This document shows positions 1-64,000 of a stretch of DNA of 64,000 bases, piece after piece. How positions within the stretch are numbered: position 1 is the first letter of the stretch; every line of letters begins with the position of its first letter. Under the pieces are notes generated by a model that saw only the letters and a list, made by a program, of their open reading frames with translations, did no database searches and was not told the DNA's origin. The DNA is from an uncultured Clostridia bacterium (GTDB lineage: Bacteria; Bacillota; Clostridia; Christensenellales; CAG-314), in contig CANPXV010000007.1 in the NCBI GenBank assembly GCA_947586855.1, forward strand, positions 1 through 64,000, in the 5' to 3' direction. A program made the translations under genes and the position numbers.

Positions 1-41
1 CGCTCGATGGTGGTGCGGTCGCCGTTCGCTTTCTCCCTCAT
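1..41 (-). CDS. Possible 5' end of a leftward gene, cut by the window edge
   Basis: Reading leftward from 41 there is an ATG followed by an open frame to the window edge, translating as MREKANGDRTTIE. A GGAGAC sequence lies about 13 nt upstream. Only 13 codons are visible, so neither the product nor even the existence of the gene can be established. The divergent arrangement with the promoter at 173-201 makes a leftward neighbour plausible. Confidence 0.25.
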   Translation of the reverse strand, partial: MREKANGDRTTIE

Positions 42-172
42 CGCATGCTTTTGTCTCCGTATTCGCCCGTTACGGCCGATTTTCTCCCGCTTCGTACGCT
101 TGGTTGGCAGGATGCCTGCGCAAAATAAATTTCAAAAAATCATAAAATTTGCAAAAATTATTTTGCAAAGTA

Positions 173-201
173 TTGTTATTTTTTCAGGTAAATGATATAA
201 T
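173..201 (+). promoter_or_regulatory. SigmaA-type promoter of the DUF2188 gene
   Basis: TTGTTA (173-178) and a perfect TATAAT (196-201) are separated by 17 bp. The expected start near 208 gives a short leader with AAAGGAG at 222-228 before the ATG at 235. Confidence 0.8.
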
Positions 202-234
202 ATTTTAGTAAATTATTTAACAAAGGAGACAAAT

Positions 235-1014
235 ATGGAAAACAAGTTGTTTCAGATAGGTACCACCGATATTTTGGTATGGCATCTGTTGGTGGCGATC
301 GCCATTTTGGTGATCATCGCCCTGTTTGTTGTCATCGTGTTGTTGGCCCGCAAAAAGCCCTCTGCCGACGCAGCCGAGCCCGTTGAGGAGCAGCCCGCCG
401 ACGTCGTCGAGGACGAACCCGCCGAGGAACCCGCCCCACAGCCCGTTGCCGATACGGCCGAGGATCAACCCGCAGCCGACGAGCAACCTGCCGAGCAGCC
501 CGCCCCCGTCGAGGAACCCGTTGCGGAAGAGCAGCCCGCCGATGTTGTCGAGGACGAACCTGCCGAGGAACCCGCCCCGCAGCCCGTCGAGGAGACAGTT
601 GCCGAGGAGCCTGTTGCTGAGGAGCAACCTGCCGAGGAGCCTGTTGAAGAAGAGCAGCCTGCCCCCGTCGAGGAAAAACCCGCTCAACCCGTCAAACAGC
701 CCGCCAAGCAGCCCACAAAACAACCCGCAAAACAGCCTGCAAAGCAACCTGCAAAGCAACCCGCTAAACAACCTGCAAAGGAGGCTGCCGCTCCCGAAAA
801 CAAGGAAGAGCCCAAGCAGCGTCCCAAAAACTACCATATTTCTATCCGCGAGGACGGCAAATGGCAAGTCAAGCTGAGCGGTGGCGCTCGCGCTCTCAAA
901 CTGTTTGATACGCAGGCCGAAGCTATCGAGTTTGCCAAGGAAAAGGCCAAGAGTCAGGACGGCAACTACACCATCCACAAGGTCAACGGCCAGATCCGCA
1001 AGCAAAAGTATTGA
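235..1014 (+). CDS. Membrane-anchored low-complexity protein with C-terminal DUF2188 domain
   Basis: 259 residues in three parts. A hydrophobic helix at about residues 14-38 should anchor the protein. A long low-complexity region (about 40-190) is first rich in EEPAEQPAPVEEP-like acidic/proline repeats, then switches to basic KQPAKQPAK repeats. The last 60 residues (starting near YHISIREDGKWQVK, ending RKQKY) match the DUF2188 pattern: a small domain of unknown function with W..K, a central DTQAEAIEFAK helix and a terminal IRK tail. The start is set by AAAGGAG 7 nt upstream. The acidic-to-basic switch suggests an extended linker holding the domain away from the membrane. The domain call is fairly secure; the function is unknown. 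comEB follows 45 bp on and is probably cotranscribed. Confidence 0.8.
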   Translation: MENKLFQIGTTDILVWHLLVAIAILVIIALFVVIVLLARKKPSADAAEPVEEQPADVVEDEPAEEPAPQPVADTAEDQPAADEQPAEQPAPVEEPVAEEQPADVVEDEPAEEPAPQPVEETVAEEPVAEEQPAEEPVEEEQPAPVEEKPAQPVKQPAKQPTKQPAKQPAKQPAKQPAKQPAKEAAAPENKEEPKQRPKNYHISIREDGKWQVKLSGGARALKLFDTQAEAIEFAKEKAKSQDGNYTIHKVNGQIRKQKY

Positions 1015-1059
1015 TTTTGGCCAAATCAGGTGCGGCCGACGCACTCCAAAGGATAACCT

Positions 1060-1512
1060 ATGAACAAATGGGATAAACGTTTTATGGAGCTTACCGAACA
1101 GGTGGCTTTGTGGTCAAGCTGTTTTAAGGAGGACCGCCAAGTGGGCGCCGTCATTGTCAGGGACAAGAGGGTGCTTTCCACGGGCTACAACGGTGCGCCG
1201 GAAGGTATCGTCAGCTGCAAGGAGAAGGGCGAGTGCCTGCGCATCAAGTTGGGTATACCCAGCGGCCACAATCTGGAACTGTGCTACTCGGTGCATGCCG
1301 AGCAAAACGCCATCGTCAATGCCGCCCGCATGGGCGTTTGTCTGGACGGCGCCACCCTGTATTGCACCCACCAACCCTGCGTGATCTGCGCCAAACTTAT
1401 CGTCAACGCAGGCATCAAGCGGGTGGTGTACAAGGAGGGCTATCCCGACGAGTTTGCCAGAGAAGTGCTTGGCGAGGCCAAGGTGCAGGTGGACAAATAC
1501 GCCGACCTGTAA
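1060..1512 (+). CDS. comEB: dCMP deaminase / ComEB-family zinc deaminase
   Basis: 150 residues, full length for the family. It carries the cytidine/deoxycytidylate deaminase zinc site: HAEQNAI (His ligand and catalytic Glu) and PCVIC (two Cys ligands). A further Cys-rich stretch, VSCKEKGECLR, is typical of dCMP deaminases, where extra Cys/His residues bind a second zinc. dCMP deaminase converts dCMP to dUMP for thymidylate synthesis; in Bacillus the homologue is encoded in the comE operon. The ATG at 1060 is preceded by AAAGGAT. The upstream DUF2188 gene is 45 bp away with no terminator between them. Family assignment is strong; dCMP rather than another deaminase substrate is inferred. Confidence 0.88.
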   Translation: MNKWDKRFMELTEQVALWSSCFKEDRQVGAVIVRDKRVLSTGYNGAPEGIVSCKEKGECLRIKLGIPSGHNLELCYSVHAEQNAIVNAARMGVCLDGATLYCTHQPCVICAKLIVNAGIKRVVYKEGYPDEFAREVLGEAKVQVDKYADL

Positions 1513-1695
1513 CTTTGCGCCGTGCGCCGATTTGCACATAATGGCTTGCAATCTCCACTTTGCACAATTTGCGCCTTGAAACATTGGTGCAATTGGCACA
1601 TTTTGCGCCGCTTTGCCCCTTGCGCCGATGTGCAACTTTTGCACTGATTTGCTCTTTGTGCCTATGTGTACCTTTGCACCTATTTTGTCGCTTTC

Positions 1696-1940
1696 GCATA
1701 TGCAATTTCCGCAAAAAACTACGCCGACTTTTCACAGTCGGCGTTTTCATATCACACGGATTTTTTGCTTTTTGCTTGCAATTTGCACAATTTGTGCCTT
1801 GTGCCTATTGGCCCCTTTACTCCGAAAAGCAATCTTGTGTTGATGTGCCCCTTTGCGCCCACTTTGTCGCATTCGCACATGCAATATCCGCAAAAACCAC
1901 GCCAACTTTTCACAGTCGGCGTTTTTCATATCACACGGAC
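1696..1940 (+). repeat. Tandem duplication, period about 179 bp, carrying a terminator-like hairpin
   Basis: About 65 bp around 1696-1761 (TATGCAATTTCCGCAAAAA, the hairpin, then CATATCACACGGA) reappears at 1875-1940 with few changes. The left arm of the second hairpin has one change (ACGCCAACT). A shorter relative (CACATGCAA then ACGCCGAC...GTCGGCGT) lies at 2988-3023. Confidence 0.75.
1721..1747 (+). terminator. Hairpin with T-run after comEB; first of three related hairpins
   Basis: ACGCCGACT pairs with AGTCGGCGT across a 6-nt loop and is followed by TTTT, so it could terminate the comEB transcript. The same hairpin recurs, embedded in duplicated sequence, at 1899-1926 and in shorter form at 2999-3023. 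Confidence 0.55.
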
Positions 1941-2048
1941 GTTTTATCCGCTTTCCCCGTTTCCAGACGTTTTTTATTCGCCATCTTATCCTTTCTAAGC
2001 GCAATATATTTGTCTATTGTAGTAGAGTTTACTCATTTTTTTCTACTG

Positions 2049-2113
2049 CTCTAAAATCGGCGTGAATAATTTTGTTATAATAACATTTGTATATCAACTC
2101 TACTGCGAGTAGA
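2049..2113 (+). repeat. 65-bp dispersed element, copy A
   Basis: Runs from CTCTAAAATCGGCGTGAATA through TTGTTATAATAACATTTGTA to the hairpin TCTAC-TGCGA-GTAGA (2099-2113). TATAAT is at 2076-2081, so an RNA starting about 7 nt later would begin some 10 nt before the hairpin. The sequence after GTAGA differs from the other copies and contains CTGC-ATAGCG-GCAG. Confidence 0.85.
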
Positions 2114-2410
2114 AAACCATTATTCTGCATAGCGGCAGTTGCCCAATACCTTGCGCTTGATCCTTGTCCCCCAAAAAGTATTCTCCTGAAAAGGTGGTGC
2201 AATCTCTGCGAAATTGCGGACAAATCACACCTGATGTGTTGTTTTTGTGCTGCTTTGCGTTTGTTAGCCGGCTTCAAGACAAATCATTCGAGCTCACAAG
2301 ATGTTCGGTCAATATTTAATTTTTATACCACAACTTTTTATAATTTTTTACTTTGTAATGCGAGAACTTTTGGGGATTTTGTTGTATTTTCTTTTCTTAT
2401 TTCAGGTGTT

Positions 2411-2475
2411 CTCTAAAATTGGCGTGAATAATTTTGTTATAATAACATTTGTATAGCAATTCTACTGCGAGTAGA
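2411..2475 (+). repeat. 65-bp dispersed element, copy B
   Basis: Same 65-bp layout, TATAAT at 2438-2443. The end reads AATTCTACTGCGAGTAGAT, the copy closest to published Cas12a crRNA handles. About 16 nt beyond the handle is a T6 run (2492-2497) that could end a short transcript. Confidence 0.85.
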
Positions 2476-2839
2476 TACTTATTGCAACTGCGTTTTTTAA
2501 TTTTTCGATTTTCTATTCTTTACCACGTTTATCCGATTTTGACATGATTTTATTCGCAATTCTATTTTCGTAATACCCTATACCAAATCATTGTTTTTAC
2601 TTCCGGATTCTTTTTTGTCTTTGCAACTTTTATTAAATTCAACTGTTTCTCTATCGCCATAGCATTGACCTTGTTATCAATTTAATTTTCAAAATTTATA
2701 TTTACATTTATGCAAGTGGCTTATTGTACAAGTTGTGAATGGTTATTTTTTTTCTTGTTCTTCGATCTATTTTTTTATCAACCCACCTAACGTTCAATAT
2801 TTTTTTCTAATGTAGTGAAACTCACTTATTTAGCACATG

Positions 2840-2904
2840 CTCTAAAATCGGCGTGAATAATTTTGTTATAATAACATTTGTATATCAACTCTACTGCGGG
2901 TAGA
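2840..2904 (+). repeat. 65-bp dispersed element, copy C
   Basis: Same element; hairpin TCTAC-TGCGG-GTAGA at 2890-2904. The upstream 45 bp (a TGTAGTGAAACTCACTT-like stretch) is also related to the sequence before copies A and D. Downstream, GCAAAAAGTGGTGCGC (2929-2944) recurs at about 5803-5818. Confidence 0.85.
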
Positions 2905-3134
2905 GGACAGATTTTCCCAAAATACAAGCAAAAAGTGGTGCGCTCTATTGAAAAAACATTGGTGCGCCCGTTGGATTGTTGTGCTCTCCACATGCAAAAC
3001 GCCGACCCCCAAAAAGTCGGCGTGTCTTTTGTCGGACATATGCAAGGCGTTTCGATTGTCTTATGCACCTGTTTTCTGTTTGTTCGCCCACACAACCCAA
3101 AGTTTTCTCACATGGCTTTGCCGATGTCCCGACC

Positions 3135-4022
3135 TCACAGGCAGTGGGGCGGGGCAAGATAGCGCAGTGGCACATCCAGCACGTCCACGGCGCCCCGATA
3201 GCCGTCGGCCAGCAGCAGCGGCAACGCTTTTGCGTAGGCCAGCATAATTTTTGCGGTGTAGTCGGCGTTGTTGTCTATGCGGACGGTGCAATTGGCCTCA
3301 AACCCCTCGCCCCCACACAAAACCTGTCCGCTGTGATGGGTACGTTGGCGCAATTTTCGCACCTCCTGCGGCGACGCAAAGTGCACCTCGGTGCGATACC
3401 CCTCAAAGTAGTTGGGCATCTGCGCAATCTGTTCGGCGATACTTTCCCTGTCGCTCTCCACGCAGGCCACGTAGCAGATTCGGTCGTGCAGCAGCCGTCC
3501 GTCCGTCACGCCCTCGGCCACAAGTTGCAGCGCATTGGGCTTGGGCACGGTAAATTGCACGGCGTCGATCACCCCCGCAATGGCCCTGATGGCGTTGCTG
3601 TGTCCCTGCGATACCCCCTCGCCCCACAGCGTCGCCACGGTGTTTGCGCCCAGGCCAAACGTCGCCCTCGCCACGGATAGCAGCCCGGGGTCCCAGCCCA
3701 CCGACACAATGGCCAGGCTGTCCCGCTTGATTTGCGCAAGTTGAGCCTTGTATTCGCCTATTTTGGCGTGCGTGTCAAAGCAATCCACGGTGTTGAGGTG
3801 CGCCGTTTGTTGGCAAAACCCCTCTATATCCCGATAGCTGCCCAGCGCCAGCAGCGCCACGTCGAAATCTCTCTGCACCCCAAGCTGTGTCATCGGCCGC
3901 CACATCGGCAGGTCTATCCTCCTGCGAGAATACACGGCCGCCACCTGCACATCGGCCGATTTTGCCTGCGACAGCAAACTTTTGCCCACATTTCCGTAGC
4001 CCACAATTGCAATTTTTAGCAT
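3135..4022 (-). CDS. ddh: meso-Diaminopimelate D-dehydrogenase
   Basis: 295 residues. Begins MLKIAIVGYGNVGKS, a Rossmann NADP-binding glycine motif, and continues with features of the DAP dehydrogenase family: SVGWDPGLLS in the middle, WGEGVSQGHSNAIR for substrate binding, and the C-terminal LLADGYRGAVDVLDVP. It reversibly aminates tetrahydrodipicolinate to meso-DAP in one NADPH-dependent step of lysine and peptidoglycan precursor synthesis. The start at 4022 is chosen because GGAGG sits 5-6 nt upstream; a longer frame to 4061 lacks this. A TATAAT on the - strand (4044-4039) suggests a very short leader, but I see no good -35. Stands alone, divergent from cdaA. Confidence 0.9.
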   Translation of the reverse strand: MLKIAIVGYGNVGKSLLSQAKSADVQVAAVYSRRRIDLPMWRPMTQLGVQRDFDVALLALGSYRDIEGFCQQTAHLNTVDCFDTHAKIGEYKAQLAQIKRDSLAIVSVGWDPGLLSVARATFGLGANTVATLWGEGVSQGHSNAIRAIAGVIDAVQFTVPKPNALQLVAEGVTDGRLLHDRICYVACVESDRESIAEQIAQMPNYFEGYRTEVHFASPQEVRKLRQRTHHSGQVLCGGEGFEANCTVRIDNNADYTAKIMLAYAKALPLLLADGYRGAVDVLDVPLRYLAPPHCL

Positions 4023-4523
4023 AATTTCCTCCGACATCATTATATGACCCGATTTTGCCAAAATGGCCGCCGTCCCAGCAAAATTTGTCCGATTTGCCCC
4101 GTCATCGCCCCCTCGTTCCCGCTCCCTGCCCCCTCGCTTATCTCCGCACCAACAATCAAATTAAACGGTTTTTGTGCAATTCTCCCGAGCATTTTTCTCA
4201 TTTTTGCCTTTTCCGCCCTTTTTCGATTGTCACCACGTCCCAACTCCGCCTTTTATTTCGATTTGTCCCGTTCTCTGACCCATTATTTTCCATTCTTCGC
4301 CCCTTCGTTGCTCTCCCGTCGGCGATATGCCGTCCCATCACCTGTCCCTCGTCTGTCTCTCGCCCTCGTCGCCCGCAAATTTATCTAAAAAAAATCTTGA
4401 AAAATACTTAATTTATACTTTATTTTTTTGCAAAAGTATAGTATTATATAAATAAGTATAATATACTGACTATATAGCTCACAAAAACTATATAGCGCAC
4501 ACAAAGCGACAAGGTAAACGGAC
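4023..4523. other. ddh-cdaA divergent intergenic region
   Basis: 4085-4380 is C/T-rich with no gene. 4380-4523 is AT-rich and should hold the cdaA promoter: a TATAAT lies at about 4457-4462, but no well-spaced -35 is obvious. Just downstream sits the direct repeat ACTATATAGC(T/G)CACA at 4469-4483 and 4487-4501. Confidence 0.6.
4469..4501 (+). repeat. Two direct repeats upstream of cdaA
   Basis: ACTATATAGCTCACA (4469-4483) and ACTATATAGCGCACA (4487-4501) differ at one base, with starts 18 bp apart. They lie 22-55 nt before the cdaA ATG. They could be a regulator binding site or a leader RNA element; nothing in the sequence decides. Confidence 0.6.
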
Positions 4524-5366
4524 ATGCTGGACTTTTTGAAAAATATCTTCACAAACGTAGATACAAAAGCGCTGGTGGCAAGGATAATCTTTGCGGTGGT
4601 GCTGACGTTTGTGTATTATTTGTTCTTCTTTTACGCAAAAAAGCGCAATTTGCAGCTATACACCTACATAGTGACGGGCACGCTTGCAGTGTTGTTTGCC
4701 CTGTCCTTTTTGGTTGCGCCGCAGGAGCTAAGCGTGTATGTCTACCTTGCATTGGGATTGTTGGCGGCGTTGGGCCTGATGTTGTTTATATCGGATATCA
4801 ACCGTCACATCTTCCGCCTCTCGCTAAAACGCAAAGTCTTTCGGGATAGCCTTGCCGACCACTACGGCAGCGAGGACCTGTCCAAATCGGTTGCGGAGAT
4901 CGTCAAATCCTGCTTGCGCCTTTCCAAAACGGATACGGGTGCGCTCATCGTGCTGGCCGACCACATGTCGGACGAAATTTTGGATAGCGGCATCAAGATC
5001 AATTCGGAAATCACCGCCGAGCTTATCGAGACGCTGTTCTTCCCCAAGACGCCCCTGCACGACGGCGCCGTGATCATCACCGCAAACAAAGTGGTGGCGG
5101 CAGGCTGCTATTTGCCCCTTACGCAGGCGCAAAATCTGCCCCGAGAGTTTGGCACTCGTCACCGTGCGGCGATAGGCGTTTCGGCCGCCTTCCCCGATTG
5201 CACAGCCATCGTTGTCAGCGAAGAAACGGGCATCATCTCTGCCATGCACGACGGCAAGATCAAGCGCTATCTGGATAGCCGCCAGCTGCAAGACCTGCTT
5301 GATTGCGCCATGGGCTTGTCCGACGAAAGCGCCGAAGAAAGATTGTGGGGAGAAAACAGACAATGA
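4524..5366 (+). CDS. cdaA: Membrane diadenylate cyclase CdaA
   Basis: 280 residues. The first ~100 hold three hydrophobic helices. The rest is a DisA_N (DAC) domain with both signature motifs: DGA at 180-182 (LHDGAVIITANK) and RHR at 212-214 (GTRHRAAIGVS). It condenses two ATP to cyclic di-AMP at the inner membrane face. c-di-AMP controls K+ and osmolyte uptake, and a Ktr/Trk system is encoded at 24.1-26.1 kb. In most Firmicutes cdaA is followed by cdaR and glmM. Here only a 42-codon membrane ORF follows, overlapping by 4 bp, and no glmM is present. The gene lies downstream of an AT-rich leader with a direct repeat. Confidence 0.93.
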   Translation: MLDFLKNIFTNVDTKALVARIIFAVVLTFVYYLFFFYAKKRNLQLYTYIVTGTLAVLFALSFLVAPQELSVYVYLALGLLAALGLMLFISDINRHIFRLSLKRKVFRDSLADHYGSEDLSKSVAEIVKSCLRLSKTDTGALIVLADHMSDEILDSGIKINSEITAELIETLFFPKTPLHDGAVIITANKVVAAGCYLPLTQAQNLPREFGTRHRAAIGVSAAFPDCTAIVVSEETGIISAMHDGKIKRYLDSRQLQDLLDCAMGLSDESAEERLWGENRQ

Positions 5367-5491
5367 AAAAGAAAAAAAGCGTACCGCTTTCTCAACGAAT
5401 TGCATATTTTTTCAAACACTATTTTGTGTTGCTGTTGTTGGCGCTGGGCTGCTCTGTGCTGACAGTGCTGCTTGTGGCCTTTTGCGCCTGA
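5363..5491 (+). CDS. 42-residue membrane protein in the cdaR position
   Basis: Its ATG overlaps the cdaA stop (ATGA) and is preceded by GGGGAG within cdaA, so translational coupling is likely. The product has a basic start (MKKKKSVPLSQR), one hydrophobic helix (residues ~17-40) and then stops. CdaR, the usual partner of CdaA, is a membrane protein with an N-terminal helix and extracellular YbbR domains, about 300 residues or more. This ORF could be a truncated remnant or an unrelated small regulator of CdaA. Sequence alone cannot separate these. Confidence 0.55.
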   Translation: MKKKKSVPLSQRIAYFFKHYFVLLLLALGCSVLTVLLVAFCA

Positions 5492-5648
5492 CCCCCGCCA
5501 AGAGCTGCACAGCAGTGCGCTAAGCTGAGCAGAGGTGCACTGAGTTGCGGATAGTTGTGCGGAGATGTTCATTTGACCGCCCACCCGCAAACGAGCGTTG
5601 CTCCACCTGACAGCATACTGAAATCGAATCAGATATCCACATTTGTAA

Positions 5649-5676
5649 AATGTCGTTTTCAACGGCATTTTTTTTA
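5649..5676 (+). terminator. Rho-independent terminator after cdaA unit
   Basis: AATGTCGTT and AACGGCATT form a 9-bp stem (one G-U pair) with a TTC loop, followed by a run of T. Lies about 160 nt after the small membrane ORF. Confidence 0.75.
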
Positions 5677-6016
5677 TGTTATCCCGCCGCAGAAAAGCAC
5701 TCTGCCCCTTTGCGGGCGCATTTTTTGAAAGCGGTGCGCACATTTGTAGGTGTATGCCATAGTGTATTGCAGCGGCGCTTCAAGGCCTTTTGTATTTTCG
5801 TAGCAAAAAGTGGTGCGCCCATGGGATAGTTGCATTCAAGAAGTCTGTATTTTCAGTCGGCCCTATATTGGCCCTTTATTTAATCATTATAATTTTACAG
5901 GTTTTCCCCAATTTTTCCGGATATTTGTTTTTCCTTTTTTTCCAACTGCCACTATATTCTTTCTTGCACTCAATATATATGTATAGTGTAGAGAATCTTA
6001 CTTAATTTTTTCCATG

Positions 6017-6081
6017 CTCTAAAATAGGCGAGAATAATTTTGTTATAATAACATTTGTATATCGACTCTACTGTACGTAGA
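6017..6081 (+). repeat. 65-bp dispersed element, copy D
   Basis: Same element (AGGCGAGAATA variant); hairpin TCTAC-TGTAC-GTAGA at 6067-6081, followed by TACTTAT as in copy B. Upstream ~45 bp resembles that of copies A and C. Confidence 0.85.
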
Positions 6082-6325
6082 TACTTATCAAAACTGCGGC
6101 TATTTTCTAAACATTTCGTCTATTCGTATTTGCTCTCTTTCCTCCGCTTGCTATCTTTTCACTGCAGTTATCCAATTTCATCTTGACCTGAGGAAAGTAT
6201 AGTTTTTTTAGCGTTTTCATTTCTGCTTTTCAATCCGCATTTACCCAATTTTTATTTCCAGCTATATTTTTCCAAGTGCTGACATTTTATTTTTGTGTGT
6301 TCAACTATTACTTATTAGGCTCAAT

Positions 6326-6390
6326 ACCTAAATTTGGCGTGAATAATTTTGTTATAATAACATTTGTATATCAACTCTACTGTGGGTAGA
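6326..6390 (+). repeat. 65-bp dispersed element, copy E
   Basis: Same element with a changed left end (CCTAAATTTGGCG); hairpin TCTAC-TGTGG-GTAGA at 6376-6390. Beyond it, CATGC-GATAGCGGT-GCATG-like pairing recalls the ATAGCG hairpin after copy A. Confidence 0.85.
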
Positions 6391-6530
6391 TACTCTGATT
6401 AGCCATGCGATAGCGGTGCATGCCTCCCGACGACTTTCCATATCGAAAAAAGATTGCCTATAATTAAAACTTATATGTATTATTATATATTATACAATAT
6501 TAGATGACTTTCATCAATCTCGCCTTGTGA

Positions 6531-6617
6531 GTCTTCGTGATTTGACCTTTGCACCGTCCTCTCGTCTTGCCATCTTCGTGATCTGGCCTTTGCGACCGTC
6601 CTCTCGCCTTGCCATCT
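6531..6617 (+). repeat. 44-bp tandem repeat, two units, before the aspartate kinase gene
   Basis: CTTCGTGATTTGACCTTTGC plus CCGTCCTCTCGTCTTGCCAT (unit 1) is followed directly by a near-identical unit 2 (CTTCGTGATCTGGCCTTTGC, then CCGTCCTCTCGCCTTGCCAT). No coding role seen; it would lie in the 5' leader of the kinase gene. Confidence 0.7.
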
Positions 6618-6746
6618 TGCTGTTTCTTGCCTTTGCTTAGCTTTCTCCTTGCCTTCGTCTGCCCGTCGTCCTGTTGCTGCTCAAATGCGGCCATTCGGCG
6701 GGGTGCGGCGGCGTATATTTGCCCGTCGGGCGCAGTAAAATACAGC

Positions 6747-7811
6747 ATGATTGTTGCAAAATTCGGCGGGACGGCCGTCACTCCGCAAAATCTCATCTAT
6801 TTGCGGCGCATTGTCGGGTCGTCGCACAAAATTGTGGTGGTGTCGGCGGTGGGACGAGAGTTCGTCGGCGATGTCAAGGTGACGGACATGTTGCTTGCCT
6901 ATCACGCCAGCCCATCCGATGCCCTTTGGCAGGCCATTGCGGATAAATATCTGCGCCTTGCCCAGGTCAACGCCATTGTGGCAGATGTCGATGTGCTGCT
7001 CACCGATGCCCGTCAACGTGCCGCCCGTTTCGACGCCCCCTATTGCGCCTCGCTGGGAGAGGAGCTTTCCGCCCGATTGGTGGCGGCCTACCTCGATGCG
7101 GACTATTTGGAGGCGGAGCAGGTTGTGCGATTTGCCCCCGACGGCCAGCTGCAAGCGCAGCGAACCCTCGATTTGCTGCAAAAATCCGTCCAAAGCGGCA
7201 AACTTTACGTGATGGGCGGCTTTTACGGCGGCAGCGATAGGCACGGGCGACGCACTTTTCCCCGTGGCGGCGGCGACATCAGCGGTGCGTTGGCTGCTGC
7301 TGCGGCAGGCGCCCACCTGTACGAAAATTGGACAGATGCCAACGGTGTATGCGTGGCCGACCCCACATTGGTGCCCGATGTCGCCACGGTAGACGGCCTC
7401 AGCTATGCGCAGATGCGGTTGTTGTCCCAAGCGGGCGCCGAAGTGCTGCATCCGGACGCCGTTTTGCCTTGTTGCGATCGGTGCATACCCATCAAAATCG
7501 GCAATTTTTTCCGTCCCTACGGCCCAAGCACGCTCATTTCCAACTGCCCGTCGCAAAATCGGCTGCTGTCCCTTGCGCAAAAGGCCACGGTGGACGGATA
7601 TGTCACCACGCTGCTGCACAGCTATCCGCAGTGGCAAATTTTGGACAAAATCGCCCGATTTTTGCGCAGTAGGACCTCGCAGGTGAGCTTTTTTGACCGT
7701 TCGGCGACGGTGGACCCGTCCTTCGGCATCTCTTTCGAGGCGCACGTCGTCCGCATATCTTCGCCCGATTCCATTCTTCGCCCGCTGTACGACGTCCTCG
7801 TCCGCACGTAG
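6747..7811 (+). CDS. lysC: Aspartate kinase with shortened regulatory region
   Basis: 354 residues. Kinase-domain motifs of aspartokinase are present in order: KFGGTAV at the start, GEELSARLVAAYL, ENWTDANGV, and LSYAQMRLLSQAGAEVLHP. It should phosphorylate aspartate for lysine, threonine and methionine synthesis, and pairs functionally with ddh. Two oddities. The usual GRGGSD loop reads PRGGGD. Only about 85-90 residues follow the kinase domain, where most aspartokinases have a pair of ACT domains for feedback control. The start at 6747 fits the conserved N-terminus; no good ribosome site precedes it, and an upstream extension to 6609 looks non-native. Assignment to the family is good; normal activity and regulation are less certain. 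Confidence 0.75.
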   Translation: MIVAKFGGTAVTPQNLIYLRRIVGSSHKIVVVSAVGREFVGDVKVTDMLLAYHASPSDALWQAIADKYLRLAQVNAIVADVDVLLTDARQRAARFDAPYCASLGEELSARLVAAYLDADYLEAEQVVRFAPDGQLQAQRTLDLLQKSVQSGKLYVMGGFYGGSDRHGRRTFPRGGGDISGALAAAAAGAHLYENWTDANGVCVADPTLVPDVATVDGLSYAQMRLLSQAGAEVLHPDAVLPCCDRCIPIKIGNFFRPYGPSTLISNCPSQNRLLSLAQKATVDGYVTTLLHSYPQWQILDKIARFLRSRTSQVSFFDRSATVDPSFGISFEAHVVRISSPDSILRPLYDVLVRT

Positions 7812-7947
7812 CCGCCCTCGCACCAAAACCCGACGTTTGCCCGCCCTGATGTCTTGCTCGTTTGTCGATTTGCGATTTTTTTGCCCCTCGCCGCCCCGCA
7901 AATTGCGTCGATATGACCGCCCACACGCCTCAATTGAGCCGTAAATC

Positions 7948-7976
7948 TTGACACTTTTTGCGCTTTCGTCTACAAT
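7948..7976 (+). promoter_or_regulatory. Promoter of the BaiN/HI0933-type flavoprotein gene
   Basis: Perfect TTGACA (7948-7953), 17-bp spacer, TACAAT (7971-7976); the ATG follows at 7996 after a GAGAGG site. Confidence 0.85.
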
Positions 7977-7995
7977 ATAGCGTAGAGAGGTACCT

Positions 7996-9171
7996 ATGAA
8001 AACTTTGGTTATCGGCGGCGGCATGTCGGGGCTTACCTATGCCACAGTCGCCCTCAAAAACGGCTGGGACGTCACTTTGGCGGAGCGCAACGCCCGTGTG
8101 GGCAAAAAAATCTCCATGACGGGCAACGGCCGCTGCAACATCGGCAACGAGCACGTTTCGCCCGCCTGTTACAATCGCAGCAGTGTGGTTTCGCACGTGC
8201 TGGACGTGATTTCGGTGGAGGAGTACAAGCTTTTTCTCAATTCCTGCGGGATCTTCACCTACACGGACGGCGACGGGCGCATGTATCCGCTAAGCGACAG
8301 CGCCTCCAACGTGGTGGATTGTTTCCGCCACCAAATTTCCAAGCAGGGCGGCCGCCTGCTCACCGATACCGTTGTCAGCAGCGTGCAGCGCAGTGCAGAT
8401 GGTTTCGACGTGACGATGGGCGGCAAAACGGAGCATTTCGACCGTGTTGTGTTGGCATGCGGCAGCGGAAGTCAGGCCGAGCCCACCAATGCGATGCGGC
8501 TTGTTTCGCCGGCGTACTTTACGCCCGTGTGCCCCTCGCTGGTGCCCGTCAGGGTGATGGGCATGGACGGCTCCCTCAACGGTCTGCGCACCCGTGCCAA
8601 AGTTACCCTGTGGGATGGTGACAAGCAACTTGCCTGCGAGACGGGCGAGGTGCAATTCAAAGATTACGGTCTGTCGGGCATATGCGTGCTCAATTTGTCC
8701 GCCCTGATTGCTCGCCGAGAGGTGCAGCGCAAAAGCGGCGACTACCGTTTCGATTTGGACGTCGTGCCCGATATGACGCAGTGGCAGTTGGAGGACGTGG
8801 TGCATCGCCGCCTTTTGTCGGGAGAGCGGAACAAGCTGTTTTACGGCATTTTGCACAACAAGCTGGCCGAGCATATCGTGCGCCGAGCGGGCACACACGC
8901 CAATGCGGCCCAGATTGCCCACCTAGCCAAGAACCTGCCCTTCCGTTTCGACCGCCTGCTGGACTACTCGATGAGTCAGGTGACGGCGGGCGGCATTGCC
9001 TCCAACAACGTGGATATCGCCACGTTGCAACTGCCCTCGGGGGTGGTGGCGCTGGGCGAGGTGCTGGATGTGGACGGCATATGCGGCGGCTACAATCTGT
9101 TTTTTGCGGCGGCTTCGGCGCTGTACACCTTCACTGCGGCACAGCGTGCCAAGGCCTATTCGATCAGCTGA
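7996..9171 (+). CDS. HI0933/BaiN-family FAD-dependent oxidoreductase
   Basis: 391 residues. N-terminal dinucleotide-binding motif (VIGGGMSGLTYA, then an Asp/Glu-rich strand end LAERN), the family signature KISMTGNGRCNIGN, an internal GSGSQAEPTNA, and the C-terminal FAD motif ALGEVLDVDGICGGYN. This matches the HI0933-like (YhiN/BaiN) flavoproteins, most of unknown substrate; the Clostridium BaiN member acts in bile acid reduction. It has its own strong promoter. The next gene is a second flavoprotein of a different family, 154 bp downstream. No substrate can be deduced. Confidence 0.88.
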   Translation: MKTLVIGGGMSGLTYATVALKNGWDVTLAERNARVGKKISMTGNGRCNIGNEHVSPACYNRSSVVSHVLDVISVEEYKLFLNSCGIFTYTDGDGRMYPLSDSASNVVDCFRHQISKQGGRLLTDTVVSSVQRSADGFDVTMGGKTEHFDRVVLACGSGSQAEPTNAMRLVSPAYFTPVCPSLVPVRVMGMDGSLNGLRTRAKVTLWDGDKQLACETGEVQFKDYGLSGICVLNLSALIARREVQRKSGDYRFDLDVVPDMTQWQLEDVVHRRLLSGERNKLFYGILHNKLAEHIVRRAGTHANAAQIAHLAKNLPFRFDRLLDYSMSQVTAGGIASNNVDIATLQLPSGVVALGEVLDVDGICGGYNLFFAAASALYTFTAAQRAKAYSIS

Positions 9172-9251
9172 AACGTTTCCCTTGCGCCACTTCGCAGTCA
9201 GATTGTTGCTGTGCTGCATTTTACGGCCAATCTTGCAAAACAGCTATTTCA

Positions 9252-9305
9252 GGGCTTAACTATGTCGATTTTTGCCCTTTTATAGAATACTATCACACAC
9301 ATAGT
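9252..9305 (+). repeat. Palindromic 53-bp repeat, copy 1
   Basis: GGGCTTAACTATGTC ... ATAGAATACTATCACACACATAG, with ACTATGT (9259-9265) pairing with ACATAGT (9299-9305). A second copy with the same layout lies at 22322-22374 and a 3' half at 39432-39462. Confidence 0.65.
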
Positions 9306-9325
9306 AGCCAAATTAGTATATAATT

Positions 9326-10909
9326 ATGTCATATTTCGTCACAAAACCGCTAAATATTCCCGTGGGAGATGACGTCATGCAGGTGCGTGTGCGCTTATGC
9401 AAGCTGCTGCGATTGAAGGATAAAGAACTACTCAACTTCTGCCTGCACCGTCAAAGCGTGGACGCCCGCAACAAGTCGGACGTGCACTTTGTGTGCTCCT
9501 ACGTGGTGGAGGCCGCTCGCACGCCTTGCAACGCCACGCCCTACGCTCCGCCGCAGGATGTTCTTTTGAATGAAACCCACCAGGGCGAGGGCCTCAATTG
9601 CATTGTGGTGGGCGCAGGTCCTGCGGGGCTTTTTGCTGCGCTCTATCTGGTGCAGCAGGGTGCCCATGTTACCGTGGTGGAGCGTGGCTCCGACGTCACC
9701 ATTCGGCAGGCCAAGGTGCGCAGCTTTTTCGATGGCGGCCCATTCGACCCCGATTGCAACGTGCAGTTTGGTCTGGGCGGAGCGGGCACTTTTTCCGACG
9801 GCAAGCTGACAACGGGTATTTCGTCGCCCCTCACGCACACCGTTTTCAACCAATTTGTACGCAGCGGCGCACCGCAAAGCATACTCACGGACGCCCTCCC
9901 CCACATTGGCACCGACCGACTTGTGGACGTGGTGGCGGATATGCGCAACCGTATCCAACAGCTGGGCGGCACCTTTCTGTTCGATAGTCCCGTCGAAAAC
10001 TTCCTTTTGGACGGCGGCACAGTGCGAGGCGTCGTGTTGCGCAGCGGCACCAAGCTATCGGCCGACGCAGTGTTGCTTGCCTGCGGCCATAGCGCCCGCA
10101 ACCTGTTTGAGCTGCTGCACCAAATGGGCGCACAGCTGATTTTCAAGCCCTTTGCGGTGGGCCTCAGGATAGAGCACACCCGCAGTTTTATCAACACAGC
10201 GCAGTACGGGGCGCTTTTTGCCACCCACAGAGACCTGCCCGCCGCCAGCTACAAATTGGTGATGAACGCCCCCTCTCGCAGCTGTTACAGTTTTTGCATG
10301 TGCCCGGGCGGAGTGGTGGTTGCGGCCAACTCCGAGCCGAACACGGTGGTGGTCAACGGCATGAGTGCCTATGCACGCAACGCCGCCAACAGCAACAGCG
10401 CCTTGGTGGTCAACGTCACTGCGCAGGATATGCAGGATTTCGGTTTTGGCGACGGCCCCCTTGCGGGTGTGGCCTTCCAGCGTGATCTGGAACGCAAAGC
10501 CTATCTTTTGGGCGGCGGCAACTACCTTGCCCCCTGCCAAAACGTCGCCGATTTTCTCCGCAACCGCACCTCGACGGCCTTCGATGTGGCGCCCTCCTAC
10601 CCGTGCGGCGTGGGTTCGGCCAATCTGCGCAGCCTGTTGCCGCAGCCCCTTTCGCAAACGTTGTGCGATGCGCTGGGCTATTTCGACCGCAAAATCGCAG
10701 GATTTGGCACAAGCGGCGTGCTTACGGGGGTGGAAAGCCGCACTTCATCGCCCGTCCGCATAGTGCGCAACGACGCCTTCCAAAGCAATCTTGGCAACTT
10801 GTACCCCATTGGAGAGGGCGCAGGATATGCCGGCGGGATAGTGTCGTCGGCGGTGGACGGCCTGCGTGTCGCCATGCACATCGTTCAGTCCCATTCACCT
10901 CGTCGGTGA
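9326..10909 (+). CDS. COG2509-type FAD-dependent dehydrogenase
   Basis: 527 residues. An N-terminal ~90-residue domain (ending QSVDARNKSDVHFVCSYVVE) precedes a Rossmann FAD site (CIVVGAGPAGLFAALYLVQ, then VVERG), GLGGAGTFSDGKLTTGI, GHSARNLFELL, and a terminal GEGAGYAGGI binding motif. This layout is that of the large uncharacterised FAD-dependent dehydrogenases widespread in Clostridia. The start at 9326 keeps the conserved first strand (TKPLNIPVGDD) but has no ribosome site, and a TATAAT ends only 1-2 nt before it. The next Met at 9377 has GGGAG upstream, so the true start is uncertain. Substrate unknown. Confidence 0.85.
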   Translation: MSYFVTKPLNIPVGDDVMQVRVRLCKLLRLKDKELLNFCLHRQSVDARNKSDVHFVCSYVVEAARTPCNATPYAPPQDVLLNETHQGEGLNCIVVGAGPAGLFAALYLVQQGAHVTVVERGSDVTIRQAKVRSFFDGGPFDPDCNVQFGLGGAGTFSDGKLTTGISSPLTHTVFNQFVRSGAPQSILTDALPHIGTDRLVDVVADMRNRIQQLGGTFLFDSPVENFLLDGGTVRGVVLRSGTKLSADAVLLACGHSARNLFELLHQMGAQLIFKPFAVGLRIEHTRSFINTAQYGALFATHRDLPAASYKLVMNAPSRSCYSFCMCPGGVVVAANSEPNTVVVNGMSAYARNAANSNSALVVNVTAQDMQDFGFGDGPLAGVAFQRDLERKAYLLGGGNYLAPCQNVADFLRNRTSTAFDVAPSYPCGVGSANLRSLLPQPLSQTLCDALGYFDRKIAGFGTSGVLTGVESRTSSPVRIVRNDAFQSNLGNLYPIGEGAGYAGGIVSSAVDGLRVAMHIVQSHSPRR

Positions 10910-10923
10910 GATTGGCAAATAAT

Positions 10924-10958
10924 AACGGCCTGACATCACGTCAAGCCGTTCATTTTTT
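10924..10958. terminator. Terminator between convergent genes
   Basis: AACGGC (10924-10929) pairs with GCCGTT (10945-10950), with inner TGAC/GTCA pairing, then a T6 run. It ends the rightward flavoprotein transcript and may also serve the leftward giant gene ending at 10997. Confidence 0.75.
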
Positions 10959-10996
10959 ACTCTTTTTTGCGTTTTGCGCTCTTGGGTTGCGCTCGT

Positions 10997-13900
10997 TTAA
11001 CCTACGCCGCCTGTAATTTGTATCTTGTTGACTATATTCAGCATTTCGCTCACGAAGTCCACCAACAGCATATTTTTCCATTCATAGCCGTGTTCTTCGC
11101 TCGGCGAGCCGTGGTGTTCGCTTATCTCTTGCCAGAATTGCTCAGCCGTCAGGCTTTCGGGGCTTGTTGCTTTTTTCATCAAATATGTGGTCAGATTGCA
11201 GTCGTCGTGTTTTTGTCCCTCGGGCAAATCTTCCTCAAATATGATGGCCAGCAGTGCAATATTTTCGGGTTCCAACGTCATCATTCCGCTGTCCATGATG
11301 TCGCCCACGGTCAGATCCTGTGCAATACCCGTCATCTGGCTGCCCGTCAGTTCGTCGATACGCAAGTTGGCGATCTTGCCGTTCAGCCCCTTGGCTATCG
11401 AGCAGGGATATTGGCCACCGCCGCCCGGCGTTCCGTGGGAGTGAGTTTCGTCAGCGTCGTTTCTGTCGTCGCAGTCGTACCACACAAAGCCGTAGCAGCG
11501 GAATGTGTGCTCCTTGTGCTCAACTTTGCCGCAGGTGGAGCCCTTGCCATCCTCGTCCACATCGCCGCAAACATCCGTTTCATGGGTGTGCAGTTCCTTC
11601 TTGCAGGTCAGTTGCGCCTCGTAGTAGACGTTGTTTTTCACATCGTGGTAGTACAGTTTGCCGTCGCCGCTGCCCTGCACCTTCACGATTTCGTCCAGAT
11701 AGCTGCGTTTTTCGTTGGTGTCCTTTGCAACGGTCTCAAACGTTTTGCCCGCCACCTCCTTGGTGACGTCGTTGCGCTCAAAGTTCATGGCTACGCCCAC
11801 ATACACGGCGTCCAGCTCGTCGCTCAGGTCGCCAATCTTGACGTCCTTCAATTCTTTCAGCAGGCCGTTGGCGTTGTCCAGCGTCAGCACGTCGCCCAGC
11901 GGGGTGTCGTTTACGGTGTCGGTGATGGTGTCGCCGTCCATTTCGCTCACTTTCAGCCGAGCAAGCCTGCCGATAAGTTTGTCGGCGGCAACGTAGCAAT
12001 CGTCGGTGTGTTGAACGTGTTCGGGATCGCCCTCGTGCTTGCAATTAAGCGTGTACCAATTGAAGCGGTAGCAGTCCAGACTGTGCGTGTGTTCCTCTTT
12101 GTCGCAGCTACCTAAGCCCTCGCAACTTGCGTCGTGCGTGTGCTCCTCTTTGGTGCAGTACATCGCAGCGTCGTACCAGATTCCGTCGTCGCCCAGCAAT
12201 GCAAAGTGTTCGCTGTCGGCGGTGTTGCGTTTAAGTTTGCCCAACTCGTCCGGGCCCGTCATGTCCGCATAGCCGCTGCTCACGTCCACGGGCTTTTTGA
12301 CGTATTTCAAAAATGCGCCCAGGTACATGTCGTCGATTGCGCCGCCCAGCTCGCCGATAGGCACGTCCGCAAGGGACAGCAGCGATTCGGGCACGTTGTC
12401 GCCCATCACGTCCTGCAACGTAAAGCTCTGGATGGTGTCGTTGAGGTCGCCCAACTCGTCCACCCGTTCATTGGCCAGCTTGCCCATCATGCCGTCGGCC
12501 ACGATGTAATAGTTGTTTTCGTCGTTGTCCTCGGTGGGCAGCCATTCGCCCGCCGCTTTGTGGTGGTCGGCCTCGGTGTGATCGACGATATCGCACACCT
12601 TGTACCACACATAGCCGTAGCAGCTTGCGTCATGGACGTGGTGCTTTTCGTTGGTGCAGTCGGCGCCGTCCACTCCGCAGTTCTCGTCGTGGGGCACTTC
12701 CTTTTTGGTGCAGGTCAGCGCAGCCTCGTACCAGATGTCGCCGCCCTGCTTGATGGCGTTGCCGCTTGTGTCCAGCCGCACTTCGCCATCCGTCACCTTG
12801 CCCGTTTCGTCGGTCAGTTCGGGCAGAGTTGCGCCGCCGACAGTTGCGCCGTAGTTGTTTTCGGTGACGCCCTCGCCGATTTCCGTCACGGTCTTGCGCC
12901 TGTACTCCAAAAAGTCGCCCAGATACATGCCGTTGATGGCGTCATTGAGGTTGCCGATTTTTTCGTCCTTGATACTGCCCAGCATATCGGGCACGTCGTC
13001 GCCCAGCACGTCCGCCAGGGTAAAGTCCTTGATAGTTTCGTCGAGGTCGCCCATGTCGCCCACTTTTTCGCGGGCCAATTTGGACATCATGCCGGTGGTG
13101 GGGATGTAGTGCACCTCCACGCCGTCCTTATCCTCAAATATCCACTCGCTTGTCTTGTCGCACTCGTGATCGCCATCGATTTTTTCGTACCACACAAAGT
13201 CGTAGCAATCCACGCCGTGGACGTGGTGGGTCTCGTCGGTGCAGTTGCCCTCTTCGCCGCCGCAATCGTCGGTGTGATTTTTCTCTTCTTTGTCGCAGAC
13301 GTACACCGCCTCATACCAGGTTTCGCCGTCGTCCTCCGTCTTGGCATAGGCCTTTTCTGCGCCGTCTTGTGTTTCCACAACAACGATTTCGTCCGTCTCA
13401 AACACGACTGTGTAGCCCGATCGATCTTCGGGCACGTCCACGGGCCTGCGCTTGTAGTGGAGGAAGTCTCCCAAGTACACGTTGTCGATAGCGGCGTCCA
13501 TCTCGTTGATGGGGGTATCTTTCAGCGATTCCAGCATTTCGGGCACGTTGTCGCCCATCACGTCTTGCAGAGTAAATTCCTGCACGGTCTCGTTGAGGTT
13601 GCCCATATTGCCCACATGTTCGTTGGCCAGCTTGCCCATCATGCCGTCGGCCACGATGTAATAGTTGTTTTCGTCGTTATCCTCGGTGGGCAGCCAATCG
13701 CCGGCGGCAGCGTGGGCGTCAGCGTCGGTGTGTTCGACGTCCTCGCACACCTTGTACCACACAAAGCCGTAGCAGCTTGCGTCGTGGACGTGGTGCTTTT
13801 CGTTGGTGCAGTCGGCGCCGTCCACTCCGCAGTTCTCGTCGTGGGGCACTTCCTTTTTGGTGCAGGTCAGCGCAGCCTCGTACCACATTTCGCCCGCCTG

Positions 13901-16549
13901 TTTGATGGCGTTGCCATCTTTGTCGATCTTGACCGCACCATCCGACACTTTGCCCTCTTCGTCTGTCAGTTCGGGCAGGGTGACATTGTCAAAGTCCGCC
14001 TCGTCCTTGCCCAGATCTTTCAGCGTTTTGCGGCGATATTCCAGCAGCTCGCCCAGATACATGTTGTCGATAGCTTCGTCCAGCTTGCCGACGGGCGTAT
14101 CTTTCAGACTGCTCAGCATGCCGGGCAGGTCGTCTCCCATAACCTCGCCGAGGGTCAGCTCCTTGGCCTTGTCGTTGAGGTTGCCCAGGTTTTTGACCTG
14201 TTCATCGGCCAGCTTGCCCATCATGTCGTTGTTGCGGACGTAGTATTCTTCCTCGCCCTCAGGCAGCCATTCGCCCTCGTGCGTGTGATCCTCTTGGGTA
14301 TTTTCGCACTTTTCGTACCACCAGAAGCCGTAGCAGCTTGCGTCGTGGACGTGGTGGGTCTCGTCGGTGCAACTTTCGGGGGCGCCGCACTCCTCGGTGT
14401 GGGGCACTTCCTTTTCGATACAGGTCAGGCGCGCCTCGTACCAGATGTCGTCCGCCAGCTTGGCGTATTCCGTCACGGCCTCGTCGCCCTCGCCGACGAG
14501 CTTGCATTTCAGCCCGTCAATTACGTTGCCGTTGATGTCTGTGACGTCCTTGGTGTAGGTAGCCAACTCGCCCTCGGTCAGCGGTCTGCGCTTAAAGGAC
14601 AGCAATTCGCCCAGATACATATCGTTGATGGCGTCGTTCATGTCGCCGATGGGCGTGTCCTTGATACTATCCAGAATATCCGGCACGTCGTCGCCCATCA
14701 CGTCCGCCAAGGTAAACTCCTTCACGGCGTCATCCAGGTTGGACATATCGGCAATTTGCTTGTTGGATAGCTTGGCCATCATGCCTTCCAGCGGCACAAA
14801 GGGCAGTTGTTCGTCGTTGTTGTCCTCGGGCACCCATTCGCCCTCGTGGGTGTGATCGGACTCGGCGTTTTCGCACTGCTCGTACCACACAAAGCCGAAG
14901 CAGCCCGCCACATTGTGGGTGTGCTCTTCCAGACCGCAAATTTCGCCCTTGCCGTCGGGGTCGATAACGCCGCACTCAGCGGTGTGTTGATGTTCTTCCT
15001 TTATGCAGGTAAGCCCGCCCTCGTACCAGGTTTTGCCGTCGGGCGAAAGGCCCAGCACATTGCCTTCGGCGTCCTTTATCAGATATTTGCTCGGTTCTTC
15101 GTCCTCTTCGGGCGTTTCGTTTTTGTATAGCTCTATCACGTTGCCCTCGGGCTGCTCGTCCAGCTTTCTCATGCGGAAGCCCAGCAGTTGGCCGAGATAC
15201 ATGTCGTCTATGCCGCCGTCTATCAGTTCGCCTATGGTCATATCGGACAAATTTTCAAACATACCGCTCATTTCCTGCCCTTCAAGCAGCTCGTTGAGGG
15301 GGATATTCATCATCTTGTCCATCAGGGCGTCACTTTCCGGGTCGGTCATCATGCCGATCGTCACGTCGGCGATGGCGGCGTACAGTCCGGTTGCGGCAGC
15401 GTAGTGCACGCCGTCCAGTACAAGGTCGCCTTCGGCCTCTTCTTCGGCGGCAGTGGTGCTGTACCACACAAAGCCGTAGCAATCGATGGTGTGCACGTGC
15501 TCTTCGTCCTCGTCGGTGCACACAAGTTTGGCCTCGTATCTGTCCGTGCGAGGCTCCTCCTCGCCCTCCTTTTCGACTACCTTCACCAGCGCAAAGTCAT
15601 CGCCGTTTTGCCACAGAGTGTAGTTGTCGTTTTTCAGATCCGTCTCGGTGTAGCCCTCAAATGCGGCCTCGTCCAGCAGATTGCGTTGCAGGTTGACCAG
15701 GTCGCCGAGGTACACGTCGTTTATCATATCGTCGGGGTTCAGGTTGCCCTCTGCGTCGATGAGGTCGGCCAGGGCATTTTCGCCGAATATTGCCGTCAAA
15801 AACGTGCTTGCGTCGCCCAACAGTTCGGTCAGCGGCAGCTTGCCCATTTCGTCAAAGGCGCCTCCCAGCTTAAACTCCAACAGCATATTGCCGTCCATAC
15901 CGCCCAGCAGGGGCCCCAACTTGGCTTGTCCGATGGCCCAGATCAGCGAGTTATCCTCTGTTTTGTCCAGCGGCAGCATGCCCAGCGCCATTTCCGACAG
16001 GCGCACGTCGGCAAACACGGTGGCAATGCCGTCTTCCGCCATCAGGTCGTTCATGCTGAATGCGGACAGCTTTTCCAGCACCGAGTCGGGGAACATTGCA
16101 TTGGCCGAACCGTCCTCGCCTTGCTCTCCGCCGGCAAACATATTCAGCAGGGCGGGTATCACGCTCACCCTGATCTGATTCATCGCCATGTTTCTGTCGC
16201 CGCCGATCAGCTCAAAAATGGGCACATCAAGCACTTCTTGCGGCACAGGCTTGCCCCCAAACAGCTCGCTTGGGTTGATATTATATTTCTCGCAGAACTG
16301 CCCAAAGGTAAAGTACTGCCCGTTCTCGTCCGTGATGCCCACCTTGCTGCGATACAGCTCGCTTACCGATTTGTATATATCCAGCAACGACATGTTGGCC
16401 AAGTCGCCCAGGTACTTTACGCTGTCGTAGGACAGGTCGCTGGGTTTGATAACCGTAGCGGCAATAAGGATGCCTCCGGCGATTGCTCCGATAAAGAAGA
16501 TAATGCCGAAAATCATTCCCAAGAAAAATGCCAATACTCTTCTTCCCAT
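10997..16549 (-). CDS. 1,850-residue membrane-anchored protein with about eight Cys/His-rich repeats
   Basis: Start at 16549, chosen because GAGGT lies 6 nt upstream. One hydrophobic segment (residues ~4-32) follows MGRR and should anchor the protein with the rest outside. After ~280 unique residues come about eight repeats of 170-200 residues. Each has a (D/N)xMYLGxLLxxxRR-like start (codons near 15708, 15197, 14614, 14056, 13471, 12924, 12318, 11795). A Cys/His cluster follows, of the type LTCxKEEHxHTxxCG...EEHxHxxxCYGFVWY. Then comes GMMGKLANEQV...NLNDT, then FTLxDVMGDDVPDML and SLKDTPIGDM. The composition is very acidic. No LPXTG or catalytic motif is seen. H-x-H-x3-C motifs of this kind occur in large surface proteins of gut Firmicutes but have no firm function; metal binding is my inference. 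It lies 4 bp after the GDPD gene. Confidence 0.85.
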   Translation of the reverse strand: MGRRVLAFFLGMIFGIIFFIGAIAGGILIAATVIKPSDLSYDSVKYLGDLANMSLLDIYKSVSELYRSKVGITDENGQYFTFGQFCEKYNINPSELFGGKPVPQEVLDVPIFELIGGDRNMAMNQIRVSVIPALLNMFAGGEQGEDGSANAMFPDSVLEKLSAFSMNDLMAEDGIATVFADVRLSEMALGMLPLDKTEDNSLIWAIGQAKLGPLLGGMDGNMLLEFKLGGAFDEMGKLPLTELLGDASTFLTAIFGENALADLIDAEGNLNPDDMINDVYLGDLVNLQRNLLDEAAFEGYTETDLKNDNYTLWQNGDDFALVKVVEKEGEEEPRTDRYEAKLVCTDEDEEHVHTIDCYGFVWYSTTAAEEEAEGDLVLDGVHYAAATGLYAAIADVTIGMMTDPESDALMDKMMNIPLNELLEGQEMSGMFENLSDMTIGELIDGGIDDMYLGQLLGFRMRKLDEQPEGNVIELYKNETPEEDEEPSKYLIKDAEGNVLGLSPDGKTWYEGGLTCIKEEHQHTAECGVIDPDGKGEICGLEEHTHNVAGCFGFVWYEQCENAESDHTHEGEWVPEDNNDEQLPFVPLEGMMAKLSNKQIADMSNLDDAVKEFTLADVMGDDVPDILDSIKDTPIGDMNDAINDMYLGELLSFKRRPLTEGELATYTKDVTDINGNVIDGLKCKLVGEGDEAVTEYAKLADDIWYEARLTCIEKEVPHTEECGAPESCTDETHHVHDASCYGFWWYEKCENTQEDHTHEGEWLPEGEEEYYVRNNDMMGKLADEQVKNLGNLNDKAKELTLGEVMGDDLPGMLSSLKDTPVGKLDEAIDNMYLGELLEYRRKTLKDLGKDEADFDNVTLPELTDEEGKVSDGAVKIDKDGNAIKQAGEMWYEAALTCTKKEVPHDENCGVDGADCTNEKHHVHDASCYGFVWYKVCEDVEHTDADAHAAAGDWLPTEDNDENNYYIVADGMMGKLANEHVGNMGNLNETVQEFTLQDVMGDNVPEMLESLKDTPINEMDAAIDNVYLGDFLHYKRRPVDVPEDRSGYTVVFETDEIVVVETQDGAEKAYAKTEDDGETWYEAVYVCDKEEKNHTDDCGGEEGNCTDETHHVHGVDCYDFVWYEKIDGDHECDKTSEWIFEDKDGVEVHYIPTTGMMSKLAREKVGDMGDLDETIKDFTLADVLGDDVPDMLGSIKDEKIGNLNDAINGMYLGDFLEYRRKTVTEIGEGVTENNYGATVGGATLPELTDETGKVTDGEVRLDTSGNAIKQGGDIWYEAALTCTKKEVPHDENCGVDGADCTNEKHHVHDASCYGYVWYKVCDIVDHTEADHHKAAGEWLPTEDNDENNYYIVADGMMGKLANERVDELGDLNDTIQSFTLQDVMGDNVPESLLSLADVPIGELGGAIDDMYLGAFLKYVKKPVDVSSGYADMTGPDELGKLKRNTADSEHFALLGDDGIWYDAAMYCTKEEHTHDASCEGLGSCDKEEHTHSLDCYRFNWYTLNCKHEGDPEHVQHTDDCYVAADKLIGRLARLKVSEMDGDTITDTVNDTPLGDVLTLDNANGLLKELKDVKIGDLSDELDAVYVGVAMNFERNDVTKEVAGKTFETVAKDTNEKRSYLDEIVKVQGSGDGKLYYHDVKNNVYYEAQLTCKKELHTHETDVCGDVDEDGKGSTCGKVEHKEHTFRCYGFVWYDCDDRNDADETHSHGTPGGGGQYPCSIAKGLNGKIANLRIDELTGSQMTGIAQDLTVGDIMDSGMMTLEPENIALLAIIFEEDLPEGQKHDDCNLTTYLMKKATSPESLTAEQFWQEISEHHGSPSEEHGYEWKNMLLVDFVSEMLNIVNKIQITGGVG

Positions 16550-16553
16550 AGTG

Positions 16554-17309
16554 TTACCTCTCGATTTGTTGCAGATCTTTGCGCTCGGGCACAAAGGAAT
16601 CGAAAATCATATTGTCAAAGCTGTCGTGCAGCGTGTCGTATTGCTGCTGACTGCGCACCGTCCAGCACAGGATGGGGATTTTTTTTGCGAGGCGCCTCAC
16701 CGCCTTGTTGGTTTGGATGGTGGCGGCGTCGTATGCCACAAATTGAGTGCCGTTCCAGCGGTGCAGCTTCAAGTCTCGCAGTATCCACCGCCTGATTGGC
16801 CCAAACGCCCCCTCAAACGAGCAGGACAGCTGCCCCCGTATCACATCGGGCGCATGCACCTTGAACCAATGCACCACAAACGGGTCAAACGACTCGATGC
16901 AGTAGTGCCCCTTGTAGCCCAGCAGCATATCCCTTGTTTTTTGTTCCACCTCGCCGATATCTTTGTGCGGCTTGATTTCCACCACGATATTGCTGCCGTT
17001 GGCCGCCGCCAAAAACTCCTCAAAGGTGGGGATAACGCAGTCCGTGCCCAACAGCCTCAGCTGACGCAGCTCGGCAAAGGTCTTGTCGCACAGCTTGCCC
17101 TCTGCGCCCGTCATGCGGAGCAGGGTGTCGTCGTGGAAAACCACCAACACGCCGTCCGACGTCATCTGCACGTCCGTTTCTATGCCGAAACTGCTTTGCG
17201 CCGCCCTTTCAAATGCGGGCAGACTGTTTTCGGGCAGGCCGACGTTGTCAAATAGCCCCCTGTGGGCGATGTAGATATCCGTCAGCCACTTGTAATCTTG
17301 CCTTATCAC
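16554..17309 (-). CDS. Glycerophosphodiester phosphodiesterase family protein
   Basis: 251 residues with the GDPD barrel motifs: AHRGLFDN (catalytic His/Arg) and PENSLPAFERA, IETDVQMTSDGVLVVFHDD (Glu, Asp and His of the active site), VVEIKPHKD, and ILCWTVRS near the end. It would cleave glycerophosphodiesters to glycerol-3-phosphate and an alcohol. No signal peptide is seen, so it is cytoplasmic. The start is GTG at 17309, supported by AAGGAG 7 nt upstream; the nearby ATG is out of frame. It is cotranscribed with the giant repeat protein, 4 bp downstream, and preceded by a ~245-nt structured leader. A functional tie to the giant protein is possible but unproven. Confidence 0.88.
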   Translation of the reverse strand: MIRQDYKWLTDIYIAHRGLFDNVGLPENSLPAFERAAQSSFGIETDVQMTSDGVLVVFHDDTLLRMTGAEGKLCDKTFAELRQLRLLGTDCVIPTFEEFLAAANGSNIVVEIKPHKDIGEVEQKTRDMLLGYKGHYCIESFDPFVVHWFKVHAPDVIRGQLSCSFEGAFGPIRRWILRDLKLHRWNGTQFVAYDAATIQTNKAVRRLAKKIPILCWTVRSQQQYDTLHDSFDNMIFDSFVPERKDLQQIER

Positions 17310-17369
17310 GACATTTCTCCTTGCGCCTTTTGTGCGCCGCCTCGTTTCACCGCCCGCCTTGCATTTTTG

Positions 17370-17443
17370 CGATAGGATAGTGCAAAAATCTTCCTCTCAC
17401 TCCCGTCGCCTTGCGTTTCGGTGATAGGGTAGTGCAAAAATCT
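17370..17443 (-). repeat. 22-bp direct repeats in the GDPD leader
   Basis: GATAGGATAGTGCAAAAATC (17370 on) and GATAGGGTAGTGCAAAAATC (17422 on) are 52 bp apart. In the leftward RNA the first gives a TTTTTGC...GCAAAAA hairpin. They sit in the predicted leader of the GDPD-giant protein transcript. Confidence 0.65.
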
Positions 17444-17560
17444 TTTTTCACTCTTCCCACATCGCATTTTCGCCATATGCCCTGCGATTCGGTGAGATTT
17501 TAGGTATTGTTATTGCAATAAAGTAATTTACAGCAACAAGATACTATCTGCTAATTTAAT

Positions 17561-17589
17561 ATTATATAATGATTTGCTTCAAATTGCAA
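17561..17589 (-). promoter_or_regulatory. Promoter of the GDPD-giant protein operon
   Basis: Leftward TTGCAA (17589-17584), 17-bp spacer, TATAAT (17566-17561). Expected start near 17554 gives a leader of about 245 nt. Confidence 0.7.
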
Positions 17590-17689
17590 CAGTATGCAAC
17601 CAAAAAACACCCCCGACTTTTTTATGTGTAAAGTTTTATTCTCATTTGCTTGCCAATCATTTTAGGACAAAACCGCTTGACAGCCACTT

Positions 17690-17768
17690 TCCCCCGCAAA
17701 GAAACTCTCTTTTCTTTTTTCCTTCTCTTTTGTTATTTTTCCTTTTCCCTTTTTTCTCTCTTCTCCTC
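17690..17768 (+). repeat. Polypyrimidine tract
   Basis: Nearly all C/T on the + strand, one of several such tracts in gaps of this window (also about 21735-22285, 31340-31945, 33628-33705, 44745-45300). Confidence 0.7.
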
Positions 17769-17805
17769 ATTCGCAGGCGGTGTCAACAAAATGGCGGGTC
17801 AAAGG

Positions 17806-17834
17806 TAGACAAACGCCGCCTTTTCGGTTATAAT
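17806..17834 (+). promoter_or_regulatory. lepA promoter
   Basis: TAGACA (17806-17811), 17-bp spacer, TATAAT (17829-17834). An AAGGGG ribosome site precedes the ATG at 17862. Confidence 0.8.
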
Positions 17835-17861
17835 TGATGTAATAAAAAGGGGCAAACAAGT

Positions 17862-19661
17862 ATGTCACAACAAAACACGCGAAATTTTTGCATAATTGCG
17901 CACATCGACCACGGCAAAAGCACCCTTGCCGACAGGCTGATGGAGTACACGGGGCAGGTGGCCAAGCGAGATCTCGAAGCCCAGATGTTGGACACGATGG
18001 ACATCGAGCGCGAGCGGGGCATCACAATCAAACTTACGCCTGTGCGCATGCACTACACAAAGGACGGCGTGCAGTACACCCTCAACCTCATCGACACCCC
18101 CGGTCACGTGGACTTCAACTACGAGGTCTCCCGTTCTCTGGCGGCGTGCGAGGGCGCATTGTTGGTGGTGGACGCCTCGCAGGGGGTAGAGGCGCAAACT
18201 TTGGCCAACTGCTATCTTGCGCTGGAAAACGACCTGGAAATCATCCCCGTCATCAACAAAATCGACCTGCCCTCGGCGGATGTGGAGGGCACCAAAAAGG
18301 AAATCGAGGATGCTATCGGCCTGGACGCAAGTGCGGCCCCGTTGGTTTCCGCCAAGGAGGGCATCAACATCCGTGACGTGCTGGACAGCGTGGTGCAGCT
18401 CATTCCGCCGCCCGTAGGAGACGAGTCCGCCCCTCTCAAAGCGCTGATTTTCGACTGCCAATACGATAACTACAAGGGCGTCATCATTTTCACCCGCATA
18501 GTGGATGGCACGGTGCGTATCGGCACGCAGATCAAGATGTTCGAGACCCCGGGCAAGCTGTTCGACGTGACGGAAGTGGGCATTTTTGCCCCTGCAATGC
18601 AGCCTGTCGATTGCCTCCAAGCGGGGGACGTGGGCTACATTTGCGCAAGCATCAAGACCGTTTCCGACACCAAAGTGGGCGACACGATCACCGACGCCAA
18701 GCGCCCATGTGCGCAGCCTCTGCACGGCTACAAGGAAGTAAAGCCGATGGTTTTTTGCGGCATTTTTCCTGCGGACGGCAGCAAATACAACGATTTGAAG
18801 GACGCATTGGAAAAGCTCAAACTCAACGACGCCTCCCTCACCTACGAGCCGGATACGTCCGTTGCGTTGGGGTTCGGGTTCCGTTGCGGCTTTTTGGGAT
18901 TGCTGCACATGGAGATCATTCAGGAACGGTTGGAGAGGGAGTTTGACCTGGATCTTGTTACCACCGCACCCAGCGTGGTGTACAAGGTGTTCACCACACA
19001 GGGAGAGCAGCTCTTCATCGACAACCCCACCAAGCTGCCGCCGCCCACGTTGATAGAGCACATCGAGGAGCCCATTGTCAAGGCCGAGGTATATTCTCCG
19101 CCGGAGTACGTCGGCGACGTGATGGGTCTGTGTCAGGACAAGCGAGGCACCTTTGTGGATATGACCTATCTGGACAAGCACCGTGTCAAACTCACCTACG
19201 ACATCCCCCTCAACGAGATAATCTACAACTTTTTCGACTCGCTCAAATCCCGCACAAGGGGATATGCAAGTCTGGACTACGAGTTGAAGGGCTTTGCCAC
19301 CGGCAAGCTGGTGCGCATGGATATGCTGCTCAATGGTGAGGTGTGCGACGCCCTGTCCATCATCGTCAACGAGGAGCGGGCCTACGCCCGTGGCCGCCAG
19401 ATGGCCGAAAAACTCAAAGACGCAATCCCCCGCCAGATGTTCGAGATACCCATTCAGGCGGCTATCGGCAACAAAATCATCGCCCGAGAAACGGTCAAGG
19501 CGCTTCGCAAGGACGTGCTTGCCAAGTGCTACGGCGGCGACATAACCCGCAAAAAGAAGCTGTTGGAAAAGCAAAAAGAGGGCAAAAAACGTATGCGTCA
19601 GGTGGGTTCGGTCAGCGTCCCAAGCGAGGCGTTTATGTCCATACTCAAAATCGACGACTGA
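17862..19661 (+). CDS. lepA: Translation elongation factor 4 (LepA)
   Basis: 599 residues, normal length. GTPase motifs: HIDHGKST (G1), DTPGHVDF (G3) and NKIDLP (G4). The translation-factor domains 2 and 3 and the LepA-specific C-terminal domain ([19 protein letters not shown], then [15 protein letters not shown]) follow. LepA binds the ribosome and promotes back-translocation or assembly. In Firmicutes lepA is usually followed by hemW and the hrcA-grpE-dnaK-dnaJ genes. Here an aldo/keto reductase separates lepA from hemW, and the heat-shock genes are absent. Confidence 0.97.
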
Positions 19662-19690
19662 CCCAAGCGCACCGTCAAAGGAGTCACACA

Positions 19691-20518
19691 ATGCTCAAAA
19701 ATTTTGTCACTTACGATGGCGTATCGATACCGCCCGTCGGGTTGGGCACCTGGCAAAGCGCCCCAAACGATTGCTACAATGCCGTGCGTTGGGCGTTGGA
19801 TGCGGGCTATCGTCACATCGACACGGCCTTTGCCTACGGCAACGAGGCGGACGTGGGGCGTGCCGTACGGGATAGCGGCCTGCCGAGAGAACAGGTTTTT
19901 GTCACCACCAAGCTGCCCTCCGACGTCAAGGACGAAAAGGGCACCGAGGCCCATCTGGTGCAATCGCTGCGCAATCTGCGCATGGACTATGTGGATTTGT
20001 ACCTGATACATGCGCCGTGGCCTTGGTCGGATATCGGCAAGGACTGCACCCAAGGCAACATCGCCGCCTGGGGCGCCATGTTGGAGCTGCAACTAAGCGG
20101 TCTGGTGCGCTGCTGCGGCGTTTCCAACTTTCTGCCAAGCGACATCCTCCCCCTTTTGGACGCCACGGGTGTGATGCCCGCCGTCAACCAGATACGCTTT
20201 TTTGTGGGCAACACCCAGCGAGAGTGCACCTTTTTCTGTCAGGAAAACGGCATTTTGGTGGAGGCCTATTCTCCCCTTGCCACGGGCAACATATTGGATA
20301 ACGGCGTGTTGGCGCAGGTGGCGCAACGCTACAATGTCACCGTGGCGCAGCTGTGTATCGCCTATTGCCTGCACAAGGGCACGCTTCCTTTGCCAAAATC
20401 CGTCAATCAGCAGCGTATCAGGCAAAATATCGACGTGGATATTGCCCTTTCCGACGGCGACGTCGCCCTGCTGGACGGCTTGGAGGGCATCGGCCCCTAT
20501 CGCAAATTGAGAAGCTGA
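19691..20518 (+). CDS. Aldo/keto reductase
   Basis: 275 residues, typical of the 2,5-diketogluconate reductase-like AKR branch. The catalytic tetrad is visible: Asp and Tyr in HIDTAFAYGNE, Lys in TTKLPSD, His in YLIHAPWP. The NADPH-binding loop LPLPKSVNQQRIRQN is near the C-terminus. It reduces aldehydes or ketones with NADPH; the substrate cannot be read from sequence. AAAGGAG lies 9 nt before the ATG at 19691, 29 bp after lepA. It is probably in the lepA-hemW transcript. Confidence 0.92.
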   Translation: MLKNFVTYDGVSIPPVGLGTWQSAPNDCYNAVRWALDAGYRHIDTAFAYGNEADVGRAVRDSGLPREQVFVTTKLPSDVKDEKGTEAHLVQSLRNLRMDYVDLYLIHAPWPWSDIGKDCTQGNIAAWGAMLELQLSGLVRCCGVSNFLPSDILPLLDATGVMPAVNQIRFFVGNTQRECTFFCQENGILVEAYSPLATGNILDNGVLAQVAQRYNVTVAQLCIAYCLHKGTLPLPKSVNQQRIRQNIDVDIALSDGDVALLDGLEGIGPYRKLRS

Positions 20519-20552
20519 CGCAGCCTCTCGCCCCTCGCACCTTATTTAGCCC

Positions 20553-21671
20553 ATGTACAGCGACTATTCCATCTACATTCACATACCATTTTGCAAAAAG
20601 CGGTGCAGCTATTGCGGATTCAGCTCCTGCACCGATTTTTCCAGCGTTTCGGCCTATTTTGACAAACTTTTTGAGGAAATCGACCGCTACGCCGACCCGT
20701 CCAAGCCGATTTACACGGTGTATCTGGGCGGTGGGACGCCCTCGTCGGTGCCCACGCACTGCATGGACGCCCTTTTTGCCAAGCTGCGCAGCCGTTTCGA
20801 TATGTCGCAGCTGCAAGAAATGACTGTGGAGTGCAATCCGGAAAGCGCCTCGGCCCCGCTGTTGGAGTGCCTCATGCGCAACGGCGTCAATCGCCTCAGT
20901 TTCGGGCTGCAAAGCGTCAACGACGCCACCCTCCGCAAGATGGGCCGCCTGCACACCTATGCCGATTTTGTTGCGGCGGTGGATCGGGCGAAGGCAATGG
21001 GCTTCGACAACCTCAACGCCGATCTCATTTTGGGCATCGACGACAACGCCGAGCAATTTCTCCGCTCGGTGCAAACGGCCACCGATTTGCCCCTTTCGCA
21101 CATCAGCGTGTACGCCTTGGAGCTGCACGAGGGCACGCCTTTGTATCGCCAACTTGACGGCACCCTGCCGCTAAGCGACGACGACATGGCCGATATGTAC
21201 GATATGGCAGTGGCGGTGCTGGCCGCACACGGTTTTGCCCGATACGAGATCTCCAACTTTGCGCAAACGGGCAGGCAGTGCAAGCACAACCTTCACTATT
21301 GGCAGGAGGGGCGCTATTTTGCCTTTGGAGCGTCGGCCGCCGGCTTTGTGGGGGATGTGCGCTTTACCAATTGTTGGGATGTTGACGACTATCTGCGTTT
21401 GCCCGTGGACAAATTGCGTGCCGAAAGCAGCGTCATTTCGCTATCGGAGCAGGCCAACGAGTGTGCCATGCTGGGTTTGCGATTGCAGCAGGGGCTAAGC
21501 CTCAGCCAATTTGCCCTGCGCTACGGCAAGGACTTTTTCACCTTTTTCGACCAAGCCGACCGCCTGCGTCAACAGGGCTTTTTGGCCGTCGACGGCGACT
21601 TCGTGCACGTCCCTTCCGACAAATTTTACGTCCTCAACTCCATCCTCACCGACCTCCTCCAACTCGACTGA
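20553..21671 (+). CDS. hemW: HemW-family radical SAM protein (CPO-III-like)
   Basis: 372 residues. The radical SAM cluster motif CxxxCxxC appears as HIPFCKKRCSYCGF, followed by the SAM-binding glycines YLGGGTPS, the NPES motif (VECNPESA) and GVNRLSFGLQS. A C-terminal region carries HNLHYW, typical of HemW. HemW binds heme and is implicated in heme delivery; it is commonly misnamed coproporphyrinogen III oxidase. No other heme genes are nearby. Linkage to lepA is the usual one. Confidence 0.92.
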   Translation: MYSDYSIYIHIPFCKKRCSYCGFSSCTDFSSVSAYFDKLFEEIDRYADPSKPIYTVYLGGGTPSSVPTHCMDALFAKLRSRFDMSQLQEMTVECNPESASAPLLECLMRNGVNRLSFGLQSVNDATLRKMGRLHTYADFVAAVDRAKAMGFDNLNADLILGIDDNAEQFLRSVQTATDLPLSHISVYALELHEGTPLYRQLDGTLPLSDDDMADMYDMAVAVLAAHGFARYEISNFAQTGRQCKHNLHYWQEGRYFAFGASAAGFVGDVRFTNCWDVDDYLRLPVDKLRAESSVISLSEQANECAMLGLRLQQGLSLSQFALRYGKDFFTFFDQADRLRQQGFLAVDGDFVHVPSDKFYVLNSILTDLLQLD

Positions 21672-22321
21672 TCCATTTTGGGACAGTTAGCATATCACCC
21701 CATATCAAGTGGTGCATTTTTCGATCACTTTGCTCTTTCCTCTCTCCCTCGTTTTTTTTGTGACTTCCCATTTTTTTATAAAATTTTCACCCAATTGAGG
21801 TCAAATACCCTCATTTTATCCCCGATTTTTTATAGAAATCACGCTTTTACTACGTCTCCATTTTTTACGGTAGCTTTTTTTGTGTCGGTGGTGCAATCGT
21901 TCTCTCTTCTTCTCTTTCTGCGCCCTCTTCCTTTTTTTCTTATATTTTTTAACCGTCTACCTCTCTTCTCCCCTTCTATTTTTTTTGTTTCGTTTCTTTT
22001 TTTTCTTGTCCAATTTATTTTTTTGAAAGAAATACATGATTTTCACTCATTTTAATGAATTATCCCGAGATTTTATTATGAAGTGGCGGACCTTTTTTTT
22101 TGTTACCCTCTCTTCTCCCTCCTCTCTCCCCTCTTTCTTTTTTTTTATCTTTTCACCTCTTCGCAGCCCTCTCCCTCTCCTCTCTTTCCTCTCTTGTTTC
22201 CTTTATTTTCTTCTTTTCTTCTCTCTTCTTTTTTTTCTTTTCTAATTTTTATCTCTCCTCTTTTTTTCGCTCTTTTTTACTTATTGGATGTGGGTGGTGG
22301 TGCGGTGAAAGGCGTGCGGAG

Positions 22322-22374
22322 GGGCTCAACTATGTCAGAAATCGGCGTTTTGTAGAATACTATTTCAGACATAA
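22322..22374 (+). repeat. Palindromic 53-bp repeat, copy 2
   Basis: GGGCTCAACTATGTC ... GTAGAATACTATTTCAGACATA. TATGTCAGAAAT (22331-22342) pairs with ATTTCAGACATA (22362-22373) with one mismatch. Matches the repeat at 9252-9305. Confidence 0.65.
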
Positions 22375-22441
22375 CACCCTCAATATCCCTACTTGGGGGC
22401 AATTTGCCGCAAAATAGACGCAAAATATAGGCATATATAAG

Positions 22442-22470
22442 TTGATTTATTTTATTTCTTCTGCTATAAT
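22442..22470 (+). promoter_or_regulatory. lysR promoter
   Basis: TTGATT (22442-22447), 17-bp spacer, TATAAT (22465-22470), 60 nt before the ATG at 22531. Confidence 0.75.
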
Positions 22471-22530
22471 TGCATAGTCAAAACTTTGTTCAAACGCCTT
22501 TGAGCAAAATTTTTCTAAGTGGGTGGGCAA

Positions 22531-23406
22531 ATGAAACTTCTGCAAATGAGATATTTCCAGACGGTCTGCCGATATGGCAGCATAACCAAGGCGGCCGAGG
22601 AGCTGTATGTCAGCCAGCCCACAATTTCCTTTTGCCTCAAAGAGTTGGAGGACGAGTTCGGCGTCAAGTTGTTCCATCGCAGGCACAATCGATTGCAGCT
22701 GACGGTGGAGGGGCAATTTTTCTATGACAAGGTCAACTACATTTTGCAGTCGGTGGATTCTCTCGTCACGCAGATGAAGGACATGGGCAACAACCACAAC
22801 CACGTCAAGATAGCCGTGCCCGCCATGATCAGCACGTTTCTGTTTCCGCAGATGTTCAACGCCTACACCAAGCTCTACCCCGATGTGGAGTTGGAGATGT
22901 TGGAGACGGGCTCGTTGCAGGCCCGCAAGCTGGTGGACGCCAATTCGGTGGATCTGGGCATCACGATACTTGACAATTTTGTCAACGACGCCTACAATGT
23001 GTTGCCGTTGTGCTCTACGGAGTTGGTTTTTTGCGTCAGCAAGCGGCATCATCTTGCGCAAAAAAAGCGCATTTCCTTCAAGGAGTTGCAGGACGAGCAC
23101 ATCATCCTGTTCAAGGCGGATAGCTACCAAAACATCTTTATCAAGAGAGCCTTTTCGGAGGTGGGCATCGAGCCGAAGATCCTGCTGTATTCCTCTCAGC
23201 TGTACACGGTCAAGCAATTTCTCGGATACGGCAATGCGGGAGCGTTTTTGTATCGGCAGGTGGCCGAGATGGACGATGAATTGGTGTGCATACCGCTGGA
23301 TCAGGCGATTTTTCAGGAGATCGTGCTCATCTGGGGCAAAAGCGGCGTGCTCTACTCCGATTCGGAAAACTTTATACAATTTGCCAAGCAGTATCACTGC
23401 CACTGA
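22531..23406 (+). CDS. LysR-family transcriptional regulator
   Basis: 291 residues. The N-terminal winged helix-turn-helix is typical (MRYFQTVCRYGSITKAAEEL, YVSQPTISFCLKELEDEFGV, KLFHRR). A periplasmic-binding-protein-like effector domain follows from about residue 90. The ATG at 22531 is preferred because GGTGGG precedes it; a GTG at 22519 has no such site. LysR proteins usually act on a neighbouring or divergent target. Here the next genes are a pyrophosphatase and a K+ transporter in the same direction, so the target is unclear. It has its own promoter. Confidence 0.9.
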   Translation: MKLLQMRYFQTVCRYGSITKAAEELYVSQPTISFCLKELEDEFGVKLFHRRHNRLQLTVEGQFFYDKVNYILQSVDSLVTQMKDMGNNHNHVKIAVPAMISTFLFPQMFNAYTKLYPDVELEMLETGSLQARKLVDANSVDLGITILDNFVNDAYNVLPLCSTELVFCVSKRHHLAQKKRISFKELQDEHIILFKADSYQNIFIKRAFSEVGIEPKILLYSSQLYTVKQFLGYGNAGAFLYRQVAEMDDELVCIPLDQAIFQEIVLIWGKSGVLYSDSENFIQFAKQYHCH

Positions 23407-23439
23407 CACGGTGCGCACGTGATCTAACAGGAGGACAAT

Positions 23440-23976
23440 ATGAACATTTGGCACGATATTTCGCGCGACAGGATCAGCTGTTCGGATTTTTATGCGGTGA
23501 TCGAGATAACCAAGGGCAGCAAGATGAAGTACGAGCTGGACAAGGAAACAGGCTTGCTTGTTTTGGACAGGATATTGTACACATCCACCCACTATCCCGC
23601 CAACTACGGGTTCATCCCCCGCACCCTTGCGGAGGACGGCGACCCCATGGATGTGTTGGTGTTGTGTTCGGAGCCGCTTTTGGCGCACAGTCTGGTGCGC
23701 TGCTACCCGATAGGCGTCATCATCATGAACGACAACGGCTCCTGCGATGAAAAGGTCATCGCAATCCCCTTTACCGACCCCAACTACAATTGCTACAAGT
23801 CCATCAAGGATCTGCCCCGGCACATCTTTGACGAAATGCAGCACTTTTTCCGCGTGTACAAGGAGTTGGAAAACAAGCCCACGTCCGTATCGGAGGTGCA
23901 CGACGCCGAAGACGCCCAGCGCATAGTGGAAAAGTCCATCAAGGAGTACATCGACAAGATCCGCTCTCGCATGTGA
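23440..23976 (+). CDS. ppa: Family I inorganic pyrophosphatase
   Basis: 178 residues, full length. The signature DxDPxD metal site is [11 protein letters not shown]. Upstream are KYELDKETG and [11 protein letters not shown], as in soluble Mg-dependent pyrophosphatases. It hydrolyses PPi to two phosphates in the cytoplasm, driving biosynthetic reactions. GGAGG lies 6 nt before the start, 33 bp after lysR. Many Firmicutes use family II enzymes instead, so a family I enzyme is a mild lineage marker. Confidence 0.95.
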
Positions 23977-24063
23977 CGCTTTGCCGCACGGGCGATTTGC
24001 TCCGACGGCTCCATTGCAAAGCAGAGGCGCAAACAACCGGTCTCTGCGCAAAAAGAGGTTTGT

Positions 24064-25392
24064 ATGGTACGAAAACGGTTTCATCTCAATCCGTTTCAGC
24101 TGATAATAATAGGCTTTTTGGCGTTGATATTGCTGGGCACGCTGTTGTTGCTGTTGCCCATTTCCGCCAAAAGCCGCACTGTGACGCCCTTCAATCAGTG
24201 CCTGTTTACGTCCGTTTCGGCGGTGTGCGTTACGGGTCTGGTGGTGGTGGATACCGCCACACATTGGTCGGTGTTCGGTCAGGTGGTCATTTTGCTGCTC
24301 ATTCAGATAGGCGGCCTGGGCGTCATCACGTCCATGGCGGCGCTGATATTGCTGTTTGGCGGCAAAATCACGCTGTTTCAAAAAACCGCCATGCAAGAGG
24401 CTAACTCCGTGCAAAAGATGGGCGGTATCGTGCGCTTTACCGTGTTCATTTTGCTGGCGACGGTCGTCACCGAGCTGGTGGGCACAATTGCGCTCATTCC
24501 CCCATTTGTGATAGCCTTTGGCGGGCGGGGCGTCTGGTTGGCGCTGTTCCATGCCGTTTCGGCCTTTTGCAATGCCGGATTTGACATCATGGGCTCACAG
24601 GGCGCCCAATTTGTGTCCCTCACGGGCTTTGTGGGCAGCCCCACCGTCAATCTCACCGTCATGCTGCTGATATTTATCGGCGGTATCGGGTTTATCACCA
24701 TCTACGACATCGGCGTCAACAAATGCCGTTTTTCCCATTATTCGTTGCAGACCAAGACGGTGCTTATCACTTCGGCAGTGCTTACGTTGGTGCCTGCGGT
24801 GTATTTCTTCTTTGCCGAGTTTGGCGATATGCCCATCAAGGAGCGCATTTTTGCATCGCTGTTTCAGGCGGTCACGCCCCGCACGGCCGGCTTCAACACC
24901 GTAGATTACAACAATATGAGCGGCTTCGGCAGGGGGCTGACAGTGGTGCTGATGCTCATCGGTGGTTCGCCCGGCTCCACGGCAGGCGGCATGAAAACAA
25001 CCACCTTTGCGCTTTTGTTTGCCGCAGCCATATCCACCTTCCGCAAAAAGAACGACACTCTCATCCTGCACCGCCGTGTAGACGACAACACTGTCAAGAC
25101 GGCCTCGGCGCTGTCGCTGATGTATCTGGTGCTGTTTTTGCTGGGCGGCGGCGTCATCAGTCTGGCGGAGGGCTTGCCATTTGACGTGTGTCTGTTCGAG
25201 ACGGCCTCGGCCATCGGCACGGTAGGCCTCACCACGGGTATCACGCCGAGTTTGGGTATAGCCTCGCAAATAATACTTATGCTACTTATGTTTGTGGGCA
25301 GAGTAGGCGGCTTGACGCTGCTGTATGCGGCGCTGTCCAATTCCAACAAAAACATATCCAAGTTGCCGCAGGGAAAAATTTCGGTAGGCTAA
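24064..25392 (+). CDS. trkH: TrkH/KtrB-type potassium transporter subunit
   Basis: 442 residues, about ten hydrophobic segments, with the repeated pore-loop pattern of the Trk/Ktr family: SVSAVCVTGLVVVDT, FHAVSAFCNAGFDIMG, LFQAVTPRTAGFNTVD and FETASAIGTVGLTTG. It conducts K+ (with Na+ or H+ coupling) and needs an RCK subunit, which is encoded 10 bp downstream. AGAGG precedes the ATG. K+ channels of this class are inhibited by c-di-AMP through the RCK partner, linking this pair to cdaA at 4.5 kb. Confidence 0.95.
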   Translation: MVRKRFHLNPFQLIIIGFLALILLGTLLLLLPISAKSRTVTPFNQCLFTSVSAVCVTGLVVVDTATHWSVFGQVVILLLIQIGGLGVITSMAALILLFGGKITLFQKTAMQEANSVQKMGGIVRFTVFILLATVVTELVGTIALIPPFVIAFGGRGVWLALFHAVSAFCNAGFDIMGSQGAQFVSLTGFVGSPTVNLTVMLLIFIGGIGFITIYDIGVNKCRFSHYSLQTKTVLITSAVLTLVPAVYFFFAEFGDMPIKERIFASLFQAVTPRTAGFNTVDYNNMSGFGRGLTVVLMLIGGSPGSTAGGMKTTTFALLFAAAISTFRKKNDTLILHRRVDDNTVKTASALSLMYLVLFLLGGGVISLAEGLPFDVCLFETASAIGTVGLTTGITPSLGIASQIILMLLMFVGRVGGLTLLYAALSNSNKNISKLPQGKISVG

Positions 25393-25402
25393 GGAGAAAA
25401 TT

Positions 25403-26050
25403 ATGAAAACAGTACTACTTTTGGGTTTGGGACGCTTTGGCGAGCACATCGCCGCCGAGCTGGACAATCTTGGCGATCAGGTGATGGCGGTGGATATCCG
25501 AGAGGACCGTATCAACGACGTGCTCAACCATGTCACCCGTGCGCAGATAGGCGACAGCACCAAGGCCGAGTTCCTCAAAACTTTGGGCGTGCGCAACTTC
25601 GATTTGTGCGTGGTGGCGATAAGCGACAACTTCCAAAGCTCGCTGGAAACCACCTCTCTGCTCAAAGAGTTGGGCGCTCGCTACATCGTATCCCGTGCCG
25701 CCAACGACGCACAGGAAAAGTTTTTGCGTCTGGCAGGCGCCGACGCCGTCATCTACCCCGAAAAGCAAATGGCCAAGTGGGTGGCTATCCGCTACGGCTT
25801 GGATAACATTTTGGACTACGTCGAGCTGGACGAAAGCCACGCCATCATCGAGGTCAACATCCCCAAGGGCTGGGTGGGCAAAAGCGTAGGCGAGCTGGAC
25901 ATCCGCCGCAAGTTCAACATCAACATCATGGGCGTCAAGCAGGACGACGTGCTCAACGTGGACATCACTCCCGATACCGTCCTCTCCGAGGACAAAACGC
26001 TGTTGGTGCTGGGCGAATATCGCTCCCTGCAAAAGTGCTTCAAGCTGTAA
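25403..26050 (+). CDS. trkA: TrkA/KtrA RCK regulatory subunit
   Basis: 215 residues: an RCK_N domain with the nucleotide-binding GLGRFG motif and the acidic end of strand 2 (AVDIREDR), then an RCK_C domain from about residue 135 (VELDESHAIIEVNIPKGWVG). It gates the TrkH/KtrB pore in response to ATP/ADP or NAD(H). In several Firmicutes the RCK_C domain binds c-di-AMP. It is encoded 10 bp after trkH with an AAGGAG site and is followed by a strong terminator. Confidence 0.95.
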   Translation: MKTVLLLGLGRFGEHIAAELDNLGDQVMAVDIREDRINDVLNHVTRAQIGDSTKAEFLKTLGVRNFDLCVVAISDNFQSSLETTSLLKELGARYIVSRAANDAQEKFLRLAGADAVIYPEKQMAKWVAIRYGLDNILDYVELDESHAIIEVNIPKGWVGKSVGELDIRRKFNINIMGVKQDDVLNVDITPDTVLSEDKTLLVLGEYRSLQKCFKL

Positions 26051-26072
26051 TCGCAGATAAATCTAAAATAAT

Positions 26073-26103
26073 AGAAGTCAACCATTTGCCGTTGACTTCT
26101 TTT
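26073..26103 (+). terminator. trkA terminator, copy 1
   Basis: AGAAGTCAAC and GTTGACTTCT form a perfect 10-bp stem with an 8-nt loop, followed by TTT. Confidence 0.85.
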
Positions 26104-26294
26104 CAAATAATTGTAGCGCCGTCCATATTTTTTGCGGAGATTGGAGGCGGTGCGTTTTTGTGCGACAGAAAGATGTTTGTGAGCGGTTGCCCACTCGCAC
26201 TTGCGACCGAGTAAAAAAACAAAAAAAATAAAAATAAAAAAAAAATAAATAAAAAAATTAAATAAAAAAATTAAATAAAAAAAATCAAAATTTC

Positions 26295-26325
26295 AGAAGT
26301 CAACCATTTGCCGTTGACTTCTTTT
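26295..26325 (+). terminator. Duplicate of the trkA terminator
   Basis: Identical stem (AGAAGTCAAC / GTTGACTTCT) and loop, followed by TTTT, 222 bp after the first copy. Confidence 0.85.
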
Positions 26326-26360
26326 CTATTCGGGTTTTGCACTTGAAAAAAATTAACCAT

Positions 26361-26389
26361 AAAAAACATGCACTCGTCAACGACGAGTG
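26361..26389 (-). terminator. rtcB terminator
   Basis: Leftward hairpin CACTCGTC / GACGAGTG with a 3-nt loop, then CATG and TTTTTT. Confidence 0.75.
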
Positions 26390-26443
26390 TTTATCTTGCC
26401 CCAACTCGCCCCGCTGATGTGGTGCATTTTGAGGACATGGGGG

Positions 26444-27640
26444 TCAATTTTTTGCGCTCTCTCCGCTTTTGTAGTTGTAGACGGGCCGCACGGTTTCGGC
26501 AATGTCCACGGTGTCGCCGATGTTGTCCACAATGGACTGCGCACTCTTGTAGGCCATGGGCGATTCGTCCAGCGTGCCCTCGCCCACCGTTGTGGAAAAT
26601 ATCCCCTGCATTGTGCGCCGAAATTCCTCCACACTCAGTTCCTTTTTGGCCCGGGCACGGTTCATGATACGTCCTGCGCCGTGCGGAGCGGAGCAGTTCC
26701 AATCGTCGTTGCCCTTGCCCACGCACAGCAAAGCGCCGTCTCGCATGTTTAGCGGAATGATGACCCGCTCTCCCTTTTGCGCAGACACCGCCCCCTTGCG
26801 CAGTATCATATTGTCCGTATCGACGTAGTTGTGCACGCAATCAAATCTGTCGGTCGCAGTCAGACCGCACCCCCGCAAAATTTCCTGCGCAATGGCACGG
26901 CGATTCAGCTGCGCAAAGCGTTGCACAATGCGCATATCGTGCAGATAGTCCTGCAACAGTTGCCCCTCAAGGTAGGCAAATTGCTCGCTGATTTTTTGTT
27001 GGTTCAGGCGGTGCAGTTGCTGCTCGATCTCGTCGTCTCTGCCCTGCAATTGCAGTTGCAGCGACGTCATCTCGGCACGGGTTTTGCGCATGTAGTCCAT
27101 CGCCGAGCGCTGATACAGCCTGGCCACTTCCAGCCCCAGCCGCCTGCTGCCGCTGTGTATCACCAGCACAAGCGTGCCGTCGTTGCGACGGTCCATTTCC
27201 ACAAAGTGATTGCCGCCGCCCAGCGTGCACATGGATAGCTCCGCCGCCTGCAAATCGATACGTTTGGCGCACACAAGTTTGTCGAGAGCCGCCTCCTTGG
27301 CGCAGCGGTGCACATATCGCCGCAAACCCCGCCCTTGGGGCAGGGCGCTATGCACGGCCTCGTCCAGACGGGCGCAATCCACGTCCTTTTCCGCCAAAAA
27401 CGCCACTTCCATGCCGCAGCCGATATCCGCCCCCACCAAGCTCGGCGCCAATTTGCCGCCGATAGTCATGGCCGTGCCCACTGTGCAGCCGTTGCCTGCG
27501 TGCACGTCGGGCATCAAGCGTATTTTTTGCCCCTCGGCGATGGGGCTGTTCAGCAGCTGAATGATCTGCGAAACCGTCTCGCCGTCCACGATGTCGGTAA
27601 ACACCGTTGCGCTGTTGTATTTTCCTCTGTATTCCTGCAC
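26444..27640 (-). CDS. rtcB: RtcB-type RNA ligase
   Basis: 398 residues. The RtcB active-site motifs are present: MPDVHAGNGCTVGTA, GADIGCGM (metal-binding Cys near residue 75), GGGNHFVE, IHSGSRRLG, and HGAGR (site of the guanylylated His) near the C-terminus. RtcB joins 2',3'-cyclic phosphate or 3'-phosphate RNA ends to 5'-OH ends with GTP and Mn2+. The start is a GTG at 27640, 8 nt after AAGGAGG; an earlier GTG at 27649 overlaps that site. No RtcA, RtcR or archease gene is beside it. It has its own promoter and terminator. Confidence 0.92.
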   Translation of the reverse strand: MQEYRGKYNSATVFTDIVDGETVSQIIQLLNSPIAEGQKIRLMPDVHAGNGCTVGTAMTIGGKLAPSLVGADIGCGMEVAFLAEKDVDCARLDEAVHSALPQGRGLRRYVHRCAKEAALDKLVCAKRIDLQAAELSMCTLGGGNHFVEMDRRNDGTLVLVIHSGSRRLGLEVARLYQRSAMDYMRKTRAEMTSLQLQLQGRDDEIEQQLHRLNQQKISEQFAYLEGQLLQDYLHDMRIVQRFAQLNRRAIAQEILRGCGLTATDRFDCVHNYVDTDNMILRKGAVSAQKGERVIIPLNMRDGALLCVGKGNDDWNCSAPHGAGRIMNRARAKKELSVEEFRRTMQGIFSTTVGEGTLDESPMAYKSAQSIVDNIGDTVDIAETVRPVYNYKSGESAKN

Positions 27641-27682
27641 AGCCCTCACCTCCTTGGATAGATGTCTTGTAGCAGCCTATCA

Positions 27683-27711
27683 ATTATAGCATAAGATATT
27701 CACTTTTGCAA
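27683..27711 (-). promoter_or_regulatory. rtcB promoter
   Basis: Leftward TTGCAA (27711-27706), 17-bp spacer, TATAAT (27688-27683). Confidence 0.8.
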
Positions 27712-27774
27712 CATTTTGACGGCTGTTTTGCCATTTTCGCCGCAAAAAAATTTTGCCGCAGCGCCGCTTGCGCC

Positions 27775-27804
27775 TTGACTTTGCTGTCGGAGATATTATA
27801 TAAT
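27775..27804 (+). promoter_or_regulatory. Promoter of the DUF2974 triplet
   Basis: TTGACT (27775-27780), 18-bp spacer, TATAAT (27799-27804). Confidence 0.75.
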
Positions 27805-27842
27805 TTGTTTATACTCAGATTTTGTAACACGGAGACTAAACA

Positions 27843-28952
27843 ATGAATATTGTACGGTATGTAAGGCAGACCAAGGCCACCTTTGACGAGTTGCCATTCA
27901 ACGAGGTGGACAGCCTCATCCTGTGCGAGCTGTCCTATCTTCAATTCGATCGCTCGGTGTGCGGCCGTCCCGCCAAAACGATGGGGCAGTTGTGCCAAAA
28001 CATCGACGCCCTTGTTGCGGACACCCTTTTGCCCAAGGACAACGTCAAGCTGCTCAAAGAGGTGGCCACCAGCCCCCGATTTGCGCCCGTCAAGGTGGGA
28101 TATTTCCGTCAGTGCAACAGCGCACGCAGGGAGATCCGCTTTGCCGCAATGACATTTGAGCTGACCGAAAATCTCCATTATATCGCATACCGTGGCACGG
28201 ATATCACACTGCTGGGCTGGAAGGAAGATTTCAACATGGCGCTGCTCAAAACCATACCCTCGCAAAGGTTGGCGCTCAACTATTTGCAAAAGTTTGCGCC
28301 GTTGTTGCAGGGCAGGCTGCTGATGGGCGGCCACAGCAAGGGCGGCAATCTGGTGGTATATGCGGCGGTGTACGCCCCCGACGAGTTGCGCAACCGTATC
28401 GATGGCGTCTACGACCACGACGGCCCGGGCTTCAAGCAGGACATCTTTGGCGACCCGCGCTACTTGCAGTTGCAGCCCCGCATACACAAAACTGTGCCGC
28501 ACGACTCCATCATAGGCATGCTGCTAAACACCATGCAGCAATATGAGGTGGTGGAGAGCGACAGCATATCCGTCATGCAGCACAACCCATTCAGTTGGGT
28601 GATCACCGAGCAAAACGCCTTCAAAAAACTGCCCCAAACGGCACGCACGTCGCAGGCCACCGAGCTTGCGCTCACCTCATGGATAGCAAGCCTCGATCGA
28701 CCCACCACCAAAAAGCTGGTGGACGCACTGTTCACGGTGGTGTACGGCAGCGGCGCAACAACCGTGCCGCAGCTGACCGACCATGTGTTGGTGCACCTGC
28801 ACAAGATGAAGCAAGCATTCCACACGCTGGACGAGGACAGCCGCAATCTGTTGCTTGGCAACGGCAAGGAGCTCATCAAGCTGTGGTTCGACTCTATGCG
28901 GCACGTCCGCAAGGGCGCCCAACCTGCGCTTTCTCCCGATACAACGTTATGA
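27843..28952 (+). CDS. DUF2974 (Mbeg1-like) alpha/beta-hydrolase, paralogue 1
   Basis: 369 residues. It starts MNIVRYVRQTKATFDELPF, then has HYIAYRGTDITLLGWKEDF, the oxyanion and strand region common to DUF2974 hydrolases. The nucleophile elbow is GGHSKGGNL with Ser165, followed by YDHDGPGFKQDIF. This is a cytoplasmic lipase/esterase-like fold with no signal peptide; substrate unknown. GGAG lies 8 nt before the ATG. The stop overlaps the start of paralogue 2 by 4 bp, so the genes form one operon. Confidence 0.87.
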   Translation: MNIVRYVRQTKATFDELPFNEVDSLILCELSYLQFDRSVCGRPAKTMGQLCQNIDALVADTLLPKDNVKLLKEVATSPRFAPVKVGYFRQCNSARREIRFAAMTFELTENLHYIAYRGTDITLLGWKEDFNMALLKTIPSQRLALNYLQKFAPLLQGRLLMGGHSKGGNLVVYAAVYAPDELRNRIDGVYDHDGPGFKQDIFGDPRYLQLQPRIHKTVPHDSIIGMLLNTMQQYEVVESDSISVMQHNPFSWVITEQNAFKKLPQTARTSQATELALTSWIASLDRPTTKKLVDALFTVVYGSGATTVPQLTDHVLVHLHKMKQAFHTLDEDSRNLLLGNGKELIKLWFDSMRHVRKGAQPALSPDTTL

Positions 28953-30049
28953 ACATCATCGGATACGTCAGAAAAAACACAGCCGATTTCGGGCAGGCGC
29001 CCCTCAACGAGGTGGACAGCCTCGTCTTTGCGGAGTTGGCCTATATGTCCTTTGCAAGGGCGCAGTGTTCCCTGCCCAACAAGACTCTTGGCGAACTTTG
29101 CCAAGACATCGACAAGCTGCTTGCGGGCACCCTTTCGGTGTTGCACAAGCACAATGTGCAGTTGTTGAAGGCCATATCCGCCAGTCCCCGATTTGCGCCC
29201 GTCAAGGTGGGTTTTTTTCGCCAACGCAACTGCGACGCCAAGGAGCAACGCTTTGCCGCCGTCACCTTTATGCTGTGCGACGGTGCCTACCACATAGCCT
29301 TTCGGGGCACGGGCGTTTCGCTGGTTGGCTGGCGAGAGAACCTCAAAATGTCCCTTTTGGACGTGATCCCCACCCAGCGCATAGCCCTCGCCTATCTGGA
29401 AGAGGTGCTGTCTCGTTTGGAGGGCAGTTTTACTGTGGGCGGCCTCAGCAAGGGCGGCAATTTGTCGGTGTTTTCCGCCACGTTTGCCCGCAGCGATTTG
29501 CAGCAGCGCATCGCCGCCGTCTACAACCACGACGGCCCGGGGTTCAACTTCAACATTTTCGAGGACGAACGCTACCAACGCATAGCCCAACGTGTGCGCA
29601 AAACGGTGCCGCACGACTCCATTGTGGGCATGCTGCTCACGGCGTCGCAGGTCTACGAGGTTGTGGATAGCACCAACCTGTCGATAGCCCAGCACGACCC
29701 GTTCAGTTGGGTAGTCAGGGATATGACGTCCTTCAAAAAACTGCCCAAAACAACCCACGGCTCCCGTGCCACCGACACGGCGCTTTCCGAGTGGATTGCG
29801 TCCATGGATATGCCCACCCGCCGACGGTTTGTCAACGCCGTTTTTGCCATTGTGCACGGCAGCGGCGCAACGGAAGTGGGAGATTTTCTCTACCGTCCCC
29901 TGCAAAAGATTCGCCTCATGCGCAAGGCCTTCGACGCCCTGCCCGACGGCGACAAGCAGCTCATTTCCCACGGCGGCAAGCAACTGCTGTCCCGATGGTT
30001 CGGTGAGATTTTTGCCTTTGCCCGCAGGCGTGCTCCCCACAGGGAGTGA
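28949..30049 (+). CDS. DUF2974 (Mbeg1-like) alpha/beta-hydrolase, paralogue 2
   Basis: 366 residues, colinear with its neighbours throughout (MNIIGYVRKNTADFGQAPL; HIAFRGTGVSLVGWRENL; YNHDGPGFNFNIF). The nucleophile elbow reads GGLSKGGNL, keeping GxSxG but losing the His present in both other copies. The start ATG overlaps the preceding stop. Paralogues 1 and 2 share long stretches (for example ASPRFAPVKVGFFRQ), so duplication is probably not ancient. Function unknown. Confidence 0.85.
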   Translation: MNIIGYVRKNTADFGQAPLNEVDSLVFAELAYMSFARAQCSLPNKTLGELCQDIDKLLAGTLSVLHKHNVQLLKAISASPRFAPVKVGFFRQRNCDAKEQRFAAVTFMLCDGAYHIAFRGTGVSLVGWRENLKMSLLDVIPTQRIALAYLEEVLSRLEGSFTVGGLSKGGNLSVFSATFARSDLQQRIAAVYNHDGPGFNFNIFEDERYQRIAQRVRKTVPHDSIVGMLLTASQVYEVVDSTNLSIAQHDPFSWVVRDMTSFKKLPKTTHGSRATDTALSEWIASMDMPTRRRFVNAVFAIVHGSGATEVGDFLYRPLQKIRLMRKAFDALPDGDKQLISHGGKQLLSRWFGEIFAFARRRAPHRE

Positions 30050-30064
30050 CGGGCGCCACGCACC

Positions 30065-31150
30065 ATGAACCTCACAAGTTATGTCAAAACTCACAAGCAA
30101 ACCTTTGCGCAGTCCCCTCTTTGTCAGGCGGATAGTCTTGTGTTTTGTCAGCTTGCCTATCTCAATTTTCCCCGCAAGTTTTGCGGCGCCCCCAAACGCA
30201 CGTTATCACGGCTTGTGGAGGCAAATGGTCTTGCCGAGGGCACATTCTACGTCAAATCCAACAACAAGTTGATAGCGGCAGTGGCGGCCAGCCCCCGTTT
30301 CGGCGATGTCAGGGTGGGCTTCTTTCGTCAGCGCAACAGCGACAAGCGAGTGGTGCGCTTTGCCGCCGTCACCTTTTTGCTGCCCGACGACAGCGTCTAT
30401 GTGGCTTTTCGGGGCACGGATACCACCGTTTTGGGCTGGAAAGAAGATTTTTATATGTCCTTCCTCAAAGTGATACCCTCGCACATTCTGGCGCAAAACT
30501 ATCTGCAAACCGTCGGCAGCACGCTATCCGGCAGGCTGTATGTGGGCGGCCACAGCAAGGGCGGCAACTTGGCGGAGTACTCGGCGTGCATGGCCTCGCC
30601 GCAGATACAGCAGCGCATCGAGATGGTGTTCAACCACGACGGCCCGGGGTTTGTGGACAGCATCTACCACACCGAGCAGTACCTTTGCATTGCCGAGCGT
30701 GTCAACAAAACCATACCGAGAGACTCGATGGTGGGCCTGCTGCTCAACACTCGGCAGGACTATCAAGTGGTGGACAGCACCAGCCTGCTGCTGTTGCAGC
30801 ACAACCCCTTCACCTGGAAAATTTTACAGGACGGCTCCTTCAAGAGGCTGAACGGCCTGTCCTACGTCTCGCAAGTGTTTGACGAAACGCTTACCGAGTG
30901 GATTTTCGGCATGGACCTGCCCGCCCGCCGCAAGCTGGTTGGGTGCATATTTGCCGTGTTGGAGGGCAGCGGCTGTCAAAACGTCACCGACATCGGCAAA
31001 AAATTGGTCAGCTCGGTGCGAGGCATGCACACCGCCTACAAATCGCTGGACGACGACGGCAAAAAACTGATGACGCAGGGCGGCAAAGAGCTGCTTCGCC
31101 TGTGGTTGGGCACGTTTTTTGTCCGCCCCCGCAAACCGCGCAACCTCTGA
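30065..31150 (+). CDS. DUF2974 (Mbeg1-like) alpha/beta-hydrolase, paralogue 3
   Basis: 361 residues. VYVAFRGTDTTVLGWKEDF, GGHSKGGNLAEYSA (nucleophile elbow) and FNHDGPGFVDSIY place it with the two genes before it. It is the most divergent at the N-terminus (MNLTSYVKTHKQTFAQ). It lies 15 bp after paralogue 2 with no clear ribosome site. Three tandem copies of one hydrolase are unusual; shared dosage or different substrates are both possible. Confidence 0.85.
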   Translation: MNLTSYVKTHKQTFAQSPLCQADSLVFCQLAYLNFPRKFCGAPKRTLSRLVEANGLAEGTFYVKSNNKLIAAVAASPRFGDVRVGFFRQRNSDKRVVRFAAVTFLLPDDSVYVAFRGTDTTVLGWKEDFYMSFLKVIPSHILAQNYLQTVGSTLSGRLYVGGHSKGGNLAEYSACMASPQIQQRIEMVFNHDGPGFVDSIYHTEQYLCIAERVNKTIPRDSMVGLLLNTRQDYQVVDSTSLLLLQHNPFTWKILQDGSFKRLNGLSYVSQVFDETLTEWIFGMDLPARRKLVGCIFAVLEGSGCQNVTDIGKKLVSSVRGMHTAYKSLDDDGKKLMTQGGKELLRLWLGTFFVRPRKPRNL

Positions 31151-31220
31151 TCCCTCGCCGCCCCCTCTTTTCTTCTCTTTCCCTTTTCTTTTATCGCTCG
31201 CTCCATCTCTACAAGCCAAG

Positions 31221-31620
31221 CAGCAGTGTAAGACGTCCAACAAAAAAACGGTAACATAAATCTGCTGTCCTCAGTGGTGGATCCAAACGCTTTTCGTCAA
31301 CATCAAGGCAGCACAGCAATCATACGCCTACCCCAAACGCCCCTATGCTCCTCACTTTTTTTTCTTTTCTCCTCTCTCCTCTTATTTCTTTTTTCTTCTC
31401 CCTCTCCCTCTTCTCTTTTTTCTTCTTTTCTCTCCCTTTTCTTTTTTATATCTCCTCTCATTTTTTCTTTTCTCTTTTCCACTCGCCCCAACCCCACAAT
31501 CCAAGAGGAAGTGCAAGACGTTCAACAAAAAATCGGTAACATAAATTGCCTGTCCTTAGTGGTGGAGCTAAACGCTTTTCGTCAACATCAAGGCAGCACG
31601 GCGCTCATACAACCCACCCC
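31221..31620 (+). repeat. Two-copy ~115-bp module, period about 286 bp
   Basis: GTAAGACGTCCAACAAAAAA ... CGGTAACATAAAT ... AGTGGTGGATCCAAACGCTT ... CGTCAACATCAAGGCAGCAC (31228-31316) reappears as GCAAGACGTTCAACAAAAAA ... GTAACATAAAT ... AGTGGTGGAGCTAAACGCTT ... CGTCAACATCAAGGCAGCAC (31514-31602). Both are followed by CCCCAAACGCCCC-like sequence and a C/T tract. TGCTG/CAGCA and GCC/GGC pairings suggest RNA structure. Confidence 0.8.
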
Positions 31621-32004
31621 AACGCCCCCACGTCCCTCACTCTTTTTCTTTCTTTTCTTCTCTCTCCTCTTATTTCTTCTCTCTTTCCTTTCTTTTTTAT
31701 CTTTCTTCTCCTCCCTCACCCTCATCTTCCCTCTTCTCACTCCTTTTCTTCCCTTTCTTCTCTTCCCTTTCTTCTCTTTCTTTTCTTCTCTCCCCTCTTT
31801 TTTTCTTTATCTTTCTTCTCTTCCCTCTCTTTTTTTCCTCAATCCTCAATCACCCTCTCTTTTCTTCCTCTTCTCTCTTCTTTTTTCTCACTCTTTTTTC
31901 TTCTTTTTCTCTCCCCTCTCCTCTCCCCTCTCCCTTCCCTTTTTCGACGAAAAGCGGCGCAAGTGCGGCGCACAATTTCCAAAAATACAAAATTTCGGAA
32001 AATT

Positions 32005-32051
32005 TTCGACAAAAAAACCAAAAAATACAAGATTTTACAAAATTTTCGACG
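32005..32051 (+). promoter_or_regulatory. Candidate Spo0A boxes upstream of spo0A
   Basis: TTCGACA at 32005-32011 is the exact reverse complement of the Bacillus 0A box TGTCGAA. TTCGACG occurs at 32045-32051, exactly 40 bp on, and again at 31943-31949. A TACAAT lies just downstream (about 32064-32069) without a good sigmaA -35. Consistent with autoregulation. Confidence 0.45.
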
Positions 32052-32100
32052 TACTTAAATGTGCTACAATGTAGTCACCAACAAAAAGGAGCTATTGTCA

Positions 32101-32829
32101 GTGATTACAATTGGTTTGATAGGTCAATCGGGCCTCAAAGAAAGATTGCAGGAAAACGAAGATTTCGAGGTGCTTTTCGACGTGGAAGGCAAGGACGCCC
32201 GCCGCTGCTTGGACGAGCACATCCCCGATGTGGTGGTGACGGAACTGATGATGAACGGCGAGGACGGCTACGCCCTTTTGGAGAAGTACCGAGACGCCCG
32301 CTTTATTGTAGCGTCCGAGCTTAAAAGCGAGGTTTTCGTCATCAAAGCGCTGGAATTGGGCGCCAAGTACTACCTTGTCAAGCCGATAGAGTACAACGTG
32401 TTAGAGCAGCGTATCCTCAACGTCTACGAGGGCGACCGTCTGGGCGGCAAAGTGGTGCGCAAAAAGACCGTCTCGGAAAAAACTCTGGACGAGCGTATCA
32501 GCAGCATATTTGTCAGCGTGGGGATACCTGCGCACATCAAGGGCTACCAATTTTTGCGAGAGGGCATCAAGTTGGCGGTGGACGACCCACCCATCATCAA
32601 TGCGATAACCAAAACACTCTACCCGTCCATTGCCAAGCGCTTTGATACCACGCCCAGCAAGGTGGAGAGGGCCATTCGCCACGCCATCGAGGTGGCCTGG
32701 AACAGGGGCAAGATCGAAAACATCAACAGTGTGTTCGGCGTCAAGGTCTACAATGCGTCGGAAAAGCCCACCAACGGCGAGTTTATCGCCCTGCTTGCCG
32801 ACAAAATGCTGTTGGAGTGCGCCTACTGA
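32101..32829 (+). CDS. spo0A: Spo0A-like sporulation regulator with degenerate receiver
   Basis: 242 residues from a GTG at 32101, chosen because AAAGGAG lies 8-9 nt upstream. The C-terminal half (128-242) is unmistakably Spo0A: VGIPAHIKGYQFLREGI, LYPSIAKRFDTTPSKVERAI (recognition helix) and RHAIEVAWNRGKIE. The N-terminal receiver keeps its length and the switch Lys94 (YYLVKP). The Asp-Asp pocket of IADDN-type receivers is replaced (IGLIGQSG). The phospho-acceptor position is Glu48 (VVVTELMM against VLVLDIIMP in Bacillus). It may therefore be phosphate-independent. spo0A normally sits beside spoIVB; here it stands alone behind a long repeat-filled gap. Confidence 0.92.
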   Translation: MITIGLIGQSGLKERLQENEDFEVLFDVEGKDARRCLDEHIPDVVVTELMMNGEDGYALLEKYRDARFIVASELKSEVFVIKALELGAKYYLVKPIEYNVLEQRILNVYEGDRLGGKVVRKKTVSEKTLDERISSIFVSVGIPAHIKGYQFLREGIKLAVDDPPIINAITKTLYPSIAKRFDTTPSKVERAIRHAIEVAWNRGKIENINSVFGVKVYNASEKPTNGEFIALLADKMLLECAY

Positions 32830-32892
32830 TCCCCCAAAAATCGCCACACGGGGCACAAAAATGAATTAAAAATAAAAAATTCCCAAAATGTG

Positions 32893-32921
32893 TTGCTATT
32901 CTTTTTCCGTTATGTTATAAT
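32893..32921 (+). promoter_or_regulatory. tetR promoter
   Basis: TTGCTA (32893-32898), 17-bp spacer, TATAAT (32916-32921). Confidence 0.75.
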
Positions 32922-32983
32922 CATTCTACTTGATGCGATGGTCGCACCAAAAGGACAACTAATGGCATTTACGGAGAGGGTTT

Positions 32984-33574
32984 ATGCAGTACTTGAAGAA
33001 GGAAATCAGGGAAAAGATTTTAGCGTCTGCCGTGCAGGAATTCAAAGAGCAAGGTTTTGCCGATGCCTCCATCAGGAACATAGCCAACAATGCCGAAATT
33101 TCACTTGGTAACGTCTACCGATACTACGCCAACAAAGAGGCGCTTTATTTTGCCGTGGTAAACCCCTTTATGGAGAGCGTCCGCCAATTTATCGGCAACG
33201 ATTTTCCCTTTGAGGAGAAGTCCATGAAGGAGATTTCCGAGATGGTGATAGAGTTCATCACCACCTACCACGACGAGCTGCTTATCATCCAAAAGGGCAA
33301 CACTGTCCACTACGATACCTTTGTCAACTATATTATCGAGGTCATCGCCGGCCAGATCCGCCAGATGGTGCGCAGCGTTTTCCCCGAGATTGGCGCCAAG
33401 ATCGAAAATCCCGATTTTTACCCCGCCATTGCAGAGGGCTTTTTGACCAGCTTTTTCAAGATCCTCAAAAACGGCGACCCCACCGAAGTGTTGGAGCGCA
33501 AGGCGAGAGAGCTGATGACCTTCTATTTCGGCCACATGAAGGACCGTTTCCGTCACTTCGATCTGGCCGAGTGA
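32984..33574 (+). CDS. TetR/AcrR-family regulator
   Basis: 196 residues. The N-terminal helix-turn-helix is typical: ILASAVQEFKEQGFADASIR, NIANNAEISLGNVYRYYANK and EALYFAVV. The ligand-binding half is divergent, as usual. GGAGAGG precedes the ATG. TetR proteins usually repress a neighbouring transporter or enzyme. Here the gene sits between spo0A and rarA with an ABC exporter 1.6 kb on, so that exporter is a possible but unproven target. Confidence 0.9.
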   Translation: MQYLKKEIREKILASAVQEFKEQGFADASIRNIANNAEISLGNVYRYYANKEALYFAVVNPFMESVRQFIGNDFPFEEKSMKEISEMVIEFITTYHDELLIIQKGNTVHYDTFVNYIIEVIAGQIRQMVRSVFPEIGAKIENPDFYPAIAEGFLTSFFKILKNGDPTEVLERKARELMTFYFGHMKDRFRHFDLAE

Positions 33575-33627
33575 CCCCAACCAAGGCTTGCAAGGTGCCT
33601 TTCGACCCACTTCGGTCGATTGCCGCA

Positions 33628-33705
33628 CCTTTTTTTCTTATATTTTTTCTCTTCTTTTTTTCTCTTCTCTTATTTTCTTCTCCCCATCTTTTTTCCCTCG
33701 GGGGT
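33628..33705 (+). repeat. Polypyrimidine tract before rarA
   Basis: Almost continuous C/T on the + strand between tetR and the rarA promoter. Confidence 0.65.
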
Positions 33706-33787
33706 GGTGGGGATTTGGTTCTGGCGCAGCGTGCGGTGACGGCAATTTTCCCTCGACGGCTTTGTATATAGTTACTCTAAATTATAC

Positions 33788-33816
33788 TTGTCAATTTATT
33801 GAAAGTTTGCTACAAT
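33788..33816 (+). promoter_or_regulatory. rarA promoter, apparently leaderless
   Basis: TTGTCA (33788-33793), 17-bp spacer, TACAAT (33811-33816). The expected start is about 7 nt downstream, at or next to the ATG at 33823. Confidence 0.75.
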
Positions 33817-33822
33817 AGTATC

Positions 33823-35181
33823 ATGGCTCAGTATGAACAAAATTCCATATTCGAAAGTGAAAAAGTCGCCAACATCCCCCTTGCGGAGCGCATGCGCCCG
33901 CGGGTTTTGAGCGAATTTATCGGGCAGACGCACATCATCTACGACGGCTCGCTTTTGTGCCGTGCCATCAAGGCGGACAAGCTTGGCAGCTGCATATTTT
34001 GGGGTGCGCCGGGCACGGGCAAGACGTCCCTTGCCAACATAATTGCCAACACAACGGGCAGTCATTTCGAAAAGCTCAACGCAGTATCCAGCGGCGTATC
34101 GGATGCCAAAAAAATCATAGACGAGGCCATGCGCCGCTTCAACGCCTATGGTCAAAAAACCTACCTGTTGCTGGACGAGTGCCACCGTTGGAGCAAGGCG
34201 CAAAGCGACTGCATGTTGCCCGCCATCGAAAAGGGCTACATCACGTTTATCGGCTCCACTACGGAAAATCCCTACGTTTCCATGACCCGTGCGATAGTGT
34301 CTCGTTGCAGGGTATTTGAGTTTTTGCCCCTCACCAAGCAGGATATTTTGCAAGGTTTGCAGCAAGCGCTCCGTCGCGACACGGTGCTTTCTCGCCGCAA
34401 GATAGTGCTGGACGAGGACGCAGCGGACTACATCTGCGAGACGGCCGCAGGCGATCTGCGCAACGCCTACAACGCATTGGAGCTGGCCGTGCTGACCACC
34501 GATGTCGAGCAGGACGGCAGCACACACGTCACCAAGCTGGTGGCGTCGCAATCCATGCAGCGCAAGGCACTTTCGGTGGATACGGGCATGTACTACGACA
34601 TGATCAGCGCCTTTATCAAAAGCATGCGGGGCAGCGATCCCAACGCCGCCATGTTCTGGTTCGAGCGGTTGTTGGAGGCGGGCACCGACCCATTGTTGCT
34701 TGCCCGCCGCATAGTGATACACGCCGCCGAGGACGTGGGCTTGGCCGACCCTCAGGCGTTGGTGGTGGCCACAAGTGCCCTCACGGCCTTCCGGAATATC
34801 GGCCTGCCGGAGGGGCGTATCCCCCTCACCGAGGCGATATTGTATATCTGCAACTGTCCCAAGTCAAACAGTGTTGTCAACACGCTGTACGCCGCCGAGG
34901 AAAGCGCCAAGCAGCACCCAACGGCGCAGGTGCCAAGGTATCTGATGGACGAAAATCACCCCCGCAGCACCGAGGAGCCCGATGCCCCCGCCTACAAGTA
35001 CCCTCACAACTACGGCGGATGGGTGCAGCAGCAGTATCTGCCCGACGAGGTAAAGGACGACGTGTATTTTGTGCCCAGCGGCAACGGACAGGACGTCGGT
35101 TGCAGGCAAACCAAGCAAAACAAGCAATATTCCAAACAGCAAGTACCCAACAAGTGGTTTGAGGACGACAAGCATGATTAG
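33823..35181 (+). CDS. rarA: Replication-associated recombination ATPase RarA/MgsA
   Basis: 452 residues. AAA+ motifs: IFWGAPGTGKTS (Walker A) and YLLLDECHRW (Walker B, DECH in place of the usual DEIH), then sensor GSTTENPYVSM, which is specific to this family. A C-terminal tetramerisation region carries AEDVGLADPQAL and YKYPHNYGGWV. RarA acts at stalled replication forks. The start is placed at 33823 because the promoter ends 6 nt before it; the longer frame from 33799 would begin inside the promoter. There is no ribosome site, in keeping with a leaderless mRNA. Overlaps the next gene by 8 bp. Confidence 0.93.
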   Translation: MAQYEQNSIFESEKVANIPLAERMRPRVLSEFIGQTHIIYDGSLLCRAIKADKLGSCIFWGAPGTGKTSLANIIANTTGSHFEKLNAVSSGVSDAKKIIDEAMRRFNAYGQKTYLLLDECHRWSKAQSDCMLPAIEKGYITFIGSTTENPYVSMTRAIVSRCRVFEFLPLTKQDILQGLQQALRRDTVLSRRKIVLDEDAADYICETAAGDLRNAYNALELAVLTTDVEQDGSTHVTKLVASQSMQRKALSVDTGMYYDMISAFIKSMRGSDPNAAMFWFERLLEAGTDPLLLARRIVIHAAEDVGLADPQALVVATSALTAFRNIGLPEGRIPLTEAILYICNCPKSNSVVNTLYAAEESAKQHPTAQVPRYLMDENHPRSTEEPDAPAYKYPHNYGGWVQQQYLPDEVKDDVYFVPSGNGQDVGCRQTKQNKQYSKQQVPNKWFEDDKHD

Positions 35182-35905
35182 ACTACACAACGTATCCAAA
35201 ACCTACGCCAAGGCAGATGTCAAGGCGGTGGACGATCTTTCTCTGGAAATCAACGACGGCGAAATTTTCGGCTTTTTGGGGCCAAACGGCGCCGGTAAAT
35301 CCACCACGATAAAGATTATCACGGGCATATTGACCGCCGACAGCGGCACGGTGGAGCTAAACGGCTGCAACATCGCCGACGACCCCATCGCCGCCAAAAT
35401 GCAGATAGGCTACGTGCCGGACAATCACGACACCTACGACGCCCTCAAAGGCATCGAGTACCTCAAATTTATCGGCACAATGTATGGCGTGGGCGGCGAC
35501 AAGCTCAAACAGCGCATAGACGAATACGCACAGATGTTCGAGCTGACGGACGTGCTTTCCAATGCGATAGGCTCCTATTCGCACGGGATGAAGCAAAAAT
35601 TGTCGGTGATAGCGGCGCTTGTGCACGATCCCAAGGTGTGGGTGCTGGACGAGCCGCTGACAGGTCTGGATCCGCAATCGGCGTACAGGCTCAAACAGCT
35701 TATGCGCCAACAGGCGGATAGGGGCAACACGGTGTTTTTCAGCTCTCACGTCATCGACGTGGTAGAGAAGGTCTGCGACCGCATAGCCATCATCAACAAA
35801 GGCAAGCTGGTGGCGGTGGACACGTTGGATAACATCCGCAACGACCCCAATGTGTCGTTGGAGAGTCTGTTTCTCACCGTTACGGCGGACGGAGAGTCCA
35901 AATGA
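35174..35905 (+). CDS. ABC transporter ATP-binding protein
   Basis: 243 residues. Walker A GPNGAGKST, Q-loop replaced by GYVPDNHDTYD, signature SYSHGMKQKLS, Walker B VWVLDEPLTGLD, H-loop SSHV. This is the layout of ABC-2 type exporters of the drug or gliding-motility class. The ATG overlaps the end of rarA by 8 bp, and its stop overlaps the permease start by 4 bp. With the permease it forms an ATP-driven exporter of unknown cargo. Confidence 0.93.
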   Translation: MIRLHNVSKTYAKADVKAVDDLSLEINDGEIFGFLGPNGAGKSTTIKIITGILTADSGTVELNGCNIADDPIAAKMQIGYVPDNHDTYDALKGIEYLKFIGTMYGVGGDKLKQRIDEYAQMFELTDVLSNAIGSYSHGMKQKLSVIAALVHDPKVWVLDEPLTGLDPQSAYRLKQLMRQQADRGNTVFFSSHVIDVVEKVCDRIAIINKGKLVAVDTLDNIRNDPNVSLESLFLTVTADGESK

Positions 35906-37608
35906 GGCGTTACTTTGCGCTGGTGCGGCTGATGCTCTTGCAGCAGTACAAGGCCCGCACCGTGATAAAAACAAAAAAGAAAGGCCGCCGAGCGGGCACC
36001 GTGCTGATAGCGTTGCTCCTTTTGGTGGGCTTTGGGCCGATGTTGGCGTCCTTTGCCCTTTTATCCTACACAATGGGCACCATTTTGCAGGGCGACGTGC
36101 ATTTTGCCGCACTGCTGATGCTCATCTGTCAGTGTCTGGTGCTGGTGTTTGGCCTGCACGACATCATGGCCAATGTGTTTTTGGCCTCGGACGGCGACAA
36201 ATTGCTCTATCTGCCCGTGCGTTCGCCCGTCATTTTTCTGGCTCGGTTGACGGTGGTGTACCTCAACGAGCTGATAACGACGTGTATTTCCTCGCTGGTG
36301 CTGCTGTTGCCCTATATCATCGGTTCGGGCGCAGGCGCAGGGGCCTATCTGATGTTGCCGATAGCCATCTTGCTGCTGCCTTTGCTGCCCATGCTGACGT
36401 GCGCCATCATCTGCCTGCCCGTCAGTGCGCTCATCAACCTTTTGGGCAAAAACAACGTGCTCAAAACGGTGTTGCGCACCATCTTGCAGATCGTGATAAT
36501 AGCCTTGGTGGTGCTGGTTGCAGGGTTTACCGGTTACGGCAGTGTGGATCTGGACGAAATTTTGCAGGATCCCACTTCGTCGCAGGCTTTTGAGGGCTTC
36601 ATCGATCAACTGCGGCACACCGTATCCTATTTTCACAGCGACTACATGCTGTCCAAGGGCATGTTTGCCGACGGCGCAGGGCAGTGGTTGGGCGGTTTTG
36701 GAGCGTCATTTGGCGAAAACGCACTGCTTCTGTCGCTGACGGTGCTGGTTTCCTTGCCATTTTATCATCGCATGCTCACAGGCACAGCGGATAGCGGACG
36801 TACCCGTCGCAAACACCGCACCGAGCAATATTCCGTCAAGCCCGTCGGCGTGGTCAGGCAATTTATGGTCACGGAGGTCAAGCGCCTCATGCGAGACGCT
36901 CAAAAGGGCTTTCAGAGCCTTGCCGGCATGATAATGATGCCCTTTATCGTGGTGCTGTTTGCCGTGATGCTCGGCGTTTTGCAGCCGGGGGGCGTCTCCA
37001 TTCTGGACGAATTTGCCGCTGCGCCCCTCTACAACGTGCTTGCCCCTGTGGTAATTGTGGTATATTTGTCCATCTTGGGCATATCCAGCAACTATCTGGG
37101 CATCTATCCCATTTCGAGGGAGAACAAAACGCTGCCCTTGCTGAAAAGTTTGCCCGTACCCTTTTCCAAGATACTGCTTGCTAAGGTGCTGCTGGCCACC
37201 TCGTCCATGCTGATTGCCGACTTTGTCACGGTTGCGCTGACGGTGGCGCTTTTGCGGGTCAAGTGGTATTGGGGGCTGGCTATGCTGGCGACGATGGTGT
37301 TTTCGGGCTTTGGCAGCATGTGCCTCACCACCCTGCGAGACCTGCGTTCGCCCTTGCTCGGCTCCGACGGCCTCACCCGACAAAACACCCGTGCAAGCCT
37401 GTCCCTGATGTTGATAAGTCTGTGCGTGGGCATGGCGCTGGCGCTGTTGGCCGCCCCCTTCATCGTGCTGTACGCCCTTGTAGGCGGCTGGTATTGGACG
37501 CTGCTGATGTGGCTGGTGGAAATTGCCGCAACCTGCGCCTTTGCCGTCCTCGGCTACAAATTTATGAAGGACCGTGCCGCCTTCTATTTTCAGCGTATCG
37601 AGGCGTAA
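35902..37608 (+). CDS. ABC exporter membrane subunit
   Basis: 568 residues with about twelve hydrophobic segments in two halves, separated by a soluble stretch (about residues 210-250, and a basic loop near 295-310). Motifs such as LGIYPISRENKTLPLLKSLP and ASDGDKLLYLPVRSPVIFLA match the large permeases that pair with single ATPases in Clostridia. It starts at an ATGA overlap with the ATPase gene. Cargo unknown. Followed after 108 bp by tyrS. Confidence 0.85.
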   Translation: MRRYFALVRLMLLQQYKARTVIKTKKKGRRAGTVLIALLLLVGFGPMLASFALLSYTMGTILQGDVHFAALLMLICQCLVLVFGLHDIMANVFLASDGDKLLYLPVRSPVIFLARLTVVYLNELITTCISSLVLLLPYIIGSGAGAGAYLMLPIAILLLPLLPMLTCAIICLPVSALINLLGKNNVLKTVLRTILQIVIIALVVLVAGFTGYGSVDLDEILQDPTSSQAFEGFIDQLRHTVSYFHSDYMLSKGMFADGAGQWLGGFGASFGENALLLSLTVLVSLPFYHRMLTGTADSGRTRRKHRTEQYSVKPVGVVRQFMVTEVKRLMRDAQKGFQSLAGMIMMPFIVVLFAVMLGVLQPGGVSILDEFAAAPLYNVLAPVVIVVYLSILGISSNYLGIYPISRENKTLPLLKSLPVPFSKILLAKVLLATSSMLIADFVTVALTVALLRVKWYWGLAMLATMVFSGFGSMCLTTLRDLRSPLLGSDGLTRQNTRASLSLMLISLCVGMALALLAAPFIVLYALVGGWYWTLLMWLVEIAATCAFAVLGYKFMKDRAAFYFQRIEA

Positions 37609-37716
37609 CGGAGCGAATCGCCCTTGTCGCCTTTCGGCACATCAACTTGCAGCACAAACCGCCCTTTGCAGCGGTGCAAAACTACAAAAAAATAACACAT
37701 TTTGGGAGATAACCAC

Positions 37717-38919
37717 ATGAAAAACGTACTTGACGTACTCAAAGAGCGAGGCTATATCAAGCAAACGGTATTCGAAGACGAGCTGTACGAGCTTATGGGC
37801 AGTCAGCACATCACCTTCTACACGGGCTACGACCCCACGGCGGACAGCCTCACGGCGGGGCACTATGTCACGCTGATGGCCATGGCGCACTTGCAGCGGG
37901 CGGGGCACACCCCCATCATTCTGATAGGCGGCGGCACGGCAATGGTGGGCGACCCCACAGGCCGCACGGATATGCGCTCCATGCTCAGCAAGGAGACCAT
38001 CACCCACAATGTGGAGTGTTTCCGCAAGCAGATGTCCCGCTTTATCGACGTGGACAAGGCCATCTTCGTCAACAACGCCGATTGGCTGTGGAACCTCAAC
38101 TATATCGACTTTTTGCGGGAGATAGGCACTTGTTTTTCCGTCAATCAGATGCTGACAGCGGAGTGCTTCAAGCAGCGTTTGGAGCGTGGCCTCAGCTTTT
38201 TGGAGTTCAACTACATGCTGATGCAGGGCTACGACTTTTTGGTGCTCAACCGCAAGTACAATTGCGTATTGCAGACGGGCGGCGACGACCAATGGAGCAA
38301 TATGCTGGCCGGCGCCGACCTCATCCGCCGCAAGGAGGGCAAAAAGGCCTATGCGCTCACCTATACGCTGCTCACAACCTCCGACGGCAAAAAGATGGGC
38401 AAAACGGCCAAAGGCGCAGTGTGGCTGGACGCTGACAAAACTTCGCCCTTCGATTTCTTTCAATATTGGCGCAATGTAGAGGACGACCGTGTGGAAACCT
38501 GCCTCAAATTGCTCACTTTTGTGGATCTTGACGAGATCAGGCAGCTTACCGCCCACCGAGACGAGCGCATGAACGCCGCCAAGGAGCGCCTCGCCTACGA
38601 GGTGACGGCGATAGTGCACGGCAAGGACGTGGCCGACGAGGTTCTCCGTCAGGTAAGGGCGTCTTTTGCCGCCGATGTGCAAAACATGCCCACCGTTAGC
38701 ATTTCCTCCCCCGGCAACATCATCGATATTCTGGTCAAATGCGGCCAATGCAAGTCCAACGGCGAGGCCCGCAGATTGGTGGAGGGCGGCGGCGTGTCCG
38801 TCAACGATCAAAAAATCTCCTCGCCCAGCTGGACATTGCCGCAGGACGTGGCCGACAAGGGCGAATTTGTGTTGCACAGGGGCAAAAAGGTGCACCTGCG
38901 CATAGTTATCTCACAATGA
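37717..38919 (+). CDS. tyrS: Tyrosyl-tRNA synthetase
   Basis: 400 residues. Class I motifs: TGYDPTADSLTAGH (the HIGH equivalent is TAGH), LQTGGDDQWSNM (tyrosine site) and DGKKMGKT (KMSKS equivalent). A C-terminal S4 RNA-binding domain (RRLVEGGGVSVNDQKI) completes it. It charges tRNA-Tyr. The start at 37717 is supported by GGGAG; the upstream TTG is ignored. Many Firmicutes tyrS genes have a T-box leader, but the 108-bp gap here shows none. Overlaps yigZ by 4 bp. Confidence 0.96.
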   Translation: MKNVLDVLKERGYIKQTVFEDELYELMGSQHITFYTGYDPTADSLTAGHYVTLMAMAHLQRAGHTPIILIGGGTAMVGDPTGRTDMRSMLSKETITHNVECFRKQMSRFIDVDKAIFVNNADWLWNLNYIDFLREIGTCFSVNQMLTAECFKQRLERGLSFLEFNYMLMQGYDFLVLNRKYNCVLQTGGDDQWSNMLAGADLIRRKEGKKAYALTYTLLTTSDGKKMGKTAKGAVWLDADKTSPFDFFQYWRNVEDDRVETCLKLLTFVDLDEIRQLTAHRDERMNAAKERLAYEVTAIVHGKDVADEVLRQVRASFAADVQNMPTVSISSPGNIIDILVKCGQCKSNGEARRLVEGGGVSVNDQKISSPSWTLPQDVADKGEFVLHRGKKVHLRIVISQ

Positions 38920-39539
38920 AAGAATACACAACCATTGCCGCTCCTGTCACAGCAGAAACGGTGATAGAAAAATCCCGCTTTATCGCTGCGGCCGCACCCG
39001 TCGATACTCCCGAGCAGGCCATGGCCTTTGTCGAGTCCCGTCGCAAGCAGTTCTACGACGCCACCCACAATTGCTACGCCTTTGCCGTGGGCGACAAGGC
39101 CAAGTTCAGCGACGACGGCGAGCCGCAAGGCACGGCAGGGCTGCCCATTTTCGAGTGTATCCGCCAAAGCGGTCTGGATCACATCTGCGTGGTGGTCACT
39201 CGCTACTTCGGCGGCGTCAAGCTGGGCGCAGGAGGGCTGGTGCGTGCCTATAGCGGCTGCACGGCCGATTGTCTGCGCACGGCCGATCGCCTGTCAATGA
39301 CCGATTGCATTGTGGCGGAGGTGGTGGCGGACTACTCCTTCCTCAAACCTCTGCGCAAGGCATTGCTGCCCGTTGCCACCGAGCAAAACGTTTTCTACGA
39401 GGAAAAAGTGCGTCTACTATTCTTGTTTCCTGCGGTTTCGTATAATACTATTTCAGACATAGTATTGCAAAACACCCTCGGAAAGGGCATTTTGACGCAA
39501 AAAGAACGCCTTTTGGCCCATTTCGAAAAGCAACGCTGA
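38916..39539 (+). CDS. yigZ: YigZ/IMPACT-family protein
   Basis: 207 residues. The IMPACT N-terminal domain is clear: KSRFIAAAAPV, THNCYAF, SDDGEPQGTAGLP and VVTRYFGGVKLGAGGLVRAY. A C-terminal DUF1949-like part follows. The family is linked to translation stress and GCN2-type inhibition in eukaryotes; the bacterial role is unclear. The ATG overlaps the tyrS stop. Codons for the last ~35 residues include a segment (39432-39462) that closely matches the 3' half of the palindromic repeat at 22322-22374, so the C-terminus may have been altered by that repeat. Confidence 0.9.
   Translation: MKEYTTIAAPVTAETVIEKSRFIAAAAPVDTPEQAMAFVESRRKQFYDATHNCYAFAVGDKAKFSDDGEPQGTAGLPIFECIRQSGLDHICVVVTRYFGGVKLGAGGLVRAYSGCTADCLRTADRLSMTDCIVAEVVADYSFLKPLRKALLPVATEQNVFYEEKVRLLFLFPAVSYNTISDIVLQNTLGKGILTQKERLLAHFEKQR
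39432..39465 (+). repeat. Half-copy of the palindromic repeat inside yigZ
   Basis: GTATAATACTATTTCAGACA here against GTAGAATACTATTTCAGACA at 22352. Also forms its own hairpin ATACTAT-N7-ATAGTAT (39445-39465). Confidence 0.5.
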
Positions 39540-39692
39540 GGCGGCCACTTCTTGTGCGGCAAAGGGCTTCGGAGCCTGTTTTCAACAAATTTTCTGTAAA
39601 TTTTTCGCTTATATTTTGCTTGCACGTCCCGTTCGGTCGGCGTGGAGCAAGTGCCTTTGCGCTCCCGTTCGGGCGTGGGGCAAGGAAAGGAT

Positions 39693-40325
39693 ATGTCAAA
39701 AATAACACTCAAAGGCGCCAATCTGCTTGCGCCGCTGCCCGTGGTCATGGTGTCTCTCGGCGACGGGCAAATGGACAACATCATCACGGTGGCCTGGACG
39801 GGGATAGTCTGTTCCAACCCGCCCCGAGTCTACATATCCGTGCGGCAGGACCGTCACAGTCACGGCATGTTGCGCAAGGGCGGCGATTTTGTCATCAATT
39901 TTACCACGGCCGACTTGCTTGCCGCCTGCGATTGGTGCGGTGTGCGCAGCGGACGGGATTTCGACAAATTTTCCGAGATGGGCCTCACCAAGGCGCCCGC
40001 CTCCAAGGTTTCTTCGCCCCTGATTGCCGAGAGCCCCGTCAACATCGAGTGCCGTGTGTTCGACGTGTTGCCGCTTGGCTCGCACGATATGTTTTTGGCG
40101 GACGTGTTGGCGGTGGACGTGGACGAGTCGCTTGTGGACGACAAGGGCGCAATCGACTATTCCAAGGCGCATTTGGTCAGCTATCAGCACGGAGAGTACT
40201 ACGCCACAGGCAAGCATCTGGGGCGATTTGGATTTTCCGCACAGCGCCGCTACATTCACAAATACGGCAAGGGCGTGCACGCCATGAGCGACAGTCCGCT
40301 TACCAAGCGCCGCCCTCGCAGCTAA
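39693..40325 (+). CDS. Flavin reductase-like (FMN-binding split-barrel) protein
   Basis: 210 residues. The N-terminal pattern of the flavin reductase-like family is present: PVVMVSLGDGQMDNIITVAW, NPPRVYISVRQDRHSH and GDFVINFTTADLLAACDWCG. The C-terminus (HLVSYQHGEYYATGKHLGRF) fits the DIM6/NTAB branch found in anaerobes. It is likely an FMN-dependent reductase with unknown partner. AAGGAAAGG lies just before the ATG at 39693. The 153-bp gap after yigZ has no clear promoter. Confidence 0.87.
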   Translation: MSKITLKGANLLAPLPVVMVSLGDGQMDNIITVAWTGIVCSNPPRVYISVRQDRHSHGMLRKGGDFVINFTTADLLAACDWCGVRSGRDFDKFSEMGLTKAPASKVSSPLIAESPVNIECRVFDVLPLGSHDMFLADVLAVDVDESLVDDKGAIDYSKAHLVSYQHGEYYATGKHLGRFGFSAQRRYIHKYGKGVHAMSDSPLTKRRPRS

Positions 40326-40353
40326 CAGAGCAACATTTTTGGGGAGCAACAAG

Positions 40354-42570
40354 GTGAATCTTCAACATCTCAACGACGCACAATTGCAGGCAGTCACTGC
40401 GCCTATGGGGCCGATATTGGTATTGGCGGGGGCAGGCAGCGGCAAGACACGTGTGCTTACCAACCGAATATTGTATCTTGTGCAGGATTGCGGCGTGCAC
40501 CCCTCCGAAATACTTGCCATCACCTTCACCAACAAGGCCGCCAACGAGATGAAGCGCCGCCTGTACGAGTTCGACTGCGACGCCCAATTTATGCACGTCT
40601 CCACGATACACTCTTTTTGTGCCTCGGTGTTGCGCAGCGAGTACAAGGCGTTGCAATTTGGCAGCAATTTTTCCATCTACGACGAGTCGGAGAAGCGCAC
40701 CGTGCTCAAACAAGTGGCCAAGTCGGTGTTCAGCGATGTGCCGGCGCAGATGCTGGACAGCTTTGCCGACAGCATTTCCGACATCAAAAACAACGCCCCG
40801 GAGCTGTTGGACGGGGACATTGCGCAACTTGCCTGCTCGGACGAATATCTGATGGAGCAAATGGACAGGCTTTCACAGGCGGCGTCCTGCTCCGACAATG
40901 CCGAGATCATCGACGTCATCAACGGCTACCGCACCAGAATGTTGCAAAACAACGCCATGGATTTTGACGACCTGCTGTACTACGTGCACAAACTTTTCGG
41001 CAACGAGCAGATCCTGCAAAAATATCGCCAACGTTTCCGCTACATTTTGATAGACGAGTTTCAGGACACCAACAAGGTGCAGTACGACATCTTCAAGATG
41101 CTTGCCGGACAGGACGGCAACATATTTGTGGTGGGGGACGACGACCAATCCATCTACGGTTGGAGGGGAGCCGACGCCTACAATCTCAAAAAGTTCGAAA
41201 GGGATTTTTCCAACTGCCACATCTACAAGTTAGAGCAAAACTACCGCTCCACCAAGCGCATTTTGGAGGCGGCCAACGCCCTCATCGCCCCCAACGACAA
41301 CAGATTTGACAAGGTGCTGTGGACGGACAACCCCGAAGGCGTCAAGGTGCAGCTGTACACCGCCTATAACGAGCTGGACGAGGCCTACTACGTGGTGGAG
41401 CAGCTCAAAAACCTGCGCTACATGCAGCCCAACGGCCGTTTCAGGGATTTTGCCATATTGATGCGCGTCAACGCCCTTTCTCGCAGTTTCGAGCAGCAAT
41501 TGCAGCAAAACGGCATACCTTTCAAGGTTTTTGGCGGATTCAAGTTCTTCGAGCGGCGAGAGGTCAAGGACGCCCTTGCCTACATGAAGTTGGTGCACAA
41601 TCCCTACGACGCCGAGGCCTTTGTGCGTGCGCTGAACGTGCCTCGCAGGCGGGGCATAGGCGACAGCACTGTTGCCAAGCTGAGGGATCTATCGGTGGAG
41701 TACGGCATACCCATGACGGACGTCATCTCCGACGAGCGCAATCTGGAAGGTTTCAACTCTGCCATGCGCACCAAGCTGACCGATTTCCACAAGCTCACGG
41801 CCAAGCTGGGAGAGCTTTCCGTCACGCAAAATGTCAGCGTTTTTGTGCATACTATGTTGGAGATGTTGGATTTCCGCAAGGCGCTCATCGAGGCGGACGA
41901 GGAGGATCGTGCACTCAACATCGACGAGCTGGAAGAGTCCGTTGCGGAGTTTCTCCAAGCCGACCCGCAGGGCACCTTGGCCGACTATCTGCAAACGGTG
42001 GGGCTGGCGCAGGACGCCGACGAGATGAACGACGCCGACTACGTCACCCTTGCCACCATACACGCCGTCAAAGGGCTGGAATTTCGCACCGTGTTTGTGG
42101 TGGGCATGGAGGAGGGGTTGTTTCCCATTTCCCGTGCCACCTACGAGGCGGAGGGCATGCAGGAGGAGCGCCGTCTGATATACGTTGCCGCCACCCGTGC
42201 CGAGGAACGGCTGTATTTTACCCGAGCCCAAACTCGTTTTATGTGGGGTCAGCGCAAAAAAAACCTTGCCAGCCGCTACTTCAACGAGGTGCAAAAGCTG
42301 TATGTGCCCAAGCGCCCGCCGCTAAACGAGGCGCAGCTGCACGACGACAGGCTGTTGGACAGGCTAAACAATGCCGAGTATCGCCGCCCGATGCCCTCTG
42401 CGCCCACCGCCAACGAGACGGATTTCCGTGCCGGGCAAAAGGTGGAGCACAGCTCCTTCGGCAAGGGCATGATACTGCGTATCAACGGGCCGATTGCCGA
42501 CGTCGTGTTCGAGGGCGTGGGAAAAAAGACCCTCAACGTCAAGTTTGCGCCCCTCAAAGTCATCAAATAA
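40354..42570 (+). CDS. pcrA: UvrD/PcrA-type superfamily 1 DNA helicase
   Basis: 738 residues. Helicase motifs in order: LVLAGAGSGKTRVLT (Walker A), AITFTNKAANEMK, LIDEFQDTN (motif II), VGDDDQSIYGWRGAD (III), LEQNYRST (IV), TIHAVKGLEFRTVFV and VAATRAEERLY (VI). The C-terminal tail ends in a small FRAGQKVEHSSFGKG domain typical of Gram-positive PcrA. It unwinds DNA 3'-5' in repair and plasmid replication. The start is a GTG at 40354, 7 nt after GGGGAG. ligA follows 15 bp on, the common pcrA-ligA pairing. Confidence 0.95.
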   Translation: MNLQHLNDAQLQAVTAPMGPILVLAGAGSGKTRVLTNRILYLVQDCGVHPSEILAITFTNKAANEMKRRLYEFDCDAQFMHVSTIHSFCASVLRSEYKALQFGSNFSIYDESEKRTVLKQVAKSVFSDVPAQMLDSFADSISDIKNNAPELLDGDIAQLACSDEYLMEQMDRLSQAASCSDNAEIIDVINGYRTRMLQNNAMDFDDLLYYVHKLFGNEQILQKYRQRFRYILIDEFQDTNKVQYDIFKMLAGQDGNIFVVGDDDQSIYGWRGADAYNLKKFERDFSNCHIYKLEQNYRSTKRILEAANALIAPNDNRFDKVLWTDNPEGVKVQLYTAYNELDEAYYVVEQLKNLRYMQPNGRFRDFAILMRVNALSRSFEQQLQQNGIPFKVFGGFKFFERREVKDALAYMKLVHNPYDAEAFVRALNVPRRRGIGDSTVAKLRDLSVEYGIPMTDVISDERNLEGFNSAMRTKLTDFHKLTAKLGELSVTQNVSVFVHTMLEMLDFRKALIEADEEDRALNIDELEESVAEFLQADPQGTLADYLQTVGLAQDADEMNDADYVTLATIHAVKGLEFRTVFVVGMEEGLFPISRATYEAEGMQEERRLIYVAATRAEERLYFTRAQTRFMWGQRKKNLASRYFNEVQKLYVPKRPPLNEAQLHDDRLLDRLNNAEYRRPMPSAPTANETDFRAGQKVEHSSFGKGMILRINGPIADVVFEGVGKKTLNVKFAPLKVIK

Positions 42571-42585
42571 CGGAGAAAAACTACC

Positions 42586-44532
42586 ATGACAATGCAGCAA
42601 ATGGTCGATCAACTCAACAAATGGGCCTATCAGTACTATGTTCTGGACGATCCATCTGTGCCCGATACCACCTACGATGCGCTGTACGATCAGCTTGTGC
42701 TGTTGGAAAAGCAAACAGGCGTCGTCCTGCCCGACAGTCCCACTCGCAGGGTGGGCGGAGAGCCGCTTAAAGGCTTTGTGCAGCACAACCACCTCAAAAG
42801 GCTGTACAGTCTGGACAAGGTGCAGAGCTTCGGCGAGCTGCATGATTGGGTGGACCGTGTGCAAAAGGCGCTGGGCAAAACGGAGTTTACCGTGGAGTTG
42901 AAGTACGACGGCCTCACCGTCAACGTGACCTATCGCAACGGGCAGATGACGGGCGCCGCCACAAGAGGCAACGGCGTTGTGGGCGAGGACATCACCGAGC
43001 AGGTCAAGACCATACGTTCGGTGCCGCTTACCGTGCCCTTTGACGGCGTATGCGAGTTGCAGGGCGAGGGCATCATGCGGCTGTCCGTTTTGCGCCGCTA
43101 CAACGCCGCCCACCCCGACGACGCTCTCAAAAACGCACGCAATGCCGCCGCCGGTGCGATACGCAACCTCAACCCCAAGGTGACGGCGGAGCGCAATCTG
43201 GACGTGGTGTTTTACAGCAACGGCTATCAGGAGGGGCTGCCCGTCTCCTCGCAAACGCAGCTGGTGGATTTTTTGCGTTCGTGCGGATTTTTGACCAACA
43301 ACGTGTTCCAAAAGGCGTACAACTACGAGCAGATCAAGGCGATAATAGAGCAAATCGGGCAGGATCGCCCCAACTACGACTTTTTGATAGACGGCGTCGT
43401 CATCAAGGTAAACGATTTTGCCCTGCGAGAGCAGCTTGGCTACACGGACAAATTTCCCAAATGGGCCGTGGCCTACAAGTTTGACGCCGAGCAGGTCACC
43501 ACCGAGCTGTTGGATGTCGATTGGCAGGTGGGGCGCACGGGCAAACTTACCCCCATCGGCAAAATGGAGCCTGTGGAGCTGTGCGGGGCCACCATCAGGC
43601 GTGCCACCCTCAACAACTACGGCGATATCATACGCAAACGCCTCAAAAAGCATGCTTTGGTGTTTTTGCGGCGCAGCAACGACGTCATACCGGAAGTGCT
43701 TGGTGCCGCCGAGGAGGGCGGCGAGGCCATCGAACGCCCAACCGTGTGCCCTGCGTGCGGATCCCCCTTGCAGCAAGTGGGGGCCAATCTCTATTGCACC
43801 AACGCCGAGCATTGCCGTCCGCAGATAGTGTCCCGTATCGCTCACTATTGCTCCAAAAACGCCTGCGACATCGACGGTATCAGCGACAAAACGGTAGAGC
43901 TGTTGGTGGACAAACTGGGCGTGCGCTCCGTGGCCGACTTGTACGACCTCACAGAGGAGCAGCTTGGCTCGGTGTTTGTTTCGGGCGGACGAGAGTCCAA
44001 AAAGGCGCAAAACGTCCTTCTCGCCATCGAAAACAGCAAAAAAGTGCCCCTTGCGCAGTTTATTTTTGCGCTGGGGCTGGACAACGTCGGCACTGTAACT
44101 GCACGGGATCTGGCCGCCCGCTTCGGCAGCGTACAAAATCTGGCCGCCGCCACAGCCGAGCAGCTTGTTGCCATCAACGGCGTTGGCGACGTGGTGGCCG
44201 AAGGCATAGTGCAATTTTTTGCAGAGCCGCAAAACCGAGACATCTTGCAACGTCTGGACGCTTTGGGCATACACCCCACCTATCTTGCCCCGCACACAAG
44301 CGGTGTTTTCAGCGGCAAAAAAGTGGTGCTTACGGGCAGTTTGCAAACGCTGACACGCTCGCAGGCCTCCAAGCTGATAGAGCAAAACGGCGGCGAAACG
44401 GCCTCGTCCGTCAGCAAATCGGTCAATCTGGTGGTGGTGGGCGCCGATGCGGGCAGCAAGCTGGACAAGGCCCGTGCTCTCGGCATCGAAATCATCGACG
44501 AACAGCAATTTTTGTCCCTGCTCAACTCCTGA
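42586..44532 (+). CDS. ligA: NAD-dependent DNA ligase
   Basis: 648 residues. Ia domain, then the adenylation domain with VELKYDGL (active-site Lys106) and the GAIRNLNPK region. OB fold (WQVGRTGKLTPIGKMEPV), a four-Cys zinc finger (CPACG...CTNAEHC), helix-hairpin-helix repeats (GVGDVVAEGI) and a C-terminal BRCT domain (KKVVLTGSLQTLTRSQA). Seals nicks using NAD+. Cotranscribed with pcrA. Confidence 0.97.
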   Translation: MTMQQMVDQLNKWAYQYYVLDDPSVPDTTYDALYDQLVLLEKQTGVVLPDSPTRRVGGEPLKGFVQHNHLKRLYSLDKVQSFGELHDWVDRVQKALGKTEFTVELKYDGLTVNVTYRNGQMTGAATRGNGVVGEDITEQVKTIRSVPLTVPFDGVCELQGEGIMRLSVLRRYNAAHPDDALKNARNAAAGAIRNLNPKVTAERNLDVVFYSNGYQEGLPVSSQTQLVDFLRSCGFLTNNVFQKAYNYEQIKAIIEQIGQDRPNYDFLIDGVVIKVNDFALREQLGYTDKFPKWAVAYKFDAEQVTTELLDVDWQVGRTGKLTPIGKMEPVELCGATIRRATLNNYGDIIRKRLKKHALVFLRRSNDVIPEVLGAAEEGGEAIERPTVCPACGSPLQQVGANLYCTNAEHCRPQIVSRIAHYCSKNACDIDGISDKTVELLVDKLGVRSVADLYDLTEEQLGSVFVSGGRESKKAQNVLLAIENSKKVPLAQFIFALGLDNVGTVTARDLAARFGSVQNLAAATAEQLVAINGVGDVVAEGIVQFFAEPQNRDILQRLDALGIHPTYLAPHTSGVFSGKKVVLTGSLQTLTRSQASKLIEQNGGETASSVSKSVNLVVVGADAGSKLDKARALGIEIIDEQQFLSLLNS

Positions 44533-44635
44533 CCCACCCCTTTGCTGCACAAGATAGCCCTTTGCCCCCTGCGCCTTGCCCCTTTGTTGCGCAAAGAACC
44601 ACAACATCGCATGTGGAATAATTTCAGACACCCAC

Positions 44636-44677
44636 CCCGAATATCTTTTTTCAAACCGAAAAAAAACGATATTCGGG
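44636..44677. repeat. Strong inverted repeat after ligA
   Basis: CCCGAATATC pairs with GATATTCGGG; inside, T6 can pair with the A8 run, giving a stem of about 16 bp. No T-run follows, so classical termination is unlikely on the + strand. GGAATAATTTCAGACA just before it (44615-44630) resembles the palindromic repeat family. Confidence 0.6.
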
Positions 44678-44817
44678 ATCCCGCAGACGGCTCACGCCGC
44701 CTGTTTTCATTTCGCCACTTTTTCGCTCGATCCCTGACCCACAAATTGCTCTCCCCACTCTCTTTCTTCCTCTTTTTTCTCTCCCTTTTTTCTTCTCTTT
44801 CTTTTCTCTTTCATTTT

Positions 44818-45174
44818 TTTGATTTTTCTTTTTTCTCCCGCCCGCCCATTTTTCGTCGCTTAATTTCTCACCCATCTCTCAAATTTTAATATTTTTTTGT
44901 AATTTTTTCCATATTCTTCTCGCATTTTTTCTCTTTTTCTCGCCGCCGATAACCTCACCCTCGTCCGCCGCCTCCTTTCTCCCTTCCTCTATCCTCTATT
45001 CTCTCTTCTCTCTTTTTATCTTTCTCCCTCTCTTTTCTCTCTTTTATTTTTTTCTTTGATTTTTCTTTTTTCTCCCGCCCGCCAAATCTCCGTTCTCAAA
45101 CTCAAATTTTAATAATTTTTTGTAATTTTTTTCCTGTTCTTCTCGCATTTTTCTCGCCGCCGATACCCTCACCC
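44818..45174 (+). repeat. Direct duplication, copies at 44818-44961 and 45056-45174
   Basis: Both copies run TTGATTTTTCTTTTTTCTCC, CGCCCGCC, CAAATTTTAATA, TTTTTTGTAATTTTTT, TTCTTCTCGCATTTTT and CTCGCCGCCGATA in the same order, spaced about 238 bp apart. Confidence 0.75.
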
Positions 45175-45409
45175 ACTCGCCCCCTCTCTTTTTTTCTTCT
45201 CTCTCTTCCTTCTCCTCTCTCTTTCTTCCTCTTTTTTCTCTCCCTTCTTTTTTCTTTTTTTCTTTTCTATCTTTTATTTTCCCCCTTTTCTTTCTTCCCA
45301 CCGCCCGTTTTCGCCGAGGGCCGCTCGGTGTTTTTGCGCTATCCCGCTTTTCGGGTGTGGCGGATAATAAATAATAATATATTTACACTATATTTTCGCT
45401 CAATATCGA

Positions 45410-45438
45410 TTGAAAAAATTTTTTCTCTGTGCTACAAT
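45410..45438 (+). promoter_or_regulatory. Promoter of the yicC-gmk core operon
   Basis: TTGAAA (45410-45415), 17-bp spacer, TACAAT (45433-45438), 31 nt before the yicC ATG. Confidence 0.8.
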
Positions 45439-45468
45439 ATACTATTGAGAAATATCGGAGCGCAAATC

Positions 45469-46347
45469 ATGAAAAGTATGACAGGTTACGGCAAGGCCAC
45501 CGTCTTGCGAGACAACCGAGAGCTCACGGTGGAGCTCAAAACCGTCAACCACCGTTTTTTGGACATTTCCACCAAGATCCCCCGCACGTTCATTTCCTGC
45601 GAGGACATCATTCGCAACGTTTTGGCCAAGGGGTTGTCTCGGGGGCATGTGGACGTGTTTCTCAACTACACCCGTGTGGGCGATTCGGACAAGCGTGTCG
45701 TCGTGGACGCAGCCCTTGCGCAGCAATATGTCGATGCGGCGCACAGTCTCAGTCAGGCCTTTCCGGAGTTGCATCACGATTTCAACATCAGCGCCCTTAT
45801 GCGTGCCGGTGACGTGCTGTCGCTGCAACAGGTGGATGAGGACGACGCCGTTTTGCGAGAAATGGTGGCGGAGGCCATGCAAAGTGCGGTGGACAACCTC
45901 AACGCCATGAGGGAGACAGAGGGCAACGCTCTGCAAAAGGACTTGCTGTCCAAGATAGACGTCGTGGAGGCCCTGCTTGCCCGTGCGGAGGGCTTTGCCC
46001 CCAAGGTGGCCGAGCAATATCGCACCCGATTGCAGGCACGTCTTGCCGAGGCGTTGGGAGATATCGAGCTGGACGAAGGCAAGCTGGCCAACGAAGTGTG
46101 TCTGTTTGCCGACAAATCCTGTATCGACGAGGAGATCACTCGTCTGCACAGCCACATCGCCCACGCCCGAGAGATACTTCATTCGGACGGGCCCGTGGGG
46201 CGCAAGCTGGATTTTTTGGTGCAGGAGTTCAACCGAGAGGCCAACACCATATGCAGCAAATCTGCCGACCTCGACCTGACCAACGTTGCGTTGGAAATGA
46301 AAAACGAGATAGAAAAGATCCGCGAACAAGTACAAAATTTGGAATAA
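45469..46347 (+). CDS. yicC: YicC/YloC-family endoribonuclease
   Basis: 292 residues. It starts MKSMTGYGKAT, the hallmark of the family, and ends with the conserved HIAHAREILHSDGPVGRKLD and FLVQEFNREANTICSKS. YicC proteins are RNases acting in mRNA and sRNA turnover. CGGAG precedes the ATG at 45469; the frame upstream is intergenic. In most Firmicutes remA lies between yicC and gmk. Here the gap is only 25 bp and remA is absent. Confidence 0.93.
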   Translation: MKSMTGYGKATVLRDNRELTVELKTVNHRFLDISTKIPRTFISCEDIIRNVLAKGLSRGHVDVFLNYTRVGDSDKRVVVDAALAQQYVDAAHSLSQAFPELHHDFNISALMRAGDVLSLQQVDEDDAVLREMVAEAMQSAVDNLNAMRETEGNALQKDLLSKIDVVEALLARAEGFAPKVAEQYRTRLQARLAEALGDIELDEGKLANEVCLFADKSCIDEEITRLHSHIAHAREILHSDGPVGRKLDFLVQEFNREANTICSKSADLDLTNVALEMKNEIEKIREQVQNLE

Positions 46348-46372
46348 AATCCACAGGAGATAAGACAAAATT

Positions 46373-46945
46373 ATGGAAGAAAAGAAACAAGGCAAGCTGA
46401 TAATCATTTCCGGTCCAAGCGGAGCGGGAAAGGGAACGATATGCGCCGAGCTTATGCGGCAGATGCCCGATCTGGTGCTGTCCTGTTCCGTAACAACCCG
46501 TGCACCCCGTGCCAACGAGCGCAGGGATCGCAGCTATTTTTTCGTGTCGGAGGAGACTTTTCTCGATATGGTGCGCAAAAACGAGCTGTTGGAGTACGAC
46601 CAGCACTTCGAAAACTACTACGGCACACCCAAAAAGTTTGTGGTGGATATGCTCAACTTCGGCAAGGACGTCATTTTGGAAATTGACGTCAAGGGTGCGT
46701 TGCAGGTCAAGCAAAACTATCAGGACAGCATTTTGTTCTTCATCGAGGCCCCCAGCGAGCAGGCCCTCTACGAGCGCCTCAAAAAGAGAGGCTCCGAAAG
46801 CGAAGATAAAATTCAGATCCGCATGGCACGCAACAAGTTGGAGCTGGCGCAGCGTCACAAGTACGACTACTGCATCATGAACGACGACGTGGACAGGGCC
46901 GTGGCGGAAATCATAGACATTTTGAAGCAAAGGAGAGAAAAATGA
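46373..46945 (+). CDS. gmk: Guanylate kinase
   Basis: 190 residues. P-loop GPSGAGKGT, the GMP-binding block SVTTRAPRANERRDRSYFFV, and VILEIDVKGALQVK with the lid region KKRGSESEDKIQIR. Phosphorylates GMP to GDP. The stop overlaps rpoZ by 4 bp (ATGA). Confidence 0.97.
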   Translation: MEEKKQGKLIIISGPSGAGKGTICAELMRQMPDLVLSCSVTTRAPRANERRDRSYFFVSEETFLDMVRKNELLEYDQHFENYYGTPKKFVVDMLNFGKDVILEIDVKGALQVKQNYQDSILFFIEAPSEQALYERLKKRGSESEDKIQIRMARNKLELAQRHKYDYCIMNDDVDRAVAEIIDILKQRREK

Positions 46946-47127
46946 TAACCAAACCTCCCATTGACGAACTGACCGAAAAGGCCGGCGACAAGTACACGCT
47001 TTGCTGCGTGGTGGCCAAGCGCGCCAAGGAGCTTAACAACAGCCCCGAGCTGCCGCAAAACTTCAAGCCCATCACCTACGCCGCAGGAGAATTTGACGAC
47101 GGCATAACGGAAATCGCCAAAAAGTGA
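46942..47127 (+). CDS. rpoZ: RNA polymerase omega subunit
   Basis: 61 residues, a short omega: MITKPPIDELTEKAGDKYTL, then CCVVAKRAKELNNSPEL with the conserved KRARE-like motif as KRAKEL. It assists assembly of the beta' subunit. Overlaps gmk by 4 bp and coaBC by 1 bp, the usual position. Confidence 0.9.
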   Translation: MITKPPIDELTEKAGDKYTLCCVVAKRAKELNNSPELPQNFKPITYAAGEFDDGITEIAKK

Positions 47128-48305
47128 TGAGACTTTCGGGTAAAAACATAGTTGTGGGCGTAACGGGCGGCATAGCTGTCTACAAGGTGTGTCAGCTTGT
47201 GCGCCTCTTCAAAAAATTGGGTGCCAACGTGGACGTCATCATGACGAAAAATGCCACGCAATTTGTCACGCCGCTCACCTTCGAGACCCTTTCCAACCGT
47301 CCGGTTGTCACGGATATGTTCAAAAGGGGCGGCCATTGGGAGGTGGAGCACATTTCCCTTGCCAAAAAAGCCGACCTTTTTGTGGTAAGTCCCGCAACGG
47401 CCAACATTGTGGGCAAGCTGGCCAACGGCATTGCCGACGACATGTTGTCCACAACCCTCATGGCGACCACTGCGCCCATTGTGCTGTGCCCCGCCATGAA
47501 TGTCAACATGTACCGCAGCAAGAGCTTCAACGCCAATTTGCAAAAGCTGACGGAGCGAGGTGTGCATGTGGTGCAGTCGGAGACGGGCTTTCTGGCGTGC
47601 GGCGACGTGGGCGAGGGCCGTATGGCCGAGCCGGAGACCATCTTGCAGCATTGTTTGCAGATTATCAGCCCCGTGTGGGATATGGAGGGCAAGCGTGTGT
47701 TGGTCACTTGCGGCGCCACGATAGAGAAGTTGGACGACGTCAGGTACATCACCAATTTTTCCAGCGGCAAAATGGGCGCAAGCGTGGTGCAGGCGGCCTT
47801 GGACAGGGGAGCGGAAGTCACGGCCGTTTGCGGCAATCACACCGCCCCGATAGACCCCCGTGCGCATATCGTGGAGGTGCAGACCACCCAACAAATGCTG
47901 GATGCCGTGCTGGACGCAGCGCCCCAACAGGATATTTTTGTTTTGGCGGGCGCCCCTTGCGACTATCGACCCGAAAGCGTTTCTCCCACCAAGCTGAAAG
48001 CGGACTCTCTCACGCTGACTTTTGTCAAAAACCCCGATATTGCCCGCATTTTGGGCAAAAAAAAAGGAGAAAAATTTTTGTGCATTTTTGCCGCCGAAAC
48101 GGATAACGGCTTGGCCAACGCCCGCAGCAAATTGCAAAGCAAGCATGCCGACCTGGCGGTGCTCAACGACGTCAAGCACAACGACGTGTTCGGCAGCGAC
48201 ACAAACGTCGTCACCTTTGTCACCAAAGAGGGTGCCACCGACTATCCGCAGATGTCCAAGGCGGATGTGGCGCAGCTGATTTTGGACAGGGCGTTGGGCA
48301 AATGA
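47127..48305 (+). CDS. coaBC: Bifunctional phosphopantothenoylcysteine decarboxylase/synthetase
   Basis: 392 residues. The N-terminal CoaC half has VGVTGGIAVYK, PAMNVNMY and the active-site Cys loop GFLACGDVGEGRM. The C-terminal CoaB half has VLVTCGATIEKLDDVRYITN, FSSGKMG and FVKNPDI. It joins cysteine to phosphopantothenate with CTP and decarboxylates the product for coenzyme A. The ATG at 47127 overlaps the rpoZ stop by 1 nt. The strand motif normally AAVADYRP reads AGAPCDYRPES here. Confidence 0.94.
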   Translation: MRLSGKNIVVGVTGGIAVYKVCQLVRLFKKLGANVDVIMTKNATQFVTPLTFETLSNRPVVTDMFKRGGHWEVEHISLAKKADLFVVSPATANIVGKLANGIADDMLSTTLMATTAPIVLCPAMNVNMYRSKSFNANLQKLTERGVHVVQSETGFLACGDVGEGRMAEPETILQHCLQIISPVWDMEGKRVLVTCGATIEKLDDVRYITNFSSGKMGASVVQAALDRGAEVTAVCGNHTAPIDPRAHIVEVQTTQQMLDAVLDAAPQQDIFVLAGAPCDYRPESVSPTKLKADSLTLTFVKNPDIARILGKKKGEKFLCIFAAETDNGLANARSKLQSKHADLAVLNDVKHNDVFGSDTNVVTFVTKEGATDYPQMSKADVAQLILDRALGK

Positions 48306-50500
48306 TATATTCCGTTATTGTAGATTTGTCCGCAAGCGAGGTGGACCGCATATACGACTACAAGGGCGAGGGCTATGCCGTGGGCACCCGAGTTCTGGTC
48401 AGCTTCGGCAAGCGCCAGACAGAGGGCTACATCATCGGCGAAAAGCAAACGTCCGATTGTGACGAAAGCAAGCTCAAACAGATCATTCGCCCGTTGGAGG
48501 ACTTTCCCGCCATATCGCAGCAGTTGTTGCAGTTGGGCAGCTACATGCGCAGCGAGTATCACTTGCGCTGGGCAGATGTGCTGAGGCTGTTTATCCCTGC
48601 GGAAATGCGCGGCAGCAGGGTGAGGGCGCTATCCAAGCAGCAGATATGCCTTGCCACCGACGACAGCCTCGATATCATACTCAACTCACTAAAACCCAAC
48701 GCCACCATGCAAAGGGATTTGGTGACTTTTTTGTATCTCAACGGCGCAACGCTTGCCGAGACGCTCAACAAGGAGTTCGGCGCAAGTGCGCTCAAAGCCC
48801 TCAAAGACAAGGGCATTGTCTCCTCGCAACAGATCGTGATACGCCGCACCCCCTACAAGGACCTTGCGGTGGGCAAAGCGGACAAAAAGCAGTTGCTGCC
48901 CGCCCAACAGCACGCCGTGGACACGGTGCTATCCAACAGACAAGGGCGCTTTTTGCTGCACGGAGTGACGGGCAGCGGCAAGACGGAAGTGTACCTCACG
49001 GTCATCGAAAGGATAGTGCAGCAGGGCAAGACGTGCATCATGCTTGTGCCGGAAATTTCCCTCACGCCCAACATGTTGCGGCAGCTGAGGGAGCGCTTTG
49101 GCGATACGGTGGCATTGTTGCACAGCGGCTTGTCCGTGGGAGAACGGTATGACGAGTGGCTACGCCTCAAAAACGGCGAGGCGCAGATAGCCGTCGGCGC
49201 TCGCAGTGCGGTGTTTGCCCCGTTGGAGAACATCGGCGCCATCATCATCGACGAGGAGCACGACAGCAGCTACATATCCGACTTCAACCCCCGCTACAAC
49301 ACGTTGGACGTGGCGGACTACCGTGCCAAACAAAACGGTGCGCTGTTGCTTTTGGGCAGCGCCACCCCCAGCCTGGGCAGTTACTATATGGCGCAAAAGG
49401 GACAGTTGCAGCTTATCGAGATGCCCGAGCGTATCAACAAGCAGCCCCTGCCCAAGGTAGAGATCGTGGATATGTCCTGGGAGACGAGGCGGGGCAACCG
49501 CAGCATATTTTCCTCCCTGCTTAAACAGCGCCTTGCCGAGACCATACAGGCGGGCAATCAGGCAATGCTGTTTCTCAACCGACGGGGCTACTCGTCATTT
49601 TTGATGTGCACCAAATGCGGCTATGTGGCCAAGTGCACCGATTGCGACGTCAGCCTGACGGTGCACCGAGACGACAACATGCTCAAATGTCACTATTGCG
49701 GCAAGCGGTTCTACATGCTGGACCAATGCCCCAACTGCAAGCAGCGCAGTTTTCGCCAGGGCAAGATAGGCACCCAGCAGATAGAGCAGCTGCTCAAAGA
49801 GATGTTTCCCGATGTCAAGGTGCTGCGCATGGACGCCGACACCACCCAGACCAAGGAAAGTCACGGCAAAATTCTCGAAGCCTTTCGCAATGGCGAGGCG
49901 CAGATACTTGTGGGCACCCAGATGATCGCCAAGGGACACGATTTTCCCAAGGTGACGTTGGTGGGCATTTTGGACGGCGACCAAAGCCTTCACCACTCGG
50001 ACTATCTTGCCACCGAGCGCACCTTTCAGCTCATCACGCAGGTGGCGGGGCGCAGCGGACGGGACAAGGACGTGGGCACAGTGGTGCTGCAAACCTACAC
50101 ACCCACTCACTATTGTTTGCAATTGGCCGCCCGGCAGGACTATGTCGGCTTTTACCGCAAGGAAATCAACCTGCGAGAGGCCGCATCCTTCCCACCCTTT
50201 TCGGAGATACTGCGCATCTTGTACACCGGCGAGAAGGAGAAGGACTGCATCGACCTGCTTACCGAGCAGTACGCCGAGCTGACCGACCTCAAAGGCAAAT
50301 ATCCCGCTGCGTTTCTGTATATGGACAAAATGCGCTGTCCGTTGAAGCGTGCGGAAAACAAATTTCGGTTCCAGATACTCATCAAATTGCAAAAGGACAG
50401 CCTCAAACAGCTGATCCCGCAGATATACGCCGTGTGCGACGGCAAAAAACGCTCCGGCGTGCAAGTTTCGGTGGAGCGCAATCCGCAAAATCTATCCTGA
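48302..50500 (+). CDS. priA: Primosomal helicase PriA
   Basis: 732 residues. N-terminal DNA-binding domains, then Walker A LLHGVTGSGKTEVYL, IIIDEEHDSSY (DEEH box), two zinc sites (CTKCGYVAKCTDC and CHYCGKRFYMLDQCPNC), and VLRMDADTT, GTQMIAKGHDFP and QVAGRSGR. It restarts collapsed replication forks. The ATG overlaps the coaBC stop by 4 bp. Confidence 0.96.
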   Translation: MIYSVIVDLSASEVDRIYDYKGEGYAVGTRVLVSFGKRQTEGYIIGEKQTSDCDESKLKQIIRPLEDFPAISQQLLQLGSYMRSEYHLRWADVLRLFIPAEMRGSRVRALSKQQICLATDDSLDIILNSLKPNATMQRDLVTFLYLNGATLAETLNKEFGASALKALKDKGIVSSQQIVIRRTPYKDLAVGKADKKQLLPAQQHAVDTVLSNRQGRFLLHGVTGSGKTEVYLTVIERIVQQGKTCIMLVPEISLTPNMLRQLRERFGDTVALLHSGLSVGERYDEWLRLKNGEAQIAVGARSAVFAPLENIGAIIIDEEHDSSYISDFNPRYNTLDVADYRAKQNGALLLLGSATPSLGSYYMAQKGQLQLIEMPERINKQPLPKVEIVDMSWETRRGNRSIFSSLLKQRLAETIQAGNQAMLFLNRRGYSSFLMCTKCGYVAKCTDCDVSLTVHRDDNMLKCHYCGKRFYMLDQCPNCKQRSFRQGKIGTQQIEQLLKEMFPDVKVLRMDADTTQTKESHGKILEAFRNGEAQILVGTQMIAKGHDFPKVTLVGILDGDQSLHHSDYLATERTFQLITQVAGRSGRDKDVGTVVLQTYTPTHYCLQLAARQDYVGFYRKEINLREAASFPPFSEILRILYTGEKEKDCIDLLTEQYAELTDLKGKYPAAFLYMDKMRCPLKRAENKFRFQILIKLQKDSLKQLIPQIYAVCDGKKRSGVQVSVERNPQNLS

Positions 50501-50510
50501 CAGGTGATTT

Positions 50511-50969
50511 ATGGCAAAACGAAACATTCTCAAAATGGGCGATCCCCTTCTTCGCAAAGTATGCAAACCCGTCGATACCTTCGACGTCAAGCTGTGGCGG
50601 CTCATTGACGACATGACAGACACTCTGCATGCAGTGGGCGGTCTGGGGCTTGCTGCGCCGCAGGTGGGCATGCTCAAACGTGTGTGCATTGTAGAGTACG
50701 ACGATCAACACTTCGAGCTGGTCAACCCCGTGCTTGTGCACAGCTCGGGCAAGTGCGTGGATAACGAGGGCTGCCTGTCCGTGCCGGGGTTCAGGGGGCT
50801 GGTGGAGCGTCCCGAAAGCATCGATGTGGAGTATTTCGACCGCTTCGGCAAAAAACACCATCAACATGCCGAAGGCTACTTTGCCCGAGTGTTTTTGCAC
50901 GAGATGGACCACTTGGACGGCATTTTGTTTGCAGATAAGATGATAAAGAAGATAATCGACGACGACTGA
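50511..50969 (+). CDS. def: Peptide deformylase
   Basis: 152 residues. All three motifs are intact: GLAAPQVG, EGCLSVPG and HEMDHLDG, supplying the Cys and two His metal ligands and the catalytic Glu. Removes the N-formyl group from new proteins. Lies 10 bp after priA and 15 bp before fmt, the enzyme that adds the formyl group. Confidence 0.97.
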   Translation: MAKRNILKMGDPLLRKVCKPVDTFDVKLWRLIDDMTDTLHAVGGLGLAAPQVGMLKRVCIVEYDDQHFELVNPVLVHSSGKCVDNEGCLSVPGFRGLVERPESIDVEYFDRFGKKHHQHAEGYFARVFLHEMDHLDGILFADKMIKKIIDDD

Positions 50970-50984
50970 TACGGGGGGGGCGCA

Positions 50985-51908
50985 ATGAAGGTTGTATTTT
51001 TGGGCACACCCGATTTCGGCGTGCCCGCCATGGACAAGATAAGCCAACATCATACGATAGTGGGCGTGGTGTGCCAGCCCGACAAAGTGGGCGCCAGAGG
51101 CAAAACGGAGTTCTGCCCCGTCAAAAAGTATGCCCTCTCCCACAACTTGCCGCTGTTTCAGTTCGAAAAAATATCCCGAGACGGCGCCGAAACGCTTCGT
51201 TCGCTTGGTGCGGACATCATGGTCACGGCGGCATACGGGCAAATCCTCTCGCAGGAGATAATAGATATCGCCCCCCACGGGATAATCAACATTCACGGCT
51301 CGCTGCTGCCCAAGCTGAGGGGAGCGGCCCCCATACAGTACGCTGTGTGGCAGGGATTGTCCCAAACGGGCGTCACGATACTCAACACCGTGCGCAAGGT
51401 GGACGCAGGAGAGATAATTTTGCAAAAAACCCTCGACATCGCCCCCTACGAGACGTGCGGTCAGCTGTTCGAGCGTATGTCGCTGCTGGGTGCGGAGGCC
51501 GTGACAGAGGCGCTGGACCTGATACAGTCCGGCAAAGCGGTGTACACTCCGCAGGACGAAGCTCAAGCCACATTTTGCAGCAAGATAACCGCCGAGCAGG
51601 AGCAGCTGGATTGGTCCCTTTCGGCGACGGAATTGGTCAACCTGGTGCGTGCGCTGTGCCCCAGCCCCTCCGCCTGGACGACGTTGGGCGGCAAACGCCT
51701 CAAAATCTTTGCGCTGCGCCCGTGCGAGCTGCCCTTGGACGGCAGATCGGGCGAGGTGGTGCTGTGCGGCAAAAAGGAGCTGGTCGTCAAATGCGGCCAA
51801 GGTGCTGTGTATGTGACGGACTTGCAGGCGGAGAACTCCAAACGTATGGATATCGCCAGCTTCCTCAACGGCCACAAGGTGCCGACGGGCACCGTTTTGG
51901 GTGAGTGA
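50985..51908 (+). CDS. fmt: Methionyl-tRNA formyltransferase
   Basis: 307 residues. KVVFLGTPDFGVPAM at the start, VCQPDKVGARGK, then the catalytic block INIHGSLLPKLRGAAPIQ, ILNTVRKVDAGEIILQ, and a C-terminal tRNA-binding domain. Formylates Met-tRNAi with 10-formyl-THF. A run of seven G precedes the ATG and may serve as the ribosome site. The stop shares one base with rsmB's start. Confidence 0.95.
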   Translation: MKVVFLGTPDFGVPAMDKISQHHTIVGVVCQPDKVGARGKTEFCPVKKYALSHNLPLFQFEKISRDGAETLRSLGADIMVTAAYGQILSQEIIDIAPHGIINIHGSLLPKLRGAAPIQYAVWQGLSQTGVTILNTVRKVDAGEIILQKTLDIAPYETCGQLFERMSLLGAEAVTEALDLIQSGKAVYTPQDEAQATFCSKITAEQEQLDWSLSATELVNLVRALCPSPSAWTTLGGKRLKIFALRPCELPLDGRSGEVVLCGKKELVVKCGQGAVYVTDLQAENSKRMDIASFLNGHKVPTGTVLGE

Positions 51909-53176
51909 TGAACACAGCCTTTCTCAAAAGCTTCACGGTGCTCACCAAGGTGTATGCCGAGGGCGCATTTTCTTCCATTGCTCTCAACAAAACATTGCAG
52001 GGCTGCAAAAAGCAGGACAAGGCCCTCATCACCAAATTGGTGTACGGCGTGCTGGACAACGACATCAGATTGCAGTACATTTTGTCCCACTATGTGCACA
52101 AAATGCCCAAAAGCGACGTGCTTTTGTACCTCAAAATGGGCGCCTATTGCCTTGCCGAGCTGTCTCTGCCCGTCTACACGGTGGTCAACGACATGGCCGA
52201 GCTTTCCAAGATGAGCGGCGACAGGCGCATTGTGGGCTTTGTAAACGCCACCCTCAAAACGGTAGCGGCCAACATCAAAAATTTTGACGACTACCCGCAG
52301 GACAAGTTGCAGCGGCTTTCCGTCGAGTGCTCCTATCCGCAGTGGGCGCTGCAAAAACTTGTCAAGGACTACGGTTGGGATACCGCCGAGCAAATCGTGC
52401 GCTATCCTGCCGATCATCGCAGCGTTTTTCGCTTTGCCAAGCCCATTTCGCCTGCGCAGATAGCCGAGCGCTACGGCGTTGAGGCCGAGCCGACGGTGTT
52501 TGCCGACGCTTTCAGGATTGCTGGCACAGTGCCCCTCTCGCAGGATTGCACGCCCCAAAGCCTGTCCTCTATGGCCATTTCGCACGTGTGCGCCTCTCTT
52601 TTGCCGCAGCAGGGCAGTTTTTTGGATTGTTGCGCTGCGCCGGGCGGCAAATCGGTGTATGTAAAGCAGTTGCGGCAGGACGTTTCCGTCACTTGCTGCG
52701 ATATCCATGCGCACAGGGTGCAGCTCATCGAGGACTACGCCCGCCGAATGGATGTGCAGATTGCCTCTTTCTGCAAGGATATGACGCAATTTTGCGCCGA
52801 TTGGCAAGGCGCCTTCGACACGGTGCTGTGCGATGTGCCATGCAGCGGTTTCGGCGTGTTGGACAGCCGCCCCGACATCAAGCTGTTCCGTCAAAACAAG
52901 GATATTTCCGATTTGATGAAGCTGCAATACGCCATTTTGGATAATTGCAGCAGATATGTCAAGGTGGGCGGCGATCTGGTGTACTCCACATGCACCCTTT
53001 TCGACAACGAAAACGGTCAAAACATACGCAAATTTTTGGCGCAGCACCCCAACTTTCAGTACGGAAAGTTGTTTGTGCCCTCTTTGCCGCAGGTTTCGGG
53101 CGGCAGTTATCAATTTTTACCTCACAAGGACGGCATGCACGGCTTTTTTGTGGCGGTAGTGCATCGTAACTCATGA
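51908..53176 (+). CDS. rsmB: 16S rRNA m5C967 methyltransferase RsmB
   Basis: 422 residues. An N-terminal NusB-like RNA-binding domain (KSFTVLTKVYAEGAFSSIAL, KKQDKALITKLVYGVLD) precedes the SAM methyltransferase domain with DCCAAPGGKSVY, DVPCSGFGVLDSRPDIK and YSTCTLFDNEN (the catalytic Cys pair). The start ATG at 51908 overlaps the fmt stop by 1 nt. Overlaps rlmN by 4 bp. Confidence 0.94.
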   Translation: MNTAFLKSFTVLTKVYAEGAFSSIALNKTLQGCKKQDKALITKLVYGVLDNDIRLQYILSHYVHKMPKSDVLLYLKMGAYCLAELSLPVYTVVNDMAELSKMSGDRRIVGFVNATLKTVAANIKNFDDYPQDKLQRLSVECSYPQWALQKLVKDYGWDTAEQIVRYPADHRSVFRFAKPISPAQIAERYGVEAEPTVFADAFRIAGTVPLSQDCTPQSLSSMAISHVCASLLPQQGSFLDCCAAPGGKSVYVKQLRQDVSVTCCDIHAHRVQLIEDYARRMDVQIASFCKDMTQFCADWQGAFDTVLCDVPCSGFGVLDSRPDIKLFRQNKDISDLMKLQYAILDNCSRYVKVGGDLVYSTCTLFDNENGQNIRKFLAQHPNFQYGKLFVPSLPQVSGGSYQFLPHKDGMHGFFVAVVHRNS

Positions 53177-54216
53177 TACTATTACAGGATATGACATTGC
53201 AGCAACTAACGGATTATCTGACGAGCGAATATCAGGTGCGCTCGTTTGTTGCCAAGCAAATTTACGGCTGGCTCAACAAATCGGTGGATTTCGACGGCAT
53301 GACGGATATATCCAAGTCTTTGAGAGAGCAGTTAAAGCAAAACTGCGTGGCCGTATCCGCTCGTATCGTGCGCACCCTCACCTCCCAGTTGGACGGCACA
53401 CAAAAGTTTCTGTTTCGGCTGCACGACGGCAACGTGGTGGAGGGCGTGCTGATGAACTACAAATACGGCAACACCCTGTGCGTGTCAAGTCAGGTGGGCT
53501 GCCGCATGGGCTGTGCGTTTTGCGCAAGCACCCTGGGCGGCTTGGTGCGCAACCTCTCCGCAGGAGAAATTCTTGGGCAGGTGCTGGCGGTAAACGCCTT
53601 GCAGCAAGGCAAAGAGCGCCACGTCACCAACATCGTGATGATGGGCAGCGGCGAGCCGTTGGACAATTTCGACAACGTTGTGCGCTTTTTGCAGTTGGTA
53701 TCCTGCCCGGAGGGCATCAATATTTCGCTGCGCAACGTTTCGCTATCCACATGCGGCATTGTGCCCAACATCCGCAAGTTGGCGGATATGGGTTTGCCCG
53801 TCAACCTCACGTTGAGCCTGCACAACCCCGACAACGAGCAACGCAAGGCCATCATGCCCGTCACCAAAGCCTACCCCGTCGAGGAGGCCGTGGCCGCCTG
53901 CCGCTACTATTTTGAGCGGACGGGCCGCCGTGTTATCATAGAGTACACGCTGATAGACGGCCAAAACGACACCTATGCGCATGCGCTGCAACTTGCCTCG
54001 CTTCTCAGGGGTATGTCGGTGCACGTCAACGTGATATCCCTCAACCCCGTCAAGGAGACGGGCCTCAAAGGCACAAGCGAGCGCACCCTGCAAAAGTTTT
54101 TGCAGTATCTGGACAAGTTTGGCATTTCCGCCACACGTCGGCGCACCATGGGACAAGATATCGAGGGCGCCTGTGGCCAGCTCAGGCGGCGCTATTTGGA
54201 GGGCGACGATGACTAA
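53173..54216 (+). CDS. rlmN: 23S rRNA (adenine2503-C2)-methyltransferase RlmN
   Basis: 347 residues. Radical SAM motif GCRMGCAFCAST, VMMGSGEPLDN, SLSTCGIVPNIRKLAD, NLTLSLHNPDNEQRK and the C-terminal TRRRTMGQDIEGACGQLR with the catalytic Cys. Methylates A2503 and tRNA A37. In most Firmicutes rlmN is followed by prpC and prkC. Here rsgA begins inside the last codons of rlmN. Confidence 0.96.
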   Translation: MILLQDMTLQQLTDYLTSEYQVRSFVAKQIYGWLNKSVDFDGMTDISKSLREQLKQNCVAVSARIVRTLTSQLDGTQKFLFRLHDGNVVEGVLMNYKYGNTLCVSSQVGCRMGCAFCASTLGGLVRNLSAGEILGQVLAVNALQQGKERHVTNIVMMGSGEPLDNFDNVVRFLQLVSCPEGINISLRNVSLSTCGIVPNIRKLADMGLPVNLTLSLHNPDNEQRKAIMPVTKAYPVEEAVAACRYYFERTGRRVIIEYTLIDGQNDTYAHALQLASLLRGMSVHVNVISLNPVKETGLKGTSERTLQKFLQYLDKFGISATRRRTMGQDIEGACGQLRRRYLEGDDD

Positions 54217-55081
54217 AAGCGGCACCGTTGTCAAAAGCGTCGGCGGAGTGTTTACCGTGATGGACGACGACCAACGCAAATATGTGTGTTTTGCCCCCAA
54301 AAAACTGCGCTACAACGATGCGGATGTGGTGGTGGGCGACAAAATTTTCTTTGACGACATCGGTCGGGGCAAGGGCGTCCTGACGGAGATCGCTCCCCGC
54401 CGCAACAAGCTGTCCCGCCCGCCCATTGCCAATGTGGACGTCTGCTTTGTGGTGGTGGCGTGCCGGCCGCAGCCCGATTTCTTTCTGGCGGACAAGGTGC
54501 TCATCAACTGTTTTCAGGAGGGTATCGAGCCCGTCGTGGTGGTCAACAAGGTGGATCTATCCGACGAGGTTGTGTCTCTTGCCCGTCAAAACTACGGTTC
54601 TGTTGCCGATATTGTGGCCGTTTCGGCGTTGGACAACAGCGTTTTGGGGCTTGTGGACTACTTGCAGGGCGGCAAAACTGCCTGTTTTGCGGGGCAATCG
54701 GCCGTGGGCAAGACGTCTTTGCTAAATGCGTTGCTGCCGCAAGCTATGGGCGCCACAGGAGGTATCTCCGCCAAGTCGGGCAGGGGCGTACACACCACCC
54801 GACACAGCTCGCTGCACAGGCTGTCCTGCGGGTATCTGGCGGATACGTGCGGTTTTTCGCTGTGCGAGCTGCACAACATCCGCTCGGACGAGCTGCGCTT
54901 GTATCTGGACGACTTTGTCACGCTATCGCACGAATGTAAGTACACATCCTGCACCCACACGGCCGAGCCTGATTGCGCCGTAAAGCGTGCCGTGCAGCAG
55001 GGCGACATCTGCCTCAGCCGCTACGAGCGATATGTAGAGGAATTTAACGAATTGAAGCAAGCGGAAAAAAATCAGTACTGA
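54209..55081 (+). CDS. rsgA: Ribosome biogenesis GTPase RsgA
   Basis: 290 residues from the ATG at 54209, which overlaps rlmN by 8 bp; the longer upstream frame is the rlmN shadow. OB domain, then the circularly permuted GTPase with VVNKVDLSDE (G4), FAGQSAVGKTSLLNALL (G1) and DTCGFSL (G3), and a zinc-binding end CKYTSCTHTAEPDC. It checks 30S maturation. Its usual upstream neighbours prpC and prkC are missing. Confidence 0.95.
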   Translation: MTKSGTVVKSVGGVFTVMDDDQRKYVCFAPKKLRYNDADVVVGDKIFFDDIGRGKGVLTEIAPRRNKLSRPPIANVDVCFVVVACRPQPDFFLADKVLINCFQEGIEPVVVVNKVDLSDEVVSLARQNYGSVADIVAVSALDNSVLGLVDYLQGGKTACFAGQSAVGKTSLLNALLPQAMGATGGISAKSGRGVHTTRHSSLHRLSCGYLADTCGFSLCELHNIRSDELRLYLDDFVTLSHECKYTSCTHTAEPDCAVKRAVQQGDICLSRYERYVEEFNELKQAEKNQY

Positions 55082-55105
55082 AATTTTTCGCAAAGCGAGG
55101 TATCT

Positions 55106-55762
55106 ATGAAGAAAATTTTTGTCAGCCCATCAATACTTTCTGCCGACTTTGCCCGTTTAGAGCAGGAGTGCAAAGCTCTGGAAAAATGCGGCGCCGATTG
55201 GATCCATTGCGACGTGATGGACGGCAATTTTGTGCCCAACATCACATTTGGCATGCCCGTTGTGCGCAGCATACGCCGTTGCGTTGTGTTGCCGCTGGAC
55301 GTGCACCTGATGATAGACGACCCCGGCCGCTATGTAGAGCAGTTTGCCGAGGCGGGTGCGGATATCATCACCATCCACGTCGAGTCCACGCAAAACGTGT
55401 CGCAGGTACTGCGCAAGATACACGCTTGCGGCAAAAAGGCGGGGCTTTCCGTCAAGCCCGATACCCCCATCGGCGCCCTCACGCCGTACAGGGGCCTGTT
55501 TGATCTGGCATTGATCATGTCGGTGGAGCCGGGGTTCGGCGGCCAGCAGTTTATCCCCTCCGCCGTGGGCAAAATTCGCCGTGCCAAGCAGCTTTTCTCC
55601 GATATTCTGGTAGAAGTGGACGGCGGTATCAATGCCGAAACGGCCCGTCTCGTCATCGACGCAGGCGTGGATGTGGTGGTGGCAGGTAGCTCCATCATGA
55701 GCGCGCCCGACCGCCGAGCCGCTATCGAGGCTGTCCGCAACGGCGGCAAAACGACTTTGTGA
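55106..55762 (+). CDS. rpe: Ribulose-phosphate 3-epimerase
   Basis: 218 residues. VSPSILSADFARLEQE, DWIHCDVMDGNFVPNITFG, LDVHLMIDDP, MSVEPGFGGQ and VEVDGGIN carry the metal-binding His/Asp residues of the barrel. Interconverts ribulose-5-P and xylulose-5-P. GCGAGG precedes the ATG. In Bacillus thiN and spoVM follow; here thiN is absent and spoVM comes next. Confidence 0.96.
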   Translation: MKKIFVSPSILSADFARLEQECKALEKCGADWIHCDVMDGNFVPNITFGMPVVRSIRRCVVLPLDVHLMIDDPGRYVEQFAEAGADIITIHVESTQNVSQVLRKIHACGKKAGLSVKPDTPIGALTPYRGLFDLALIMSVEPGFGGQQFIPSAVGKIRRAKQLFSDILVEVDGGINAETARLVIDAGVDVVVAGSSIMSAPDRRAAIEAVRNGGKTTL

Positions 55763-55791
55763 CCCCACGTGCGCATTTTTGGACGTTTTCG

Positions 55792-55813
55792 GCCTCCTGC
55801 AAAGGAGGCTTTT
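55792..55813 (+). terminator. Terminator ending the core operon
   Basis: GCCTCCT / AGGAGGC with a GCAA tetraloop, then TTTT. Confidence 0.8.
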
Positions 55814-56018
55814 GCTTGCCGCAAAGCTGTTGTAGCCGTATTGCATAGAGCGAATGGTAGTATCTTGCAATAAAATTCAAAAAAATTTTGCGGTTTTTAT
55901 ATAATTTTTGAGTATTTTCGTTTGGTTTTTTCTGCGGCCGTGCCGCAGTCCCTACTTTTTTGTTATCGTTTTTCTATTTGTCTGCGGGTGATTTGCAAAT
56001 TTATTTTGTTGGCAGTAA

Positions 56019-56044
56019 CACATTGCGGCGCAGGGGCATACAAT
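56019..56044 (+). promoter_or_regulatory. Candidate sigmaE-type promoter of spoVM
   Basis: CATACAAT at 56037-56044 matches the -10 element of Bacillus sigmaE promoters. CACATT (56019-56024) is a weaker -35 at slightly short spacing. Mother-cell expression of spoVM is known in Bacillus. Confidence 0.45.
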
Positions 56045-56067
56045 GTACAAAACATAGGGGAGAGGAT

Positions 56068-56160
56068 ATGAAAGGAAGAATTTATTGTTTCAAACTGCCC
56101 AATTGTATCGGCAGCGTGCTGCGGCTGCTGCTGGGCAAAAAGGCCGCAGGCAAGAGGTAG
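56068..56160 (+). CDS. spoVM: SpoVM-like spore coat assembly peptide
   Basis: 30 residues: MKGRIYCFKLPNCIGSVLRL then LLGKKAAGKR. Bacillus SpoVM (26 residues, MKFYTIKLPKFLGGIVRAML...) shares the start, the KLP turn, the glycine and the amphipathic helix with basic tail. The position after rpe and before rpmB/asp23 is that of spoVM in Bacillus. SpoVM recognises the convex forespore membrane and anchors SpoIVA. GGGGAGAGG lies just before the ATG. The family is so short that sequence alone is weak; synteny carries much of the call. Confidence 0.75.
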   Translation: MKGRIYCFKLPNCIGSVLRLLLGKKAAGKR

Positions 56161-56305
56161 TTGTCGGCGCATTTTTGCCTCAGATATGCCCAAAACATGG
56201 CGCAACGGCCGCAACCAGGCATAAAACGTGAAAAAAAAGTTGAGGTGCGGGGCAATCAAAACATACAAATCGCACGGTCAACCGTTCTTAGGGTTGTTTA
56301 AGGCA

Positions 56306-56336
56306 CAAAAAAAGAGCGATAAACAATCGCTCTTTT
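56306..56336. terminator. Bidirectional terminator
   Basis: AGAGCGAT / ATCGCTCT with a 5-nt loop; T-rich on the right and seven T when read leftward. Serves spoVM and the leftward PAP2 unit. Confidence 0.8.
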
Positions 56337-56397
56337 CTCTTGATTTCTGCTATTTTGCTGCGCCAAGTCTTGTTCGGGTCGGCCGAAAGGCCGCATT

Positions 56398-56907
56398 TCA
56401 GTCGGCGTCCTTCGGTTTGCCCTGCGCTTCACCATCTGCCGCAGGTTGCTCGTCGGCATTTACGGCACCTGTTTGGCCCGTCAGTATGACCAGCATTTCC
56501 TGCGGATATTGCGTGTCAAATTGCAAAGTTTTGCCCTTGCCCGTCACGCAAAAGCGCACAAATTTGCCCTCAGCGGGCGCACAGCGGTATGTTTCCACGT
56601 CGGATAGCGCCATTTTTTTGCTGTGAAAAAACAGTTGCAGCACAATTTGCCGCTCCGTCACGGTCAGTCGATATGCCACCGATTTCCACAGCTGCCAAAA
56701 CACAACGTCGTTGACGATCCACCCCACAAAAAGGGATATATATGCGGCAATGCCCCAGCCCTGTTTGCCCGTCAAAAACATCAGCGCCACAATGGCCAGC
56801 GTGATGACCGCCTCGATTGCCACCAACCAGATAACTTTTGTTTTGGCGTTGGGCACGTCGTCGGCCAGCAGTGCGGCGGCGGTGCGTTTGGTTTGATTAT
56901 CCGACAT
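56398..56907 (-). CDS. Small membrane protein with PH-like domain
   Basis: 169 residues. Two hydrophobic helices (about residues 24-46 and 49-70) are followed by YRLTVTERQIVLQLFFHSKK and a strand-rich ~65-residue region resembling bacterial PH domains, then an acidic, Ala/Gln-rich tail. I do not recognise a named family. Its start overlaps the PAP2 gene by 11 bp, so it is cotranscribed and may work at the membrane with that phosphatase. Confidence 0.75.
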   Translation of the reverse strand: MSDNQTKRTAAALLADDVPNAKTKVIWLVAIEAVITLAIVALMFLTGKQGWGIAAYISLFVGWIVNDVVFWQLWKSVAYRLTVTERQIVLQLFFHSKKMALSDVETYRCAPAEGKFVRFCVTGKGKTLQFDTQYPQEMLVILTGQTGAVNADEQPAADGEAQGKPKDAD

Positions 56908-57925
56908 TTTGCGCCTCCTCGCCCGATTGTTCGTTCGATTGTTCTTCGTTTGATTGCTCGTCCGTTTCTTCGTCCGATTTTATCCAGCCCCATTTGCGCC
57001 ACAGCTTGTCCGTCTGGGCAAACAGCAGCGGATACACGCCAATCACGCCAAAGGTCACAACGGCGTAGCGCAGCGTGCGGAAGATATGCTCGAACCACAC
57101 ATTGCTTTTGTAGCTTGGGTAGATTGCGCCCACAATCAGCTTTATCAGTTCGTTTGCACCCAAAAACAGGCCGCCGCCCACGCACACCCGCAGCACGATC
57201 CGCCACCAGATGCGAGTGTTTGCAAAGTGGGTGATTTTGTTCTCAAACAGAACGCCGCAGGTAAAGCCCAGCAGCAATCCGAAAGCGGTAAAAAAGTCGT
57301 CGGTGGTGCAGTAGAAAAATCCCGCCAGGCCGATAACGATCAGCCCGCCGTACAGCCAATATTTGTTGGGCACCGCTTTGAACAGGTAGTGCACCAAAAA
57401 CACCAGCCCCACGCCCAGCGCCAGACCGCAAACTACGTCGGATGGGTAGTGCGCACCCAGATATGTGCGGGACAGCGCCACCAGCAGCGATATCACAATG
57501 GCCACAGGCAGCATCCAACGCTGTTTTTTGTCCCAATAGGCAACGGTTGTGCCCAGATAGGTGGCGGCGGCATTGGACGAGTGTCCCGACGGAAAGGAAT
57601 ATCCATCCACGTCTCTGAAATTTTGTATGCCGCTTTGACTGTCAAACGGCCGTGTGCGGCACACAACGTTTTTTATCATAGGGTTAAACACCGTTGCGGA
57701 TATCATCGTAAAGGCGATTTTTTCGCCCCGATGCTTGTCCAGTCCCCAATAGATCAGGCCCACAATGCCCACAAGCACCGTTTCTTCGCCCAACATAGAC
57801 ACAAAGTTCATCAGGTAGTACAAAAAACTGCCCTGTCCGGCCAGCCCCTGAAACCACAAAATAAATTCATTTTCGCCGGGCAACACCCATTGGTTGCCGA
57901 TAGCGGCGGCAAAAAAACTAAGCAT
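56897..57925 (-). CDS. PAP2-family membrane phosphatase
   Basis: 342 residues with about eight membrane helices. The three catalytic blocks of PAP2 enzymes are present: KNVVCRTRPF (Lys/Arg), SFPSGHSSNAA (PSGH) and SRTYLGAHYPSD. This class removes phosphate from lipid pyrophosphates or phosphatidic acid; undecaprenyl-PP recycling is one option. The ATG at 57925 has GAGG 6 nt upstream; an ATG at 57937 is an alternative. The tail is rich in Glu, Gln and Ser. Confidence 0.9.
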   Translation of the reverse strand: MLSFFAAAIGNQWVLPGENEFILWFQGLAGQGSFLYYLMNFVSMLGEETVLVGIVGLIYWGLDKHRGEKIAFTMISATVFNPMIKNVVCRTRPFDSQSGIQNFRDVDGYSFPSGHSSNAAATYLGTTVAYWDKKQRWMLPVAIVISLLVALSRTYLGAHYPSDVVCGLALGVGLVFLVHYLFKAVPNKYWLYGGLIVIGLAGFFYCTTDDFFTAFGLLLGFTCGVLFENKITHFANTRIWWRIVLRVCVGGGLFLGANELIKLIVGAIYPSYKSNVWFEHIFRTLRYAVVTFGVIGVYPLLFAQTDKLWRKWGWIKSDEETDEQSNEEQSNEQSGEEAQNVG

Positions 57926-58011
57926 AGTTTTCCTCATTCAGCAAAAAAGCCTCTGTGATAAATGTAGTGGTGCGGCAGCAACCAAAACATAAAACCAGAT
58001 GCTTCAACAAA

Positions 58012-58075
58012 TCCCTGCAATCACGGACCTGCGCCGAGATTGCAGACTACCCAGGGAGTGCCGGGGCTCGAAGAG
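58012..58075 (-). ncRNA. Possible structured leader or RNA upstream of the PAP2 gene
   Basis: CTGCAATC (58015-58022) and GATTGCAG (58038-58045) form an 8-bp stem. TCCCTG (58012-58017) could pair instead with CAGGGA (58052-58057). A GGCTC-GAA-GAGCC hairpin lies at about 58065-58077. The mutually exclusive pairings look like a switch, but no known riboswitch was recognised. Confidence 0.35.
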
Positions 58076-58077
58076 CC

Positions 58078-58102
58078 AAAAAAGCCTCACTCTCGGTGAG
58101 GC
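58078..58102 (-). terminator. rpmB terminator
   Basis: Leftward GCCTCAC / GTGAGGC with a 5-nt loop, then T6. Confidence 0.85.
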
Positions 58103-58113
58103 TTGATTTTGTT

Positions 58114-58302
58114 TTAGTGTTGCTCTTTGTTAGCTGTTCTCAGGCAGCGGGTGCAAACGTATTGGGTGGACTCTTTTCCTTCGATTTCCACCTTTACCTT
58201 TTGCAAATTGGCACTGTACGTTTTGGGCGTCCTCCTGTTAGAGTGGGAAACCTTGTTGCCGGACATCTTGCCTTTACCGCATATAGCGCATACCTTGGAC
58301 AT
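58114..58302 (-). CDS. rpmB: Ribosomal protein L28
   Basis: 62 residues: CAICGKGKMSGNKVSHSNRR at the start and YVCTRCLRT near the end. The two CxxC pairs indicate the zinc-binding (C+) form of L28. GGAGG lies 8 nt before the ATG. It is divergent from asp23. Confidence 0.96.
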   Translation of the reverse strand: MSKVCAICGKGKMSGNKVSHSNRRTPKTYSANLQKVKVEIEGKESTQYVCTRCLRTANKEQH

Positions 58303-58350
58303 ATCTACACCTCCGTGTACGAATTGCTTGTGTTCAAATTGACCTTTACT

Positions 58351-58379
58351 ATAATATCATTTTTGTGTAGTTTTGGCAA
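58351..58379 (-). promoter_or_regulatory. rpmB promoter
   Basis: Leftward TTGCCA (58379-58374), 17-bp spacer, TATTAT (58356-58351). Confidence 0.75.
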
Positions 58380-58471
58380 GCACTTGACGTACTTTTTTTG
58401 CCGATTAGCTTACAAAACCTGCCATTTTGCATTTTGCGCCCCAAATTGTGGCAAAATTAGCCGTGAAACAC

Positions 58472-58500
58472 TTGTGAAATAATGTATTTTGTTGTAAAAT
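58472..58500 (+). promoter_or_regulatory. asp23-fakA promoter
   Basis: TTGTGA (58472-58477), 17-bp spacer, TAAAAT (58495-58500); GGGAGG precedes the ATG at 58531. Confidence 0.7.
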
Positions 58501-58530
58501 ATTATTACTTATATAAGGGAGGAAGAACCA

Positions 58531-58881
58531 ATGGCATTGCGTACCAGAAATTCGTACGGCGTGATAACCGTTTCCGACGACGTGATAGCGTCCCTCGCCG
58601 GGCACCTTGCAACAGAGTGTTACGGAGTTGTGGAAATCGTTCCCTTTGGCTTCTCCGATTCTTTTACCGACTTGTTCAAGCGCAACGGCAAGAGCCGCGG
58701 GGTGAGGGTCTCCACCAAAGAGGATAGGATTTTTGTGGATTTGTATGTCAAGATCAAATACGGTCTGCCTGTTTCCGCTGTTTCATCCAGCTTGAAGAAT
58801 ACGGTAAAATACGGCTTGGAACGCTTTACCGGTATGATTGTCGATTCTATCGACGTGCACGTTGTAGGCGTCAAGCTGTAA
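58531..58881 (+). CDS. Asp23/YloU-family protein
   Basis: 116 residues. NSYGVITVSDDVIASLAGHL, CYGVVEI, VDLYVKIKYGLPVSAVSSSL and VDSIDVHVVGVKL match the Asp23 (alkaline shock protein) family. Members are small cytoplasmic, often membrane-associated proteins tied to envelope homeostasis. It pairs with fakA 34 bp downstream, as in Bacillus yloU-yloV. Confidence 0.93.
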   Translation: MALRTRNSYGVITVSDDVIASLAGHLATECYGVVEIVPFGFSDSFTDLFKRNGKSRGVRVSTKEDRIFVDLYVKIKYGLPVSAVSSSLKNTVKYGLERFTGMIVDSIDVHVVGVKL

Positions 58882-58915
58882 CAACATTTACTTTGATTTT
58901 GAGAGGAAACACCAA

Positions 58916-60598
58916 ATGGCTGCTGCTCATACTATAAAAACTCACATAACTGCGTCCGTGATGAAGCGTATGTTTATCGCCGGCGGCAAGATGCTGGAAG
59001 TAAACAAAGCTCAGGTAGACGCATTGAACGTTTTCCCCGTACCTGACGGCGACACGGGGACAAATATGTCTCTTACCATGGTATCTGCCGTCAAGGAAAT
59101 CAACGCTCTCAACAGCACCTCCATGGCAGAGCTGGCCGAAAAGCTCAGCAAGGGCGCTTTGAGGGGCGCCAGAGGCAATTCCGGCGTCATTCTGTCGCAA
59201 ATTCTCAAAGGATTCAGCAATATCATAGCTCAAAATGACGAGTGCGACGCTCGCACCTTTGCCAAGGGACTGCGAGAGGGCGCCGAGCTGGCCTATCGCG
59301 CCGTGTCAAAGCCCAAGGAAGGCACAATTCTGACGGTGGTGCGTGCCATGGCCGAGGAAGCTATCGATGTGGCCAAGCGCAACAACGACATCCAAAAGCT
59401 GCTCAACGCCGTGTTGGAAAAGGGCGAAGAAACCCTTGCCAAAACGCCCGATATGTTGGACGTGCTCAAACGTGCAGGCGTGGTGGATAGCGGCGGATAT
59501 GGCCTCATCACCCTGTTCAAGGGTATCATCATGGGCTATCTCAATCAGGAGATAACCGGCGCAGAGGAGTACGCCGCCCCCGACACCAACAACAAGCCCA
59601 TCAGTATCGACTCGGCCTTCCCCGACGACAACGAGCTTGTGGTGGACTACGAAACGCTTGGCGAGCTGGACTTTGGCTACTGCACGGAGTTTTTTATCAC
59701 CAACATCAAAAAGCGCACAACCGTCACCGACATCGACAAGCTGAGAGAGTACCTCAACGAGATTGGCAACTCCGTCATCTGCATTGGCGACCTCAATTTG
59801 GTAAAGGTGCACGTGCACACCAACAACCCCGGCAAGGCACTGACCAAGGCGCTGACCCTTGGCGAGTTAGACAAGGTAAAGATAGAAAACATGATGGAGC
59901 AGAACCGTCAGCTGCGTGCCCGTTACGAGGCGGAGCGCAAGCCCATCGGCCTGTTGGCAGTGTGCTCGGGCGACGGCTTTGCTGCCATCTTCAAGGATCT
60001 GCTTGTGGACCAGGTGATAGAGGGCGGCCAGACCATGAACCCGTCCGCCGAGGATATCGCCTCTGCCGCACGCAAGATCAATGCGGAAAACATCATAATT
60101 TTGCCCAACAACAAAAATATCATTTTGTCGGCGGAGCAATCCCGCACGCTGGTGCAAAACCGCAATATCTTTGTGCTGCAAACCAAGGATATCCCCCAAG
60201 GCCTTGCCGCCGTGCTCAATTTCAGCCCCGAGCTTAGCCTGTCGGAGAATCTGGAAAACATGACCACCGCCTTTGTGGGTATCGACGCAGGTCAGGTCAC
60301 CTACGCCGTCCGAGACACCGTGATAGACAAATTCAAAATCAAAAAAGGCGACATCATCGGTCTGGACAAGGGCAGCATCGTCACCAGCGGCAAGGACGTC
60401 GAGGCCGTCACCACCAAGCTTATCGAGGGCATGCTCAACGAGGACAAGGAGGTCGTCACCCTGTACTACGGGCAGGACGTTGCCGAGGACAAGGCCGAGG
60501 CTTTTGTGGAAAAACTGCAAAACAAACACCCCGACATCGAGTTTATCCTTCACTACGGCGGCCAACCCCTGTATTACTACGTCCTCAGCGTGGAGTGA
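58916..60598 (+). CDS. fakA: DAK2-domain protein, fatty acid kinase subunit FakA-like
   Basis: 560 residues. N-terminal DhaL/DAK2 nucleotide domain with LNVFPVPDGDTGTNMSLTM and GARGNSGVILSQILKGF, a middle domain, then a C-terminal DegV-like half (QTMNPSAEDIASAARKINAE, IILPNNKNI). FakA phosphorylates fatty acids held by FakB (DegV) proteins. No fakB is in the window. Bacillus yloV is followed by sdaAB/sdaAA and recG; none of these follow here. Confidence 0.93.
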   Translation: MAAAHTIKTHITASVMKRMFIAGGKMLEVNKAQVDALNVFPVPDGDTGTNMSLTMVSAVKEINALNSTSMAELAEKLSKGALRGARGNSGVILSQILKGFSNIIAQNDECDARTFAKGLREGAELAYRAVSKPKEGTILTVVRAMAEEAIDVAKRNNDIQKLLNAVLEKGEETLAKTPDMLDVLKRAGVVDSGGYGLITLFKGIIMGYLNQEITGAEEYAAPDTNNKPISIDSAFPDDNELVVDYETLGELDFGYCTEFFITNIKKRTTVTDIDKLREYLNEIGNSVICIGDLNLVKVHVHTNNPGKALTKALTLGELDKVKIENMMEQNRQLRARYEAERKPIGLLAVCSGDGFAAIFKDLLVDQVIEGGQTMNPSAEDIASAARKINAENIIILPNNKNIILSAEQSRTLVQNRNIFVLQTKDIPQGLAAVLNFSPELSLSENLENMTTAFVGIDAGQVTYAVRDTVIDKFKIKKGDIIGLDKGSIVTSGKDVEAVTTKLIEGMLNEDKEVVTLYYGQDVAEDKAEAFVEKLQNKHPDIEFILHYGGQPLYYYVLSVE

Positions 60599-60823
60599 TT
60601 TTGTCCCGATCAACGAATTTGACCGTCAACAACTCAGATAACCAATGTAAAAAGTTGTTGTGACGCTTGCGGCAGGCAGTATATCAGCCGAGATCAACCC
60701 TTTTGGCCATGTTTTTGCCAATGCGATAGTGCAGCACTTGTACATAACCCCTCGCACACCCGATTGGCCGTGTTGACGTACCCATTTCCGCCCAAATCAT
60801 TTCCTTTTTCAATCATCTTGCAT

Positions 60824-60860
60824 AAAAAAAGTTCCGTTTGCCTCTTGCAAACGGAACTTT
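60824..60860. terminator. Strong bidirectional terminator
   Basis: GTTCCGTTTGC / GCAAACGGAAC (11 bp, extended by AAA/TTT) with a CTCTT loop; T7 when read leftward, so it ends the leftward YjbR-like gene, and it may also stop fakA readthrough. Confidence 0.85.
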
Positions 60861-60876
60861 GCGTTTCTCCCAAAAA

Positions 60877-61263
60877 TCACTTTTTGCGGGATTTGGGGCC
60901 GACAATGGTGTAGCTGTCGTCGATAAGCTGGCTCACAAGCGCCATATCCGCCGAGCCGTCCAGCAGCACGCCTATCCAATGCAGCTTGTTGAGGTGGTAG
61001 CAGGGCACAAATCCGACCTGTTCCAGCAGCACCTCTCTTGCAAAGGGGTCGCATTTGATGTCCAAAATGTCCACAATGCCGTCGCCTTGCAGCCCCAAAC
61101 GGCACCTCGGCACGTCCATGATGACGCCGTACCATTTGCGTGTGTCCGTCCGCCGCAGCACAGCGTAGTTGGGCACGTCCGCCCACAGATACTCTGCCAG
61201 AGTTCCGTATTGATCAGCCGCATATTGCAGCACCCGCTGTCTTGTTGCCCCGATTTTTGACAT
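60877..61263 (-). CDS. MmcQ/YjbR-like protein
   Basis: 128 residues. EYLWADVPNYAVLRRTDTRK, WYGVIMDVP, DILDIKCDPF and the end motif LNKLHWIGVLLDGS fit the YjbR/MmcQ family. These form a cyclophilin-like or double-wing fold and have been suggested to bind DNA; the role is unknown. The ATG at 61263 has GAGAGG upstream. It has its own promoter and terminator. Confidence 0.85.
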   Translation of the reverse strand: MSKIGATRQRVLQYAADQYGTLAEYLWADVPNYAVLRRTDTRKWYGVIMDVPRCRLGLQGDGIVDILDIKCDPFAREVLLEQVGFVPCYHLNKLHWIGVLLDGSADMALVSQLIDDSYTIVGPKSRKK

Positions 61264-61282
61264 AATTTGCACCTCTCATTTG

Positions 61283-61311
61283 ATTATAAATCAATTCGCC
61301 CCAAAACGCAA
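61283..61311 (-). promoter_or_regulatory. Promoter of the YjbR-like gene
   Basis: Leftward TTGCGT (61311-61306), 17-bp spacer, TATAAT (61288-61283). Confidence 0.7.
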
Positions 61312-61510
61312 TATCCAAACGCATTTGCAAGGCGATTTTTGCAACATACCCGTGCCCCACGTCCAGAAGCTATCCGCCACAAAAAATAACGCACGCCAAA
61401 TCAGGGCGGCTTTTGTATGACAAGATTTTTTGGTACAAATTTGGTACACACAAAAAATAAGTTTCTGAAATAAAAAATGATATTTTTATTAAAATTGTCT
61501 GTTTTTTTGC

Positions 61511-61531
61511 AAAAAAAAGGGCGATTTCGCC
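61511..61531 (-). terminator. Terminator after the tRNA pair
   Basis: Leftward GGCG-AAAT-CGCC hairpin followed by eight T, just after tRNA-Leu. Confidence 0.8.
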
Positions 61532-61551
61532 TCAAAAACGCCCATTTTCAG

Positions 61552-61639
61552 TGGTGCCCGCAATCGGACTTGAACCGATACGACTTGTTAGGTCGAGGGA
61601 TTTTAAGTCCCTTGCGTCTGCCGATTTCGCCATGCGGGC
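61552..61639 (-). tRNA. tRNA-Leu (anticodon TAA)
   Basis: 88 nt with encoded CCA. Acceptor GCCCGCA / TGCGGGC, anticodon stem-loop GGGACTTAAAATCCC, a long variable arm (CTCGACCTAACAAGTCG region) and a T arm with GGTTCAAGTCC. The long extra arm fits class II tRNA-Leu. Confidence 0.93.
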
Positions 61640-61726
61640 AAAGTGTGCGATGGTGCAACTGCAATCGATCACAGCAACGGCAAGCCGCTCCGATGGATGT
61701 GCGCCGCACCTTCGGTCAATAGTGCA

Positions 61727-61753
61727 ACTGCGAAGCCATATTTCGGCTTCGCA
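61727..61753. repeat. Perfect hairpin between the two tRNAs
   Basis: ACTGCGAAGCC and GGCTTCGCAGT form an 11-bp stem with a 7-nt loop and no T-run. Probably a processing site or partial terminator between tRNA-Cys and tRNA-Leu. Confidence 0.55.
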
Positions 61754-61761
61754 GTCGTATT

Positions 61762-61835
61762 TGGAGGCACCACCCAGACTCGGACTGGGGGTGGAGCTTT
61801 TGCAGAGCTCTGCCTTACCACTTGGCTATGGTGCC
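61762..61835 (-). tRNA. tRNA-Cys (anticodon GCA)
   Basis: 74 nt with encoded CCA. Acceptor GGCACCA / TGGTGCC with discriminator U, D arm AGCCAAGTGGTAAGGC, anticodon loop CTGCAAA and T arm CCCAGTCCGAGTCTGGG. Confidence 0.93.
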
Positions 61836-61848
61836 GTCAACCTTTATT

Positions 61849-61877
61849 ATTTTATCAAATAAAAGCAAAAAAATCAA
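61849..61877 (-). promoter_or_regulatory. Promoter of the tRNA-Cys/tRNA-Leu unit
   Basis: Leftward TTGATT (61877-61872), 17-bp spacer, TAAAAT (61854-61849), about 14 nt before the tRNA-Cys 5' end. Confidence 0.75.
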
Positions 61878-61978
61878 CCCTTTAAGCACAATTTGTTGCA
61901 CAATATATGTTTGCAGAGTGCGCCGCCGCAAATCAGGCAAAAACGCCCTGCCCAAGCCCCGTGCAGCAGTATGGGGTG

Positions 61979-62007
61979 TTGATTTTTCGCAACTGTCGTG
62001 CTATAAT
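61979..62007 (+). promoter_or_regulatory. Promoter of the iron alcohol dehydrogenase gene
   Basis: TTGATT (61979-61984), 17-bp spacer, TATAAT (62002-62007). AGGAGGG precedes the ATG at 62038. Confidence 0.8.
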
Positions 62008-62037
62008 GTAAAACAACGTCGCAGGAGGGCCGCCGCT

Positions 62038-63243
62038 ATGAATTTTTTCAAGGCATTGTATTGCAGAGCCTATCAATTTTGCTGTCGGATTGCCATTCCG
62101 CTGTTGCCGTACAGGCAGCCCGTTCGGTTGGACGACTACCGTGCCCTGTGCAGCAAACTCGCCGAGTTGCACCTTAGCCGCCCGCTGATTGTCACGGACA
62201 AGGTGTTGCACGATCTGGGCGTGTGCGACGGCCTGACGACGGCTCTTGCGCAGTCGCAAATCGCCTTTTCGCTCTTTGACGGCACCGTGGCCAACCCCAC
62301 AACGGATAACGTCGCCCAAGCGGTGCGACAATATCTGGACGAGGGCTGCGATTGCCTCATTGCAATCGGCGGAGGTTCCTCAATGGATTGCGCCAAGGCG
62401 GTTGGTGCCTGTGTGGTGCGTCCCAACAAAACTCTTGCGCAGATGAAGGGCCTGCTAAAAGTGCGCGAACGTCTGCCCACGCTGTTTGCCATACCCACAA
62501 CGGCCGGTACGGGCAGCGAAACCACAGTGGCCGCCGTCATCACCGATGCGCAAACACGCCACAAGTATGCGATAAACGATTTTTGCCTCATCCCGCACTA
62601 TGTGATATTGGATAGCGGCCTCACGCTCGGCCTGCCGCAGACAGTCACCGCCGCAACGGGCATGGATGCGCTGACCCACGCCGTGGAGGCCTTTATCGGG
62701 CGCAGCACAACGTCCGATTCTCGCAAAAACGCACTTCAAGCCGTGCGCCTGATTGCGGCAAATCTGCCCCAAGCCTATGCCGACGGCACCAACAAAACTG
62801 CCCGCTGCAACATGCTGTATGCGTCCTATCTGGCGGGGCTGGCCTTTACCAAAAGCTACGTCGGATACGTCCACGCCATTGCGCACGCCTTGGGCGGCAA
62901 GTACAACGTGGCGCACGGATTGGCCAACGCCGTCATTTTGCCTTATGTGCTAAAAGCCTACGGCAAATCTGCGCACAAAAAGCTGTGGAAGCTGGGCGTT
63001 TCGGCGGGATTGTTCGACAAGAGTCTCTCCAAGGCGGAGGGTGCGACGCTGTTTATTGACAAGGTGGAGCAGCTCAATGCGCAAATGAATATCCCCACAA
63101 CGCTGGATTGCATTGCGGCAGAGGACGTTGCACAGCTGGCGGCCACGGCGGAGGCGGAGGCCAACCCACTGTATCCCGTGCCCAAGCTGCTGACGTCGGC
63201 GCAGTTGCAGCGTATTGTGCATCAGGTGGGCGGTCTGGATTGA
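62038..63243 (+). CDS. Iron-containing alcohol dehydrogenase
   Basis: 401 residues. NAD(P)-binding AIGGGSSMDCAKA, IPTTAGTGSET, and the metal ligands in MDALTHAVEAF and HAIAHALGGKYNVAHGLANA. This is the type III (Fe-ADH) family, which includes butanol, propanediol and lactaldehyde dehydrogenases; the substrate cannot be fixed. The first ~15 residues (MNFFKALYCRAYQFCC) extend the usual start, but AGGAGGG supports the ATG at 62038; frames further upstream run through the tRNA region. Confidence 0.92.
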   Translation: MNFFKALYCRAYQFCCRIAIPLLPYRQPVRLDDYRALCSKLAELHLSRPLIVTDKVLHDLGVCDGLTTALAQSQIAFSLFDGTVANPTTDNVAQAVRQYLDEGCDCLIAIGGGSSMDCAKAVGACVVRPNKTLAQMKGLLKVRERLPTLFAIPTTAGTGSETTVAAVITDAQTRHKYAINDFCLIPHYVILDSGLTLGLPQTVTAATGMDALTHAVEAFIGRSTTSDSRKNALQAVRLIAANLPQAYADGTNKTARCNMLYASYLAGLAFTKSYVGYVHAIAHALGGKYNVAHGLANAVILPYVLKAYGKSAHKKLWKLGVSAGLFDKSLSKAEGATLFIDKVEQLNAQMNIPTTLDCIAAEDVAQLAATAEAEANPLYPVPKLLTSAQLQRIVHQVGGLD

Positions 63244-63324
63244 TTTTTGGCAAAATCGGGCGATAAAAACTTCATTTTGGGGCAAAATCGGGCCGTTTTA
63301 ACTTTATTTTGCCCCGCAATCTGC

Positions 63325-63349
63325 AAAAAAAAGACGGCAATGCGCCGTC
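63325..63349 (-). terminator. Terminator of the MATE gene
   Basis: Leftward GACGGC / GCCGTC with a 5-nt loop, then T8. Confidence 0.85.
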
Positions 63350-63379
63350 CGAAGATAAAGAATGAATAAAGCGTGCCTA

Positions 63380-64000
63380 TCAGGTAGTGGCCGTTGCGGT
63401 TGTGCCGACTACGGGCTGCTCGGCGGGCATTTTCAGCTTTTTGTACAGCACGGCAAAGCACACCAGATGTACCAACGCCGTCAACAGCCAGCTTATCGGG
63501 TAGCTGATCGCCAGCCAGGTGATGTTGTGGAAGTACTGCAACGGAAAGATAAAAAATATCCACAGCAGCCTGAACCCGCACGCCCCGCAGGTGGAGATGA
63601 TCGTCGGCAGCACCGAGTAGCCGATTGCACGCAGCGCAAAGGCAAACGTATCCATAAGGCCGCACAAAACGTAGGTGCCCACCGTGATATATATGCGTTG
63701 CAGGCCAAATTGTACTGCGGCGGGGTTGTTTCGGACGTACAGACCCAGCAGCGGCCCTGCAAAAATCAGCACAACGCTGCCCGTTATCAGCCAGGCGCAG
63801 GATATAAGTAAAATTGTTTTGACGATAACCTTTTTGATATTTGCCTTTTTGTGCGCAGCGTAGTTTGCCGACCCAAAAGTCACAACTGCTTGCGCACAGC
63901 TGTTCATGGCGGTGTACACAAACCCTTCCAGGCTAGCGGCGGCGCCGTTGCCGTCTACCGATTCCGGCCCCAGCGTCAGGCTGAGGTCGTTGACGCTTGT
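63380..64000 (-). CDS. MATE-family efflux transporter, C-terminal part
   Basis: 206 residues are visible; the gene continues past the window edge. LGPESVDGNGAAASLEGFVY and TAMNSCAQAVVTFGSANYAA correspond to the MATE loop VxxxSLxxxFxxAxxxFxGQNxGA. The following helices (including IYITVGTYVLCGLMDTFAFA and LRAIGYSVLPTIIS) fit the second half of a 12-helix antiporter. It exports drugs or organic cations with Na+ or H+. The C-terminus is short and rich in Thr/Ala. Confidence 0.88.
   Translation of the reverse strand, partial: TSVNDLSLTLGPESVDGNGAAASLEGFVYTAMNSCAQAVVTFGSANYAAHKKANIKKVIVKTILLISCAWLITGSVVLIFAGPLLGLYVRNNPAAVQFGLQRIYITVGTYVLCGLMDTFAFALRAIGYSVLPTIISTCGACGFRLLWIFFIFPLQYFHNITWLAISYPISWLLTALVHLVCFAVLYKKLKMPAEQPVVGTTATATT

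Follow-up and report, generated by a model that had tools for sequence, protein, structure and literature searches.

Exported proteins of anaerobic Firmicutes are believed to be kept largely free of cysteine, and the streptococcal histidine-triad (Pht) proteins, which are found at the cell surface, carry repeated metal-binding histidine motifs of the form HxxHxH without cysteine. Zinc sites built on cysteine motifs have a measured Gram-positive precedent in the Lactococcus membrane proteins Llmg_0524 and Llmg_0526, where they are thought to be stabilising (PMC4628341). The repeat protein described here, likewise a predicted membrane protein, is encoded on the − strand at 10997–16549 of the window, the 64,000-nucleotide stretch that we analysed. 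Its open frame of 1,850 amino acids, N-terminally anchored and backed by syntenic orthologs, starts with an ATG at 16549 and its stop codon ends at 10997, exactly the extent given in the preliminary description. A GDPD phosphodiesterase gene (16554–17309, − strand; PF03009, E 3e-26), in an order that is conserved, ends 4 nt before this start codon, and the close spacing makes it likely that the two genes lie on the same transcript. A promoter-like site upstream of the GDPD gene (17561–17589, − strand) and a terminator-like hairpin of 12 pairs 3′ of the repeat-protein gene (10924–10950, − strand) are consensus matches only, the former not above shuffle expectation. The long open frames on the + strand opposite the gene were set aside as antisense frames, as relatives conserve the − strand frame as protein; the one at 12134–14770, of 878 amino acids, is put down to codon composition. 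Elsewhere in the window, a 701-residue open frame beside HemN (22447–24552, − strand) has no Pfam match, recurs at about 38–57% identity in most of the relatives whose sequence reaches this far, and overlaps a TrkH frame on the + strand (24064–25392).

The protein opens with a predicted transmembrane signal anchor (residues 4–36, 16442–16540; this and all following features of the protein lie on the − strand), which AlphaFold2 (AF2) models as a helix over residues 2–32. Its GxxxG motif is formed by two glycines, G11 and G15, that are invariant in 23 relatives, which suggests helix packing. A helical N-terminal domain follows (residues 37–276, 15722–16441), mostly modelled at pLDDT 80–90 and also conserved in 23 relatives. 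At the other end, the C-terminal domain (11000–11374) shows no sorting signal: the C terminus, NIVNKIQITGGVG, lacks an LPXTG-type motif and the organism's own genome has no match to sortase PF04203, and LPXTG/sortase anchoring was rejected on these grounds. With MGRR before the transmembrane helix, no basic cluster after it and a strongly acidic body, the positive-inside rule predicts that the chain lies outside the cell. The part outside the membrane has a pI of about 4.2 and a net charge of about −246. The earlier picture of an acidic, membrane-anchored protein without a cell-wall sorting signal therefore stands, the single-pass anchor being a predicted one.

Between these ends, an iterated profile finds eight core repeats of about 64 amino acids each, in agreement with the roughly eight units counted beforehand, and seven of the eight cores were matched in a genome profile search with E values from 1e-29 to 2.5e-11. 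The core consensus is GMMGKLANE..VxNLGNLN-TVQxFTLxDVMGDxVPxMLxSLKDTPIGxLxxAIDxMYLGxLLxY, and the two conserved helical blocks noticed previously are real and prove to be opposite ends of a single core. Each core is preceded by a Cys/His linker with the hairpin pattern WYEAxLxC...CYGFVWY. Structure prediction of the repeats, proposed in the preliminary description, was carried out on a segment of three cores with the two linkers between them (alignment of 52 rows; mean pLDDT 80.7, pTM 0.63), and it renders the cores as short helices and the linkers as beta strands; a second model of the N-terminal 480 residues (pLDDT 80.8, pTM 0.57) contains the transmembrane helix, the first linker and, between them, the helical domain. 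Metals are not part of AF2 models, and at pTM values of 0.57–0.63 the stacking of the repeats is uncertain. Pairwise amino acid identity between units ranges from 27 to 74%, the upper value being that of units 4 (13487–14068) and 6 (12335–12934). At the DNA level these two show 87% identity over 450 bp, a mark of recent duplication or gene conversion within the array. As had been stated before, there is no known domain: searches of the whole protein against Pfam, NCBIfam and PDB sequences gave no family match, those to UBA_Rad5, DUF4930 and DUF3042 being sub-threshold noise. Neither the core profile nor the knuckle profile found a credible match in the PDB, and Foldseek (PDB and BFVD) and VIA-align comparisons of the predicted repeat and N-terminal domain returned nothing credible (best E 1.0 and 0.65; Z at most 3.4). 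No carbohydrate or adhesion domain and no binding partner was found for the protein. A phage origin was considered and rejected, with no match among 50,697 phage records.

The linkers hold 15 Cys/His knuckles, one single and seven double modules. Unit 1 (residues 277–447, 15209–15721) carries the single knuckle. In units 2 (residues 448–641, 14627–15208), 7 (1406–1604, 11738–12334) and 8 (1605 to about 1725, 11375–11737, end approximate), the histidines of the double module are divided 2+2, the second knuckle of unit 8 having HxxH spacing. In units 3 (642–827, 14069–14626), 4 (828–1021), 5 (1022–1205, 12935–13486) and 6 (1206–1405), the first knuckle keeps one histidine and its partner has three. 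Ten of the 15 match C-x(3-7)-HxH-x(2-5)-C, whereas 5,000 shuffles of the protein gave a mean of 0.015 matches and a maximum of 2. From the N terminus these are CTDEDEEHVHTIDC (residues 344–357, 15479–15520), CIKEEHQHTAEC (515–526, 14972–15007), CGLEEHTHNVAGC (538–550, 14900–14938), CTDETHHVHDASC (727–739, 14333–14371), CTNEKHHVHDASC (914–926, 13772–13810), CTDETHHVHGVDC (1103–1115, 13205–13243), a second occurrence of CTNEKHHVHDASC (1298–1310, 12620–12658), CTKEEHTHDASC (1465–1476, 12122–12157), CDKEEHTHSLDC (1482–1493, 12071–12106) and CKKELHTHETDVC (1649–1661, 11567–11605). Further stretches of cysteine and histidine occur besides the 15. The expectation of two clusters per unit and up to about 16 sites was thus nearly right in number, although the clusters are not all of one kind.

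The case for metal sites comes from the way in which cysteine and histidine vary together. Among 143 inter-core linkers from the repeat protein and its relatives, 35 have no cysteine, 1 has a single cysteine and 107 have two or more, so that loss is nearly all-or-none. An HxH motif is present in 96 of the 107 linkers with at least two cysteines and in none of the 35 Cys-free ones, which have a median length of 17 amino acids and only 0.6% histidine; overall, histidine accounts for 12.7% of residues within the C..C spans, as against 2.3% elsewhere. Every one of the 24 distinct double modules, which were chosen irrespective of their histidine content, contains exactly four histidines: 20 divide them 2+2, three (belonging to the paralogous units 3–6 described above) 1+3, and one, in another species, 3+1. 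This constancy was reached by none of 10,000 permutations, in which the rows are not independent; since the four 1+3 units are paralogs, only about two independent compensations are represented. Five single modules read C-x4-C-x-H-x4-C in place of C-x4-HxH-x3-C, which is a swap of the first histidine for cysteine at a putative ligand position. The host genome, which is 93% complete, has no match to VKOR or DsbB, the two disulfide-forming enzymes for which it was searched. Taken together, the constant ligand count, the His/Cys swaps, the confinement of histidine to Cys-bearing loops and the lack of VKOR/DsbB matches strongly support, at the level of sequence, the metal sites claimed at the outset: we read the pattern as selection on two cysteines and two histidines per site, and the knuckles very probably bind metal, with zinc probably the likeliest.

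The knuckle is not confined to this protein. Following another proposal of the preliminary description, a knuckle profile was searched beyond the host and matched proteins not only from several families of the order but also from other families of the class. Seventeen of these proteins, all from the order, were read; they are of giant size, probably surface-exposed, carry as many as 22 knuckles and in some cases CHAP or List_Bact_rpt domains, and 121 of their 122 His-bearing knuckles have exactly two histidines. At six loci the CHxHC knuckles stand in consecutive order, up to 22 in a row, and in most cases lie close to a hydrophobic N-terminal segment. Neither Pfam nor NCBIfam has a model for the knuckle arrays of the giant proteins, and a literature search with CHxHC motif strings found no paper that prints them; as judged from these searches, the CHxHC knuckle is an uncatalogued motif found across the class.

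The helical core has a different distribution. Orthologs of the repeat protein occur in the same genus and in several sister genera (the genomes used are metagenome-assembled genomes, MAGs), nearly always in the order LepA, GDPD, repeat gene and a gene for an FAD-dependent protein. Their lengths run from about 800 to 1,870 amino acids with variable repeat number, several partial ones being cut by contig ends. Identity in most congeners is 30–54%, beside 86–94% for LepA and 59–78% for GDPD. In two congeners the GDPD and FAD genes lie less than 0.3 kb apart with no gene between them, a clean loss, and in a third genome an AAA_14/DUF4143 ATPase gene occupies the locus (L041, 3937–5223). A collection scan with a narrower alignment gave matches in rabbit-gut MAGs ('Lapin' isolates) and HAN Clostridiales MAGs. 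More widely, 297 genomes of the order were searched with the core profile and 70 gave a match, while within a class-level sample every match fell in a member of that order. Twelve distant core-repeat relatives have a transmembrane anchor wherever the N terminus is covered, and none of the 12 contains CHxHC knuckles, which makes the knuckles a later addition to an older repeat protein. Six distant relatives, from other families of the order, have a CvpA-family gene (PF02674) immediately before the core-repeat gene.

This history bears on what the knuckles are for. With about 15 candidate sites on an acidic chain, and HxH motifs being common in metal-handling proteins, the repeat protein could be an extracellular zinc store, one of the readings offered in the preliminary description, or a scavenging chain that buffers metal at the surface and hands it over to an importer. 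We consider this quite improbable, because across the order the array of core repeats occurs in knuckle-free form, as in the 12 relatives, and Cys-free linkers are common (35 of 143); moreover, no transporter gene adjoins the repeat-protein gene among the neighbours at its own locus or at the relatives' loci, the gene is lost in some congeners, and sites of two cysteines and two histidines are usually tight structural ones. A structural rather than a storage role of the metal sites is accordingly likely. The cysteines could instead form cross-strand disulfides at the ends of the hairpins, the histidines then being incidental or engaged with ligands or protons; the cysteines do sit at facing positions flanking the turn, in a chain that is probably extracellular. 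Such a reading, however, does not explain why histidine totals are compensated, why cysteine can replace histidine or why the two residues are gained and lost together, and with no VKOR/DsbB match and a likely anaerobic gut habitat we regard it as very improbable.

The remaining alternative concerns the location of the protein, which could be a wall-spanning partner of a CvpA-type membrane complex, with a role internal to the envelope and no adhesive function. Its support is that the core-repeat gene comes straight after a CvpA-family gene in no fewer than two other families of the order, the invariant GxxxG motif would suit packing against another helix, and CvpA is required for resistance to the bile salt deoxycholate in EHEC and Vibrio (PMC6705877). 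In this genus, however, the repeat gene follows GDPD, the single CvpA match of the genome is on another contig, some congeners have no repeat gene at all, and rapid divergence fits an exposed surface better. We treat the CvpA connection as a lead and an envelope-internal role as unlikely. A scaffold or adhesin role is plausible and the best of these options: with a probability of roughly 0.55, the repeat protein is a cell-surface stalk or scaffold, probably an adhesin.

As such a stalk, the protein would be held in the membrane by its N-terminal helix, with the chain outside, and the N-terminal domain and the eight predicted helical cores would stack into a long arm. Between cores, the WYEAxLxC...CYGFVWY beta hairpin would protrude, its tip folding round one or two metal ions, probably Zn2+, with two cysteines and two histidines per site. 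The two sites of a double module may act as one 4-Cys/4-His cluster, so that a histidine lost from one knuckle could be supplied by the other; the compensation is seen in the sequences, and the shared chemistry is the step we infer from it. Metal would thereby pin the hairpins that lie exposed on an organism in which neither VKOR nor DsbB was detected, while variable repeat number and fast divergence may tune the reach and the binding surface of the arm. In a broader reading, to which we give even odds, giant surface proteins of gut Clostridia widely carry the CHxHC hairpin as an extracellular zinc module that has so far gone unrecognised; it substitutes for disulfides, has a binuclear 4-Cys/4-His double form with interchangeable ligands, and in the repeat protein has been grafted onto the loops of a helical solenoid that is specific to the order and has no matched fold. 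If true, this would point to a general metal-stapling route to extracellular folding without disulfides, in which ligand number is kept by compensation, and it would link the way in which gut commensals display their surface proteins to how much zinc is available and to its withholding by the host. As Pfam-A, NCBIfam and the PDB hold no match to either, the knuckle and the helical repeat could both be named and tested.

Compared with known systems, the repeat protein combines features of two groups. With the giant Clostridia proteins that carry CHxHC arrays it shares the tandem C-x(4-8)-HxH-x3-C-[YF] knuckle, with ten complete copies of the same spacing, in a long chain with a hydrophobic N-terminal segment, mostly close to the knuckles in the giants. 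Most of those proteins, however, lack the helical core and hold their knuckles in one N-terminal or linker array, and some have CHAP or List_Bact_rpt Pfam matches that the repeat protein does not. With the order-wide core-repeat proteins it shares tandem TL-x-DVxG ... IGxL ... YLGxLL helical cores and an N-terminal transmembrane segment with a GxxxG-like motif, a similarity judged by eye in distant members; the 12 examined differ in having no CHxHC and few cysteines, and the order-wide proteins often adjoin CvpA. The lactococcal Llmg_0524 and Llmg_0526 are, by contrast, small proteins without repeats, with CX2CX10CX2C sites (PMC4628341). Unlike the Pht proteins, the repeat protein has its histidines in Cys-flanked knuckles and no Pfam match to such families, and its C-x(3-7)-HxH-x(2-5)-C spacing is distinct from the retroviral CCHC knuckle, C-x2-C-x4-H-x4-C, to which it likewise has no Pfam or PDB match. 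Judged from its sequence and its relatives, it is a real, uncharacterised protein of the modular surface type, and the kind to which it belongs, the giant modular surface protein, is a known one.
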